Assembly (NCBI GenBank): GCA_030147505.1
Contig: JASBVG010000044.1
Span: 62,001 to 126,000 of the forward strand
Reading direction: 5' to 3'
Source: Tardiphaga sp.
Lineage (GTDB): Bacteria; Pseudomonadota; Alphaproteobacteria; Rhizobiales; Xanthobacteraceae
DNA length: 64,000 nucleotides
Shown here: one piece after another, positions 1-64,000 of the stretch
Layout of the letters: every line of letters starts with the position of its first letter
Position numbering within the stretch: the stretch's first letter is position 1
Notes under the pieces: model-generated
Seen by the model: only the letters and a program-made list of their open reading frames with translations
The model's database searches: none
Told to the model about the DNA's origin: nothing
Translations under genes and position numbers: made by a program

Positions 1-1
1 C

Positions 2-640
2 GTCGATACCGCTCCTGATCTGATCAGCGCTCTCAACCATGTCCTGGCGCGTGAAGGCCTCGCGCCCGTGCCGCTGGAATCGGCCCGCCAAATGATCGGC
101 CAGGGCGCGCGCCGGCTGATCGAGCGCGGGCTGGAGGTCGAGGGCCGCGAAATGACGCCGGCGGAGGTGACCCGGCTGACCGCGGACTTCATCGACTATT
201 ACGCCGCGCATATCGCCGATGACTCATGCCCGTTCGACGGTCTCATAGCGGCACTGGATGTGCTGGAAGCCAAGGGCTACCGCTTCGCCGTCTGTACCAA
301 CAAGCTGGAATGGCTGTCGAAACTGCTGCTCGAGAAGCTCGGCCTCACCGCCCGATTCGCGGCGATCTGCGGCGCCGATACCTTCGGCGTCTCCAAGCCC
401 GATCCGGTGATCCTGCAACAGACCGTGGCGAAGGCCGGCGGCGAGATGTCGGCGGTGGTCATGGTGGGCGATGCCGGACCCGATGTGGGCGTGGCGCGCC
501 GCGCCAATGTGCCAGTGATCGGCGTCACTTTCGGCTATACGGAAACCCCGATCGTCGAACTGAAGCCGGACGCGATCATCGATCATTTCCGCGATCTGCC
601 CGCTACGGTTGAGCGACTGGTTCCGACCACACGCTCTTAG
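2..640 (+). CDS. gph: HAD-family phosphoglycolate phosphatase, 5' truncated by window
   Basis: Reading frame is open to the window edge (VDTAPDLISALNHVLAREGLAPV...), typical Gph N-terminal 'DTAPDL'; HAD motifs VCTNK and MVGDAGPDVGVARRA. Confidence 0.88.
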   Translation, partial: VDTAPDLISALNHVLAREGLAPVPLESARQMIGQGARRLIERGLEVEGREMTPAEVTRLTADFIDYYAAHIADDSCPFDGLIAALDVLEAKGYRFAVCTNKLEWLSKLLLEKLGLTARFAAICGADTFGVSKPDPVILQQTVAKAGGEMSAVVMVGDAGPDVGVARRANVPVIGVTFGYTETPIVELKPDAIIDHFRDLPATVERLVPTTRS

Positions 641-789
641 CCACTCAGTTACTTGGGTTTTTCAGGCTTCTCCACGATGGAATTAACCATCTATTAACTA
701 TCACGCGCCGGCTGGTTGCGTCATTGGACCCACGCTCCTATTGTCCGCGTGGGGACTGCGGGCAAGCCGCGAAAGTAACGGATTCAACT

Positions 790-1233
790 ATGCGTCGAGT
801 ATTCCTATTGACGGCAGCGGGCCTGAGCCTCGCTGGCTGCTCATCGTTCTCCATGGATGCCTTCAAGTCGGCACCGGAGCCGGTTACCGTCCAGTTCGAA
901 TCGACGCCGCCCGGCGCCGAGGCGAAGACGTCGGTGGGTCCGGCCTGTACCACCCCTTGCTCGCTGCCGATCGTCACTGAAGGCAATTTCGAAGTGACGT
1001 TCACGCTGCCGAAGTTCCAGCCAGCGACGGTTCCAGTGAGCGTGACCCGTGTGCCCGGCGATTTCACCTCGCCCGCCCGCACCACGGTCGATCCGAGCCC
1101 TGTTGCCGTCGAGCTGCAGCCGACGACGCCGCCACGCAAGGGCCGCAAGGCTGCCAAGAGACGCGCCGCTGCGCCCGCTCCTGCCGCAGCACCCGCAGAG
1201 GCGGCCACGACACCGTTCCCCAATCCGCGCTGA
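790..1233 (+). CDS. small lipoprotein, PEGA-like, Ala/Pro/Lys-rich C-terminus
   Basis: Lipobox MRRVFLLTAAGLSLAGCSS; 'VQFESTPPGAEAKTSVGPACTTPC' resembles PEGA-type repeats. Confidence 0.75.
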   Translation: MRRVFLLTAAGLSLAGCSSFSMDAFKSAPEPVTVQFESTPPGAEAKTSVGPACTTPCSLPIVTEGNFEVTFTLPKFQPATVPVSVTRVPGDFTSPARTTVDPSPVAVELQPTTPPRKGRKAAKRRAAAPAPAAAPAEAATTPFPNPR

Positions 1234-1415
1234 TCGGGCGGATGGGCGGATCGGGCCGGTCTCGATCCGCCATCGATCACCGCAGGATAGGCTTTCCAAA
1301 TCGCCCCATAGGCAAACGCCTCTCGACGTTCGGCGCAATTGTGCCAGAGATGTTGCATGATTACATTATGACAAGCGGCAAGCGTGCCGCCCGTTACATG
1401 CAGCAAGGCGTTTGA

Positions 1416-2447
1416 ATGTCGGTCACCACGCTCATTCCCGCACAGGCCTCCTCCGCCATGACCGATCCGTTCGGCCGGCGGATCAGCTATCTGCGCGTGT
1501 CGGTCACCGATCGCTGCGACCTGCGCTGTTTCTATTGCATGTCGGAAGACATGACCTTCTTGCCGAAGGCCGATCTGCTGACACTGGAAGAACTCGACCG
1601 CCTCTGCTCGGCCTTCATTGCAAAGGGTGTCACCAAGCTCCGTCTCACCGGCGGCGAACCGCTGGTGCGCCGTAACGTGATGGGCCTCGTGCGCTCGCTG
1701 TCGCGGCACCTGAAGACCGGCGCGCTGAAGGAGCTGACGCTCACCACCAATGGCTCGCTGCTCGCCAAATATGCCGACGAGCTCGCCGATTGCGGCGTGA
1801 AGCGGATCAATGTCTCGCTCGACACGCTGGACGCGGGCAAGTTCAGGACCATCACCCGCTGGGGCGATCTCTCCAAGGTGATGGCCGGCATCGATGCCGC
1901 GCAGGCCGCAGGCCTCGCCGTGAAGATCAATGCCGTCGCGCTGAAGAGCCTCAACGAGGACGAGATCCCCGCTCTGATGGAATGGGCGCATGGCCGCGAC
2001 ATGGCGCTGACGCTGATCGAGGTGATGCCCATGGGCGATATCGGCGAAGGCCGGATCGACCAGTATGTCCCGCTGTCGCTGCTGCGCGCGCGGCTCGCCG
2101 GCAGCTACACGCTCACCGATCTGCCCGACAATACCGGCGGCCCCGCCCGCTACGTCCGCATCGCCGAGACCGGCGGCAAGCTCGGCTTCATCACGCCGAT
2201 GACCCATAACTTCTGCGAAGCATGCAATCGCGTCCGCATCACCTGCACAGGTACGATCCACACCTGCCTCGGCCACGAGGACGCGTCCGACCTGCGCAAA
2301 CCGCTGCGCGCCTCCACCGACAACGATCTCCTGAACGCCACCATCGACCGCGCCATCGGCCTGAAGCCGAAGGGCCACGACTTCATCATCGATCGCCGCC
2401 ACAATCGGCCGAGCGTATCCCGGCATATGAGCGTCACCGGCGGATAG
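1416..2447 (+). CDS. moaA: GTP 3',8-cyclase MoaA (molybdenum cofactor biosynthesis)
   Basis: Radical SAM CxxxCxxC (CDLRCFYC), [13 protein letters not shown]-terminal [14 protein letters not shown]...CLG. Confidence 0.95.
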
Positions 2448-2458
2448 CGCAACAACGA

Positions 2459-3220
2459 TCAAGACCAGTAGCGCTGCGCGTAGAAGACGGTCATCACCGC
2501 GCCCGAAACGATCACGAACCAGCGGACCGCTTCCGCGGGCAATACCCGCACCAGATAGCCGCCGGCATATCCGCCGATCATCGCTCCCAGCAACATCGTC
2601 AGCGTCTGCGGCCATAGCACAATGCCGCGCAGGATGAAGATCACGATGGCGGCCAGACTGACGGCCGTCGCCAGCAGATTTTTCAGTACCTTGACCTTGC
2701 GGACGTCATTTGGCTCTGCGAGCGACAGTACCGCCGTCAGGATGATGCCAAGCCCGGCGCCGAAAAAACCGCCATAGATCGACGCCCCCGCCAAGGCGAT
2801 CAGACCTCCCCGTCTCGACGGTTCGGCGCCGCGGCGCCGCGCCTCCGACCAAGCTGCGATCCGTGGCGCGAAAGCAAATAGCGCCGTCGCAAAGCCGATC
2901 AGGGCGGGAACGGGCAGGACAAAAAGCCGGTCGGGCAAGGCAAGCAGCAGCAGCGCGCCGACGATGCCGCCGATGACCGTCACCGCGAGCAGTGCAGCGA
3001 TATGCGAACCAACGGCGGGAAGCTTCTCGCGGTCGGCGAAAGCGGCGATCAGATGACCAGGCGCGATGGCGACTGCGCTCGATGCGTTGGCCACCACTGG
3101 CGGCATGCCTGCTGCAAGCATCACCGGAAACGTGACCAGCGTCGCTCCCCCCGCCAGTGCATTGATCACGCCGCCGGCGATACCGGCAATAAACAGAAGA
3201 CAAACGACAGGCCATTCCAT
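2459..3220 (-). CDS. TauE/SafE family sulfite exporter/membrane permease
   Basis: Multi-TM protein with 'GGVINALAGGATLVTFPVMLAAGMPPVVANASSAVAI' and 'GASIYGGFFGAGLGIILTAVLSL'; start set at MEWPVV. Confidence 0.88.
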   Translation of the reverse strand: MEWPVVCLLFIAGIAGGVINALAGGATLVTFPVMLAAGMPPVVANASSAVAIAPGHLIAAFADREKLPAVGSHIAALLAVTVIGGIVGALLLLALPDRLFVLPVPALIGFATALFAFAPRIAAWSEARRRGAEPSRRGGLIALAGASIYGGFFGAGLGIILTAVLSLAEPNDVRKVKVLKNLLATAVSLAAIVIFILRGIVLWPQTLTMLLGAMIGGYAGGYLVRVLPAEAVRWFVIVSGAVMTVFYAQRYWS

Positions 3221-3283
3221 GGGAGCACTCCGACACGGGCAAAACCTAGTGTGCCGATGCAACGCCGTCTGGAACGTTTGTGA

Positions 3284-3994
3284 CTAGCGCATCGCGTCGA
3301 GATAAGCGCGCGGGGTCACGCCGAAGACGCGCCGGAAATGCCTGCCGAGGTGGCTCTGGTCCGCGAAGCCGCAATCCGCGGCTGCACCGGCAATGGAAAC
3401 GCCGGCCCTGATCTGGCCGCGTGCCGCGTTCAATCGGCCAACAATTCGAAACGCGTTGGGCGACATCCCCGTGCGGCGGCCGAACGTTCTCGTAAAGGCC
3501 TCGCGGCTCACTCCAAGACGCGACGCAATCTCGCCGATGCTCGCCCTGTCATCCCAGGAAGCGTGACAGGCGAGATCATCGCCTCCCCATCCATCGGCAT
3601 CACCCGCGAACCCGTGACGTCCCACCTCGGCAACGAGCCGGGCGACGTCGGCCTCCGAGACGCTGCTACTGCGAAGGCCGAGATCCGGAAGCTGGAAGAC
3701 CGCAGGCTGTCTGAGCCCGCCGCCACCGGGAACATAGAGATTGAAGCACCGCGCCCGCGCGGATGACAGGCTGCGGTGCGGCATCCCTGCCGGAATATAG
3801 AGGCACTGGCTCGCTGTGACCTGCACGATCTCCGATCTGAGCTGGAATACACGGCTCCCCTCCACGACAATAGCGAACTGGCTCTCGTCGTGGAAATGCA
3901 TGCCGAGCAACGGAGGAGCGCTTCCGCCCCACTGTGCATATTCGAAGCCGGGACCGTTGCGCTGCCGCGCATAGACCCAGGACCTGTCCGTCAT
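3284..3994 (-). CDS. AraC-family transcriptional regulator (cupin + HTH)
   Basis: C-terminal 'IASRLGVSREAFTRTFGRRTGMSPNAFRI...ADCGFADQSHLGRHFRRVFGVTPRAYL'; start set at MTDRSW within ORF 3284..4198. Confidence 0.88.
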   Translation of the reverse strand: MTDRSWVYARQRNGPGFEYAQWGGSAPPLLGMHFHDESQFAIVVEGSRVFQLRSEIVQVTASQCLYIPAGMPHRSLSSARARCFNLYVPGGGGLRQPAVFQLPDLGLRSSSVSEADVARLVAEVGRHGFAGDADGWGGDDLACHASWDDRASIGEIASRLGVSREAFTRTFGRRTGMSPNAFRIVGRLNAARGQIRAGVSIAGAAADCGFADQSHLGRHFRRVFGVTPRAYLDAMR

Positions 3995-4284
3995 CGACCT
4001 CTTCCCGGTGCAAGACCCTTGTTCTGCCATCCGTCGAAGCGCGACCTTGGAGGCAGCCGCAGCGGCGCCAGACCACCTACGGGACCCGATCGCAGTGCGT
4101 GGGATATTCGGATTCCCTTCCGCCCATGTTTTACCGCTTGCGTCAATCTGTCGATTTTCCGATTGACGATTGCATGACGCGCTGAAATGGTGCCGCAAAT
4201 TTTCTTCGCCCAGCGGAAAAAGCTCCGTCTTCTCAGTGAGAAAGACGCGATCAGCGAAAAGCTGGGCGGGCTTCGGGGGAAACC

Positions 4285-4821
4285 GTGGACGTACTCAAAT
4301 TCACGAGCGCGATCGACCGGCTGAGCGATGCCTTCGGCTTCGTCGCCAAATGGCTGGTGATGTTCGCTTGCCTGATCAGCGCCGGCAACGCCACCATCCG
4401 CTATCTGTTCCATTACTCGTCGAACGGCTGGCTCGAAATCCAGTGGTACATGTTCGCAGGAATCGTGTTCTTCGGCGCGTCGCAGACGCTGCGCCTCAAC
4501 GAGCATGTGCGCGTCGACCTGCTCTACTCCGCCGTCTCCGACCGCGCGCGGTTGTGGATCGACATCATCGGCCTGTGCGTCTTCCTGCTGCCGGCGATGA
4601 TCTATCTGACTTACATGACGATCCCGTTCTTCCTCAATTCTTGGAATTCGCAGGAAGTCTCCAGCAATGCCGGCGGCCTGATCCTGTGGCCGGTGAAGCT
4701 CGTGCTGCCGGTCGGCTTCGGCCTGCTGGTGCTGCAGGGCCTCGCCGAACTCGCCAAGCGCATCGCCGCCCTCGCCGGCCTCGTCAAGATCGACACCCAT
4801 TACGAAGCGCCGCTGCAATAG
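4285..4821 (+). CDS. TRAP transporter small permease DctQ
   Basis: About 178 aa, 4 TM; 'GWLEIQWYMFAGIVFFGASQTLRLNEHVRVDLLY' is a DctQ signature. Confidence 0.88.
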   Translation: MDVLKFTSAIDRLSDAFGFVAKWLVMFACLISAGNATIRYLFHYSSNGWLEIQWYMFAGIVFFGASQTLRLNEHVRVDLLYSAVSDRARLWIDIIGLCVFLLPAMIYLTYMTIPFFLNSWNSQEVSSNAGGLILWPVKLVLPVGFGLLVLQGLAELAKRIAALAGLVKIDTHYEAPLQ

Positions 4822-4882
4822 CGGCGTTTTCTTTTTTGCACCCACCCATTCGACGATACGCATTCGATAGTCAGGACCACCG

Positions 4883-6292
4883 ATGTTTTCCTACGGCGTG
4901 TTTCCTCCGCTGATGTTCGGCACCATGATCTGCTTCATGGTGTTCGGCTTCCCGGTCGCCTTCTCATTGGCCGCGGTCGGACTGTTTTTCGGTATTCTCG
5001 GTATCTTCACCGGTCACTTCGATCCGTCGTTCCTGCAGGCGCTGCCGTTCCGCTTCTACGGCACAATCTCCAACGACCTGTTGCTGTCGATCCCGTTCTT
5101 CACCTTCATGGGCGCCATCCTCGAGCGCTGCGGTCTCGCCGAAGATCTGCTCGAAGGCACCGGCCAGCTGTTCGGCAAGATCCCGGGCGGTCTCGCCTAT
5201 GCGGTCATCATCGTCGGTGCCATTCTCGGCGCCATCACCGGCACGGTGGCGGCCTCGGTGATCGCCATGGGCGTGATCTCGCTGCCGATCATGATGCGCT
5301 ACGGCTACGACATGAAGCTGGCCACCGGCGTTATCGCGGCGTCCGGCACCATTACCCAGTTGATCCCGCCGTCGCTGGTGCTGATCGTGCTCGCCGACCA
5401 GCTCGGCCGCTCGGTCGGCGACATGTATCTCGGCGCCATCGGCCCCTCGATCCTGCAGGTCGTGATCTTCTTGCTGTTCATCGTCATGATGTCGATCCTG
5501 CGTCCGAATTCGATGCCACCGATTCCGGAACACGCTCGCGAACCGATGGGCTGGAAACTGATCAGCCGCGTGCTGTGGGGCATGATCCCCTCCATCGTGC
5601 TGATCTTCCTCGTGCTCGGCACGATCGGTCTGGGCCTCGCGACGCCGACCGAAGCCGGCGCCATGGGCGCGGTGGGCGCCATGGTGCTCGCCGCCCTGCA
5701 TCGTCGCCTGACCTGGCCGCTGGTCGAACAGGCGATGACCTCGACCATGCGCCTCACCTCCATGGTGGTGTTCATCCTGATCGGCTCGACCTGCTTCAGC
5801 CTCGTGTTCCAGGGCATGGACGGTTCGCACTGGATCGAACATCTGCTCACCGGCTTGCCCGGCGGCAAGGTCGGCTTCCTGGTCTTCGTGAACATCTTCG
5901 TGTTCTTTCTGGCGTTCTTCCTCGACTTCTTCGAGATCGCCTTCATCATCATCCCGCTGCTGGCGCCGGTCGCGGCCAAGCTCGGCATCGACCTCGTCTG
6001 GTTCGGCGTGCTGCTCTGTGTCAACATGCAGACCTCGTTCATGCATCCGCCGTTCGGCTTCGCGCTGTTCTACCTGCGCGGCATCGCACCGCCGGAAGTG
6101 AAGAGCCGAGACATCTATCTCGGCGCGATCCCATGGGTCGGCATGCAGATCCTGCTGGTGATCGTCGTTATCCTGTGGCCGGGCCTCGTGACCTACTGGA
6201 TCGACAACACGGTAGTCGATACGTCCAACGTGAAGATCGAGATCCCGCAGATCGAAATGCCGGCGATGCCGGACTTCGGGCAGCCGAAATAG
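4883..6292 (+). CDS. TRAP transporter large permease DctM
   Basis: 'SIPFFTFMGAILERCGLAEDLL', 'SGTITQLIPPSLVLIVLADQLGRSVGDMYLGAIGP', multi-TM. Confidence 0.92.
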   Translation: MFSYGVFPPLMFGTMICFMVFGFPVAFSLAAVGLFFGILGIFTGHFDPSFLQALPFRFYGTISNDLLLSIPFFTFMGAILERCGLAEDLLEGTGQLFGKIPGGLAYAVIIVGAILGAITGTVAASVIAMGVISLPIMMRYGYDMKLATGVIAASGTITQLIPPSLVLIVLADQLGRSVGDMYLGAIGPSILQVVIFLLFIVMMSILRPNSMPPIPEHAREPMGWKLISRVLWGMIPSIVLIFLVLGTIGLGLATPTEAGAMGAVGAMVLAALHRRLTWPLVEQAMTSTMRLTSMVVFILIGSTCFSLVFQGMDGSHWIEHLLTGLPGGKVGFLVFVNIFVFFLAFFLDFFEIAFIIIPLLAPVAAKLGIDLVWFGVLLCVNMQTSFMHPPFGFALFYLRGIAPPEVKSRDIYLGAIPWVGMQILLVIVVILWPGLVTYWIDNTVVDTSNVKIEIPQIEMPAMPDFGQPK

Positions 6293-6383
6293 CAACACGT
6301 CCTCTGCGCGAAACGGAGCGCACGATGTTGCCTGTCTGCCGCAAGGCCGGATAACATCGGACAGGACGCCCGGAGGATCATTC

Positions 6384-6731
6384 ATGCGCTATGAAGGAAG
6401 CTGCCATTGCGGAGGCATCGCATTCGACGTGGAGGGTGACTTCGCGTCCGGAATGGACTGCAATTGCTCGATGTGCCGGCGGCGCGGCGGATTGCTGGCT
6501 TTCGTGCCACGCGACCAGCTTTCATTGAAGACACCGGCTGAGAACGTCTCGACCTACCAGTTCAACAAACACAATATCGAACATCACTTCTGCGCCACCT
6601 GCGGCATTGCCCCCTATGGCGAAGGCAAGGGGCCGCACGGCACCATGATGGCAGCGGTCAATCTGCGCTGCATGCCGGCGATCGATCTGGCGACGCTGAC
6701 GATTCAGAAGGTGGATGGCGCAAGCTTCTAG
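6384..6731 (+). CDS. GFA family (glutathione-dependent formaldehyde-activating-like, CENP-V/GFA fold) protein
   Basis: 'GSCHCGGIAFDVEG...CNCSMCRRRGG...HHFCATCGIAPYGEG' zinc motifs. Confidence 0.88.
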   Translation: MRYEGSCHCGGIAFDVEGDFASGMDCNCSMCRRRGGLLAFVPRDQLSLKTPAENVSTYQFNKHNIEHHFCATCGIAPYGEGKGPHGTMMAAVNLRCMPAIDLATLTIQKVDGASF

Positions 6732-6799
6732 GCCATGGGATAGGTTGAGCGCAGACGCGCCGCCACCCCATCTGACAATCCGTAGATCCGGTAAACAAA

Positions 6800-6829
6800 A
6801 AGCCCGGCCTCCTCGCGGAGACCGGGCTT
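6800..6829 (-). terminator. Hairpin terminator downstream of dctP-like gene (convergent with GFA gene)
   Basis: aagcccggcctcctcgcggagaccgggctt, followed by a T-run on the minus strand (AAAAA on plus). Confidence 0.65.
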
Positions 6830-6853
6830 GCTTGTTCGTATCGATCGTCCCGA

Positions 6854-7945
<1,092 letters not shown>

Positions 7946-8150
7946 TCAAGCTCTCCTTTTGAAAGCGTTTCCCCAGAATCCTTCGAGCTTTTCGCCGGCG
8001 CGCTGTTGCGCGATTCAACCGACGCCGCTCTTGGTGGCGGCTGATGTAACACGGTTATGAAGCGGCGGAAAATGAGACGAGCGTCGTAGTTCGTCCGATT
8101 GGACGAAAGTTCTATGCGGCATCTGCGCCCGCTTCGCAGGCGCAGCGCAG

Positions 8151-9395
8151 TCAGGCCAGCACGGCCTGCAACCGGTCCCGGATCTGCTTGCCGATCGACT
8201 GGTAGATAGCGGCATGCGGGCCGGTCGGCTCACTCACCACCACCGGCGTGCCAGCGTCCGACATCGCGCGAATGGACATATGCAGCGGCACCTCGCCGAG
8301 GAACGGCACCCCCAGCCGCTCGGCTTCATGTCGCGCACCGCCGTGGCCAAAGATGTCCGAGCGAGTGCCGCATTCCGGGCACTGGAAGTAGCTCATGTTC
8401 TCGATAATCCCCAGGACGGGAACATTGACCTTGGTGAACATCGCAAGACCGCGGCGGGCGTCGATCAGTGCCAGGTCCTGCGGGGTCGAGACGATCACCG
8501 CGCCCTTGAGCGGAACGTTCTGCGCCAGCGTGAGCTGGGCGTCGCCGGTGCCGGGCGGCATGTCCACGACGAGCACGTCGAGCTGACCCCAGGCGACATC
8601 GCGCAGCATCTGCGTGATCGCCGACATCACCATTGGCCCGCGCCAGATCATCGCCGTCTCTTCCTCAACCAGGAAGCCGATGGACATGATCGACAGGCCG
8701 AAGCGCTGGATCGGAATCATCTTCCTGTCGTCATCAAGCACCGGCTTCTCGTTGATGCCAGTCAGGCGTGGCACCGAGGGGCCGTAGATGTCCGCATCAA
8801 GCAGCCCGACCTTGAGGCCGAGATCGCGCAGACCAAGGGCGACGTTGAGCGAGGTGGTGGATTTGCCGACACCACCCTTCCCCGAAGCCACTGCGATGAC
8901 AGCCTTCACGCCGGGAATCTCGGCCTGTTTGCTCATGGCCGACGGCGCGCCCGGAGGCTGATGAGGCCGATGCGCGGAGACCGGCTGAACACCGTGGGAA
9001 TGCCCGCCAGGACCGTGGCGATGCGGAGGCGGGGCGGCAGGTGCCGAACCCGGCTTGCGCTCCGCAGTCAGCGCCACCATCGCGCTGGTGACACCGGGAA
9101 TGGCACGCACGGCCGCTTCTGCTTGCGCACGCACGCTCTCCCAGGCGCGCGCCTCGGCGGCATCGACATTGATGGAGAACATCACCTTGCCGTCCGTGAC
9201 GGCGATTTCGGACAACACATTGGCATGCACCAGCGGCACGCCACGCGGCGACGCCACTTTGGCGAGGCCATCCAGAACTTGTTGTTTCGAAACGCTCAAT
9301 TGACTCTCCCGATCGACGCAAGTCAGACCGCAGAGATAGAGCACCTGCGCCCCATGTCCATGCTGTTTCGGTCGCAAATTCGTCATTGACGCCAC
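8151..9395 (-). CDS. apbC: Mrp/ApbC-family iron-sulfur cluster carrier ATPase
   Basis: Walker A 'VASGKGGVGKSTTSLNVALGL', 'VVDMPPGTGDAQLTLAQ', 'NMSYFQCPECG'; true start is probably internal (near VSKQQVLDGL, about 9296). Confidence 0.92.
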   Translation of the reverse strand: MASMTNLRPKQHGHGAQVLYLCGLTCVDRESQLSVSKQQVLDGLAKVASPRGVPLVHANVLSEIAVTDGKVMFSINVDAAEARAWESVRAQAEAAVRAIPGVTSAMVALTAERKPGSAPAAPPPHRHGPGGHSHGVQPVSAHRPHQPPGAPSAMSKQAEIPGVKAVIAVASGKGGVGKSTTSLNVALGLRDLGLKVGLLDADIYGPSVPRLTGINEKPVLDDDRKMIPIQRFGLSIMSIGFLVEEETAMIWRGPMVMSAITQMLRDVAWGQLDVLVVDMPPGTGDAQLTLAQNVPLKGAVIVSTPQDLALIDARRGLAMFTKVNVPVLGIIENMSYFQCPECGTRSDIFGHGGARHEAERLGVPFLGEVPLHMSIRAMSDAGTPVVVSEPTGPHAAIYQSIGKQIRDRLQAVLA

Positions 9396-9535
9396 AATTA
9401 GGCGTGGGCATCGCAGCCCTTGCCCCGCCCCATCCAGTGACTATGCTGCGCCCCGCTTCGCGTTCCCGCCTCCGGAACGCAGCTCCCCACAGTCGATAGC
9501 CGGCGGTGAAGCCGGCAGCACATAAGGGTTCGGAT

Positions 9536-10405
9536 ATGGCCAAAGTTGCTTTCATCGGTCTCGGCGTCATGGGCTTCCCCATGGCCGGCCATCTCGCCAC
9601 CAAGGGCGGCCATGAGGTCACCGTCTACAATCGCAATCCGGCCAAGGCCAAAGCATGGGTGGAGAAGTTCGGCGGCAAGTCGGCCCCGACCCCGAAAGCA
9701 GCCGCCGAAGGCCAGGATTTCGTCATGGCCTGCGTCGGCAATGACGACGATCTGCGCTCGGTGACGACAGGCCCGGATGGCGCCTTCAGCGGCATGGGCA
9801 AGGGCAAGATTTTTGTCGATCACACCACCGCCTCGGCGGAAGTCGCCCGCGAACTCGACGCCGCCGCGAGCAAGGGCGGCTTCCATTTCATCGATGCGCC
9901 GGTGTCAGGCGGCCAGGCTGGCGCCGAAAATGGTGCCCTCACCGTGATGTGCGGCGGCGACGCGGCGGACTATGCCAAGGTCGAGCCGGTCATCACCGCC
10001 TATGCCAAGATGCAGAAACTGCTCGGTCCCGCCGGCTCCGGCCAGCTCACCAAGATGGTCAACCAGATCTGTATCGCGGGCCTCGTCGAAGCGTTGTCAG
10101 AAGGCATACACTTCGCGAAGAAGGCCGGGCTCGACGTGAACTCGGTGGTCGAGGTGATCTCCAAGGGCGCCGCCCAGTCGTGGCAGATGGAGAACCGCCA
10201 CAAGACCATGAACGAGGGCAAGTTCGACTTCGGCTTCGCCGTCGAATGGATGCGCAAGGACCTGTCGATCTGCCTCGCCGAAGCTCGACGCAACGGCGCC
10301 AGCCTGCCCGTCACGGCACTGGTCGACAACTTCTACGCGGAAGTGGAAAAGATCGGCGGCAGGCGCTGGGACACTTCGAGCCTTCTGGCAAGATTCGAGA
10401 AGTAA
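9536..10405 (+). CDS. NAD(P)-dependent 3-hydroxyisobutyrate dehydrogenase-like oxidoreductase
   Basis: 'MAKVAFIGLGVMGFPMAGHLA', 'FIDAPVSGGQAGAENGALTVMCGG', 'GSGQLTKMVNQ'. Confidence 0.92.
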   Translation: MAKVAFIGLGVMGFPMAGHLATKGGHEVTVYNRNPAKAKAWVEKFGGKSAPTPKAAAEGQDFVMACVGNDDDLRSVTTGPDGAFSGMGKGKIFVDHTTASAEVARELDAAASKGGFHFIDAPVSGGQAGAENGALTVMCGGDAADYAKVEPVITAYAKMQKLLGPAGSGQLTKMVNQICIAGLVEALSEGIHFAKKAGLDVNSVVEVISKGAAQSWQMENRHKTMNEGKFDFGFAVEWMRKDLSICLAEARRNGASLPVTALVDNFYAEVEKIGGRRWDTSSLLARFEK

Positions 10406-10429
10406 AGGCTTAAAATCACTCACAGATCT

Positions 10430-10465
10430 GCGGCCGGGCGAAGCGCATCACGCTTCCCCGGCCGC
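10430..10465 (+). terminator. Bulged GC hairpin after the dehydrogenase gene
   Basis: gcggccgggcgaagcg-catca-cgcttccccggccgc followed by actcgtttt. Confidence 0.5.
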
Positions 10466-10586
10466 ACTCGTTTTCACGGATAATTAACCGGATTGCCGCG
10501 TTCTTTAAGGCGCCCTTTAAGGATTGTGCGGCACAGATAATGATCTGTGAAAACCGCCCGCTTTTGCGTGCAGGATTTGTGTAAGC

Positions 10587-12191
10587 GTGATGAGTAAGCC
10601 CGCCGCCAGGCCCGAGGTCGTCCAGCTGCCGGCTGAAGAGCCCGTCGCTGTACCGGCACGCAACCGGCGGGCGGCCCAGCAGCGCGTGCGCGAGGCCCGT
10701 GACCGCCTGACCTCGACCTCCGGCACACGGCCCGCCTTCGATCGCGAACTGCTCCGCCAATACGCACAGACCCGCCTCTCCGCCTCGCTGGTGGTGACGC
10801 TGCTCGTGGTCGGCACCGGCATCGTGTTCGGCGTCTGGCTGCAGCCGCTGCCCGCCGCCGCGTGGGCTTGCGGCATGCTGTGCATCCACGCGGTGATCCT
10901 GCGCGCCTGCAATCGCTATCTCGCTGAGCCGCCCGGCCCGAACACCACGCGAAAGTGGCGCACGCGCTTCATGGTGCTGGACCTCGTCTACGGTCTCGCC
11001 TGGACATCGATCCTGGTGCATCCCACCGGCGCCGATGTCGTCTCGAATTCGCTGATGATGTTCCTGATGCTGCTGGTGGTGGCCGTCTCCAGCATGCTCG
11101 CATCGAGCCTGCCGATCGCCGCCATCGCCGCCACCGCGCCGGTGACTTTCGGCGTGGCGATGAGCTTCATCCTGCGCGGCAATTTCGACAATTATGTCCT
11201 TGCTGCACTGGCCGTCGCGGCCGAGGGCTATTTCATCCTGCTCGCCCAGCGCCTGCACTCGACGACCCTTGCCGCGCTCGAAGCGCGCGCCGAGAAGGAT
11301 GCGCTGATCGGCGAACTCGAACAGGCCAAGGCGATCTCGGACGAAGCGCGCCATCGCGCCGAGGCCGCCAATGTCGCCAAGTCGCGCTTCCTCGCCCAGA
11401 TGAGCCATGAACTCCGTACGCCGCTGAACGCCATTCTCGGTTTCTCGGAAGTGATGAAGAGCGAGATTTTTGGCGCGCACGCGGTCGCGGTCTACAAGGA
11501 CTATTCGGCGGACATCCATAATTCCGGCGTCCACCTGCTCAATCTCATCAACGAGATCCTCGACCTCTCGCGCATCGAGGCAGGCCGCTACGAGCTCAAC
11601 GAAGAAGCAGTCTCGCTCGAGCATGTCGTCGCCGATTGCCATCACCTGCTGAAGCTGCGCGCCACGAGCCGCGGCATCACCATCCATGAAGTGTTCGAGC
11701 ACGGCATGCCGCGCATCTGGGGCGACGAACGCGCCTGCCGGCAGATCGTGCTCAACCTGCTCTCCAACGCCATCAAATTCACGCCGCAGGGCGGCGAGAT
11801 CTGGCTCAAGGTCGGCTGGACCGCCTCGGGTGGCCAGTATCTGAGCTGCAAGGACACCGGCTCGGGTATTGCTGAAGACGAGATTCCAATCGTGCTCGCC
11901 TCGTTCGGCCAGGGATCGAACTCGATCAAATCGGCCGAGCAAGGCGCCGGTCTTGGCCTGCCGATCGCAAAAAGCCTGATCGACATGCATGGCGGAACGT
12001 TCACGCTGAAATCGAAGCTGCGTATCGGCACCGAGGTGATCATCACCTTCCCGCCGGAGCGCGTGATGTCGGCGCTCGCGCCAGTGACCGAGGAAGCGCC
12101 ACCGCTGCAACCGGACTACGAATTCAACATCGCCGATGAAAAGCGGCGTGCCCGCAACAAGCCGATCATGAATGCGGGAACAGGTCTGTAG
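10587..12191 (+). CDS. membrane sensor histidine kinase (PleC/DivJ/PdhS-type HisKA)
   Basis: TM segments, H-box 'FLAQMSHELRTPLNAILGFSEVMKSEIFG', N-box and G-boxes 'NLLSNAIKFTPQGG', 'GAGLGLPIAKSLIDMHGG'. Confidence 0.92.
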   Translation: MMSKPAARPEVVQLPAEEPVAVPARNRRAAQQRVREARDRLTSTSGTRPAFDRELLRQYAQTRLSASLVVTLLVVGTGIVFGVWLQPLPAAAWACGMLCIHAVILRACNRYLAEPPGPNTTRKWRTRFMVLDLVYGLAWTSILVHPTGADVVSNSLMMFLMLLVVAVSSMLASSLPIAAIAATAPVTFGVAMSFILRGNFDNYVLAALAVAAEGYFILLAQRLHSTTLAALEARAEKDALIGELEQAKAISDEARHRAEAANVAKSRFLAQMSHELRTPLNAILGFSEVMKSEIFGAHAVAVYKDYSADIHNSGVHLLNLINEILDLSRIEAGRYELNEEAVSLEHVVADCHHLLKLRATSRGITIHEVFEHGMPRIWGDERACRQIVLNLLSNAIKFTPQGGEIWLKVGWTASGGQYLSCKDTGSGIAEDEIPIVLASFGQGSNSIKSAEQGAGLGLPIAKSLIDMHGGTFTLKSKLRIGTEVIITFPPERVMSALAPVTEEAPPLQPDYEFNIADEKRRARNKPIMNAGTGL

Positions 12192-12239
12192 CGCATGATC
12201 CCGAAAAGTGTGCAGCGTTTTTCGGAGCCACTCATGCGC
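12191..12239. repeat. Bradyrhizobiaceae-type intergenic palindromic repeat
   Basis: gcgcatgatcccgaaaagtgtgcagcgtttttcggagccactcatgcgc: perfect 8-bp end arms plus internal CCGAAAA/TTTTTCGG; same style as the widespread 'GCATGATCCGGAAAAGTG...TTTTCCG...TCATGC' repeats of the group. Confidence 0.6.
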
Positions 12240-12294
12240 AAGGAAGACGCTTCACGGCTTGCGCATCGGCGGCGAACCGCTTCAATATCGCAGG

Positions 12295-12513
12295 ATGAAC
12301 AAAGAAACACCGTGCGTCGCCATCTGTGTCATCGATCCCAAAGCCAAGCTTTGCCTCGGATGCGGACGCACGCTGCAGGAGATCGCGCGCTGGGGCCGCA
12401 TGGAGAGTGCGGAACGCCTGAGCATCATGGCAACGCTGGAAACGCGCATGACCGAAGCCGGTTTCGCGCCACCCTCGACTTTCGCACGCAGGCCGGGCCC
12501 CGCGACGCCCTGA
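12295..12513 (+). CDS. DUF1289 domain protein
   Basis: 'TPCVAICVIDPKAKLCLGCGRTLQEIARW' Cys signature. Confidence 0.85.
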   Translation: MNKETPCVAICVIDPKAKLCLGCGRTLQEIARWGRMESAERLSIMATLETRMTEAGFAPPSTFARRPGPATP

Positions 12514-12538
12514 ACAATTTCGTCTCCGGGGACGCAAC

Positions 12539-13051
12539 ATGACGCGCGTCCTGCTGCTGATGATCGCGATCCTTGCCACCGCTGGCGCGGCGCTCGCTTA
12601 TGGCGATCCCAAGCAGATTACGAAAGCCGGCACACTGGTCACCGAGATCCTGCGCAAACAGGTCCCGCCGATACCGCGCATCGTCGATATCCCGCGCGGC
12701 GATGGCGGTGAATTCGCATTGCAGGCCACGATCAACGGCGTCGCCGCGCCGATGATCATCGACACCGGCGCCACCTCGGTAGTGCTGTCTTACGAGACCG
12801 CCAAGGCGATTGGCCTGCCGGTCGAATTGCTGGCCTATAACACCGACGTCGAAACCGTCTCGGGCCGCACAAAGGCTGCGCGGCTCACGCTCGATCGTCT
12901 CGCCGTCGGCAAACTGGTGGAGCGCTCGGTCCCTGCTCTCATCGTTCCGCGCGGATTGATGAAGACGAATCTGCTCGGCATGAGCTTTCTGGATCGGCTG
13001 GAAAGCTGGGAAGTTCGTGCGGACAAGCTGAAACTGCGCGGCTATCCGTAA
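12539..13051 (+). CDS. TIGR02281-type retroviral-like aspartyl protease
   Basis: 'INGVAAPMIIDTGATSVVLSYETAKAIGL', 'LLGMSFLDRLESWEVRADKLKLRG'. Confidence 0.85.
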   Translation: MTRVLLLMIAILATAGAALAYGDPKQITKAGTLVTEILRKQVPPIPRIVDIPRGDGGEFALQATINGVAAPMIIDTGATSVVLSYETAKAIGLPVELLAYNTDVETVSGRTKAARLTLDRLAVGKLVERSVPALIVPRGLMKTNLLGMSFLDRLESWEVRADKLKLRGYP

Positions 13052-13054
13052 CGT

Positions 13055-14050
13055 CTAGGCCGCTTCCGACACTGCCGGCTCGTCTTCCACCAGCGCGATC
13101 GCGTCGCGAAGAACATCGATTCCCGCGCCGTGCTTCACGCCATGTTCGGCAAGATGCCGGCGGAATGCGCGCGCGCCGCGCACCGCATGAAACGCGCCGA
13201 CAAAGTGCCGTGTGATGGAGTGCAGCCGCGTGCCTTGCGCGAGTTGATCGGCGATATACGGCGTCATCGCCTCCATCGCGTCCTTCATCGTCGCATGCGG
13301 CGCCGGTTCGCCGAAGATTTCAGGATCGACCGCGAGCAGACGCCACGGCTCTTGATAGGCCGCGCGGCCGAGCATCGCGCCATCCACATGCGCGAGATGC
13401 GCCTTCGCCTCGGTGACGCCGGGAATGCCACCATTGATGGCGATCTGCACGTCAGGCATCGCAGCTTTCAGCCGGTAAACGCGATCGTAATTCAGCGGCG
13501 GGATCGTACGGTTTTCCTTCGGCGAGAGGCCGTTCAGCCACGCCTTGCGGGCATGCACGATCAGACCGTCCGCGCCCGCAGCGACCACCGTTTTCGCCAA
13601 AGCATCGAGCGCAATTTCCGGGTCCTGATCGTCGACGCCGATGCGGCACTTCACCGTGACCGGCACTTCGACTGCAGCTTTCATCGCAGTGACACAGCGC
13701 GCAACGAGATCAGGCTCAGCCATCAGGCACGCGCCGAAACGACCTTCCTTCACACGATCCGACGGGCAGCCAACATTGATATTGATCTCATCGTAGCCGA
13801 AATCGGCGCCGATCTGCGCGGCTTCGGCGAGTTGCCGGGGGTCCGAACCACCAAGCTGTAGCGCCACCGGATGCTCACTGGTATCGAAGCCAAGCAGGCG
13901 CTGGCGGTCACCGTGAATAATCGCCGGGGTGGTAACCATCTCCGTATAAAGCAATGCACGCCGCGTCAGCAGACGGTGGAACACGCGGCAATGCCGATCG
14001 GTCCAGTCCATCATGGGTGCGACGGAGAATGTGCAGTTCGGATAGGTCAA
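13055..14050 (-). CDS. dusA: tRNA-dihydrouridine(20/20a) synthase DusA
   Basis: 'FSVAPMMDWTDRHCRVFHRLLTRRALLYTEMVT', 'NVGCPSDRVKEGRFGACLM', 'IVHARKAWLNGLSPKENR'. Confidence 0.95.
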   Translation of the reverse strand: MTYPNCTFSVAPMMDWTDRHCRVFHRLLTRRALLYTEMVTTPAIIHGDRQRLLGFDTSEHPVALQLGGSDPRQLAEAAQIGADFGYDEININVGCPSDRVKEGRFGACLMAEPDLVARCVTAMKAAVEVPVTVKCRIGVDDQDPEIALDALAKTVVAAGADGLIVHARKAWLNGLSPKENRTIPPLNYDRVYRLKAAMPDVQIAINGGIPGVTEAKAHLAHVDGAMLGRAAYQEPWRLLAVDPEIFGEPAPHATMKDAMEAMTPYIADQLAQGTRLHSITRHFVGAFHAVRGARAFRRHLAEHGVKHGAGIDVLRDAIALVEDEPAVSEAA

Positions 14051-14086
14051 GCGCTTGGTCCCTGCCCGCAGTGACGGGCGTCTCGA

Positions 14087-15340
14087 TCAGTCCTTGTATT
14101 CATACAGCAGACGCGCGCGGATGGTACCATCCAGCGCGCGGATGTCTTCGAGCACGCGCTGGCTGTCCGCCGCCGATGCATCGGCGTCGAGCACGACGTA
14201 ACCGACATCGTTGTTGGTCTCGTAGTACTGCGCAGCGATGTTGACGGCGTGGCGGGCCAGCACTTCGTTGAGGCGGCCGAGCATGCCCGGCACGTTACGC
14301 TGAACCTGAATGAAGCGCGTGCCCTGCGGGCGGGCGGGCAACTGCACCTGCGGGAAGTTGACCGCGCCGACGGTTGAACCGGTGTCGCTGTAGTCGATCA
14401 ATTTTCGTGCTACTTCGGCGCCGATGCGCTCCTGTGCTTCTTCCGTGGAGCCGCCCACATGCGGGGTCAGCAGCACGTTGGGAAGCCCCTGCAGCGGCGT
14501 GACGAATTTCTCCGCATTGGAGCTTGGTTCCACCGGGAACACGTCCACGGCCGCGCCGCGCAGCTTGCCGCTGCGCAAAACGTCCGCCAGCGCGTCGAGA
14601 TCGACCACCGTACCGCGGCTGTTATTGATGAAATAGGCGCCGTCCTTCATCCAGGACAGCTCAAGCTTGCCAATCATGCCTTGGGTCGCCGGCGTTTCCG
14701 GCACATGCATGCTGACCACGTCGCTCTGCACCATCAATTCCTGCAGCGTCGCGACGGGCTCCGTATTGCCGTGGCGTAGACGATCCGTGTGATCGTAGTA
14801 GATCACCTTCATGCCAAAGGCCTCGGCGAGGTTCGAGAGCTGAGAGCCGATATTGCCGTAGCCGACGATGCCCAGTGTCTTGCCGCGGACTTCGTGGCTG
14901 TTGGTGGCCGACTTGTCCCACTTGCCGTCATGCGCGGCAACCGAGCGATCGACGATGCGGCGGAACAGCATCACGATCTCGCCCATCACCAGCTCGGCCA
15001 CCGAGCGGGTGTTGGAGAACGGCGCGTTGAACACCGGGATGCCGCTGCGGCGGGCCGCGTCGATATCGACCTGGTTGGTGCCGACGCTGAAGCAGCCGAT
15101 GGCGATCAGGCGGTCTGCGGCGTCCAGCACATCCTGGGTGATCTGGGTGCGCGAACGGATGCCGAGCAGATGTACGCCCTTAAGGGCTTCCTTAAGTTCG
15201 CTGCCGCCAAGCGCCTTGGTCAAGCGCGTGACATTGGTGTACCCCGCCATGTCGATCAGTTCGACGGCGCTGTCGTTGACGCCCTCCAGCAGAAGGATCT
15301 TGATCTTGTCCTTCGGGAGCGAGAGCTGCGGGGCAGGCAT
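14087..15340 (-). CDS. serA: D-3-phosphoglycerate dehydrogenase (E. coli-type with C-terminal ACT domain)
   Basis: 'KTLGIVGYGNIGSQLSNLAEAFGMKVIYYD', C-terminal 'VQRNVPGMLGRLNEVLARHAVNIAAQYYETN'; start set at MPAPQLSLPKDKIK. Confidence 0.92.
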   Translation of the reverse strand: MPAPQLSLPKDKIKILLLEGVNDSAVELIDMAGYTNVTRLTKALGGSELKEALKGVHLLGIRSRTQITQDVLDAADRLIAIGCFSVGTNQVDIDAARRSGIPVFNAPFSNTRSVAELVMGEIVMLFRRIVDRSVAAHDGKWDKSATNSHEVRGKTLGIVGYGNIGSQLSNLAEAFGMKVIYYDHTDRLRHGNTEPVATLQELMVQSDVVSMHVPETPATQGMIGKLELSWMKDGAYFINNSRGTVVDLDALADVLRSGKLRGAAVDVFPVEPSSNAEKFVTPLQGLPNVLLTPHVGGSTEEAQERIGAEVARKLIDYSDTGSTVGAVNFPQVQLPARPQGTRFIQVQRNVPGMLGRLNEVLARHAVNIAAQYYETNNDVGYVVLDADASAADSQRVLEDIRALDGTIRARLLYEYKD

Positions 15341-15622
15341 GGCGGTCTTTGACACGGGCGGGGTGTCCTTTGCAGGGCAGTTGGAACGGCGAAGCAACGG
15401 GAACCCCGAAGGGCTCCGGCGAGGTGGAGACGCCAGACGCTGGTTCGATTTGGCCGCATCTTTAATCCGGCCGTCCCGATCATGCCAAGTGGGGACACAA
15501 CAAATTGAAAAATAAGAATTTTTGACCACAGGGCGGCGCCGGTTCCGGTGATCGCGGTTCGCCCGTGAGTCGGCCGCCAGTAAGCCCTGCGCCCAAGCGG
15601 AACGGAACATGTCCCCCCGACA

Positions 15623-16909
15623 TTGTCAGCAGCCTTCCCCAGCAATGACCTTCCCAACCCGCGGTGCACCATTTCCGATCTCGATCCCGACACCACCGAA
15701 CAGGACGATCTCCACGGCGGCCGTTCGCCCTGGTTCGACCGCCTGCCCCACCCTCCCCGCCATCCCCTCACCGAAGACATCCGCTGCGACACGTTGATCG
15801 TCGGTTGCGGCATCACCGGTGCTTTGATGGCCGAACGGCTGACGCGGCAAGGGCTCGACGTGGTGCTGGTGGATCGTGAGTTGCCGGGCCATGGCAGCAC
15901 GGCAGCCAGCACATCGATGTTGTTGTGGGAGATCGATCGATCGCTGAGCGAATTGACGGAGCTCTACGGCTATGAGCGCGCTGTGCGCGTCTACCGCGCC
16001 AGCTTTGAGGCAGTGAGCGGCTTGCAAGCGCTGGTGCGTGACCTCACTCTTCCCTGCCAGATGCGGCCGAAGTCGTCGCTCTATCTTGCGGCCGGTGAGG
16101 ACGCAACCAGCCTGATCACCGAGAATGTCCTGCGTACGCGCGCGCGGCTGCCAGGCACATTCCTCGACCATCGCGCCCTGCTTGGCGCCTACGAGATCAC
16201 ACGCGCCGGCGCGATCGTCTCGCCGAACTCTGCCGATTGCGATCCGCTTCAAATGACGGTCGGATTGCTGAACATCGCGCACAAGCGTGGGGCGCGTTTC
16301 TACGAGAGTGAAGCGGCGCGCTACGACAGCGCGTCGCACAGTGTCGGCGTCGCCACCTCGGAAGGGCGGATGATCGAGGCCCGTCACGTCATCCTTGCCA
16401 CCGGTTATGTGATGCCCGAGATCGTGGAAGCGAAGGTGCAGTCTCCCTCGTCGAGCTGGGCCATCGCGACCACACCGCAGCCGGATCGGCTGTGGCGCGA
16501 GGGCGTACTGATCTGGGAGGACAGCAAGAACTATCTCTACGCGCGCACAACGCCCTCAGGCCGCATCATCATCGGCGGCGAGGACAGCGACGAGACCATC
16601 GAACCAAACGCGCGCGATGCGCAGATCCCGGCCAAGGCTCATATCCTACGCCAGCGTCTGCAGGCTCTGTGGCCGCGTGCGGAGCCGAAAATCACCCACC
16701 GCTGGGCCGGCACATTCGACACGACGCGCGACGGGCTGCCGCTGATCGGCCCGGTGCCGAACCATCCCAACCTGTTCGCCGCCTATGGCTATGGCGGCAA
16801 TGGCATCACCTTTAGCTATCTGGCCGCGCAAATGTTCGGCGATCTGATCAATGGCAAGCGCTCGCAGCTGCTCGACGATTTCGCCCTCGATCGCGACGTC
16901 GCTTCGTAG
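15623..16909 (+). CDS. FAD-dependent oxidoreductase (DAO family)
   Basis: 'DTLIVGCGITGALMAERLTRQGLDVVLVDRE', C-terminal 'YGYGGNGITFSYLAAQMFGDLINGK'. Confidence 0.9.
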   Translation: MSAAFPSNDLPNPRCTISDLDPDTTEQDDLHGGRSPWFDRLPHPPRHPLTEDIRCDTLIVGCGITGALMAERLTRQGLDVVLVDRELPGHGSTAASTSMLLWEIDRSLSELTELYGYERAVRVYRASFEAVSGLQALVRDLTLPCQMRPKSSLYLAAGEDATSLITENVLRTRARLPGTFLDHRALLGAYEITRAGAIVSPNSADCDPLQMTVGLLNIAHKRGARFYESEAARYDSASHSVGVATSEGRMIEARHVILATGYVMPEIVEAKVQSPSSSWAIATTPQPDRLWREGVLIWEDSKNYLYARTTPSGRIIIGGEDSDETIEPNARDAQIPAKAHILRQRLQALWPRAEPKITHRWAGTFDTTRDGLPLIGPVPNHPNLFAAYGYGGNGITFSYLAAQMFGDLINGKRSQLLDDFALDRDVAS

Positions 16910-17055
16910 TTCAGACTGCAGCGCAACATCGCAGGCGCGGTGCCGCATTCGCAGGCGACAGACGCCGAGATTTCCAGCATGCGCACTGATTGACAAGGCA
17001 GGGGCGATTGTTAGCATACAAGTGATTTTTGACGCTCCTTATGGGGGTTGGTCCG

Positions 17056-17913
17056 ATGAAACCGGCGCCGTTTACTCGCCACGTTCCCCGCACGGTGGAC
17101 GAAGTCGTGAGTGCCCTGGCCGAATATGCGCCGCAGGACGGACGCATTCTCGCCGGCGGGCAGAGCCTCGTGCCGATCATGGCATTCCGCATGGCGCGGC
17201 CGGCGCATCTGATCGATATCAATGAAGTCGAAGGGCTCGACCGCCTCGCTGTCGATGCCGACTATCTGTCGATTGGCGCGCGCGTGCGCCACAGTGCCTT
17301 CCACAAACCGGTGATCGACGGTCCGCTCGGACATCTGCTGGCCTATGTTGCCAAGCATATCGCGCATTATCCAATCCGCATGCGCGGGACCTTTTGCGGC
17401 AGTCTTGCCCATGCCGATCCATCGTCGGAATGGTGCCTCGTCTCGGCGACTCTCGGCGCACAACTGGTCGTGAAAAGCGTTCGCGGCGAACGCATCGTGC
17501 CGGTCGAGAACTTCCTGGAAGGCATCATGACGACTGCATTGCAGGAAGACGAATTCCTCGCCGAGGCGCGGCTGCCGCTGCTGCCGGACGACACCAGATT
17601 TGGCTTCTATGAATTCAGCCGCCGCGCCGGTGACTTTGCGATGTCCGCAGCGCTGGTCACCCATCGGTTGGTGGACGGCAAGATCATCGACGCCCGCGTC
17701 GGCATCGGCGGCGCCGAGGACCACGCACGGCGGATTGCCGAGGCGGAGCATGTGCTGAACGGACAGCAGCCTTCGCATGATCTGTTCGTCGCAGCCGGCG
17801 AGGCGGCGGCGACCGCCGTCGATCCATTGGAAGATATCCAAACGACCGCCGAGTATCGGCGCGATCTCGTCCGCGCCGTGACGCGGCGTGCGCTCGAACA
17901 TTCGCAACAATGA
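17056..17913 (+). CDS. molybdenum hydroxylase medium (FAD) subunit, CoxM-like
   Basis: 'DGRILAGGQSLVPIMAFRMARPAHLIDIN', 'GTFCGSLAHADPSSEWC'; SD gggggttgg before ATG at 17056 (track ORF starts 17029). Confidence 0.9.
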   Translation: MKPAPFTRHVPRTVDEVVSALAEYAPQDGRILAGGQSLVPIMAFRMARPAHLIDINEVEGLDRLAVDADYLSIGARVRHSAFHKPVIDGPLGHLLAYVAKHIAHYPIRMRGTFCGSLAHADPSSEWCLVSATLGAQLVVKSVRGERIVPVENFLEGIMTTALQEDEFLAEARLPLLPDDTRFGFYEFSRRAGDFAMSAALVTHRLVDGKIIDARVGIGGAEDHARRIAEAEHVLNGQQPSHDLFVAAGEAAATAVDPLEDIQTTAEYRRDLVRAVTRRALEHSQQ

Positions 17914-20261
17914 CCTTGCACGCCAAGACGGAGCATACCAAGGGATCCGGCACGACATGGGTCGGGCGCTCGATCCGCCGGCTTGAAGACCCCGCCCTCG
18001 TCGCCGGCCGCGGTCGTTTCACGGCCGATCTCCCGGCCACGCACTGGGTCCGCTTCGTACGAAGCCATGTGGCGGCGGGCACGATCGAACGGATCGACGC
18101 CCCCGAGGGCATCGGCATGGTGACGGCGGCCGATCTGTGCGGACTGAAGCCGATCAAGCCGATGCTCAGCAAGTTCAACTACGTCCCGATCGGCCAGCCG
18201 ATCCTCGCCGATGGCGTGGTACGCTTTACCGGCGAATGCATTGCCGCCGTCTATGCGCCGAGCAAGGAACAGGCGGAGGACTTTGCCGATCAGATCGAGG
18301 TCGCAATCAACGAGACGCCGCCTTTGACCGACGCGCGGACCGCGCTCGCACAAGATGCGCCGCGCGTACATGCCGGAACGCGGCACAACGTGATTGTCGA
18401 AGGCCATATCGTCACGCCGAAATTCGAGGACGTGTGGAAATCGGCGGATCGCATCGTCAAGGTCGAGGCGCGCTCACGCCGACAGAATGCGACGCCGATG
18501 GAGGCGCGGGCCGGACATGCGATCTACGATCCCTTCACCGAACGAGTGACGCTGACCTGCACCACGCAAATGCCGCATCTGACGCGCACGGCAGTGTGCG
18601 ACATCCTCGGCATCCCGGAATCCGAACTCCGCGTGATTGCACCCGACGTCGGCGGCGGCTTCGGGCAAAAAATGTCGCTGGCGCCGGAATATGTCCTGCT
18701 GGTGTGGCTGGCGCGGCATCTGCGCAGCTCGGTCGCCTGGACAGAAGACCGCCGCGAAAACCTGATCGCGAGCTTTCACAGCCGCGATCAATATGTCGAA
18801 CTCGAAGGTGCGTTCGATGCGCGTGGCAAGCTGCTGGCGCTGCGCGGCGATATCGTCGCCAATATCGGTGCCTATTCCTGCTTCCCCACCACCTGCGGCG
18901 TGGAGCCGCTGATGGCACTGGCCGAACTCCCTGGCCCGTACGATGTGCGCGCCTATGACTGCCGCTCGCGCGGCGTGATGACCAATACATGTCCGATGGC
19001 CCCTTATCGCGGGGTCTCGCGGCCGGTCATCACCTTCGTGCTGGAGCGGTTGATGGACAAGGCGGCCGGCGCCTTCGGCATCGAACCGACCGAGCTGCGC
19101 CGCCGCAATCTGATCGACACGTTTCCATACACGTCGGCGACCGGCCTCGTCTTCGACGACGGAACCTATCGCGAGACGATGGAGATGGCGATCAAGGCCA
19201 TCGGCCTCGGCGCCTTCCGCAAGCGCCAGGAAGCGGCACGCGCCGAAGGCCGCTATCTCGGCATCGGCTTCGCGACCTTCTCCGAACGTACCGGCTATGG
19301 CAGCCCTGCCTTCGCCGCACGCGGCATGGAGATCACGCCAGGCTTCGAGACCGTGATCCTGTCGATTGATCCGTCCGGCTTTGTCGAAGCTCGCATCGGT
19401 TCATCTCCGCATGGTCAGGGACTACGGACGTCGCTAGCGCAAATCATCGCCGATGAGATCGGCGTCGATCCTGACGTCATCAAGGTCGTCCATGGCGACA
19501 CCGACCGATCGCCCTATGGCTGGGGCACGTTTGCAAGCCGCTCGCTGGTACTATCCGGCGGCGCCAGCCTGCTGGCCGCGCAGAAGATACGTGCAAAGCT
19601 CCTGAAGATGGCGAGCCATCTGCTGGAGGCATCGCCCGAGGACATCAGGCTGGAAGCAGGCTCGGCGCATGTGATTGGTACGGATCGCTCGGTCAGCATC
19701 GCATCGATGGCGCGTGCGGCCTATCATCAGACGCATATTTTCAAGGGCGAGATCGAACCGGGACTTTCGGAAAACGCCACTTACGATCCCTCGGGAACAT
19801 TCTCCAATGCATGTCACGTCGCCATTGTCGAAGTGGATATCGAGACCGGCAGCGTCACGCTCGAAAAATTTGTCGTGGCCGAGGATGCCGGGCAGATCAT
19901 CAATCCGATGATTGCCGACGGTCAGGTGCATGGCGGCGTCGCGCAAGGCATCGGCAATGCGCTGCTGGAAGAGATCATCTATGATGAGACCGGCAATATC
20001 ATGACCTCGACGCTGGCAGATTTTCTGCCCCCGACAGCGCATGAGATTCCGGAGATCGAGCTCCATCATATCGAGACGCTGACCGGCAATACGATCACGA
20101 AAGCGAAAGGTCTTGGTGAAGGCGGCGCCATCGGCGCGCCGGCCGCAGTGATCTCCGCCATCAACGATGCCCTGAAACCGTTCGATGTCTCCATTGACGA
20201 AATGCCGGCGACGCCGCAGCGCATCCGTGCCGCCCTCCGCAACAGCGGGAAACTGCCATGA
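17910..20261 (+). CDS. molybdenum hydroxylase large (molybdopterin-binding) subunit 1
   Basis: ATGA overlap with the FAD subunit; 'VGGGFGQKMSLAPEYVLLVWLARHL', 'YRGVSRPVITFVLERLMD', 'LGEGGAIGAPAAVISAINDAL'; lacks the AYxCSFR loop of form I CO dehydrogenase. Confidence 0.92.
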   Translation: MTLHAKTEHTKGSGTTWVGRSIRRLEDPALVAGRGRFTADLPATHWVRFVRSHVAAGTIERIDAPEGIGMVTAADLCGLKPIKPMLSKFNYVPIGQPILADGVVRFTGECIAAVYAPSKEQAEDFADQIEVAINETPPLTDARTALAQDAPRVHAGTRHNVIVEGHIVTPKFEDVWKSADRIVKVEARSRRQNATPMEARAGHAIYDPFTERVTLTCTTQMPHLTRTAVCDILGIPESELRVIAPDVGGGFGQKMSLAPEYVLLVWLARHLRSSVAWTEDRRENLIASFHSRDQYVELEGAFDARGKLLALRGDIVANIGAYSCFPTTCGVEPLMALAELPGPYDVRAYDCRSRGVMTNTCPMAPYRGVSRPVITFVLERLMDKAAGAFGIEPTELRRRNLIDTFPYTSATGLVFDDGTYRETMEMAIKAIGLGAFRKRQEAARAEGRYLGIGFATFSERTGYGSPAFAARGMEITPGFETVILSIDPSGFVEARIGSSPHGQGLRTSLAQIIADEIGVDPDVIKVVHGDTDRSPYGWGTFASRSLVLSGGASLLAAQKIRAKLLKMASHLLEASPEDIRLEAGSAHVIGTDRSVSIASMARAAYHQTHIFKGEIEPGLSENATYDPSGTFSNACHVAIVEVDIETGSVTLEKFVVAEDAGQIINPMIADGQVHGGVAQGIGNALLEEIIYDETGNIMTSTLADFLPPTAHEIPEIELHHIETLTGNTITKAKGLGEGGAIGAPAAVISAINDALKPFDVSIDEMPATPQRIRAALRNSGKLP

Positions 20262-20737
20262 CCGAGAAGAGCGACATCATCCTCACCATCAACGGCAAAA
20301 CGCATGCGCTCCGCGTCGAGGCGCGGCGCACACTGGCAGATGCCATCCGCGAGGACTGCGGCCAGACCGGTACCCATATCGGCTGCGAACATGGCGTCTG
20401 CGGCGCCTGCACCGTGCTGGTGGATGGCGAGCCGGTGCGCTCCTGCCTGATGTTCGCCCAGCAGGCGAATGGCCGGCAGATCCGCACCGTAGAAGGTCTC
20501 GCAAACGGCGACACGATGCATGTGATGCAGCGCGCGTTCATGGAGAACCATGGACTACAATGCGGCTTCTGCACGCCGGGTTTCCTGATGCTCGCCGTGG
20601 GCGTGCTGGAGCGCGAGCCGGACATTTCCGACCACGATCTCCTCGATGTGCTGTCGTCGAACCTGTGCCGCTGCACGGGCTATCAAAACATCATCAAGGC
20701 AGTGCGCGCCGCGGCCATCGAGATGCGCCAGTCGTGA
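20258..20737 (+). CDS. molybdenum hydroxylase small (2x[2Fe-2S]) subunit, CoxS-like
   Basis: 'GCEHGVCGACTVLVDGEPVRSC' and 'CGFCTPGFLM...NLCRCTGYQNIIKAV'. Confidence 0.93.
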   Translation: MTEKSDIILTINGKTHALRVEARRTLADAIREDCGQTGTHIGCEHGVCGACTVLVDGEPVRSCLMFAQQANGRQIRTVEGLANGDTMHVMQRAFMENHGLQCGFCTPGFLMLAVGVLEREPDISDHDLLDVLSSNLCRCTGYQNIIKAVRAAAIEMRQS

Positions 20738-23046
20738 GCAAGACTGCCAAACCGGTGCTGGTTGGCAAATCCGTCCCCCGCAAGGAAGACGGACCTCTAC
20801 TGCGCGGACAAGGCAAATTCGCCGCCGACATCAACTTCCCGAACCAGCTCTATATGCGAGTAGTCCGCTCGACCTACGCGCATGGCCGCATCGTCTCCGT
20901 CGATCTGGCCCCTGCCCTCGCGATCGCCGGCGTCGTCGCAGCCTGGAGCTTCGAGGATGTCGCCGATATCCCGCCGATCGACTTCCGCCTGACACGGCTC
21001 GAACAACTCGCCGCTTATCGCCAGACCATCCTGGCCAAGGACAAGGTGCGCTATGTCGGCGATCCCGTCGCAGTCGTGTTTGCGGAAGATCCCTATCTCG
21101 CCGAAGACGCAGCCGAGCATGTCGAGGTCGAGATCGAGGAACTGCCGGTCATCCTTCATGCCGATGGCAAGGTCGGCGAATTCCGCGATGGATTACCGAC
21201 CGAGACGGCGCTGATCGATAAGAGCTATGGCGATGTCGACGCCGCCTTTGCCGGCGCGCATGCGACTGTCGAACTCTCGCTGTCCATCGGCCGGCATTCC
21301 GGCGTGCCGCTGGAGACGCGCGGCGCGATCGGGCGCTATATCGCCGACACCGACATGCTGGAAATGTATGGCGCCGCCAAGGTGCCGCACTGGAACCGCG
21401 ATCAGCTCGCAAAGATGTTCGGCCGCACTGAGGCGAACACGAATCTCTTCGAAGGCCATGTCGGCGGCGGCTTCGGCGTCCGTGGCGAGCTCTATCCTGA
21501 GGACGTGCTGGTCTGCCTCGCCGCGCTGCGGCTCGGCCGTCCTGTCAAATGGATCGAGGATCGCCGCGAGAACCTGATCGCCACCAATCATTCGCGGCAG
21601 CAGACGCACCACATCCGTGCCGCCATCGACCGGGAAGGCAACATTCTCGCCATCGACGACGAATTCTTCCACGACCAGGGCGGCTATATGCGTACGCACG
21701 CAGCTACAGTGCCGGACCTCGCCGCGGCGATGTTGCCCGGCCCCTATCGCATCCCTGCCTATCGCGCCCGCGGCCATATCCGCCTGACAAACAAGACACC
21801 CGGCGGCACCTATCGTGCCCCCGGCCGCTATGAAAGCACCTTTGTGCGTGAGCGTCTCCTCGACGCCGTCGCCGCCAAGGTCGGTATCGATGGCGTCGAG
21901 GTCCGCCGTCGCAACCTGATCCATACCAGCGAGATGCCGGTGACCCGCGCGCTGGAGACGCTCGGCACCGATATCGTGCTCGACTCCGGCGACTACACAA
22001 AACTTCTCGACAAGGCGCTGGACGGGATCGACTGGCCGGAGCTGCGTGCGCAGATCGCCGAACGACGCAAGGCCGGCGAACTGGTCGGCGCCGGCATTGG
22101 GATGTTCGTGGAAAAGAGCGGCCTCGGACCGTTCGACGATGTCAGGATCATCGTCGGCACCGATGGCCATGTGGAAGTGGTGACCGGTGCCGCCTCGGTT
22201 GGCCAGGGCGTGGAGACCGTGATCGCGCAGGTCTGTGCTGAAAAACTTGGTGTGGGTTATGACCGCGTCAGCGTCATCCACGGTCAGACCGATCGCATAA
22301 GCCGAGGTCTCGGCGCCTTCGCCTCACGCGTTACCGTCATGACCGGCGAAGCCACCCGCCTCGCCGCGCTGAAGTTGCGCGACCTGGCGCTCGGGACCGC
22401 GGCAGAATTGATGCAATTGCCAGCCGATCAACTCGACATCGTCGATGGCGAAATCGTACGTATCGATGGCAGCGGGGGGCCGTCGATGTCACTGATGGAG
22501 ATCGCCAAGGCGCTCGAACCGGGAAGCAAATTGCTCGGCGACCGCACTCCCGGTCTTGTCGCCGAGGCTTCATTCGAGTCGAAGCATATGACGTATCCTT
22601 ACGGGGTTCATATCGCCGTCGTCTCGATCGCACCCGATACCGGCGGCATCGCCGTCGAGCGCTATCTGGTGGCTTACGACATCGGCAAGGCAATCAATCC
22701 GATGCTTGTGAACGGCCAGATCGTCGGCGGAGTCGCCCAAGGCCTCGGCGGCGCCCTGTTTGAAGAATTCAGCTATGACGATCGCGGCGAACCGCTGGCG
22801 GTGACCTTCGCCGATTATCTGATGCCGACCGCACGCGAGATCCCGCATGTGGAAGTCATCATCACCGAGGATGCGCCAAGCCCGCTCAATCCGATGGGGC
22901 TGAAAGGCGCCGGCGAAGGCGGCGCGAATGCGGTTGGCGCAGCGATCGCTGCAGCGATCGACGATGCGCTCGGCCGGCCCGGCGCGGTCACACGGCTGCC
23001 GGTGTCGCCGCAGCAGGTCAAGGCTTTGATCAATGAAAAGACTTAG
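20734..23046 (+). CDS. molybdenum hydroxylase large (molybdopterin-binding) subunit 2
   Basis: GTG start overlapping the CoxS stop (GTGA); 'VGGGFGVRGELYPEDVLVCLAALRLGRPVKWIEDRRENL', 'TYRAPGRYESTFVRERLLD', 'KGAGEGGANAVGAAIAAAI'; upstream part of track ORF 20185 is out-of-frame read-through of CoxS. Confidence 0.9.
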   Translation: MSKTAKPVLVGKSVPRKEDGPLLRGQGKFAADINFPNQLYMRVVRSTYAHGRIVSVDLAPALAIAGVVAAWSFEDVADIPPIDFRLTRLEQLAAYRQTILAKDKVRYVGDPVAVVFAEDPYLAEDAAEHVEVEIEELPVILHADGKVGEFRDGLPTETALIDKSYGDVDAAFAGAHATVELSLSIGRHSGVPLETRGAIGRYIADTDMLEMYGAAKVPHWNRDQLAKMFGRTEANTNLFEGHVGGGFGVRGELYPEDVLVCLAALRLGRPVKWIEDRRENLIATNHSRQQTHHIRAAIDREGNILAIDDEFFHDQGGYMRTHAATVPDLAAAMLPGPYRIPAYRARGHIRLTNKTPGGTYRAPGRYESTFVRERLLDAVAAKVGIDGVEVRRRNLIHTSEMPVTRALETLGTDIVLDSGDYTKLLDKALDGIDWPELRAQIAERRKAGELVGAGIGMFVEKSGLGPFDDVRIIVGTDGHVEVVTGAASVGQGVETVIAQVCAEKLGVGYDRVSVIHGQTDRISRGLGAFASRVTVMTGEATRLAALKLRDLALGTAAELMQLPADQLDIVDGEIVRIDGSGGPSMSLMEIAKALEPGSKLLGDRTPGLVAEASFESKHMTYPYGVHIAVVSIAPDTGGIAVERYLVAYDIGKAINPMLVNGQIVGGVAQGLGGALFEEFSYDDRGEPLAVTFADYLMPTAREIPHVEVIITEDAPSPLNPMGLKGAGEGGANAVGAAIAAAIDDALGRPGAVTRLPVSPQQVKALINEKT

Positions 23047-23507
23047 GTGATTTTCTTGAGAAGCCGCGTCAGCGTTCGCTGCTCGTCGATCGTCAGCGGC
23101 CGAAGCGTCTTGGTGGTGACATCCGTCGCCACACGGATTGCATTCTCGATCACGCTGCTGCCCTTTTCCGTGAGCGACACTGCTCGCCGGCGACGGTCAT
23201 TGGGATCGGCACCGGCGCTGACGAAACCGCGCAATCCGAGGCGGTCCACTACCCCCTTGATGGTGGCGGCATCCAGATAGACCAAACGGCCGAGATGGTT
23301 CTGCGAACACGGCCCGACCTCATGCAGTTTGGCCATGACGGCGAACTGGGTCTGCGTCAGTTCCTCGATCATGTTCGACATGAAGATCGAGGTGTGGCGC
23401 TGCATGGCGACGCGGAGCAAGAAACCGACCTGTACATCGAGCTCATAGCCGGCGGGCGCCTCGGCACTGGCCTGCGATTTCACCTTGCCCGATTTCTGCA
23501 TCACCAC
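23043..23507 (-). CDS. MarR-family transcriptional regulator
   Basis: wHTH 'LTQTQFAVMAKLHEVGPCSQNHLGRLVYLDAATIKGVVDRLGLRGFVSAGADPNDRRRRAVSLTEKG'. Confidence 0.92.
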   Translation of the reverse strand: MVMQKSGKVKSQASAEAPAGYELDVQVGFLLRVAMQRHTSIFMSNMIEELTQTQFAVMAKLHEVGPCSQNHLGRLVYLDAATIKGVVDRLGLRGFVSAGADPNDRRRRAVSLTEKGSSVIENAIRVATDVTTKTLRPLTIDEQRTLTRLLKKIT

Positions 23508-23572
23508 GGTTCCATGATCTGACGTCGGTTATGAACGATCCACGGTGACAGGAACAGATGAAGTTTTGATCG

Positions 23573-24301
23573 TTACACCGTCAAGTACGCGCGTTGAATG
23601 TCAACATTCCCGGCCAGCTCCGCCATCGTCCCGTTCCATCGAATTTGACCTTTCTCAAGGATGTAGGCGCGATCGGACACCAATTCCGCGAAATGAACGT
23701 TCTGCTCGGAGAGCAGGATGGAGACGCCGGCCTTCTTGAGTTCGAGGATCGTGTTGGCCATCATTTCCACGATCAGGGGCGCAACTCCCTCGGAAGGTTC
23801 GTCGAGCAGGATCAGGAGCGGGTTTCCCATCAGTGTCCGCGCTACCGTCAGCATCTGTTGTTCGCCGCCGCTCATGCGCCCGCCCGGCCGGTTCGGCATC
23901 TCGCCGAGATTGGGAAACAAGGCGAGCAATTTCTGCTCGGTCCATACGGGCGCGTCGATGCCGTCGCTGAACTTTCGCGGCGGCTGGCGGCCGACGTCGA
24001 GATTTTCCAGCACGGTGAGATCGGAAAAAATGCGGCGGTCTTCCGGAACGAAGCCGAGGCCAAGCCGTGCGATCTCATAGGGCTGACGGTCCGAGATGTC
24101 GTGCCCGTCGAACATCACCTTGCCGGTCGCTTGCGCCATCAGGCCCATGACTGCTTTCATGGTCGTGCTCTTGCCGGCGCCATTGCGGCCCATGAGCGCG
24201 ACGACCTCGCCACGGTCAACCTCGAAACCGAGATCGTACAGGATCTGTGCGGCACCATAGAAAGCGCGCAGGCCCTCCACCGCGAGCATCGGCGTACTCA
24301 T
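23573..24301 (-). CDS. livF: branched-chain amino acid-type ABC transporter ATPase LivF
   Basis: Walker A 'GRNGAGKSTTMKAVMGL', 'MSGGEQQMLTVARTLMGNPLLILLDEPSEGVAPLIVE'. Confidence 0.92.
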   Translation of the reverse strand: MSTPMLAVEGLRAFYGAAQILYDLGFEVDRGEVVALMGRNGAGKSTTMKAVMGLMAQATGKVMFDGHDISDRQPYEIARLGLGFVPEDRRIFSDLTVLENLDVGRQPPRKFSDGIDAPVWTEQKLLALFPNLGEMPNRPGGRMSGGEQQMLTVARTLMGNPLLILLDEPSEGVAPLIVEMMANTILELKKAGVSILLSEQNVHFAELVSDRAYILEKGQIRWNGTMAELAGNVDIQRAYLTV

Positions 24302-25065
24302 GCCCGCGCCTCCGCCTTGAAGGTCTTGCCGGTGCCGAAATAAACCTCCTGCACCTTGCGATTGTCGCGGATCGATTTTGCGTCGCCATCGGCAATCAGA
24401 CGCCCGCGCGCCAGCACGATGATGCGATCGGCGAAGGCGAATACGACATCCATCGAATGTTCGGTGAACAATACGGAGATGCCGCGCTCGATCACCAGTC
24501 GCTTCACCAATGCGATCAGATCGTTGCGCTCCTTTGGCGCCATGCCCGCGGTGGGTTCATCCATCAACAGCAACCGCGGATCGTTGGCGAGGGCAATGGC
24601 GAGCTCGACGCGCTTGACGTCGCCATAGGCCAGTTCCCGGCTTGGTCGATCGGCGGCGTCCTGCATGCCGACCTGGGCGAGAAGCTCCAGCGCGCGCTCA
24701 CGATGCAGCGTGCGCGCCGGCTGCCACAGCCGATAGATCTGGCCGGCATGCGAGAGCAGCGCCATCTGCACGTTCTCGACCACGGTCATCGAATTGAAGG
24801 TCGCCGCCACCTGGAACGTCCGGCCGATACCGAGCCGCCAGATATCACGCGGCTTCCTGCCATTGAGCTTGTTGCCCTCGAACCATATCTCGCCGGTGTC
24901 CGGCGGTAGCTGGCCATTGATCATGTTGAAGCAGGTGGATTTGCCGGCACCGTTCGGGCCGATCAGCGCCAGGAATTCGCCGCGCTTGATCTCGAACGAC
25001 ACGTCATTGACGGCGCGAACGCCGCCGAAGGATTTTGATAGCTGACGGATGCTGAGGTCGCTCAT
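24298..25065 (-). CDS. livG: branched-chain amino acid-type ABC transporter ATPase LivG
   Basis: 'GPNGAGKSTCFNMINGQLPP', 'LAYGDVKRVELAIALANDPRLLLMDEPTAGMAP'; start set at MSDLSIRQL. Confidence 0.92.
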   Translation of the reverse strand: MSDLSIRQLSKSFGGVRAVNDVSFEIKRGEFLALIGPNGAGKSTCFNMINGQLPPDTGEIWFEGNKLNGRKPRDIWRLGIGRTFQVAATFNSMTVVENVQMALLSHAGQIYRLWQPARTLHRERALELLAQVGMQDAADRPSRELAYGDVKRVELAIALANDPRLLLMDEPTAGMAPKERNDLIALVKRLVIERGISVLFTEHSMDVVFAFADRIIVLARGRLIADGDAKSIRDNRKVQEVYFGTGKTFKAEARA

Positions 25066-26948
25066 GGAGCCACCTTTCGACGCACGAACAGCTTGGAGAG
25101 ACCACCAACGATACCTGCCGGGAAGGCCAGCACCAGCAGCAGAATGACGCCGCCAAGCAGTGCGCGCCAATATTCAGTGGACCGCATGACGCTGTCCTGA
25201 AGCACTGCAAAGACCGAAGCGCCAACAATCGGGCCAGTCAATGTCTGCAAGCCCCCCAGCAAGACCATCACCAGACCGTCGATGGATCGACTGACAGCGA
25301 TCGTCTCCGGCGAGATCGATCCCTTGGCGAAGGCAAACAACCCACCGGCAATACCGCAGATGCATCCCGCGATAGCGAAAGCCAGCCAATGAATGCGTTT
25401 GACGTCGAGCCCGATCGCCTCGGCACGCAAGGGCGAGTCGCGCCCGGCTCGCATGGCATAGCCGAACGGCGCGAACAGGAAACGCCGGATCACGAACACG
25501 CCGAGCGCAGCAAATGCAAGCGTGAGATAGTAGAAGGCCGGGCGGCTCTCGAACGGCGCCGACGGCCAGACACCGAGCACGCCATTGGAACCACCGGTGA
25601 GCGTTTCCCACTGGAAGACGGCCGCCCAGACGATCTGCGCAAAGGCCAGCGTCAACATGGCGAGATAGACGCCGGACAGACGCACAGCGAACCAGCCGAA
25701 CAGCAGCGCGCCGACGAGCGCAGCCAATGGTGCTGACAACAGCGCAACGCCCATCGGCGCGGCGAACCACTTCACCAGCAAAGCGGCACCGTAGGCGCCG
25801 AGACCGAAGTAAGCCGCGTGTCCGAACGAATGCATGCCACCGGGCCCCATGATGAAATGCAGGCTGGTCGCAAACAGGATCGCGATCAGCACGTCGATGC
25901 CGAGCACCAGCGTGTAGGGCGAACTCTTCGCGATAAGCGGCATGCAGATCAACACGAACAGCACCACAAGACCACCGATCTTCGTCGCCGTCGTCGCCGG
26001 GCGCAGCGGCTCTTCCGGTTCGGCGACGCTGCGCACCACGCCTTGCTCGCGGCCAAGCAATCCGTAAGGCCGCGCGATCAACACAATGGCCATGACGAGA
26101 AATTCGGCGACCAATGTCATCTTGGAGAAATTGACGGTGAACAGGCCAAAATCGACGACACCAAGCGCGATGCAAAGCGCCTTCACTTCAGCGATGATCA
26201 CGGCGGCAATATAGGCGCCGGTGATCGATCCCATACCGCCGACCACAACCACCACGAAGGCATCCCCGATGACGTTCAGGTCTGTCGTCAATGTCGCCGG
26301 CTCGCGGGCGATCTGCAGCGCGCCGCCAAGACCGGCGAGCATCGCGCCGAGTGCAAATACGCCCGTGAACAGCAGCGCCTGATTGACGCCGAGCGCACCA
26401 ACCATCTCACGGTCCTGCGTCGCCGCCCGCATTAGCCGGCCGAAGCGCGTCCTCGACAGGGCCATGTGGAGCAGCAGCAAGACGAGCGGGCCGACGACGA
26501 TCAGGAAGATGTCGTAAGTCGGCAGCCGGCGCCCGAGGATTTCGATGGAACCCTTCAGCCCTGGCGCACGCGGGCCGAGCAGGTCTTCCGGTCCCCAGAT
26601 CCATAGCGCCGCGTCGTTGAAGACGAGAACCAGCGCGAAGGTCGCTAGCAACTGAAATAGTTCGGGCGCGCGATAGATGCGCCTGAGCAGCAGGACCTCG
26701 ATGATCGCACCGAGGATACCGACCAGTATAGCGGTTAGTACGATGCCGCCCCAGAAGCCAAGCGCTCCACCGATCTTGGTGGCGAGACTATAGGCGATAT
26801 AGGTCCCCAGCATATAGAGGGACCCATGTGCGATGTTGACGATCCGGGTGACGCCGAAGATGAGTGACAGGCCGACGGCGACCAGAAACAGGCCCGATGC
26901 CGCCGACAGCCCGTTGATGGCCTGGAAGACGAACGCGTTGAGATTCAT
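25062..26948 (-). CDS. fused LivH-LivM branched-chain-type ABC permease (628 aa)
   Basis: N-half LivH ('LFLVAVGLSLIFGVTRIVNIAHGSLYMLGTYIAY'), C-half LivM ('GPGGMHSFGHAAYFGLGAYGAAL') in one uninterrupted frame. Confidence 0.92.
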   Translation of the reverse strand: MNLNAFVFQAINGLSAASGLFLVAVGLSLIFGVTRIVNIAHGSLYMLGTYIAYSLATKIGGALGFWGGIVLTAILVGILGAIIEVLLLRRIYRAPELFQLLATFALVLVFNDAALWIWGPEDLLGPRAPGLKGSIEILGRRLPTYDIFLIVVGPLVLLLLHMALSRTRFGRLMRAATQDREMVGALGVNQALLFTGVFALGAMLAGLGGALQIAREPATLTTDLNVIGDAFVVVVVGGMGSITGAYIAAVIIAEVKALCIALGVVDFGLFTVNFSKMTLVAEFLVMAIVLIARPYGLLGREQGVVRSVAEPEEPLRPATTATKIGGLVVLFVLICMPLIAKSSPYTLVLGIDVLIAILFATSLHFIMGPGGMHSFGHAAYFGLGAYGAALLVKWFAAPMGVALLSAPLAALVGALLFGWFAVRLSGVYLAMLTLAFAQIVWAAVFQWETLTGGSNGVLGVWPSAPFESRPAFYYLTLAFAALGVFVIRRFLFAPFGYAMRAGRDSPLRAEAIGLDVKRIHWLAFAIAGCICGIAGGLFAFAKGSISPETIAVSRSIDGLVMVLLGGLQTLTGPIVGASVFAVLQDSVMRSTEYWRALLGGVILLLVLAFPAGIVGGLSKLFVRRKVAP

Positions 26949-27017
26949 CGGAGCCCCGCCTCTCCCCGCGCGAGCATCGTGGGGAGAGCAAGCGTTGCGA
27001 CCATCGGCCCCGTTCCC

Positions 27018-28229
27018 TTACTCGGCAGCCGAACGAAGCTTTTTCACTTCGGCATCGCTCGGCAGCACCGAGACACCATCGACATATTTGATGTCGGTCA
27101 TGGTGCCCTTGCCGTTCTCCAGCGCGATCTTGCCGACATAGGCCCCTGCCGTCGCCTGATGATCGCTGGTACGATAGGTGAACGGGCCGAACGGACCATC
27201 GACGGCGAGGCCGCGGAATGCCGCAATCATCTTCTCGGTATCGGTCGAACCTGCCTTCGCGATGCCAGCGGCAAGCGACTTCATGGTCGTATAGCCGACG
27301 ATCGATCCGAGACGGGGATAGTCGTTGTACTTCTTCTGATAAGCAGCCAGGAAAGCCTGATGCTCGGGGGTCTTGATCTTGTCCCAGGGATACCCCGTCA
27401 CGATCCAGCCCACCGGTGCCTCATCCTTGAGCGGATCGAGATATTCCGGTTCGCCTGACAACACGCTGACAACCGTGCGATCCTTGAATACGCCACGCGT
27501 GGCACCCTCGCGCACGAATTTGGCGAAGTCCGCGGCGAACAGCACGTTGAAGATCGCATCCGGCTTGGCGTCGTCGATCGCCTGTACGACGGCGCCAGCA
27601 TCGACCTTACCGAGCGGCGGCGCCTGTTCGGTGACGAATTCCACGTCGGGCTGCTTCGCCTTCATCATTTCCTTGAAGGTCGCCGCTGCGGCCTGGCCAT
27701 ACTCATAGTTGGGATAGACCAGCGCCCAGCGCTTCTTCTTCGCCGCCAGCGCCTCGGGGACCAGCATCGCAACCTGCATATAGGTGGTCGCACGCAGGCG
27801 GAACGTATAACGGTTACCGTTCTGCCAGGTGATCTTGTCGGTCAGCGGCTCGGCAGCCAGGAAGAAGACCTGCTTCTTGCCAGCGAATTCCGTCACTGCG
27901 AGGCCCGTATTGGACAGAAAAGTGCCGGCGAGAATGTTGACACCTTCGCGCGTCACCAGTTCTTCAGCGACACGGACGGCGTCGCCCGGTGAAGAGCCAT
28001 CGTCACGCGAGATCACCTCGAGCTTCTTGCCGAGCACGCCGCCCTTGGCGTTGATCTCCTCGATCGCCAGCTCCCATCCCTTCTTGTAGGGATCGAGGAA
28101 TGCCGTCTGCGTCTTGTAGCTGTTGAGTTCGCCGATCTTGATCGTATCTTGTGCAGCGGCGATCTGCGTCAGCGAAATAGCGAGTGCACCAGCAAGGGCG
28201 AATGAACCGAGTGTACGAGCCGTCATCAT
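27018..28229 (-). CDS. ABC transporter substrate-binding protein (Leu/Ile/Val-binding family)
   Basis: Signal peptide MMTARTLGSFALAGALAISLTQIAAAQ; 'AIEEINAKGGVLGKKLEVISRDDGSSPGDAVRVAEELV'. Confidence 0.92.
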   Translation of the reverse strand: MMTARTLGSFALAGALAISLTQIAAAQDTIKIGELNSYKTQTAFLDPYKKGWELAIEEINAKGGVLGKKLEVISRDDGSSPGDAVRVAEELVTREGVNILAGTFLSNTGLAVTEFAGKKQVFFLAAEPLTDKITWQNGNRYTFRLRATTYMQVAMLVPEALAAKKKRWALVYPNYEYGQAAAATFKEMMKAKQPDVEFVTEQAPPLGKVDAGAVVQAIDDAKPDAIFNVLFAADFAKFVREGATRGVFKDRTVVSVLSGEPEYLDPLKDEAPVGWIVTGYPWDKIKTPEHQAFLAAYQKKYNDYPRLGSIVGYTTMKSLAAGIAKAGSTDTEKMIAAFRGLAVDGPFGPFTYRTSDHQATAGAYVGKIALENGKGTMTDIKYVDGVSVLPSDAEVKKLRSAAE

Positions 28230-28353
28230 GATCGAACTCCGTTGGTAGCAACGATTGCGATGGATGTTGTCGTCGAAATCTCGCAGGCTGCGCCATTTCT
28301 CTGCGAACCGGATCAGTCGCGTCGAAGGCATCTTGCCGAACAACTCGAATTAG

Positions 28354-28365
28354 TTTGCGCACAAA
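28354..28365. promoter_or_regulatory. candidate operator TTTGCGCACAAA upstream of liv operon
   Basis: Near-palindrome sharing TTTGCGCACA exactly with 31069-31078 and TTTGCNNACAAA with 31144-31155. Confidence 0.4.
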
Positions 28366-28484
28366 TAGTCCGGCGCACCCCTGAGGTTGTCAAGGCTCGT
28401 CTTGTAGCAACGTGCAAGGCACATCGCCGATCTTTTGATCATTGCAAGCGCATCCCGTGAATCGACCGGGTACACAAAGCAGCA

Positions 28485-28511
28485 CGCGGCGACGAAATCA
28501 ACGTCGCCGCG
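28485..28511 (-). terminator. hairpin downstream of SDR gene
   Basis: CGCGGCGACG-aaatcaa-CGTCGCCGCG perfect 10-bp stem just beyond the SDR stop; no strong T-run. Confidence 0.5.
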
Positions 28512-28523
28512 CGTGTGCCGCGA

Positions 28524-29333
28524 CTAGCGGTCGCGGAAGCGATCCATCAACGCCTTGTCCTGACCGCCATCGATCTCGATCATGGTGCCATTGGCCATCT
28601 GAACCAACGGCGACGACAGCATCACCACCAGATTGGCGACTTCCTCCACCTCGGCGATGCGGCCGAGCGGGATCGAGGCTGGTGCCAGTTTGTCGGCGTC
28701 CTCGTAGGAAATCTTCATGTCGCGCGACATCGCACCGACGAGACCGGCCCAGCGCTCGGTTCGGACAGGACCCGGGTTCACCGCGCAGAACGAGATGTTG
28801 TGGCGACCATACTGCCCGGCCAGCGATAGCGTCATGTTCTGTCCAGCGGCATTCGCTGCGCCGGGGGCGATTTCCCAATAAGACGGCTTGACGCCGTCAT
28901 TGCCAATCAGATTGACCACCCGGCCACCACCCTGCTTGACCATGATCGGCAGCGCGTAACGCAAGCAGCGCACATAGCCCATGAATTTGAGTTGCAGCGC
29001 CTGCTCCCAGTCGGCTTCGGTGAGCGTCTCGATCACGCCGCCCGGCGCCGAACCGGCATTGTTGATCATCAGGTCGATGGCGCCGAGCTTTTTGTGCGCC
29101 GTCTCGACGAAATTCTTGGCATCCGCATCCTTGGTGAGGTCTGCCGGAATAGCGACAACGGTGACACCGGTTGCGCTCTTGATCTCTTCGGCCGTCTTCT
29201 CCAGCGGTTCCAGGCGACGCGCGCAGATGGCGACATTAACGCCCTCTTTCGCCAGCGTCATGGCGATGCCCTTGCCGATACCCTCGCTGCCACCGGTGAT
29301 GAGAGCGCATTTGCCTTTGAGTTGGAGGTCCAT
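28524..29333 (-). CDS. short-chain dehydrogenase/reductase
   Basis: 'KCALITGGSEGIGKGIAMTLAKEGVNVAICAR', 'LMINNAGSAPGG'. Confidence 0.92.
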   Translation of the reverse strand: MDLQLKGKCALITGGSEGIGKGIAMTLAKEGVNVAICARRLEPLEKTAEEIKSATGVTVVAIPADLTKDADAKNFVETAHKKLGAIDLMINNAGSAPGGVIETLTEADWEQALQLKFMGYVRCLRYALPIMVKQGGGRVVNLIGNDGVKPSYWEIAPGAANAAGQNMTLSLAGQYGRHNISFCAVNPGPVRTERWAGLVGAMSRDMKISYEDADKLAPASIPLGRIAEVEEVANLVVMLSSPLVQMANGTMIEIDGGQDKALMDRFRDR

Positions 29334-29380
29334 GAGATCGTCCTTCTGGGTTGGAAGAGGAAATCGAGCGGTCGGTCGTG

Positions 29381-30169
29381 TCAGCTCCCGGTAAAGCGTG
29401 GTGGCCGTTTCTCGGCGAAAGCCAACCGGCCTTCGGCGTAGTCGGCACTGGCGTCGGCGACAGCGTAAAGGCGCTCAGCCTCGGCCATGAGATCAATGTC
29501 GCTCGTGGTCAGCGCCCGGATCGCGGCCTTGGCGGCTTTGATCGTTAGCGGCGCATTGCCGGCGATCTTTTGCGCAAGTCCGGCGGCAAGCGCGGCCACC
29601 TCAGCTTTCGGCGCGAGAATGTGGACCGCGCCGAGTTCGTATGCCCGCGAGGCCGGCAGCCGATCAGCGGTGAACAACACCTGACGCGTCGCGCCAGTGC
29701 CGAACACGCGAATGAAGCGCGTGATGCCGCGCGGATCATAGCCGAGCCCCAGCTTCGCAGCCGGCACGGCAAAGAATGCATCTGACGCGGCTATCCGCAT
29801 GTCGCAGCTTGCAGCCACCGATGAGCCGGCGCCCGTGCAGCCACCAAAGATCACACCAAACGTCGGCTGCGGGATCGCCTCGATGGCCCGGCAGGTGTTC
29901 TCGACGAGATCGTCATAAGCGCGGGCATTACCCTCGCCGCTCCTTGCCGTCGCAAAATCGGAAATGTCTGCGCCGGCGGAGAACATGTCTTCGCCTGCGC
30001 CGCGGATGATGACGACGCGAACGTCTTTCCGTGTCGCCACGTCCTGCGCAAAGGCAGCAATCTTCTGCCACATCACCGTAGAAATCGCATTGCGGCGCGC
30101 AGGATTGACGATTCGCAATGTTGCGATGCCGTCTGCAATATCGATCAAGATATCGCCGGGCGTTGCCAT
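29381..30169 (-). CDS. enoyl-CoA hydratase/isomerase family protein
   Basis: 'VRVVIIRGAGEDMFSAGADISDF', 'FGVIFGGCTGAGSSVAASCDMRIAASDAFFAVPAAKLGLG'; start set at MATPGDILID. Confidence 0.9.
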   Translation of the reverse strand: MATPGDILIDIADGIATLRIVNPARRNAISTVMWQKIAAFAQDVATRKDVRVVIIRGAGEDMFSAGADISDFATARSGEGNARAYDDLVENTCRAIEAIPQPTFGVIFGGCTGAGSSVAASCDMRIAASDAFFAVPAAKLGLGYDPRGITRFIRVFGTGATRQVLFTADRLPASRAYELGAVHILAPKAEVAALAAGLAQKIAGNAPLTIKAAKAAIRALTTSDIDLMAEAERLYAVADASADYAEGRLAFAEKRPPRFTGS

Positions 30170-30173
30170 CGGA

Positions 30174-31034
30174 TCAGACCGCCGGCCGGTGCGACATCCA
30201 GCGGCCGGACTCGGCTGCCGGGAAGAGTTCTGCGAGCGCGGCATTGAAAGCGGCGGGCTCCTCGCTGGTGATCGTATGGCCGGCGCGCGGCAGCACGAGC
30301 AAGCCCGCCGTGGGCACCGTGCGCTTGAGGAAAATGCTGGGATCGAGGCACCAGTCATCCTCGTCGCCAACGATGATCAGCAGCGGCGGCGTGAATCGCT
30401 CGAGTTGCGGCTTCATCTCCCACAGCATCGGCCGCTTGGCCTGCAGCTCGCGCATGGTGAGCGCATGACCGACCGGCGAATGATCGGCCAACATCTTTGC
30501 GAATTCGGCAAAGCCGCGTGGATCCTTGTTCTTATGCGTCTGCCGCGTCGCGCCATCAGCATAGCGCGCAGCCGCGGTCGGGAAATCGACCGTCTCGAAC
30601 ATCTTTGCCGTCTCCCGCGATGCCGCGCGCCCCTGTTCCACAAAGGCGGGATCTGGGCTCGACCCATAGCCGCAGCTAGCGGCCGTCACCGACAGACAGC
30701 GATCAGGATAGTAGATACCAACATGCAGCGCGGTCGATGCGCCCATGGAATGGCCGACGATATGGGCCTTATCGATCTTTAGCGCATCCATCAGCGCAAT
30801 GACGTCGTCGCGCGCGATGTCCTGTCCGTATTTCGTGGGATCGGTCGGCACATCCGATGGCGGATAGCCGCGCTGGCTATAGGTCACACAGCGATGTGCG
30901 CGGGAGAAGTAACGAAGCTGCGGCTCCCAGGTGCGGTAATCGCCCGCATATTCATGCACGAAAACCACGGGACTCCCGGTACCGACCTCCTCATAATAGA
31001 GCTTCGTCCCGTCCGGCGTCGCGAGGTGCGGCAT
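30174..31034 (-). CDS. alpha/beta hydrolase
   Basis: 'VVFVHEYAGDYRTWEPQLRYFSRAHRCVTYSQRGYPPS', nucleophile elbow 'IVGHSMGAS', C-terminal 'LPRAGHTITSEEPAAFN'. Confidence 0.9.
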   Translation of the reverse strand: MPHLATPDGTKLYYEEVGTGSPVVFVHEYAGDYRTWEPQLRYFSRAHRCVTYSQRGYPPSDVPTDPTKYGQDIARDDVIALMDALKIDKAHIVGHSMGASTALHVGIYYPDRCLSVTAASCGYGSSPDPAFVEQGRAASRETAKMFETVDFPTAAARYADGATRQTHKNKDPRGFAEFAKMLADHSPVGHALTMRELQAKRPMLWEMKPQLERFTPPLLIIVGDEDDWCLDPSIFLKRTVPTAGLLVLPRAGHTITSEEPAAFNAALAELFPAAESGRWMSHRPAV

Positions 31035-31068
31035 GTTCGCCTCCTGCAGGATAAGAGCAGATTTCATT

Positions 31069-31082
31069 TGCGCACATACAAA
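31069..31082. promoter_or_regulatory. candidate operator half TTTGCGCACATACA upstream of the hydrolase-ECH-SDR operon
   Basis: Shares TTTGCGCACA with 28354 and TTGN4CATACAA with 17008-17021; flanked by CATTT...AAATG. Confidence 0.35.
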
Positions 31083-31140
31083 ATGCTAGTAGCGTTAGTT
31101 CATGTGAGCAAGAGGATTCAGTGAATGTAATTTTGGCATA

Positions 31141-31158
31141 TCGTTTGCTTACAAACGA
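31141..31158. promoter_or_regulatory. perfect interrupted palindrome TCGTTTG-CTTA-CAAACGA
   Basis: 7-bp perfect arms, 4-bp spacer, in the divergent intergenic region between the hydrolase gene (-) and the SsuA/NrtA-like gene (+). Confidence 0.5.
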
Positions 31159-31229
31159 ATGCCGCACTGCCGCATGAAAGTGATCGAAAAGCTACGCGCC
31201 ACGACGTTTGCCACCACATTTCCTGGGAG

Positions 31230-32216
31230 ATGTTTATGATCGGACTTTCGCGACGCGCCTTCACCTTGGGCACCGCTGCTACCCTGCTAGGCACGACACA
31301 GATCACAAATTCATCGGCCCAGGCACTCCCAAAAATCCGCGTCGGCAGTCTCACACTTCCGGTTTTTGCACCCATCATCGTCAACATCATGAAGGCGCAG
31401 AAGTTCGATACCAGGAATGGTTTCGAAGCCGAGGTGCAGACCTATCCGTCGTTCTCCGCTTATTATGCCGGCCTCGCCACCGGCGAGATCGACACCCTGA
31501 TCGGCGGCCCCACGTACTTCCAGAAGCTGCGCCTCGAAGGCGTACCGCTGCGCATCGTCGCCACCGGCGCAACGCTGGCCGACCTCGTGATCATCGCCAA
31601 GGATCCGGCGATCAAGTCGATCGCCGATCTCAAGGGCAAGCAGCTTGCCGCCGACATGGGCAGCGGCCAGTTCCAGATTCTCTCGATTTACGCGAAATCG
31701 AAAGGCATTGATCTCGGCAAGGACATGACGCTGGTCAACGCCAACTTCGCCGTCGCCCGCGCCCAGCTCGCGGCAGGCCGGGTCGAGGCAGCGATGATTA
31801 TCGAGCCGATTGCGACCATGATGATGAAGGACGACCAGAACCTGAAGATCGTCTTCAACGCCAATGATGCGTGGAAAGAGATGGCGGGCGTTACCGGTTG
31901 GGAGCTCGTCTATGCCATGCGCGAGGACACCATCAAGAAGAATGTCAATGCGCCGAAGCAGTTCGTCGCAGCGCTCGCGGATGTCACCAAATATCTTCAG
32001 ACCGATCCGGACGGCGCCGACAAGATCGCGGCCGAGACTGTGAAGCTGCCGCCGGGCATCCTGAAGGAGGCGGTACGCGCCAAGCGATGGGTGTTCGACG
32101 CCAAGCCGGCATGGGATGCCGCGGAGAGGAAGAGCATCTGGGATACTTTCGAGCGCGCCGTAGCCGCCGGTTTCCATCCCAAGCTGCCTGACGATGCGAT
32201 CATCTATGCTCCCTGA
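31230..32216 (+). CDS. ABC transporter substrate-binding protein (NrtA/SsuA/TauA-like, NMT1 family)
   Basis: 'IRVGSLTLPVFAPIIVNIMKAQKFDTRNGFEAEVQTYPSFSAYYAGLATGEIDTLIGGPT'; signal peptide. Confidence 0.9.
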   Translation: MFMIGLSRRAFTLGTAATLLGTTQITNSSAQALPKIRVGSLTLPVFAPIIVNIMKAQKFDTRNGFEAEVQTYPSFSAYYAGLATGEIDTLIGGPTYFQKLRLEGVPLRIVATGATLADLVIIAKDPAIKSIADLKGKQLAADMGSGQFQILSIYAKSKGIDLGKDMTLVNANFAVARAQLAAGRVEAAMIIEPIATMMMKDDQNLKIVFNANDAWKEMAGVTGWELVYAMREDTIKKNVNAPKQFVAALADVTKYLQTDPDGADKIAAETVKLPPGILKEAVRAKRWVFDAKPAWDAAERKSIWDTFERAVAAGFHPKLPDDAIIYAP

Positions 32217-33006
32217 CGAGGCGCGCCCGGCGACGCCGTTCGAGGAGCCGCGTCGCGTCCCCATGATGCCAGGGCTCCCGCGCGAGACGATCATCTCGAT
32301 CGTGCTCTTCGCCGCGGTCTGGCAGATCATGTCCTATCTGGCGCCGTCTCTCGGCATTCCGGCTTTCGCGATCCCCGGCCTGGGCCGGATCGCGGAAAGC
32401 CTGATGAAGATCACGCCGATCGATGTCGCGGTGACGCTCGGCCGCGTGCTGCTGGCGCTGCTCGTGTCCTTCGTCATCGGCATGATGGTTGCTGTGCTGA
32501 TGTATCTCTCAGAAGGCGTCGAGCGCTATTTCAGGCCGATGGTCCGCATCCTTATGGCGGTGCCGGTCGTCTCCTGGATCCTGTTCGCTGTGCTCTGGTT
32601 CAAGGGCGTCGAATTCCGCATCGTCTTCGTGCTGGTCGTCGTCTGCGCACCGGTGTTCACCGTGGATGCGCTCGACAATATGCGCGAAGTCTCGCGCGAC
32701 CTGAGGCAGATGATCCGCTCCTTCCGTCCGACGCCGCTGCAGTTCTTCGTCAAGCTGATGCTGCCAGCGATCACACCGGGCATTCTGACAAGCTGGAAGA
32801 TCACGCTCAGCCTTGCCATTCGCGTCGTCACCATCGCCGAACTGGTCGGTGCCGTGACCGGGATCGGACACCGCTTGTCCGTGGCGCAGGAGCTCTTCTC
32901 CGTGGCCGATGTCTTCGCCTGGACGCTCGTTCTCGTCGTCCTGCTTTTCCTGCTCGAAGCGCTGATCGTTCAATTCGAGACCCGTGTGCTGAGGTGGCGC
33001 GCATGA
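32194..33006 (+). CDS. ABC transporter permease (SsuC/NrtB-like)
   Basis: 'VALVSFVIGM...', 'LRQMIRSFRPTPLQFFVKLMLPAITPGILTSWKITLSLAIRVVTIAELVGA'; start may be 32206. Confidence 0.9.
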   Translation: MRSSMLPDEARPATPFEEPRRVPMMPGLPRETIISIVLFAAVWQIMSYLAPSLGIPAFAIPGLGRIAESLMKITPIDVAVTLGRVLLALLVSFVIGMMVAVLMYLSEGVERYFRPMVRILMAVPVVSWILFAVLWFKGVEFRIVFVLVVVCAPVFTVDALDNMREVSRDLRQMIRSFRPTPLQFFVKLMLPAITPGILTSWKITLSLAIRVVTIAELVGAVTGIGHRLSVAQELFSVADVFAWTLVLVVLLFLLEALIVQFETRVLRWRA

Positions 33007-33785
33007 CCGAGGCATCGGCACCCATCGAGATCGCGGAGCTGCGAAAAGTGTTTCGCCAGACCACGACGGGCGAAGCCATCGTCGCCATCGATCAGCTCAC
33101 GCTCAGCATCGCCCCCGGCGAAATGGTCGCCATCGTCGGCAAGACCGGCTGCGGCAAATCGACCTTGTTCGATCTGCTCATCGGCCTCGAATATCCGACC
33201 GCCGGCGGCATCACCATCGGCACGAGGACGCCCTATGACGACTTCAACTACTTCCGCGGCAAGATCGCGACGATCTTCCAGCAGGATCGGCTGCTGCCGT
33301 GGCGCTCGGCCATCGACAACGTCAAGCTTCCGCTCGAACTGATCGGAATCGCCGAGACCATTCAGCAGGAACGAGGGATGTTCTGGCTGAAGCGGCTCGG
33401 TCTCGAAAAATTCGCCAATGCCTATCCACGCGAATTGTCCGGAGGCATGCGCCAGCGCGTGGCGATTGCACGCGCCTTCGCCGTGCAGCCGGAAATCCTG
33501 CTGGCGGACGAGTCGTTCAGCGCCCTCGATGAAGTCACCGCGAACGATCTGCGACAGACCTTCGTGGATCTCGCCGGTGAGTTCCGCTCCACCGCGATCC
33601 TGATCACACATCAACTCGAAGAGGCCATGGCGGTCGGCGATCGCATCGTCGTGTTCGGCAAATCCGCCGCCTTGCTGGCGGACATCCGCATGAAGGATTG
33701 GGATTGCGCCGACCACGCCGTACTCCGTTCCGCCATCCAGAATACGCTCCAGAGCAACGCCGCCGACTCGCGCCTCGCACGCTGA
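33003..33785 (+). CDS. ABC transporter ATPase (SsuB/NrtD-like)
   Basis: 'VGKTGCGKSTLFDLLIGLE', 'LSGGMRQRVAIARAFAVQPEILLADESFSALDEVT'. Confidence 0.93.
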   Translation: MTEASAPIEIAELRKVFRQTTTGEAIVAIDQLTLSIAPGEMVAIVGKTGCGKSTLFDLLIGLEYPTAGGITIGTRTPYDDFNYFRGKIATIFQQDRLLPWRSAIDNVKLPLELIGIAETIQQERGMFWLKRLGLEKFANAYPRELSGGMRQRVAIARAFAVQPEILLADESFSALDEVTANDLRQTFVDLAGEFRSTAILITHQLEEAMAVGDRIVVFGKSAALLADIRMKDWDCADHAVLRSAIQNTLQSNAADSRLAR

Positions 33786-33979
33786 CGTCGATCCAGCGGT
33801 CGCCCCTCTCCTTTCGCCCGAATGATTCCGGATTCCGGATTCAGCCATTGCGTTGACATCCTTTTGGCCCGCGGATACGCCAATTTCTTCAATGTGCCGC
33901 GGTTGCGGCGTCGATGCAGCGGCACGACCGCGCAAGGAAAAATGCCGGTGTCAGGCATGATTTGGGGAGTGGCGTTGCG

Positions 33980-35281
33980 ATGATGGATTTCGCCACCCGG
34001 GTCCACAACCACAATTACCGGCTCGACCCGATCATCCGGTCGCTGCTGGACACGGATTTCTACAAATTCCTGATGCACCAGTTCGTCTGGATGCTCTATC
34101 CGAAGGTGCCCGTCACCTTCAGCCTGATCAATCGCACCAAGACGGTCCGCCTAGCGGAAATCATCCCCGAAGCCGTTCTGCGCGCGCAGCTAGATCATGC
34201 CCGCACCCTCACCTTCCGCGAGAACGAACTGATCTGGCTGGCGGGCAACCGCTTCTATGGCCGCCGCGACATCTTTCGCCCGGAATATATCGAATATCTG
34301 CGCAGCTTCCGGCTGCCCGATTATCACCTCGAAGTGGTCGATGGCCAATATGTCCTCACCTTCGAGGGCGACTGGGCAGCCGTCACCATGTGGGAGATCT
34401 ATGCCCTCGCCATCGTCAGCGAGCTGCGCTCGCGCATGGCCATGGCGTCCCTCGACAAGTTCGAGCTGGATATTCTCTATGCCCACGCCAAGACCAAGAT
34501 CTGGAGCAAGATCACCAAGCTGAAATCATATCCCGATCTCAAGCTTGCTGAATTCGGCACCCGGCGCCGCCACGGTTTCCTGTGGCAGGAATGGGTGACC
34601 GACGCGATGGCCAACGAGCTCGGCCGCAGCTTTGTCGGCACCTCGAACGCCCTGCTCGCCTTCAAGCATTCCTTCGAAGCCATCGGCACCAATTCGCATG
34701 AATTGCCCATGGTGTTCGGCTGTCTCGCCGATAGCGACGAAGCACTGAAGACCGCGCAATATGACGTGCTGGCCAAGTGGCAGGAGGTCTATGACGGCGA
34801 ACTGCTGATCATCCTGCCCGACACTTTTGGCATGACCCAGTTCCTGCGCGACGCGCCGCCCTGGGCGTCGAAATGGACGGGCATGCGCATGGACAGCAAG
34901 GAGCCGATCGCGGCCGGCGAGGAAGTCATCGCCTGGTACGGCATGCGCGGCGAGGATCCCCGCAAGAAGCGTGCGATGTTCAGCGACGGGCTGGAAGTCG
35001 ATCTGATGATCGACCTGCATCAACGTTTCCGCGGCCGCATCCGCGAAAGTTTTGGCTGGGGCACCATGGCCACCAACGACTTCCGCGGCGCCCATCCGCG
35101 CGGGCTGGATACGCTCGATCCGATCAGCCTCGTGTGCAAGATCACGGCAGCGAATGGGCGGCCGGCGGTGAAACTGTCGGATAATCCAGCAAAAACGACC
35201 GGTGGCAGTCAGGAAGAGATCGACCGCTATCTGCGCATCTTCGGCCGCGAGGGCGTGGCTGAGCAGAAGGTGATTGTTTAG
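33980..35281 (+). CDS. pncB: nicotinate phosphoribosyltransferase
   Basis: 'LDTDFYKFLMHQFVWMLYPKVPVTFSLINRT', 'EFGTRRRHGFLWQEWV', 'FVGTSNALLAFKHSFEAIGTNSHELPM'. Confidence 0.93.
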   Translation: MMDFATRVHNHNYRLDPIIRSLLDTDFYKFLMHQFVWMLYPKVPVTFSLINRTKTVRLAEIIPEAVLRAQLDHARTLTFRENELIWLAGNRFYGRRDIFRPEYIEYLRSFRLPDYHLEVVDGQYVLTFEGDWAAVTMWEIYALAIVSELRSRMAMASLDKFELDILYAHAKTKIWSKITKLKSYPDLKLAEFGTRRRHGFLWQEWVTDAMANELGRSFVGTSNALLAFKHSFEAIGTNSHELPMVFGCLADSDEALKTAQYDVLAKWQEVYDGELLIILPDTFGMTQFLRDAPPWASKWTGMRMDSKEPIAAGEEVIAWYGMRGEDPRKKRAMFSDGLEVDLMIDLHQRFRGRIRESFGWGTMATNDFRGAHPRGLDTLDPISLVCKITAANGRPAVKLSDNPAKTTGGSQEEIDRYLRIFGREGVAEQKVIV

Positions 35282-35379
35282 AGATTATGAGCGGAACGGC
35301 TCATCCTCAGAAGAGGCTCAATCACCCAGAGGAGCCTGTGGGCGATGTAAGATGACCAAGGCAGGCAGCGAGATTTACG

Positions 35380-35601
35380 ATGCCCTTGTTACTCTTGTTC
35401 ATTTTTGCCGCGATCTTGTTTGTCCTGATCGCATTTAAATTATTTATCAGTCTTCGTGAGACCAGGATCAGCTTTGGCTTTGGTATTGCGCTGACAATGC
35501 ACGAGGAGTCTTTCAATTTTTGGCTCATCATCGCTCTTCAAGTACTAACACTATTTGTTCCATTTACCTTTATATACTTGATGTTATTCGTGCGGGAGTG
35601 A
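35380..35601 (+). CDS. small two-TM hypothetical membrane protein (73 aa)
   Basis: MPLLLLFIFAAILFVLIAFKLFISLRET...FWLIIALQVLTLFVPFTFIYLMLFVRE; locally low GC. Confidence 0.45.
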   Translation: MPLLLLFIFAAILFVLIAFKLFISLRETRISFGFGIALTMHEESFNFWLIIALQVLTLFVPFTFIYLMLFVRE

Positions 35602-35729
35602 GGCACGAGCAGATTCTGTCGTTCCAGCGAGCAGATGGCAAAGGGAAGCCACGAACTCGCCTTCCTCGAACGACAAACGCCGCGCGGTTTCCCGAGCGAC
35701 GCTTCTTTTTGATCGTCAGAGAGCGAGCC

Positions 35730-37892
35730 TTACAGCAGCCCTGCGCCGCGCGCCCACTTGTACTTGGCGCCGAGCACTTCCACCGGAAGCTCCGTCGAAT
35801 AGGCGTAAGCCGGGATGCCATTCTGGTAGAGATATTCCGCGGCTTCCTCGACCTCGATGTCGCCGGCGAGCGAAGCGACCATCGGCTTTTCGATGCCCTT
35901 CTTCTTCATCTCGTTCTTGATCTCGACCATGTTCTTGGCGAACACCATCGGCGGCGTCACGATCGTGTGCCAGTAACCGAGGATCAGCGAGTGGATGCGC
36001 TCATCCTCGAGACCGAGCTTCACCGTGTTCACATAGGTGATCGGCGGCTCGCCACCGGTGATGTCCACCGGATTGCCGGCGGCACCGAAGGGCGGGATGA
36101 ACTTGCGGAAGGCAGCGTCCAGATCCGGCGGCATCGCCATCAGCGACAGGCCGTTATCCACCACCGCGTCAGACAGCAGCACGCCCGAACCACCGGCACC
36201 GGTGATGATCAGCACGTTCTCGCCCTTCGGCGTCGGCAGCACCGGAATGCCGCGGGCGAATTCGAGCAGCTGCCGCAGCGAGCGGGCGCGGATGACGCCC
36301 GACTGCTTCAGCACGTCCTCATAGATCTTGTCGTTGCCGGCGAGCGCGCCGGTATGCGACGAGGCCGCCTTGGCGCCGGCCGAGGTACGACCCGCCTTGA
36401 GCACGACCACCGGCTTCTTCTTAGAGACGCGCTTGGCGGCTTCCGCGAAGGCACGGCCGTCCTTCAGATCCTCGCAGTGCTGCGCGATGATGTTGGTGTT
36501 CGGGTCCTGCTCGAAGAAAGCAAGCAGATCGTCCTCGTCGATATCCGATTTGTTGCCGAGACCAACAATGGCCGAGACGCCCATCTTTGCCGAACGCGAG
36601 AAGCCGATGATCGCCATGCCGATGCCGCCGGACTGTGACGACAGCGCCGCCGAGCCCTTCACGTCGTAGGCGGTACAGAAGGTCGCGCAGAGATTCGACG
36701 GCGTATAGTAGAAGCCGTAGATATTCGGCCCCATCAGGCGCACATCATACTTCTTGCCGATGGCGACGATCTCTTCCTGCAGCTCGGGCTCGTTGGCTTC
36801 GGCGAAGCCCGACGGGATCAGCACCGCGCCCGGAATTTTCTTCTCGCCGCATTCGGTCAGCGCGCCAGCCACGAATTTCGCGGGGATCGCGAACACCGCA
36901 GTGTCAATCACACCCGGCACATCCTTGACGCTCTTATAGGCCTTGCGGCCCATGATCTCGTCGGCCTTCGGATGGATCGGATAGATCTCGCCTTTGTAGC
37001 CACCGTTGATGAGGTTCTTCATCACCGAATTGCCGATCTTGCCGTCTTCGGCAGAGGCACCGATCACGGCAACGGCCTTCGGCATCATGATGCGGTTCAT
37101 TGCCGCAACGATTTCTTCCTTGGCACGCGGGGCCGGCTTCGGCTTGTAGTCGAAATCGACGACGATGCGGACGTCGGCCGCGATCGCATCCTTCTTGGTG
37201 GCGAACACCGGATTGAGGTCGAGCTCAACCATTTCCGGGAAATCGCTCACGAGCTGCGAGACCTTGACGATGATATCGGCCAGCGCCTCGCGATTGGCGG
37301 GATCGCCGCCGCGCACGCCGTGCAGCATCTCGGCGGCCTGGATGCCATCGAGCATCGACAGCGCGTCTTCATTGGTGGCGGGCGCGAGACGGAAGGTCAC
37401 GTCCTTCAGCACCTCGACCAGCACACCGCCGAGGCCGAACGCAACCAGCTTGCCGAACGAACCGTCGGTGATCGAGCCGATGATCACTTCGGTGCCGCCC
37501 ATCAGCATCTGCTGGACCTGGACACCCTCGATCTTCGCATCGGCCTTGTACTTCTTCGCATTGGCCAGAATGGTGTCATAGGCCTTCTGCGCGTCTTCAG
37601 CAGTCTTCACGCCGACGATGACGCCGCCGGCTTCGGTCTTGTGGAGAATGTCGGGCGACACGATCTTCATCACCACCGGAAAGCCCATGCCACCGGCGAG
37701 CTTGGCTGCATCCGCTGCCGAAGTGGCGACGCCCTCTTTCGGAACGGGAATGCCATAGGCGTCACAAACGAGCTTGCCTTCCGGTGCTGTCAGGCTGGTG
37801 CGCTTGTCCGCCTTGACGGCGTCGAGCACTTTTCGCACGGCATCTTTCGCCGAGGCGGGTGCTTCTTTGACGGCGAGATTCGATTGAGACAT
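35730..37892 (-). CDS. acetate-CoA ligase (ADP-forming) family acyl-CoA synthetase, ATP-grasp + CoA-binding
   Basis: 'GGMGFPVVMKIVSPDILHKTEAGGVIVGVKTAEDAQKAYDTI', 'PKAVAVIGASAEDGKIGNSVMKNLINGGYKGEIYPIHPKADEIMGRKAYKSVKDVPG', 'SSHTGALAGNDKIYEDVLKQSGVIR'. Confidence 0.9.
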   Translation of the reverse strand: MSQSNLAVKEAPASAKDAVRKVLDAVKADKRTSLTAPEGKLVCDAYGIPVPKEGVATSAADAAKLAGGMGFPVVMKIVSPDILHKTEAGGVIVGVKTAEDAQKAYDTILANAKKYKADAKIEGVQVQQMLMGGTEVIIGSITDGSFGKLVAFGLGGVLVEVLKDVTFRLAPATNEDALSMLDGIQAAEMLHGVRGGDPANREALADIIVKVSQLVSDFPEMVELDLNPVFATKKDAIAADVRIVVDFDYKPKPAPRAKEEIVAAMNRIMMPKAVAVIGASAEDGKIGNSVMKNLINGGYKGEIYPIHPKADEIMGRKAYKSVKDVPGVIDTAVFAIPAKFVAGALTECGEKKIPGAVLIPSGFAEANEPELQEEIVAIGKKYDVRLMGPNIYGFYYTPSNLCATFCTAYDVKGSAALSSQSGGIGMAIIGFSRSAKMGVSAIVGLGNKSDIDEDDLLAFFEQDPNTNIIAQHCEDLKDGRAFAEAAKRVSKKKPVVVLKAGRTSAGAKAASSHTGALAGNDKIYEDVLKQSGVIRARSLRQLLEFARGIPVLPTPKGENVLIITGAGGSGVLLSDAVVDNGLSLMAMPPDLDAAFRKFIPPFGAAGNPVDITGGEPPITYVNTVKLGLEDERIHSLILGYWHTIVTPPMVFAKNMVEIKNEMKKKGIEKPMVASLAGDIEVEEAAEYLYQNGIPAYAYSTELPVEVLGAKYKWARGAGLL

Positions 37893-37931
37893 GGCCTTCT
37901 CCCATTGCGTTTCTTGACGCGGACGAATTGA

Positions 37932-37948
37932 TGGCATTTGGTATGCCA
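37932..37948. promoter_or_regulatory. GntR-type operator TGGCAT-TTGGT-ATGCCA (acyl-CoA synthetase side)
   Basis: Perfect 6-bp arms, 5-bp spacer; 40 bp upstream of the acyl-CoA synthetase start. Confidence 0.75.
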
Positions 37949-38012
37949 GAAAATCGAAAGTCAAGGCGCGGTGCAGCGCAAAATTGCTGAAATAGCCGCC
38001 AGCTTGACACGC

Positions 38013-38029
38013 TGGCATCTGGCATGCCA
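38013..38029. promoter_or_regulatory. GntR-type operator TGGCAT-CTGGC-ATGCCA (gntR side)
   Basis: Perfect 6-bp arms; directly downstream of TTGACA (38004-38009); 53 bp before gntR. Confidence 0.75.
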
Positions 38030-38081
38030 AAAATTCTGAACGTTGTTTCTGTGGTACGACGTCTCCGACCGGAGATGATTC

Positions 38082-38813
38082 ATGCCCACGCGAAAACCAA
38101 CCAAGGCGCCGTCCATTATGTCCGATGCCGATCTTGCGATCGTACGGATCGCACCAGAGACCAGCTTCAAGACCAAGGCCTATGAAGCCTTGAAAGAAGC
38201 CATTCTTAAGATGGACATCTACACCACACCGGATCCGGTGATGCTCGACGAGCGCGCCCTTTCGGAGCGGCTTGGCGTCAGCCGCACACCAATTCGTGAA
38301 GCCATCGCGATGCTGGAACAGGACGGCTTCGTGAAGACAGTGCCACGCCGCGGCATAGTGGTCGTGCGCAAGACCAAGAACGAGATCGTCGACATGATCC
38401 GCGCCTGGGCGGCGCTGGAGAGCATGGCGGCGCGGCTCATCACCACCACCGCGCGCAAAAAGGACATCTCGGCGCTGCGCGACTTCTTCAAGGACTTTGG
38501 CAAGGACCGCCTGCCGCAGGATCATGTCGAGGAATATTCGAAGGCGAATATCGCTTTCCATCAGGCCGTGCTCGCGCTCAGCGAGTCTCCAGTGCTGATC
38601 GACATGACCAACGACATCCTGCTGCATGTGCGCGGCTATCGTCAGCTCACCATCGGCCGGGTCGATCGCACGGCGACATCCCTGCCCGAGCATCTCGCCA
38701 TCATCGAGGCCCTCGAGGAACGCGATACCGAGCGCGCCGAGAAGCTCGCCCGCGATCACACGCTTGGTCTTGCCTCCTATGTCGAGGCGCACGGCCAGGA
38801 GCTTTTTACCTAG
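38082..38813 (+). CDS. GntR-family transcriptional regulator (FadR/FCD subfamily)
   Basis: wHTH 'LDERALSERLGVSRTPIREAIAMLEQDGFVKTVPRRGIVVV' and FCD-like C-terminal domain with His residues 'KANIAFHQAVLALS'. Confidence 0.93.
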   Translation: MPTRKPTKAPSIMSDADLAIVRIAPETSFKTKAYEALKEAILKMDIYTTPDPVMLDERALSERLGVSRTPIREAIAMLEQDGFVKTVPRRGIVVVRKTKNEIVDMIRAWAALESMAARLITTTARKKDISALRDFFKDFGKDRLPQDHVEEYSKANIAFHQAVLALSESPVLIDMTNDILLHVRGYRQLTIGRVDRTATSLPEHLAIIEALEERDTERAEKLARDHTLGLASYVEAHGQELFT

Positions 38814-38897
38814 CTATTCACGTAACGCCGTCGCGCGGCCTGCCGCGCGGCATCGACCAACAACCATGCGAGTTCAGAAACGTCAGGGGAGAGCGGA

Positions 38898-40628
38898 ATG
38901 TCCGCAGTTCACAGCATCGACACATCGACCGAACAGGATCTGACAGATGGCTTCCATCTGATCATCGATGCCCTCAAGCTGAACGGCCTCAACACGATCT
39001 ACGGTGTCCCCGGCATTCCGATCACCGATTTCGGCCGCATGGCGCAGGCTGAAGGTATTCGTGTTCTCTCTTTCCGCCACGAACAGGCCGCAGGCTATGC
39101 CGCGTCGATCGCCGGCTATCTCACCAAGAAGCCGGGCGTGTGTCTCACGGTGTCGGCGCCGGGCTTCCTCAATGGCCTCACGGCGCTGGCCCACGCCACC
39201 ACCAACTGTTTCCCGATGATCCTGATCTCGGGTTCTTCCGAACGTGAGATCGTCGATCTGCAGCAGGGCGACTATGAGGAAATGGACCAGCTCGCGATTG
39301 CAAAACCGCTATGTAAAGCTGCGTTCCGCGTGCTGCATGCGCAGGATATCGGCATCGGCCTCGCCCGCGCGATCCGCGCGGCGGTGTCCGGTCGTCCCGG
39401 CGGCGTCTATCTCGATCTGCCCGCCAAACTTTTCGGCCAGGTGATGAATGCCGAAGCCGGCAAGAAGTCGCTGGTCAAAGTGATCGACGCCGCACCGGCG
39501 CAGATTCCTGCCCCGGACAGCATCAAGCGCGCGCTCGATGTGCTGAAGTCGGCAAAGAAGCCGCTGATCATTCTCGGCAAGGGCGCTGCTTACGCGCAGG
39601 CCGATGAGGCCGTGAAAGCCCTCGTCGAGACCTCGGGCATTCCGTTCCTGCCCATGAGCATGGCCAAGGGCCTCCTCCCCGACACCCATCCGCAATGCGC
39701 CGGCGCTGCACGTTCCACCGTGCTCAAGGACAGCGACGTCGTTATGCTGATCGGTGCCCGCCTGAACTGGCTGCTCTCGCACGGCAAGGGCAAGGCCTGG
39801 GGCGATGCGCCGAAGAAGTTCATCCAGATCGACATCGAGCCGAAGGAAATGGATTCCAACGTCGAGATCGTCGCGCCCGTGGTCGGCGACATCGGCTCCT
39901 GCGTTGCCGCTTTGCTCGATGGCATGGGCAAGAGCTGGACGAAGGCCTCCGCTGACTGGACCGGCGCTGTCACCAAAAAGCGCGACGAGAACGTTGCGAA
40001 GATGGCGCCAAAACTGATGAATAACAACTCGCCGATGGATTACCACGGCGCGCTGGGCGTTCTCCGTACCATCATTGCGGAGCGTCCCGATGCGATGCTC
40101 GTCAACGAAGGCGCCAACACGCTCGATCTCGCCCGCGGCATCGTCGACATGTACAAGCCGCGCAAGCGCATCGATGTCGGCACCTGGGGCATCATGGGCA
40201 TCGGCATGGGCTATTGCATCGCCGCCGCCGTGGAGACCGGCAAGCCGGTGCTAGCCATCGAAGGCGACAGCGCCTTCGGCTTCAGCGGCATGGAGGTCGA
40301 GACCATCTGCCGCTACAACCTGCCGGTCTGCATCGTCGTCTTCAACAATGACGGCATCTATCGCGGCACCGACGTCAATCCGACCGGTGGCCCGGACGTC
40401 GCCCCCACCGTCTTCGTCAAGGGCTCGCGCTACGACATGATGATGCAAGCCTTTGGCGGCGTCGGCGTGAACGCGACCTCGCCCGACGAGCTCAAGCGCG
40501 CCGTCAACGAGGCGATGGATAGCGGCAAGCCGACGCTCATCAATGCGGTGATCGATCCCGCCGCCGGCAGCGAAAGCGGCCGCATCGGTAACCTCAATCC
40601 GCAGAGCGTTTTGAGCAAAAAGAAATAA
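38898..40628 (+). CDS. oxc: oxalyl-CoA decarboxylase (ThDP-dependent)
   Basis: ThDP-enzyme '[64 protein letters not shown]', '[36 protein letters not shown]'; followed by frc. Confidence 0.95.
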
Positions 40629-40636
40629 TCCGACAC

Positions 40637-40658
40637 GGCGGGATCACGCGATCCCGCC
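40637..40658 (+). other. intercistronic hairpin between oxc and frc
   Basis: GGCGGGATC-acgc-GATCCCGCC perfect 9-bp stem, 4-nt loop, no T-run. Confidence 0.6.
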
Positions 40659-40722
40659 AGCCTTCCATCTGCCAACCTTTTATTTAAAGGCCACGGCAAC
40701 CAATAACGACGGGAGTAAAACA

Positions 40723-42000
40723 ATGACACAGGCGCTCAAAGGCGTTCGCATTCTCGACTTCACCCATGTGCAATCGGGCCCGACCTGCACGCAGCTTCTG
40801 GCCTGGTTCGGCGCCGACGTGATCAAGGTCGAGCGTCCGGGCGTCGGCGACATCACCCGCGGTCAGCTGCAGGACATCCCGAATGTGGACAGCCTGTATT
40901 TCACCATGCTGAACCACAACAAGCGCTCCATCACCCTCGACACCAAGAACCCGAAGGGCAAGGAAGTGCTCACCGCGCTGATGAAGCAGTGCGACGTTCT
41001 CGTCGAGAATTTTGGACCAGGCGTGCTCGATCGCATGGGATTCCCGTTCGAGAAGATCCAGGAGATCAACCCGAAGATGATCGTCGCATCGATCAAGGGT
41101 TTTGGTCCCGGCCCCTATGAAGACTGCAAGGTCTATGAGAACGTCGCGCAGTGCACCGGCGGCGCCGCCTCCACCACCGGCTTCCGCGATGGCCTGCCGC
41201 TCGTCACCGGCGCGCAGATCGGCGACAGCGGCACCGGCCTGCATCTCGCACTGGGCATCGTCACGGCGCTGTATCAGCGCACGCAGACCGGCAAGGGCCA
41301 GAAGGTCACCGCCGCCATGCAGGACGGCGTGCTGAATCTCTCGCGCGTCAAGATGCGCGACCAGCAGCGCCTCGCCCATGGCCCGCTCAAGGAATACAGC
41401 CAGTTCGGCGAAGGTGTTCCGTTCGGCGATGCCGTGCCCCGCGCCGGCAACGACAGCGGCGGCGGCCAGCCGGGCCGCATCCTGAAGTGCAAGGGCTGGG
41501 AGACCGACCCGAACGCCTATATTTACTTCATCACCCAGGCGCCGGTGTGGGAGAAGATCTGCGACGTGATCGGCGAGCCGACCTGGAAGACCGACCCTAA
41601 CTATTCGAAGCCGGCCGTGCGCCTGCCGCGCCTCAACGAGATCTTCGCCCGCATCGAGCAGTGGACGATGACCAAGACCAAGTTCGAGGCGATGGAAATC
41701 CTCAACAAGGACGACATCCCCTGCGGTCCGATCCTATCCATGAAGGAAATCGCCGAGGACAAGTCGCTCTACGCCACCGGCACCATGGTCAAGGTCGATC
41801 ACCCCGAGCGCGGCGAATATCTCTCGGTCGGCAACCCGATCAAGCTGTCCGACTCGCCGACCAAGGTCGAGCGTTCGCCACTGCTCGGCGAGCACACCGA
41901 TGAAATCCTCAAGCAGGTGCTCGGCTTCAGCGATCACCAGGTCGCCGAAATCCACGACTCGGGCGCGCTAGATCCGCCGCGAAAGGTCGCTGCTGAGTAA
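40723..42000 (+). CDS. frc: formyl-CoA:oxalate CoA-transferase
   Basis: '[69 protein letters not shown]', family III CoA-transferase, adjacent to oxc. Confidence 0.95.
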
Positions 42001-42024
42001 TTGTTGTCGACACCAGGTGCGTAC

Positions 42025-42056
42025 GAAAGGCCGCCTCCGGGCGGCCTTTCTTTTTT
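42025..42056 (+). terminator. Rho-independent terminator after frc
   Basis: GAAAGGCCGCCTCCGGGCGGCCTTTC + TTTTTT. Confidence 0.85.
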
Positions 42057-42171
42057 CGTCGGACACATCCCGGAGCGACACTTCCCGAATGGAACTTTGA
42101 TAAGAAAATCAAATCGCTTCATCTTGCGTTGCAAAAATTTCTTGCTGCCATGCGAAAGAAACTCTGGTCCG

Positions 42172-42188
42172 TGGCATCTGGTATACGT
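42172..42188. promoter_or_regulatory. degenerate GntR-type operator TGGCAT-CTGGT-ATACGT upstream of small ORF
   Basis: Left arm exact, right arm 2 mismatches to ATRCCA; 55 bp before ATG 42243. Confidence 0.5.
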
Positions 42189-42242
42189 AAATTAGGTCCA
42201 GATCAGAACACGGCGCACGGCGCCATCTGGAAGGGAATACCG

Positions 42243-42380
42243 ATGTCCAAAACTGCTTCGCTCGGCCTCAGCGCCAATTCGAGCCTGTTCGGCCGCCTCC
42301 TCGCGTCGATCGATCGCGCGCTGATGGCCAGCGCCCGCATCTCGATCCGCAACGGCGACCTGCCGCGTTTCGGCCTCTGA
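42243..42380 (+). CDS. 45-aa small protein, single-gene unit between frc and tctC
   Basis: MSKTASLGLSANSSLFGRLLASIDRALMASARISIRNGDLPRFGL; own operator-bearing promoter and own terminator; SD-like 'aagggaa' upstream. Confidence 0.6.
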   Translation: MSKTASLGLSANSSLFGRLLASIDRALMASARISIRNGDLPRFGL

Positions 42381-42435
42381 TTTCCGAGCTTTGCGGGCCT
42401 TAGCCCGCACCGTTCTTCTGCGTTCCTCCCGAACT

Positions 42436-42463
42436 AGCCCCGGATTTCCGGGGCTTCTTTTTT
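42436..42463 (+). terminator. Rho-independent terminator after the 45-aa ORF
   Basis: AGCCCCGGATTTCCGGGGCT + TCTTTTTT. Confidence 0.85.
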
Positions 42464-42550
42464 GCCCCAAGGTTGCATTGCAGCGACACCTCCCGCTCCC
42501 TGCGACATATTAGCCTGTGCAGCTTTTAACAGCTCTAATCGCTTGCTGCT

Positions 42551-42567
42551 TGGCATATCGCATACCA
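42551..42567. promoter_or_regulatory. GntR-type operator TGGCAT-ATCGC-ATACCA upstream of tctC
   Basis: Fits TGGCAT-N5-ATRCCA; -35 TTGCTG (42543) and -10 CAAACT (42566) with 17-nt spacer. Confidence 0.75.
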
Positions 42568-42877
42568 AACTGCGCGGACGGTAATGCTTCAGGTTTGAAT
42601 AGAAAGCATACCGGGGGAGGACAAAGGCCGAGCTGCCCTCGAGGGGAGCGACGCCATACGCGCTATGAATCAGCGATCCAAACCCACTCACCCGATTTGC
42701 AGGCGAGCCGCTTCATTGGCTCGGCAGTCTGACGTGCGCATGTGGCGCATGCAAGGGCGTGCCCGATGGCCGGCTGATCGGAAACTCAAAGGACGATCGA
42801 CCACGCACTGACGCCTCTGCACTGACGATGACAAGTCGGCGAACGACCGACGCATCAAAACGAATGGGAGAGAAACA

Positions 42878-43903
42878 ATGAAACGCTTTGCCTCAAGACG
42901 CTTGGCTTCATGTCTCACGCTGGCCGCCGCGGCGTCCATTCTTGCCTTGGGGACGACCCTTCCTGCTTGCGCAGCATGGGAGCCCGTGAGGCCGGTCGAA
43001 TTCATCGTCCCGGCAGGCACCGGCGGTGGCGCTGATCAGATGGCGCGCACCATTCAGGGCATCATCACCAAGCACAATCTGATGAAGCAGCCGCTGGTCG
43101 TCATCAACAAGTCGGGCGGCGCCGGCGGCGAAGGTTTTCTCGATGTGAAGACCGCCAACAACAACCCCCACAAGATCATCATCACGCTGTCGAATCTGTT
43201 CACGACGCCGCTCGCGACAGGCATTCCCTTCAACTGGAAGGACATGACTCCGGTCGCCATGCTGGCGCTCGATGAGTTCGTCTTGTGGGTGAACGCTGAC
43301 AAGCCATACAAGACCGTGAAGGAATATATCGAGGCCGTGAAGGCCGCGCCCCCGGGCTCGATCAAGATGGGTGGCACCGGGTCGAAGCAGGAAGATCAGA
43401 TCATCACTGTTGCCATGGAAAAGGCGATCGGCAGCAAGTTCACCTACATCCCTTACAAGGGCGGCGGCGAAGTCGCGGTGCAGCTTGTTGGCGGGCATGT
43501 CGACTCCACCGTCAACAATCCGATCGAAGCCGTTGCCCAGTGGCGCGGCGGCAAGGTGCGTCCACTCTGCGTATTCGACAGCAAGGTGATGGCCTATGAC
43601 GAGCCGGTTGCCGACGGCAAGGCTTGGAAAGACATACCGACCTGCAAATCCCAGGGCCTAGACATCGAATATGTGATGCTGCGCGGCATCTTCATGTCGC
43701 CCAAGGCTACCAAGGATCAGATCGAATATTATGTCGAGCTGTTCAAGAAGGTGCGCGCCACGCCTGAATGGCAGGACCTGATGAAGAGCGGTGCGTTCAA
43801 CACCACCTTCATGACCGGCGGCGACTATGCCGGCTGGGTTGGCACGGAAGAGAAGCGCCACGAGACGCTGATGAAGGAAGCCGGCTTCCTCGCGAGCAAC
43901 TAA
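42878..43903 (+). CDS. tctC: tripartite tricarboxylate transporter substrate-binding protein TctC/Bug
   Basis: 'VRPVEFIVPAGTGGGADQMARTIQGIITKHNLMKQPLVVINKSGGAGGEGFLDVK'; followed by TctB/TctA genes. Confidence 0.92.
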   Translation: MKRFASRRLASCLTLAAAASILALGTTLPACAAWEPVRPVEFIVPAGTGGGADQMARTIQGIITKHNLMKQPLVVINKSGGAGGEGFLDVKTANNNPHKIIITLSNLFTTPLATGIPFNWKDMTPVAMLALDEFVLWVNADKPYKTVKEYIEAVKAAPPGSIKMGGTGSKQEDQIITVAMEKAIGSKFTYIPYKGGGEVAVQLVGGHVDSTVNNPIEAVAQWRGGKVRPLCVFDSKVMAYDEPVADGKAWKDIPTCKSQGLDIEYVMLRGIFMSPKATKDQIEYYVELFKKVRATPEWQDLMKSGAFNTTFMTGGDYAGWVGTEEKRHETLMKEAGFLASN

Positions 43904-43993
43904 CGCGCGAACCGAAGACGCATACATAGCGCCGGCTCGCGTCGCTGAGCCGGCCGCCCCCATCCCGATCCGCAAGTTCGAAATGGACGTCTC

Positions 43994-44491
43994 ATGACCA
44001 CGCAACCATCTCACACCACAGGTCCGACTCATAAAGCGGTCGAGGCCGGCGTCACCACCGTCATCGGCCTGTTCGGCGCCCTTGTCGTCTATGGCAGCGT
44101 CAAAGCCGGCATCAATTGGGGCGCTGAAGGGCCTAAGGCCGGCTTCTTCCCGTTCTATATCGGCCTGTTCATCATCATCTCCAGCCTGATCAATCTCCTC
44201 AACACGCTGCGGGAAGAAGACGGACCGCTGTTCGCCGAATGGGGCCAGCTCGGCCAGGTGTTCAGCGTCATCATTCCCACCGGAATCTATGTGGCGTCCC
44301 TGCCTTTTGTCGGACTCTACCTGGCATCGATGATCTTCATCGCATGGTTCATGCGCTGGCTCGGCAAATATAACTGGCCGATCATCGCCGCGATCGCGCT
44401 CGGCATGCCGATCGTCACCTATCTCATTTTCGAACGCTGGTTCCTCGTGCCGCTCCCGAAGGGGCCGGTTGAGGAATGGCTTGGTCTGTAA
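43994..44491 (+). CDS. tctB: tripartite tricarboxylate transporter small permease TctB
   Basis: 4-TM about 165-aa protein between tctC and tctA; 'GPKAGFFPFYIGLFIIISSLINL'. Confidence 0.9.
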   Translation: MTTQPSHTTGPTHKAVEAGVTTVIGLFGALVVYGSVKAGINWGAEGPKAGFFPFYIGLFIIISSLINLLNTLREEDGPLFAEWGQLGQVFSVIIPTGIYVASLPFVGLYLASMIFIAWFMRWLGKYNWPIIAAIALGMPIVTYLIFERWFLVPLPKGPVEEWLGL

Positions 44492-44529
44492 TCCGTCGCG
44501 CCTGACAGTCGGTTCAAGGACTTTTCGAC

Positions 44530-46035
44530 ATGGAAGAACTCGTCAATCTATTCCACGGCTTCGCGGTCGCGCTGCAACCCTTCAATATTGCAGTGATGGT
44601 GCTCGGCATCGTGCTCGGCGTCATCATCGGCGTGCTGCCCGGTCTCGGCGGCGCCAATGGCGTCGCGATCCTGCTCCCTCTCACTTTCAGCATGCCGCCG
44701 ACTTCGGCAATCATCATGCTGTCCTGCATCTACTGGGGCGCACTGTTCGGAGGCGCGATCACCTCGATCCTGTTCAATATCCCTGGTGAACCATGGTCGG
44801 TGGCGACCACATTCGACGGCTACCCGATGGCCCAGCAGGGCAAGGCCGCTGAATCGCTCACCGCCGCCTTCACCTCCTCCTTCGTCGGCGCGCTGTTCGC
44901 AGTCGTCATGATCACACTGGTCGCGCCACTGGTTGCCGGCTTCGCCTTACGATTCGGGCCCGCGGAGAAATTCGCAGTCTATTTCCTGGCGTTCTGCAGT
45001 TTTGTCGGGCTGAGCAAGGAGCCGCCGTTCAAAACCATTGCGGCCATGATGATCGGTTTCGCTCTCGCAGCCGTCGGTCTCGACTCCATCACCGGCCAAC
45101 TCCGTCTTACCTTCGGCTCCACCGAACTGCTGAACGGCTTCGACTTCCTGATCGCGGTCATCGGCCTGTTCGGCCTCGGCGAAATCTTCCTGACCATGGA
45201 AGAAGGACTCAACTTCCGCGGCGGCAAGGCGAAGATCGATCTTCGCGTCGTGCTCCGCACCTGGATAAGCCTGCCGCAATACTGGATGACGTCGCTGCGC
45301 TCCTGCATCATCGGCTGCTGGATGGGCGTCACGCCGGCTGGTGCGACACCGGCGTCATTCATGAGCTACGGCATCGCCAAGCGTGTCTCCAAGAACGGCA
45401 AGAATTTTGGCAAGGGCGAGATCGAAGGCGTCATCGCGCCGGAGACCGCCGCGCACGCCGCCGGCACCTCGGCGCTGTTGCCGATGCTGTCGCTCGGCGT
45501 CCCCGGCTCGCCGACCGCAGCCGTGCTGCTCGGCGGCCTCCTGATCTGGGGCCTGCAGCCCGGCCCGATGCTGTTCGTCGAGCAGAAAGAGTTCGTCTGG
45601 GGCCTGATTGCCTCGATGTATCTCGGCAATCTCGTCGGCCTCATCATCGTGCTGACCTGTGTGCCGATCTTCGCCGCGATCCTGCGTGTACCCTTCAGCA
45701 TCATCGCGCCGCTGATTCTGGTGCTGTGTGCGATCGGCGCCTATTCCGTGCACAATTCCACTTTCGACGTGGTGATGATGCTGGTCTTCGGCGTGATCGG
45801 CTACGCGCTGAAGAAGTGCAACTACCCGCTGGCGCCGCTGGTGCTCGCCATCGTGCTCGGCGACAAGGCCGAAGAAGCCTTCCGTCAGTCCCTGCTCGGT
45901 TCGCAGGGATCGCTTGGGGTCTTCTTCTCCAATCCGCTGGTGAGCAGCATCATGATCCTCGGCCTGATCGCTTTGTTCTGGTCGGTGATCTCGAACGGTC
46001 TGAGCCGGATGCGCGCTCGCACTGCAACAGCGTAA
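44530..46035 (+). CDS. tctA: tripartite tricarboxylate transporter large permease TctA
   Basis: 'GVIIGVLPGLGGANGVAILLPLTFSMPPTSAIIMLSCIYWGALFGGAITSILFNIPGEPWSVATTFDGYPMAQQG'. Confidence 0.96.
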   Translation: MEELVNLFHGFAVALQPFNIAVMVLGIVLGVIIGVLPGLGGANGVAILLPLTFSMPPTSAIIMLSCIYWGALFGGAITSILFNIPGEPWSVATTFDGYPMAQQGKAAESLTAAFTSSFVGALFAVVMITLVAPLVAGFALRFGPAEKFAVYFLAFCSFVGLSKEPPFKTIAAMMIGFALAAVGLDSITGQLRLTFGSTELLNGFDFLIAVIGLFGLGEIFLTMEEGLNFRGGKAKIDLRVVLRTWISLPQYWMTSLRSCIIGCWMGVTPAGATPASFMSYGIAKRVSKNGKNFGKGEIEGVIAPETAAHAAGTSALLPMLSLGVPGSPTAAVLLGGLLIWGLQPGPMLFVEQKEFVWGLIASMYLGNLVGLIIVLTCVPIFAAILRVPFSIIAPLILVLCAIGAYSVHNSTFDVVMMLVFGVIGYALKKCNYPLAPLVLAIVLGDKAEEAFRQSLLGSQGSLGVFFSNPLVSSIMILGLIALFWSVISNGLSRMRARTATA

Positions 46036-46062
46036 CTACACTTCAAATAACTGTTCAAAAAC

Positions 46063-46093
46063 AAAAGCCGGCGGATCTCTCCGCCGGCTTTTT
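46063..46093 (+). terminator. Rho-independent terminator after tctA
   Basis: AAAAGCCGGCGGATCTCTCCGCCGGCTTTTT. Confidence 0.85.
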
Positions 46094-46181
46094 GTTATCA
46101 ATGCGTGCTAGGCTTTGTGCAGCACAACATTCAGATATGCGAAACTAGCTGCGACAAACTGTCAAAATTCTGCTTGTTAGT

Positions 46182-46198
46182 TGGCATATCATATACCA
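46182..46198. promoter_or_regulatory. GntR-type operator TGGCAT-ATCAT-ATACCA upstream of oxlT-like gene 1
   Basis: -35 TTGTTA (46174), -10 CAAACT (46197), 17-nt spacer. Confidence 0.78.
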
Positions 46199-46252
46199 AA
46201 CTCCCGATTGCAGCTGTCGGATACGAAATAGAACAGCGCATTAGGAGGAAGT

Positions 46253-47542
46253 ATGACTGATGCAGTTCACGGTGCGGCGCCTACGGCCGCGCGCGTTAGC
46301 GATACCTATCGCTGGACCCAACTCGCCATCGGCGTCGGTGCCATGGTGATGATCGCCAACTACCAATATGGCTGGACGTTCTTCGTCCCCGATATCCAGA
46401 AGAAATTCGGCTGGGACCGCGCCTCGATCCAGTGGGCCTTTACGCTGTTCGTGCTGTTCGAGACCTGGCTGGTGCCGGTGGAAGGATGGTTCGTCGATAA
46501 ATACGGTCCCAAGATCGTCGTTCTCGTCGGTGGTATCCTTTGCGCGGTCGGCTGGGCGATCAATGCGCAGGCGACCACACTCAACGGCTTCTATCTCGGC
46601 ATGATCATCGCAGGCATCGGCGCTGGTGGCGTCTACGGTACCTGCGTCGGCAATGCGCTGAAGTGGTTTCCCGACAAGCGCGGCCTCGCAGCCGGCATCA
46701 CGGCCGCAGGCTTCGGCGCCGGTTCGGCGCTGACCGACGCGCCGATCCAGGCGATGATCAAGGATTCCGGCTTCCAGACCACGTTCCTCTATTTCGGTCT
46801 CGGCCAGGGCATCATCATCGTGATCCTCGCCTTCTTCCTGTTCGCGCCGAAGGCGGGCCAGGTGCCGGCAGTGGTTCAGAACGCCAACATCATCCAGACA
46901 CGCCGCAACTACGCTCCAACCGAAGTCATCCGCCATCCGATCTTCTGGCTGATGTACTTCATGTTCGTCATCGTCGGTGCCGGCGGCCTGATGGTGACGG
47001 CGAACCTCAAGCCGATCGCTGCCGACTGGAAGATCGACAATGTGCCGGTGACGCTGATGGCCATGACGATGACCGCGGTCACCTTCGCAGCCACCATTGA
47101 CCGCGTGCTCAACGGCCTGACACGTCCGTTCTTCGGCTGGATCTCCGACATGATCGGCCGCGAGAACACCATGTTCATCGCCTTCGGCATGGAAGGCCTC
47201 GGCATCTGGGCGCTGTATATGTGGGGCCAGGATCCCTTGTGGTTCGTGCTGCTGTCGGGCTTCGTGTTCTTCGCCTGGGGCGAGATCTACTCGCTCTTCC
47301 CGTCGACCTGCACGGACACCTTCGGCTCCAAATTCGCGACCACCAATGCCGGCCTGCTCTACACGGCCAAGGGCACGGCGGCGCTGCTGGTCCCTGTCGC
47401 CAACTACATGCAGCAGGGCTCCGGCAATTGGGACAGCGTGTTCCTGATCGCCGCCGGCGCCAACATCCTCGCCTCGGTGCTCGCAATCGCGGTGCTCAAG
47501 CCCTGGCGCAAGGTGGTGGTGAGCAAGGCGATGGCCTCCTAA
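46253..47542 (+). CDS. oxlT: MFS oxalate/formate antiporter-like protein 1
   Basis: 'RWTQLAIGVGAMVMIANYQYGWTFFVPDIQKKFGWDRASIQWAFTLFVLFETWLVPVEGWFVDKYGP' OxlT-type MFS; oxalate gene context. Confidence 0.88.
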   Translation: MTDAVHGAAPTAARVSDTYRWTQLAIGVGAMVMIANYQYGWTFFVPDIQKKFGWDRASIQWAFTLFVLFETWLVPVEGWFVDKYGPKIVVLVGGILCAVGWAINAQATTLNGFYLGMIIAGIGAGGVYGTCVGNALKWFPDKRGLAAGITAAGFGAGSALTDAPIQAMIKDSGFQTTFLYFGLGQGIIIVILAFFLFAPKAGQVPAVVQNANIIQTRRNYAPTEVIRHPIFWLMYFMFVIVGAGGLMVTANLKPIAADWKIDNVPVTLMAMTMTAVTFAATIDRVLNGLTRPFFGWISDMIGRENTMFIAFGMEGLGIWALYMWGQDPLWFVLLSGFVFFAWGEIYSLFPSTCTDTFGSKFATTNAGLLYTAKGTAALLVPVANYMQQGSGNWDSVFLIAAGANILASVLAIAVLKPWRKVVVSKAMAS

Positions 47543-47570
47543 CCATCCCCTTCAGAACTCACACGAATTC

Positions 47571-47597
47571 AACGCGCCCGGTTCGCCGGGCGCGTTT
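47571..47597 (+). terminator. Rho-independent terminator after oxlT-like gene 1
   Basis: aacgcgcccggttcgccgggcgcgtttt. Confidence 0.78.
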
Positions 47598-47680
47598 TCG
47601 TTTGCCGCAACACAGGCGCCGAACACCGCTGCGGCGCAGCAACAAAATCCGCGTGATCGGCCAAGTTCCGTGTTGCGTCA

Positions 47681-47697
47681 TGGCATTTAATATACCA
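47681..47697. promoter_or_regulatory. GntR-type operator TGGCAT-TTAAT-ATACCA upstream of oxlT-like gene 2
   Basis: -35 TTGCGT (47673), -10 CAGCCT (47696), 17-nt spacer. Confidence 0.75.
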
Positions 47698-47783
47698 GCC
47701 TTCATCTGCGCTTGCGGCAATAAGCCACACACCTGCGACAGCCCGTCGCAGAAGAGAAGCAACAGCGCACATTGGGAGGTCCG

Positions 47784-49100
47784 ATGATTTCGCAAATTGA
47801 TTCCGCGCAGAACCCTGCCTCGCCGTCCGGCAACTTCCGCTGGCTCCAGCTGGCGATGGGCATCGTCTGCATGGCGATGATCGCCAATCTTCAATATGGC
47901 TGGACCCTGTTCGTCGATCCCATCGACGCCAAGCATCACTGGGGCCGCGCCTCGATCCAGTTTGCGTTCACGCTGTTCGTGCTCATCGAGACCTGGCTCG
48001 TGCCCGTCGAGGCATGGTTCGTCGACAAATACGGCCCCCGTATCGTCATCATGTTCGGTGGCGTGATGATCAGCATCGCGTGGATTCTCAACTCCTATGC
48101 CGACACGCTCGCGATGCTTTATGCCGGCGCCGTGATCGGCGGCATCGGCGCAGGCGCGGTCTATGGCACATGCGTGGGCAATGCGTTGAAGTGGTTTCCC
48201 GATCGCCGCGGCCTTGCCGCCGGCGCCACCGCTGCCGGCTTTGGCGCAGGCGCAGCACTCACCGTCGTGCCCATCGCGCACGTCATCGCAGAAAATGGCT
48301 ATCAGACGGCGTTCTTCGATTTCGGCATCGGCCAGGGCGTTATCGTCGTGCTGCTCGCGCTGTTCATGCGCCCGCCAACGCAGGTTATGCCGATGCGCAA
48401 GAAGCAGCTCAATCTGCCGCAGTCCAGGATCGATTTCACGCCGCCGCAGGTGCTGCGCAGCCCGATCTTCTGGGTGATGTATCTGGTCTTCGTGATGGTC
48501 GCTGCCGGCGGCCTGATGACCGCGGCACAGATCGCCCCTATCGCGCACGACTTCAAGATCGCCGACACACCCGTCAGCCTCGCCGGCTTCCAGATGGCCG
48601 CACTCACTTTTGCGATTTCACTGGATCGCATCTTCGACGGTTTCGGACGCCCCATCTTCGGCTGGATTTCGGATACGATCGGGCGCGAGCCAACGATGTT
48701 CATCGCCTTCGGCACGGCGGCGCTGATGCTGCTGACGCTGTCGGCCTACGGCCATAACCCGATCGTCTTCGTGCTCGCGACGGCGGTCTATTTCGGTGTG
48801 TTCGGCGAGATCTACAGTCTCTTCCCGGCCACCTGCGGAGATACGTTCGGTGCGAAATTCGCGGCCACGAACAATGGCATGCTCTACACGGCAAAGGGCA
48901 CGGCCTCGCTGCTGGTGCCCCTCGCCAGCGTGATCGCGGCAACCTATGGCTGGAAGTCGGTCTTCGTCATCGCCGTCGCCCTGAACGCCACGGCAGCGCT
49001 GCTGGCGCTGTTCGTGATCAAGCCGATGCGACGCACGTTCATTCTCGGTACCGAACCTGTTGCGGCAGAAGCCTCGGCCCAGGGCGCCAGGATCGCCTGA
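47784..49100 (+). CDS. MFS oxalate/formate antiporter-like protein 2
   Basis: 'RWLQLAMGIVCMAMIANLQYGWTLFVDPIDAKHHWGRASIQFAFTLFVLIETWLVPVEAWFVDKYGP', clear paralogue of the preceding gene; SD gggagg before ATG 47784. Confidence 0.88.
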   Translation: MISQIDSAQNPASPSGNFRWLQLAMGIVCMAMIANLQYGWTLFVDPIDAKHHWGRASIQFAFTLFVLIETWLVPVEAWFVDKYGPRIVIMFGGVMISIAWILNSYADTLAMLYAGAVIGGIGAGAVYGTCVGNALKWFPDRRGLAAGATAAGFGAGAALTVVPIAHVIAENGYQTAFFDFGIGQGVIVVLLALFMRPPTQVMPMRKKQLNLPQSRIDFTPPQVLRSPIFWVMYLVFVMVAAGGLMTAAQIAPIAHDFKIADTPVSLAGFQMAALTFAISLDRIFDGFGRPIFGWISDTIGREPTMFIAFGTAALMLLTLSAYGHNPIVFVLATAVYFGVFGEIYSLFPATCGDTFGAKFAATNNGMLYTAKGTASLLVPLASVIAATYGWKSVFVIAVALNATAALLALFVIKPMRRTFILGTEPVAAEASAQGARIA

Positions 49101-49124
49101 TCAAGGTCGTCTGTCTGGACACGT

Positions 49125-49157
49125 AAATGCGCTCATCCGCAACGATGAGCGCATTTT
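49125..49157 (+). terminator. Rho-independent terminator after oxlT-like gene 2
   Basis: AAATGCGCTCATCCGCAACGATGAGCGCATTTTT. Confidence 0.85.
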
Positions 49158-49343
49158 TCGTGCGGCATCCTTGCGGCACGCCAGCGGCAGCACAGAGGCA
49201 CCGAAAGCCGTCGTGGCATGCCAGATTCCTAACTACGAAATTTCGTCATGCCGAAACAGGCGCGCGGAAACGCACAGAAATGGCAGCATTACTGCCCCTT
49301 CTGCAGATTTTGGTTGTAGTTCCCGATATCACGCGTTGACAAC

Positions 49344-49360
49344 TGGCATACCATATACCA
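49344..49360. promoter_or_regulatory. GntR-type operator TGGCAT-ACCAT-ATACCA upstream of CBS-domain gene
   Basis: -35 TTGACA (49336), -10 CAATCT (49359), 17-nt spacer. Confidence 0.78.
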
Positions 49361-49433
49361 ATCTTGACCCTGCGAGATCGATCCTTAGCCGATCAGCCAA
49401 ATTACAGATCTCGGGATAATCAGGGAGGTTGCC

Positions 49434-49865
49434 ATGCAAGTCGGAGACGTTCTGCGTCGTAAGAGCACCCGTATCGCCACGGTCCGTATGAACGAGACCG
49501 TCGCCATTGCCGCCCAGCTCCTCCGCACCGCGAATATCAGCGCGCTCGTGGTGAAGGACGTGTGCCGTACCGAGGGCAACACGGCCGTCGGCATGTTCTC
49601 GGAGCGCGATGTCGTGCGCGCCATCGCCGAACACGGCGCCGCCGGCGTCAATCGCAAGGTGTCCGAGATGATCTCGGTGCAGCAGCTCATCTCCTGCTCT
49701 TCCACCGATACGCTGGAGCATGTACGCTGTCTGATGAACCGGCACCACATTCGTCATGTCCCGGTGATCGACGACTACACCCTGGTCGGCGTGATCAGCA
49801 TCCGCGACATCAGCCGTGCGCTCGATCATGATGACGCGCCGCAGCTGCACGCTGCCGTGGCCTGA
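49434..49865 (+). CDS. tandem CBS-domain protein
   Basis: 'MQVGDVLRRKSTRIATVRMNETVAIAAQLLRTANISALVVKD...GMFSERDVVRAIAEHG...IRHVPVIDDYTLVGVISIRDISRAL'. Confidence 0.93.
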   Translation: MQVGDVLRRKSTRIATVRMNETVAIAAQLLRTANISALVVKDVCRTEGNTAVGMFSERDVVRAIAEHGAAGVNRKVSEMISVQQLISCSSTDTLEHVRCLMNRHHIRHVPVIDDYTLVGVISIRDISRALDHDDAPQLHAAVA

Positions 49866-49977
49866 CGCCCAGCAAGCACAACGCCTCGCTCCACCACCGA
49901 TATCACGCGGACCGTACGCGGTCCGCGACGCGATCTCCTTTGTCATCTTCCCGCAACGCCTGCCTCGGTGACATCGC

Positions 49978-50952
49978 ATGAAGATTTGCATTTACGGCGC
50001 CGGCGCCATCGGCGGTTATCTCGGAGTCCAGCTCGCCCGCGCGGGCGCCGATGTCAGCCTCGTCGCCCGCGGCGCGCATCTCGTAGCGATGCGCGAGAGC
50101 GGCTTGAAGCTGCTGATTGGCGATGAAGAGCGCGTGGTGCATATCCCCTGCACCAGCGACCCCGCCGATCTCGGCGTACAGGACTACGTCATCATCTGCC
50201 TCAAGGCGCATTCGATCACCGGCGTGATCGAGCAGATGCAACCGTTGCTCGGCCCGCACACCCGCCTCGTCACCGCCGTCAACGGCATCCCCTATTGGTA
50301 CTTCCACCGCCACGGCAATCGTTATGAGGGCACGGCGCTTGAAAGCGTCGACCCCGGCGGCCGGCAGTGGAATGAACTCGGCGCCCACCGCGCCATCGGC
50401 TGCATCGTCTATCCCGCCACCGAGATCGAGGCGCCGGGGGTTATCCGTCACGTCTATGGCGACAAGTTTCCGCTGGGCGAGCCTTCGGGCGAACGCACGG
50501 AAGACGTCGAGCGGCTGGCCGCCATGTTCGAGCTCGCCGGCCTGAAGGCGCCAATCCTCGATCGCATCCGCGACGAGATCTGGCTCAAGCTGTGGGGGAA
50601 TGTCTGCTTCAATCCCATCAGCGCCCTCACCCATGCCACGCTCGACGTGATCTGCACCGATCAGGGCACGCGTGCGCTGTCGAAGGCGATCATGCTGGAG
50701 ACCCAGGCCATCGCCGAGAGTTTTGGCATCGGCTTTCGCGTCGATGTCGAGCGCCGCATCGAGGGCGCGCGAAAAGTCGGCGCACACAAGACGTCGATGC
50801 TGCAGGATCTCGAACGCGGCCGGCCCATGGAGATCGATCCGCTGGTGACCGTGGTGCAGGAAATGGGACGCCTCACCGGCATCCCGACGCCGGCGATCGA
50901 CTCCGTGCTGGCGCTGGTGGCGCAGCGCGGAAGGGTGGCGGGATTGTATTGA
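49978..50952 (+). CDS. 2-dehydropantoate 2-reductase family (ketopantoate reductase, PanE/ApbA)
   Basis: 'MKICIYGAGAIGGYLGVQLARAGADVSLVARGAHLVAM', 'LKLWGNVCFNPISALTHAT', 'RPMEIDPL'. Confidence 0.9.
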   Translation: MKICIYGAGAIGGYLGVQLARAGADVSLVARGAHLVAMRESGLKLLIGDEERVVHIPCTSDPADLGVQDYVIICLKAHSITGVIEQMQPLLGPHTRLVTAVNGIPYWYFHRHGNRYEGTALESVDPGGRQWNELGAHRAIGCIVYPATEIEAPGVIRHVYGDKFPLGEPSGERTEDVERLAAMFELAGLKAPILDRIRDEIWLKLWGNVCFNPISALTHATLDVICTDQGTRALSKAIMLETQAIAESFGIGFRVDVERRIEGARKVGAHKTSMLQDLERGRPMEIDPLVTVVQEMGRLTGIPTPAIDSVLALVAQRGRVAGLY

Positions 50953-51034
50953 AGATCATCTCGCGACCATCGAGCGCACCTGCGCCGCAGATCTGACGCT
51001 TGAGTTTCCCGTTGCGTCGCCTCATCTCACGGCA

Positions 51035-51874
51035 ATGATCATATCATCCGAGCTGCCCGTAGAGATTGGCGCATATCTCGAAGAATGGGCACTGCTGCCC
51101 GACGGCGCTCTGATCACGACGCGCTCCAGCTGGGTACTGCCGGTTCGCTGTCAGGCCGGACCGGCAATGCTGAAGGTCGCGCGCGTTCCCGACGAACAAG
51201 CCGGATATCGGCTGATGTCCTGGTGGAGCGGGCAAGGCGCGGCGAAGATTTCGGCAGCTTCGAGCGGCGCCTTGCTGATGGAGCGCGCCATCGGCCAGCA
51301 TCGTCTGGCGCATATGGCCCGTTCGGGAATGGACGATGAGGCCTGCCGCATCATCTGCCGAACTGCTCGGCAGCTGCATGCGCAGCGCCCTGTTGCGTGG
51401 CCGGCGTTGCACCGCCTGGAGAACTGGTTCCAGCCGCTGTTCGATCTGTCGCAGAGCAATTCAGTCCTTGTTCCTGCGGCGGATCAGGCTCGGCTGCTGC
51501 TGGCAGATCAACGCGACATTCGCCCATTGCATGGCGACCTTCACCACGACAATGTTCTGGACTTCGGCGACAGGGGATGGCTCGCCATCGACCCGCATGG
51601 ACTCGTCGGCGAACGCGGCTTCGACTTTGCCAACATCTTCACCAACCCGGACCTTGCGGATTCGACACAGCCGATTGCAACTCTGCCTGAGCGCTTCGAA
51701 GCTCGCCTTGCTATCGTCGTGGAAGAGACCGGTATCGAGGCGACGCGCATTCTCGCATGGGTCGTGGCCTGGACCGGGCTTTCGGCAGCCTGGTTTCTCG
51801 GCGATGGCGATCATGCCGGCGTGGAGATCGACCTCAAGGTGAATGCGCTCGCACGCCGTATCCATGAAGGATGA
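51035..51874 (+). CDS. aminoglycoside/hydroxyurea kinase-like phosphotransferase (APH(6)/StrB-type)
   Basis: 'LHGDLHHDNVLDFGDRGWLAIDPHGLVGERGFDFANIFTNPD' matches the APH_6_hur style catalytic loop. Confidence 0.82.
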   Translation: MIISSELPVEIGAYLEEWALLPDGALITTRSSWVLPVRCQAGPAMLKVARVPDEQAGYRLMSWWSGQGAAKISAASSGALLMERAIGQHRLAHMARSGMDDEACRIICRTARQLHAQRPVAWPALHRLENWFQPLFDLSQSNSVLVPAADQARLLLADQRDIRPLHGDLHHDNVLDFGDRGWLAIDPHGLVGERGFDFANIFTNPDLADSTQPIATLPERFEARLAIVVEETGIEATRILAWVVAWTGLSAAWFLGDGDHAGVEIDLKVNALARRIHEG

Positions 51875-51996
51875 GATCGCCGCATTTTGCGCGCGATCCC
51901 ACGCAAGTCCGGTCTGCATCGGCAATGCGTCGTAGCATCCAGAGTTTCCGCGGCCCCTTCGTTGCCATTCGATATGCCCAAAGGCATACTTCCGGC

Positions 51997-52353
51997 ATGA
52001 CGAAGTTCAACGACCATGACGCTTACATCGCTGCCGCACCGGAGCAGTTTCGCGCCATGCTGGTTCAACTGCGAGACCAGCTGTCGCGCGCACTGCCGGA
52101 CGCCGCTGAAGTCATCAAATACGACATGCCCGGATTTCAGATCGACGATACGATCATTGCGGGCTATGCCGCCTTCAACAAGCAATGCGGTCTCTATGTC
52201 GATCCCGGCGCCATCGCTGCTTATGCAGACGAGATCGCGTTGCTGAGACTCAAAGCGACGAAGACCGGTGTCACCTTTTCGGTGAGCAGGCCCATCACCG
52301 GTGAACTCGTCGAAAAACTCGCAAAGAGTTCGCGCAGCAAGAAGGGATTCTAG
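51997..52353 (+). CDS. DUF1801 family protein
   Basis: 'YIAAAPEQFRAMLVQLRDQLSRALPDAAEVIKYDMPGFQIDDTIIAGYAAFNKQCGLYV'. Confidence 0.82.
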   Translation: MTKFNDHDAYIAAAPEQFRAMLVQLRDQLSRALPDAAEVIKYDMPGFQIDDTIIAGYAAFNKQCGLYVDPGAIAAYADEIALLRLKATKTGVTFSVSRPITGELVEKLAKSSRSKKGF

Positions 52354-52451
52354 CGAGGTCTTCGCTCCTCAAGTGGCGATTGATTCCGTATTCGCACTGC
52401 TAACCCTGAACGGCAGAGCGTGAGACTGTATTGAGGAGCCCTCACCTCTCC

Positions 52452-52552
52452 GCTGTCATACGCGGGCTTGACCCGCGTACCCATCTTGCACGACTTTCGG
52501 AGCCTTTGGTTCGAAAGATGGATTGCCGGGTCAAGCCCGGCAACGACGTGGG
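52452..52552. repeat. intergenic palindromic repeat element
   Basis: 'ctgtcatacgcgggcttgacccgcgtacccatctt...aagatggattgccgggtcaagcccggcaacgacg': two GC palindromes joined by CCATCTT/AAGATGG inverted repeat. Confidence 0.7.
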
Positions 52553-52599
52553 GAAAGACCTGCGAACGTCTACGTCGATCCAGATAGCTGGATCTCCCC

Positions 52600-53085
52600 T
52601 CAGCTCTTCACCATCGCGATCGACACCTGGCGGATATCGCCTTGCGAGGTGATCGATACCGACTGCTTGTTGCCCGTGGTCGTCAACACGATATTCGCGG
52701 TGAAAACCGGCGAGTCGGCGACGACATTGATGCGTCCGCCGCTGGCGCGGCCCTGCAGGGTTCCGCTGACACCACGCGACGTCTCGCTCCAGGAGCCGGA
52801 GACACGGCCGCCTTCGCTCACCACGTCGCTGCTCAGTTCGAACTTGTAGCTGTCGCTGGCACAGCGCAGCGATTGTTGCAGCGTGCTGTCGCCCGCGGAA
52901 ACGCGATAGCTGGCGCGGCAGCGCAGCCGTTCCTTCGATCCGTCAGACAGCGAGATCATGCCCGAGCCCGACCAGGCGCCATGCATGCCTGCAAAGGCCG
53001 ATTGGGCGGAGGCTGGTGTGGCAGCTACGACCGCGTAAGCCGCCAGACCGGCGACTGCCACGAGAGCTTTCTGTGAAGTCTTCAT
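52600..53085 (-). CDS. exported hypothetical protein
   Basis: Signal peptide MKTSQKALVAVAGLAAYAVVAATPASAQS; compact Ser-rich domain, 'GMHGAWSGSGMISLSDGSKERLRCRASY'. Confidence 0.78.
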   Translation of the reverse strand: MKTSQKALVAVAGLAAYAVVAATPASAQSAFAGMHGAWSGSGMISLSDGSKERLRCRASYRVSAGDSTLQQSLRCASDSYKFELSSDVVSEGGRVSGSWSETSRGVSGTLQGRASGGRINVVADSPVFTANIVLTTTGNKQSVSITSQGDIRQVSIAMVKS

Positions 53086-53190
53086 GAAAGATGTCCTTTG
53101 GTTTGACGCCGGTCGCGTCGCACATTTGTGCGGGAAGCGTGCCGGATGGTTCATTGCGCCGCCTGACGAAATGACAGGCAGCGAAATTTT

Positions 53191-55509
53191 TCAATCGCCG
53201 AGCAGCTTGTCCGGCGTGATCGGCAGATCCCGGACGCGCTTGCCGGTAGCATTGAACACCGCATTGGCGACGGCCGCGGCAACGCCGGCGATGCCGATCT
53301 CGCCGATGCCGCGCGCGCCCATCGGCGTGCGCGGATCGGGAATGTCGGTCCACAACACATCGATTTCGGGGACGTCGAGATGAACCGGCACGTGGTAATC
53401 CGCCATGGACGCGCTCATGATGCGCCCGCTGCGCGGATCGAGCAGCGTCTCCTCGGTGAGCGCCATGCCGAGACCCATGATCATACCGCCCTTGAACTGA
53501 CTCGCTGCCGTCTTGGGATTGAGAATGCGGCCGCAATCGAAGGCACCGACCAGACGATTGATGCGGACCTCGCCGGTCACGTCGCTGACGCGCAGTTCGC
53601 AGAAGATTGCCGAGCGGCTGTGCATCGAGAATTTCAGCATTTCCAGCGGCTGGGGACTCTCGCCGGTGACGCTGATCTCGCTGCGCGCCGCGCGCTTGAG
53701 GATCGACGTGAAGCTCTCATAGCGCGACGGCTCGCCGATTTTTCGCAAGCCGTGATTGGCGAATTCCACATCGCCGGCCCGCAGGCCGGCCAACGGCGTA
53801 TCGTTACCGGCGAGCCGCAGCAGCTCGCCCGCGAGTTTGGCGCTGGCGCCATTGATCGCCGCGCCGAGCGAGGCCGTCTGCGACGAGCCGCCGGCAAAAC
53901 TGCCGAACGGCAGGCTGGTGTCGCCGATCTTCACGGTCACGCTCTCCAGCGGCAGGCCGAGTCGGTCGGCGGCATGCTGGCGCTGCACGGTGACAGTGCC
54001 CATGCCCATTTCATGCGCCGCGCTCGCCACCGTTGCATGTCCATTCGCATCGATGGTGACGCGCGCGGTCATGCCGGGCATGCGCACATATGGAAAGGAA
54101 CCGGTGGCGCAGCCCATGCCGATGAGCCATTCGCCGTCCTGCCTCGCCCGCGGCGCCGCCGAGCGGCGATGCCAGCCGAAGCGTTCGGCGCCGATCTCAT
54201 AGGCGCGCATCAGATCGCTCTGCGAATGCGGCGCGCCGCTGACGGGATCGCGATCGCCGATATTGCGCTTACGAAGGGCGATGGGATCGATGCCGAGCTC
54301 ATAAGCCAGTTCGTCCATCGCGCTTTCGATGGCATAGGTGCCCACCGCCTCGCCCGGCGCGCGCATAAAAGTGTTGGCCAGCACGTCGAGATCGACCGTG
54401 TGCTGCACGATGTCGTAGCTCTCGGACCTGTAAAGCGAACGGCTCGCCAAAGTGAAAGCCTCGTCGCAGGCGCTGTGGGGCGGCTTTACCGAATAGCCGT
54501 GATGCAACAGGCCCGTCAGTTTGCCATCGGCATCGGCGGCGAGCGCCACACGCTGCTCGGTCTGAGACCGGCCGCCGATCAGGCGATGCATGCTGGCGCG
54601 GGACAACACGATCCGCACCGGCCGGCCGGCTAGCTTTGCCGCTGCCGCTGCGAGGATCTGGTGATCCCACAGCGCCTTGCCGCCGAAACCGCCGCCGACA
54701 AAGGGCGAGCTGACATGGACCTGCGTGTCCTTGATCCCGAACACTTTTGCGAGCGAGCCCGCCGTCGCATTCAGCCCCTGCGTCGCGTCATGCACGATCA
54801 GGCGCTCGCCGTCCCAGGCGATGGTCGCGGCGTTAGGCTCGATGGGATTGTGATTGTGCCATGGCGTGCGATAGGTCGCGTCGACACGGCCTGCCGCAGC
54901 CTTGAACGCAGCATCACTGTTGCCGCGCTTGAGCCGGTTCGCCTCGATCATCAGCGAGTCCGGCGTCTGCGCATGCGCCTTCGCATCCTCGAAACGCGTG
55001 CGGATGACGGCCCGCTCATATCGCACTGATATCAGCGAGGCGGCGTAGTTGGCCTGTTCCTGCGTCTCCGCCAGCACGACAGCCACCGTCTGACCATTCC
55101 AGCGGATCTCCGCATCCTGCATCACCGGCAGGATGTTGTTGCCGGCAGCCTTGAGATTGGTCAGGCCGATCGGCGGTGGCACTGCCAGTTTTGGCGCATT
55201 GCGATGGGTCATCACCAGCACCACGCCAGGCGCCGCTTCCGCGGCGGCGAGATCGAGTTCGACGATCTTTCCGCGCGCGATGGTCGAATGCACGAAACCC
55301 GCATAGGTCAGCCGCTCCATCGGCACTTCGGCGGCGAAACGCGCAGCGCCCCGTACCTTGTCGGGGCCATCGATGCGCGACTGCTGCGAACCGAGCGCCA
55401 CACGCTTGTCGATCAGGGGATCGGGCACGGCGCCCGGCAGCCAACTCGACGGGACATAGCCCATCGCCGTGCGGACACCGCCGACGATCGCGTTCTGCAG
55501 CTTGCTCAT
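53191..55509 (-). CDS. xanthine dehydrogenase family molybdopterin-binding subunit (PaoC/YagR-like)
   Basis: 'VGGGFGGKALWDHQILAAAAAKLAGRPV', 'NTFMRAPGEAVGTYAIESAMDELAYELGIDP', 'GARGIGEIGIAGVAAAVANAVFNATG'; start set at MSKLQNAIVGG. Confidence 0.92.
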   Translation of the reverse strand: MSKLQNAIVGGVRTAMGYVPSSWLPGAVPDPLIDKRVALGSQQSRIDGPDKVRGAARFAAEVPMERLTYAGFVHSTIARGKIVELDLAAAEAAPGVVLVMTHRNAPKLAVPPPIGLTNLKAAGNNILPVMQDAEIRWNGQTVAVVLAETQEQANYAASLISVRYERAVIRTRFEDAKAHAQTPDSLMIEANRLKRGNSDAAFKAAAGRVDATYRTPWHNHNPIEPNAATIAWDGERLIVHDATQGLNATAGSLAKVFGIKDTQVHVSSPFVGGGFGGKALWDHQILAAAAAKLAGRPVRIVLSRASMHRLIGGRSQTEQRVALAADADGKLTGLLHHGYSVKPPHSACDEAFTLASRSLYRSESYDIVQHTVDLDVLANTFMRAPGEAVGTYAIESAMDELAYELGIDPIALRKRNIGDRDPVSGAPHSQSDLMRAYEIGAERFGWHRRSAAPRARQDGEWLIGMGCATGSFPYVRMPGMTARVTIDANGHATVASAAHEMGMGTVTVQRQHAADRLGLPLESVTVKIGDTSLPFGSFAGGSSQTASLGAAINGASAKLAGELLRLAGNDTPLAGLRAGDVEFANHGLRKIGEPSRYESFTSILKRAARSEISVTGESPQPLEMLKFSMHSRSAIFCELRVSDVTGEVRINRLVGAFDCGRILNPKTAASQFKGGMIMGLGMALTEETLLDPRSGRIMSASMADYHVPVHLDVPEIDVLWTDIPDPRTPMGARGIGEIGIAGVAAAVANAVFNATGKRVRDLPITPDKLLGD

Positions 55510-56488
55510 GCGCGTTCTCCTGCCAGTTCGCCGAGAACGGCGACGATGGTTCGCTTCGCGAGTTCGATCTTGAAGGCATTGGCTTCGGTGGGTTTTGCCG
55601 CAGCGAGTTCGGCTGCAGCCGCACGGAGGAAGTTGTCCCTCGTCGGCGCCTCGCCGCGCAAAACCTCCTCGGCGCGGGACGCGCGCCACGGTTTTGCAGC
55701 AAGACCGCCAAGCGCAATCCGCACATCGCCAATGCGGCCGTCGACGATATCCAGTCCGGCCGCGACAGATACGAGCGCGAAGGCATAGCTCGAGCGATCG
55801 CGCACCTTGCGATAATGCGAATGCGCAGCGGCCGCGCTCGGGGCGATGGAGATGGCGGTGATCAGTTCGCCCGGACGCAGCACCGTTTCGATATCCGGCG
55901 TGGCGCCGGGCAACTGATGGAAATCCACCAGCGGGACGTGGCGCGTGCCCGCGGCGCTGGCGAGATGCACGGTCGCGTCCAGCGCGGCGAGCGCGACACA
56001 CATGTCGGAGGGATGCGTCGCGATGCAGTGTTCCGAGGCGCCGAGGATCGCGTGATTGCGGCTGAAGCCCTCGATGGCATCGCAGCCGCTGCCGGGCTGG
56101 CGCTTGTTACAGTTCGATCCGGCGGCATCGTAGAAATAGGCGCAGCGGGTCCTCTGCAGGACATTGCCACCGACCGTGGCCATGTTGCGGATTTGCCCGG
56201 AGGCGCCCGCCAGCAAGGCGCGTGACAGCATGGGATAGCGCGCCCGCACCACGGGATGTGCCGCCAGCGCACTGTTACGGACCGCCGCGCCGATCACGAG
56301 GCCGCCACTGCCCTCCGCCTCGATGGAGGCCGGCATGCGGCTCACATCCACCAGCGCGGCAGGCGCTTCGATGTTCTGCCGCATCAGGTCGACGAGATTG
56401 GTGCCGCCGCCGAGGAAGCGGCAGCGGCCGGCATCGGCGAGCGTCAAAGCTTCGGCCGCGTCAGCCGCGCGATGATAGTGGAACGGCG

Positions 56489-56492
<4 letters not shown>
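55506..56492 (-). CDS. xanthine dehydrogenase family FAD subunit, PaoB/YagS-like with extra Cys cluster
   Basis: 'GGGTNLVDLMRQNIEAPAALVDVSRM', 'GGNVLQRTRCAYFYDAAGSNCNKRQPGSGCDAIEGFSRNHAILGASEHCIATHPSDMCVAL'. Confidence 0.92.
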
Positions 56493-56995
<503 letters not shown>

Positions 56996-57047
56996 GAGCG
57001 CCTCCGTCAGGAGCCAGCCTTACGGGCCGGCGGCACGCTCAAAATAG

Positions 57048-57060
57048 TACGAACTTCGTA
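57048..57060. promoter_or_regulatory. candidate MarR operator TACGAA-C-TTCGTA
   Basis: Perfect 6-bp arms around 1 bp in the gap between marR and the 2Fe-2S gene. Confidence 0.5.
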
Positions 57061-57064
57061 ATGT

Positions 57065-57523
57065 TCAAGTTTCGTTGTCGGCGATTTTTTCCGTCAACCG
57101 GATCAACTCGTTACGCTCGGTCGGGTCGAGCGAGCGCAGCATCATCTGGCAGGCGGCGCGGTAGCCCGCGACCTGATCGGCGATGACGCCCTTGCCCTGA
57201 TCGGTGGCGGTCAGCGCCACCGAGCGCCGGTTGTCCTCGGGGCGGCGGCGTTCAACCAGCGCTTTCTTCACCAGCCGGTCGATGGCAGAGGACATGGTGG
57301 TCATGGCGACATTGAGATAGCGGGCGACGTCCCCCATCAAACATCCGGGATTGTCGCCGATGAAGACCAGCGTCTGCGCATCGAGGGCGTTGAGCGCATT
57401 GTCGGCGGCGGCGGCGGCCTCGGCCACCTTGAACTTGCGCGTAAAACGCTCGAAGGCGCGCGTGAGCTGCTCGATCTGTTGCGGGGTCGGCTCGGTGGCC
57501 GGCTTGGCGGTCGTCTTGGTCAT
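57065..57523 (-). CDS. MarR-family transcriptional regulator
   Basis: 'QTLVFIGDNPGCLMGDVARYLNVAMTTMSSAIDRLVKKALVERRRPEDNRRSVALTATDQGK'. Confidence 0.9.
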   Translation of the reverse strand: MTKTTAKPATEPTPQQIEQLTRAFERFTRKFKVAEAAAAADNALNALDAQTLVFIGDNPGCLMGDVARYLNVAMTTMSSAIDRLVKKALVERRRPEDNRRSVALTATDQGKGVIADQVAGYRAACQMMLRSLDPTERNELIRLTEKIADNET

Positions 57524-57525
57524 GA

Positions 57526-58722
<1,197 letters not shown>

Positions 58723-58729
58723 TCGCGCC

Positions 58730-59698
58730 ATGAAGGCTTATGTCTTTACGGAGAAAGGTGCCGCCATCACCGACGTCGCCGCACCAAAGCCGACCGGCAC
58801 GCAGGTGCTGGTCAAGGTGAGAGCCTGCGGCCTCAACCGCGCCGATCTCGGCATGACCAAGGGCCACGCCCATGGCGCGGCGGGCGGCGTCGGCACGGTG
58901 CTCGGCATGGAATGGGCCGGCGAGATCGCCGGGCTCGGCCCCGAAGCGAAAGGCTTCAAGGTCGGCGAGCGCGTCATGGGCTCGGGCGGCGCAGCCTTCG
59001 CGGAATATACGGTGACCGATCATGGCCGCCTGTTCCACATCCCGCCCGGCATGGGCTTCGAGATCGCGAGCACCCTGCCCATCGCACTGACGACCATGCA
59101 CAATGCCCTCGTCACCGTCGGCGGATTGCAGGCCGGACAATCGGTGCTGATCCAGGGCGCGAGTTCCGGCGTCGGCTTGATGGCGCTGCAGATCGCAAAG
59201 CTGAAGGGTGCGAAGCCGGTGATCGGCTCATCGACGCACGCGGCACGCCGCGGCCGGCTCGCCGAGTTCGGCGCCGATCTCGCCGTCGATTCGAAAGAGG
59301 CTGGTTGGGTCGACGAGGTGCTCAAGGCTACGGGTGGCGACGGCGTCGATCTGATCATCGACCAGATCTCCGGCCCCGTCGCCAATCAGAACCTGAAAGC
59401 GACCAGGGTGCTCGGCCGCATCGTCAATGTCGGCCGTCTCGGCGGCAGCCATGGCGATTTCAATTTCGATCTGCATGCAGCGCGGCGCATCAGCTATGTC
59501 GGCGTCACCTTCCGCACCAGGTCCATGCAAGAGATTCGCGATATCTTCAGCGCAGTGCGTGCCGACATCTGGCCGGCGGTGGAGAGCGGCAGACTGAAGC
59601 TGCCGATCGACAAGGTGTATCCGTTCGCCGAGATCGCAACGGCGTTCGACCACATGGAAGCCAACAAGCATCTCGGCAAGATCGTGGTGACGCTATAA
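58730..59698 (+). CDS. zinc-binding/quinone oxidoreductase (MDR family)
   Basis: 'VLVKVRACGLNRADLGMTKG', 'GMEWAGEIAGLGPEAKGFKVGERVMG', 'VLIQGASSGVGLMALQIAKLKGAKPVIGSS'. Confidence 0.92.
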   Translation: MKAYVFTEKGAAITDVAAPKPTGTQVLVKVRACGLNRADLGMTKGHAHGAAGGVGTVLGMEWAGEIAGLGPEAKGFKVGERVMGSGGAAFAEYTVTDHGRLFHIPPGMGFEIASTLPIALTTMHNALVTVGGLQAGQSVLIQGASSGVGLMALQIAKLKGAKPVIGSSTHAARRGRLAEFGADLAVDSKEAGWVDEVLKATGGDGVDLIIDQISGPVANQNLKATRVLGRIVNVGRLGGSHGDFNFDLHAARRISYVGVTFRTRSMQEIRDIFSAVRADIWPAVESGRLKLPIDKVYPFAEIATAFDHMEANKHLGKIVVTL

Positions 59699-59743
59699 CG
59701 CGCGCGCAACGAGTCATCTGAAAACGAGTCATCTGAAAATGAA

Positions 59744-59770
59744 AACGCCGCGCATCATCTGCGCGGCGTT
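59744..59770 (+). terminator. GC hairpin after quinone oxidoreductase gene
   Basis: aacgccgcgcatcatctgcgcggcgtt; second hairpin ttcggactcgtttttgagtccgaa follows at 59777-59800. Confidence 0.5.
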
Positions 59771-59956
59771 CGCGTTTCGGACTCGTTTTTGAGTCCGAAC
59801 GCGCACTGAGTTTCCATTGGATAGCATTTATTTCACGTTAACGTTTCGTTGACTCTCGACAGTGCTCGGAAAGTGGATTCATATTGGTTTGTCGATTCGA
59901 AGTGGCGGGGCGTTTGGGGTTCGATCGACACTGCAGATTTTCCGAGGGGGCAAAGT

Positions 59957-62281
<2,325 letters not shown>

Positions 62282-62458
62282 GCCCCGAAACGTCCCGGCG
62301 CGTCGAATAGCCGCTTGGATGCGGCTCCCTATCGCTATACTCTAGATTGCATGCAGACCTCGCCTCTCTCCGGGAGCGCGGATGCCTGCGCGCGAAGAAC
62401 CGGGAGCGATGCACGACATCGCCGCGACGACACAAACATAGTCCAGGGAGGACATTCG

Positions 62459-63427
62459 GTGAAGCTGAGCCACTTCGCACTGGCGCTGCTCGTGCTGGCA
62501 TTGCCGGCGGCTGCGCCGGCACAGGACTATCCGGCAAAATCCGTGACCGTGATCGTGCCTTTCACGCCCGGCGGCGCGAGCGACACCACGGCGCGGATGA
62601 CCACGCAGAAGATGCAGGAAACCTTCGGGCAGTCCTTCATCATCGAGAACAAGCCCGGCGCCAACGGCTCGATCGGCGCCACGCAACTCGCGCGCGCGAA
62701 GCCGGACGGCTATACGCTGATGGTGGGCTCGATCGGCGTGATCGCGATCAATCCGGTGCTCTACAAAGACCCCGGCTATCACCCGCTGAAGGACTTTGAC
62801 CTTCTCTCCGTTGCGGTCCGAAATCCCAATGTGCTGATCACCCGGCCTGATTTTCCGGCCAGTACGGTGCAGGAATTCACCGACTATCTGAAGAACAACC
62901 CGGGCAAGGTCACCTTCGCCTCGTCAGGTGTCGGCTCGTCGGATCACCTCTCCGCCGTGCTGTTCTGGCAGAAGACCGGCACCACCGGCATCCATACGCC
63001 CTATAAAGGCGGTTCGCAGGCGCATACGGACCTGATCGGCAGCCATGTGGATGCCTCGTTTCAGAATCTCGGCGCCGTCGCCAACTATATTCGCGGGGGC
63101 AAGATGAAGCTGCTGGCCGTGACCAGCGACACCCGCTCGGCGTCCTTCCCGGACACGCCGACCCTGAAGGAACTCGGCGTCAGCGATCTCAACATCTATT
63201 CCTGGCAGGCCTTCGTCGCGCCAAAGGGGCTGCCAGCCGATGTGAAGGGCAAGCTGGAAAAGTCCATCACCGGCGCCCTCACCGCGCCCGACCTGAAGAA
63301 GAAGCTGAACGACAGCGGCTTCGAGGTGGTCGCGAATTCCGGCGCGGAGTTTCAGACCTTCCTGGAGACGGAGCTGGATCGCTGGAAAACGGTCGTCGAG
63401 ATTGGCAAGGTCAGGCCGGAGCAGTGA
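62459..63427 (+). CDS. TctC/Bug-family tripartite tricarboxylate transporter substrate-binding protein
   Basis: GTG start; signal VKLSHFALALLVLALPAAAPAQ; 'YPAKSVTVIVPFTPGGASDTTARMTTQKMQETFGQSFIIENKPGANGSIG'. Confidence 0.92.
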   Translation: MKLSHFALALLVLALPAAAPAQDYPAKSVTVIVPFTPGGASDTTARMTTQKMQETFGQSFIIENKPGANGSIGATQLARAKPDGYTLMVGSIGVIAINPVLYKDPGYHPLKDFDLLSVAVRNPNVLITRPDFPASTVQEFTDYLKNNPGKVTFASSGVGSSDHLSAVLFWQKTGTTGIHTPYKGGSQAHTDLIGSHVDASFQNLGAVANYIRGGKMKLLAVTSDTRSASFPDTPTLKELGVSDLNIYSWQAFVAPKGLPADVKGKLEKSITGALTAPDLKKKLNDSGFEVVANSGAEFQTFLETELDRWKTVVEIGKVRPEQ

Positions 63428-63478
63428 GATCCGCCGGTAGAAAGATCGCCGCGACGATGTCGCGGCGATCGGCGATGA

Positions 63479-64000
63479 TCAATCCGCACCACCGACAATC
63501 TGGCGGAACACCTGCCGTACATCCTGCTGGATATCGCGGACGCGCGCTTCCAGCGACGAGAAGTCCGGCTCGTTGCTGACACGCGCCAGCAAACGCAGCA
63601 GATCGGCGCCGGCGGTCTCCGGCTTGAAGCCGTCGCTGACGCACAGCCGCAGGATCTGTGTGAGATCGTTGAACAGCCGCGCGGCGCGGCGCAACACATC
63701 GAAATGCTCGGTTTGCAGCACGCCGAGCCTCGCTGCATTCTCCAGCACCTGCTGCGTGTTCACGCTCAGGATGGCAGGTTTCTCCGCGGCATGAACGAGT
63801 TGCAGATATTGCGCGATGAATTCGATATCGACCACGCCGCCAGCGGCATATTTGATGTCCCAGATATCGTTCTCGCCTTTCTCTTCGGCGATCGCCTGAC
63901 GCATCTCGGCAACGTCATTGGCGATGATCCCATGCTCGCGCGGGCGGATGAGGACGTCGCGAATGGCGGCTTCGACCCTGTCGCGGAAGGCCGGCGACGC
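63479..64000 (-). CDS. glnE: bifunctional glutamine synthetase adenylyltransferase/deadenylase, C-terminal part (gene continues past window)
   Basis: 'EKGENDIWDIKYAAGGVVDIEFIAQYLQLVHA' GlnE C-terminal catalytic signature; frame open to window end. Confidence 0.9.
   Translation of the reverse strand, partial: ASPAFRDRVEAAIRDVLIRPREHGIIANDVAEMRQAIAEEKGENDIWDIKYAAGGVVDIEFIAQYLQLVHAAEKPAILSVNTQQVLENAARLGVLQTEHFDVLRRAARLFNDLTQILRLCVSDGFKPETAGADLLRLLARVSNEPDFSSLEARVRDIQQDVRQVFRQIVGGAD

Follow-up and report, generated by a model that had tools for sequence, protein, structure and literature searches.

Four promoters of an oxalate-use gene cluster in Tardiphaga sp. carry a 17-bp operator between a TTG-type -35 and a weak -10-like hexamer, always in the same register, and this geometry is conserved among relatives. 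The cluster lies in the 64,000-nt stretch of DNA analysed here (the window) and contains oxc, frc, two oxalate/formate antiporter genes, tctCBA, a CBS-domain gene, a divergent CoA ligase gene and gntR (Table 1). Together with its operators, it makes a well-supported case for a new oxalate regulon whose mechanism would be of the classical, textbook kind. The reading that we favour, with a probability of roughly 0.8, is that the operators belong to an FCD-type GntR protein and sit in sigma-70-class promoters, where a dimer of this protein would repress by blocking RNA polymerase.

The nearest named relatives of the frc gene come from Tardiphaga and Bradyrhizobium. Our search of open-access full texts, with subscription literature outside its reach, returned no named oxalate-responsive GntR regulator. 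The texts of a study of FadR-subfamily regulators (PMC4494728) and of a Bradyrhizobium dRNA-seq paper (PMC4842269) make no mention of oxalate. The regulon is concrete and testable, and it concerns how bacteria of a plant-associated group (Bradyrhizobium, Tardiphaga, Afipia) use oxalate.

Table 1 Genes, operators and promoter elements of the oxalate cluster, in window coordinates.
Feature	Position	Strand	Basis
acs, NDP-forming acyl-CoA ligase family protein	35730..37892	-	ATP-grasp_5, Succ_CoA_lig and Ligase_CoA_2 domains; under NCBIfam equivalog cut-offs
acs operator TGGCATACCAAATGCCA, putative -10 CCAAAT inside	37932..37948	-	relatives
acs -35 TTGACT	37959..37964	-	direct read; relatives
gntR -35 TTGACA, 3 nt before operator	38004..38009	+	offset kept in 49 unique gntR promoters
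gntR operator TGGCATCTGGCATGCCA, presumed autoregulatory	38013..38029	+	direct read; relatives
gntR, GntR-type regulator with FCD domain, presumed repressor, 243 aa	38082..38813	+	Pfam GntR E=1.9e-12, FCD E=1.1e-22
oxc, oxalyl-CoA decarboxylase	38898..40628	+	TIGR03254 above cut-off
frc, formyl-CoA transferase	40723..42000	+	TIGR03253 above cut-off
45-aa ORF operator TGGCATCTGGTATACGT, degenerate but conserved, over TGGTATAC extended -10-like element	42172..42188	+	present in all of about 30 aligned loci
45-aa ORF, conserved	42243..42377	+	tblastn in about 30 loci, 57-76% identity
tctC -35 TTGCTG	42543..42548	+	TTG at -8 in 15/16 unique tctC-group operators
tctC operator TGGCATATCGCATACCA	42551..42567	+	direct read; operator pattern in relatives
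tctC -10 CAAACT, predicted start near 42578	42566..42571	+	17-nt spacer; T6 kept in 13/16
tctC, tripartite tricarboxylate transporter receptor	42878..43903	+	PF03401
tctB	43994..44491	+	PF07331
tctA	44530..46035	+	PF01970
oxlT1 -35 TTGTTA	46174..46179	+	direct read; footprinting
oxlT1 operator TGGCATATCATATACCA	46182..46198	+	direct read; operator pattern in relatives
oxlT1 -10 CAAACT, predicted start near 46209	46197..46202	+	T6 kept in 43/46 oxlT-group operators
oxlT1, oxalate/formate MFS antiporter	46253..47542	+	TIGR04259 above cut-off
oxlT2 -35 TTGCGT	47673..47678	+	direct read
oxlT2 operator TGGCATTTAATATACCA	47681..47697	+	direct read; operator pattern in relatives
oxlT2 -10 CAGCCT, predicted start near 47708	47696..47701	+	direct read; footprinting
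oxlT2, oxalate/formate MFS antiporter	47784..49100	+	TIGR04259 above cut-off
CBS -35 TTGACA	49336..49341	+	TTGAC invariant, 22/22 unique CBS operators
CBS operator TGGCATACCATATACCA	49344..49360	+	direct read; operator pattern in relatives
CBS -10 CAATCT, predicted start near 49371	49359..49364	+	T6 in 22/22
CBS-domain protein	49434..49865	+	two CBS stretches, PF00571

Operators in the spacer of four promoters

The promoters of tctC, oxlT1, oxlT2 and the CBS gene follow a single layout: TTGNNN, 2 nt, then TGGCAT-N5-ATACCA, the final CA of the operator opening the -10-like hexamer. Read directly, the distance from TTGNNN to this hexamer is 17 nt in all four, so that the operator occupies 15 of the 17 spacer positions and the first two bases of the -10. 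An earlier, sequence-only reading had proposed this arrangement, and its coordinates for the four promoters agree with the sequence to the base; so does its placing of a TTGACA 3 nt before the gntR operator. The predicted start sites (Table 1) are plausible.

Within 60 nt upstream, TTG at offset -8 is the sole trinucleotide common to all four operators at one offset; downstream, none is common at any one offset. When four random window positions took the place of the operators, 0.12% of trials had some trinucleotide in common at one of the 58 offsets, and not one of 20,000 had a common TTG. The TTG layout is thus not a product of chance.

Each -10 hexamer agrees with TATAAT at 2-3 of its 6 positions. 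Because its first two bases belong to the operator, only T at position 6 (T6) is independent evidence for a -10. A plain sigma-70 scan reports none of the four promoters, owing to these weak hexamers. The fixed 17-nt register offers a way to find such non-consensus promoters, which a standard scan misses.

Further features lie near these promoters. The predicted tctC leader (42578-42877) runs to about 300 nt, its counterparts in relatives to 250-330 nt; a riboswitch in it was rejected, Rfam giving no match between 37500 and 50200. A short hairpin, GTCGG-N7-CCGAC (42835-42851), lies about 27 nt ahead of the ATG of tctC and covaries in most relatives, with T-A or C-G at pair 2 and G-C, A-T or C-G at pair 5. 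Upstream of the CBS operator there is a second, TGGYATRCCWGA-like site (window 49214-49230), which about half of the relatives have at 120-150 nt from that operator; it is conserved at a varying distance, and we considered it as a loop partner of the CBS operator.

Conservation of the promoter geometry

We fetched 80 loci around frc and placed their genes by tblastn. Operators were gathered within 350 nt upstream of the genes by the operator pattern alone, with at most one mismatch and without use of the TTG; after removal of duplicates, 84 unique operators remained before tctC, oxlT and CBS genes. TTG stands at -8 in 79 of the 84, against 0-5 at every other offset from -38 to -3; these figures, like all those of the footprint, are counts over sequences related by descent, and neither probabilities nor independent observations. 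T6, the fourth base after the operator, is present in 78/84. A at position 2 (A2) and T6 occur together in 77 of 79 sequences at a 17-nt spacer, and in at most nine at the other spacers tried (11-23 nt). Bases in the TTG-operator gap and in the flanks are mostly near random among the 84, with the exception of CBS, where TTGAC is invariant. In an independent search of 200 genomes of the family, TTG-N5-TGGCAT-N5-ATACCA has 83 exact matches (a hand count), distributed over 43 genomes; the reversed pattern has none in the same 200.

In Bradyrhizobium, start-site mapping gives an RpoD-like consensus of TTG-N(16-18)-TATA, according to PMC4842269. The conserved TTG agrees with its -35, and the joint occurrence of A2 and T6 at 17 nt only agrees with its spacer. 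The -10 does not: in relatives it is a weak CANNNT with 2-4 of 6 matches to TATAAT, never TATA, and positions 2 and 6 alone match throughout. The same paper lists CTTG and a C before the -10 as RpoH-like features. A heat-shock-type sigma factor with a CTTG -35 could then read these promoters in place of the housekeeping one, as the C before TTG in 41/46 oxlT-group sites would suggest; but CBS sites mostly have a G in front of TTG, and the operator itself dictates the C that precedes the -10. We regard this alternative as unlikely, and the identity of the sigma factor would leave the repression model unchanged.

In tctC, oxlT and CBS the conservation of the TTG equals that of the operator arms, as it would if it were the outer part of an extended operator and the true promoter lay elsewhere. 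It is nonetheless a promoter element rather than a part of the operator, because the mirror-image CAA at the symmetric offset is found in only 2 of the 84 unique operators and because the gap between TTG and operator differs by promoter: 2 nt in the four above, 3 and 10 nt for the TTGACA of gntR and acs. Such a varying distance fits a -35 element. In addition, T6 is co-conserved at exactly 17 nt although it lies outside the operator, which leaves the extended operator highly improbable.

We looked for relatives that keep the TTG and -10 without the operator and found none usable; promoter and operator functions are therefore inseparable in this comparison. Perhaps operator and promoter evolved as one unit, with repression and basal strength tuned by shared bases, an idea that we put forward tentatively and consider rather doubtful. 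On this view the right arm also opens the -10, which is why it would have stayed the asymmetric ATACCA; the palindromic form, ATGCCA, would be disfavoured for setting the TG of an extended -10 ahead of that hexamer.

The GntR regulator and its other putative sites

The gntR product combines an N-terminal GntR winged helix (PF00392, 47.1 bits against a cut-off of 27) with a C-terminal FCD domain (PF07729, 81.2 bits against 24.3), and FCD-type His residues are visible in its sequence. The NCBIfam search gave no equivalog at cut-off, NanR (NF003011) scoring 63.8 bits against the 260 required. No solved structure is close to the protein, the best being that of a GntR-family protein (E=1e-14).

A close GntR ortholog is encoded in 41 of the 43 genomes with the layout and in 20 of the 157 without it (Fisher p=5e-25, ignoring kinship). 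Its absence from the other two genomes, and the conservation of a similar motif, TGGTATACGGTATGCCA, before sucC and thus outside the cluster, would suit a different regulator that recognizes the same motif, with gntR a mere neighbour. Against this speak the co-occurrence itself and the gntR/acs divergon, which in nearly all Bradyrhizobiaceae loci has two operators, one near each gene. We therefore hold a different regulator to be quite improbable.

The sucC palindrome, TGGTATACGTTATGCCA, lies between mdh and sucC in the window's own genome (L088 5269-5285, C65). Of the 12 genomes examined within the genus, 11 conserve it, with TTGAC(A/T) upstream in most. Through it, the TCA operon may come under the oxalate regulator or under some other GntR protein. 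Two other operator matches were set aside. A perfect one upstream of a serine-glyoxylate aminotransferase gene (L089, about 5072) was rejected as a regulon member and is taken for chance, since it has no TTG at -8 and is absent from relatives; another (L090, about 5170) is outside a clear promoter context.

The rule that the operator fills the spacer, as the sequence-only reading put it, is strongly supported by footprinting for the four promoters and does not extend to the whole regulon, as gntR, acs and the 45-aa ORF differ. In gntR the operator is one nucleotide farther from TTGACA than in the four, and no spacing of 17-20 nt yields A2 and T6 in most of its unique sequences. Before acs, TTGAC(A/T/G) stands 10 nt from the operator in 40 unique sequences; the T-ended hexamer at 17 nt, found in 40/40, falls within the operator. 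The operator of the 45-aa ORF covers a TATAC element, a putative -10.

This ORF (MSKTASLGL...NGDLPRFGL), between frc and tctC, has no Pfam match. About 55-60 nt ahead of its ATG stands an almost invariant TGGYATCTGGTATAC site; farther upstream, a conserved TGCTGC(C/T)ATGCAAACAA block is possibly the site of another regulator. The operators at 37932, 38013 and 42172 also have, by an outer arm, either TGGYAT directly repeated with a spacing of 7 bp or the 10-bp core TGGYATRCCA; these extra repeats resemble the additional GntR half-sites described in PMC4494728.

Proposed mechanism and known systems

We propose that TTG is the -35, and CANNNT 17 nt downstream the weak -10, of an ordinary sigma-70-class promoter. 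As long as no inducer is present, which would probably be oxalate or one of its CoA derivatives, a regulator dimer bound to the operator would deny RNA polymerase access to both elements, and the oxalate transporter genes and the CBS gene would stay off. The GntR protein would also act as a repressor of gntR itself and of the divergent CoA ligase gene, through sites that overlap their predicted core promoters. Steric repression, argued from position, is the best reading: it agrees with the geometry, with the autoregulatory sites of gntR and acs, and with the tendency of layout and GntR gene to occur in the same genomes.

An operator within the spacer and weak -10 boxes are also seen in activator-dependent promoters. 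MerR-type regulators activate from the spacer by untwisting it when it is over-long, and need 19-20 nt to do so. The spacers here measure 17 nt, the regulator encoded closest by belongs to the GntR/FCD type and not to MerR, and the same operator overlies gntR's own promoter and the putative acs -10. Activation of this kind is thus very unlikely, and repression remains our preferred reading.

The system resembles FadR-subfamily (FCD) GntR repressors (PF00392+PF07729; PMC4494728) in its domains, in the divergence of the regulator gene from a target gene, each having a site close by, in the autoregulatory site and in TGG(T/C)AT-type half-sites, some with an extra adjacent half-site; divergons with separate sites, arranged like gntR/acs, are described in that study. 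It differs in the operator. In place of the compact NyGTM-N0-1-KACNy consensus, to which PMC4494728 itself gives exceptions, the common element is an inverted repeat of 17 bp around a 5-nt centre, TGGYAT-N5-ATRCCA.

NanR-type GntR regulators, which use TGGTATA direct repeats, have a very similar half-site (TGGTAT here). One of the weak NCBIfam matches of the gntR product is to NanR, and the gntR and 45-aa ORF operators hold TGG(C/T)AT direct repeats at 7-bp spacing. Unlike in NanR systems, what all promoters share is an inverted repeat, and the genes serve oxalate, not sialic acid.

With classical promoter-occluding repressors, the cluster has in common an operator that, given the predicted elements, lies over the core promoter, within the -35/-10 spacer and overlapping the -10, from where the regulator would block polymerase by position. 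What sets it apart from them is the exact 2-nt/17-nt register, repeated in four promoters, and the double use of operator bases as the first two bases of the -10.
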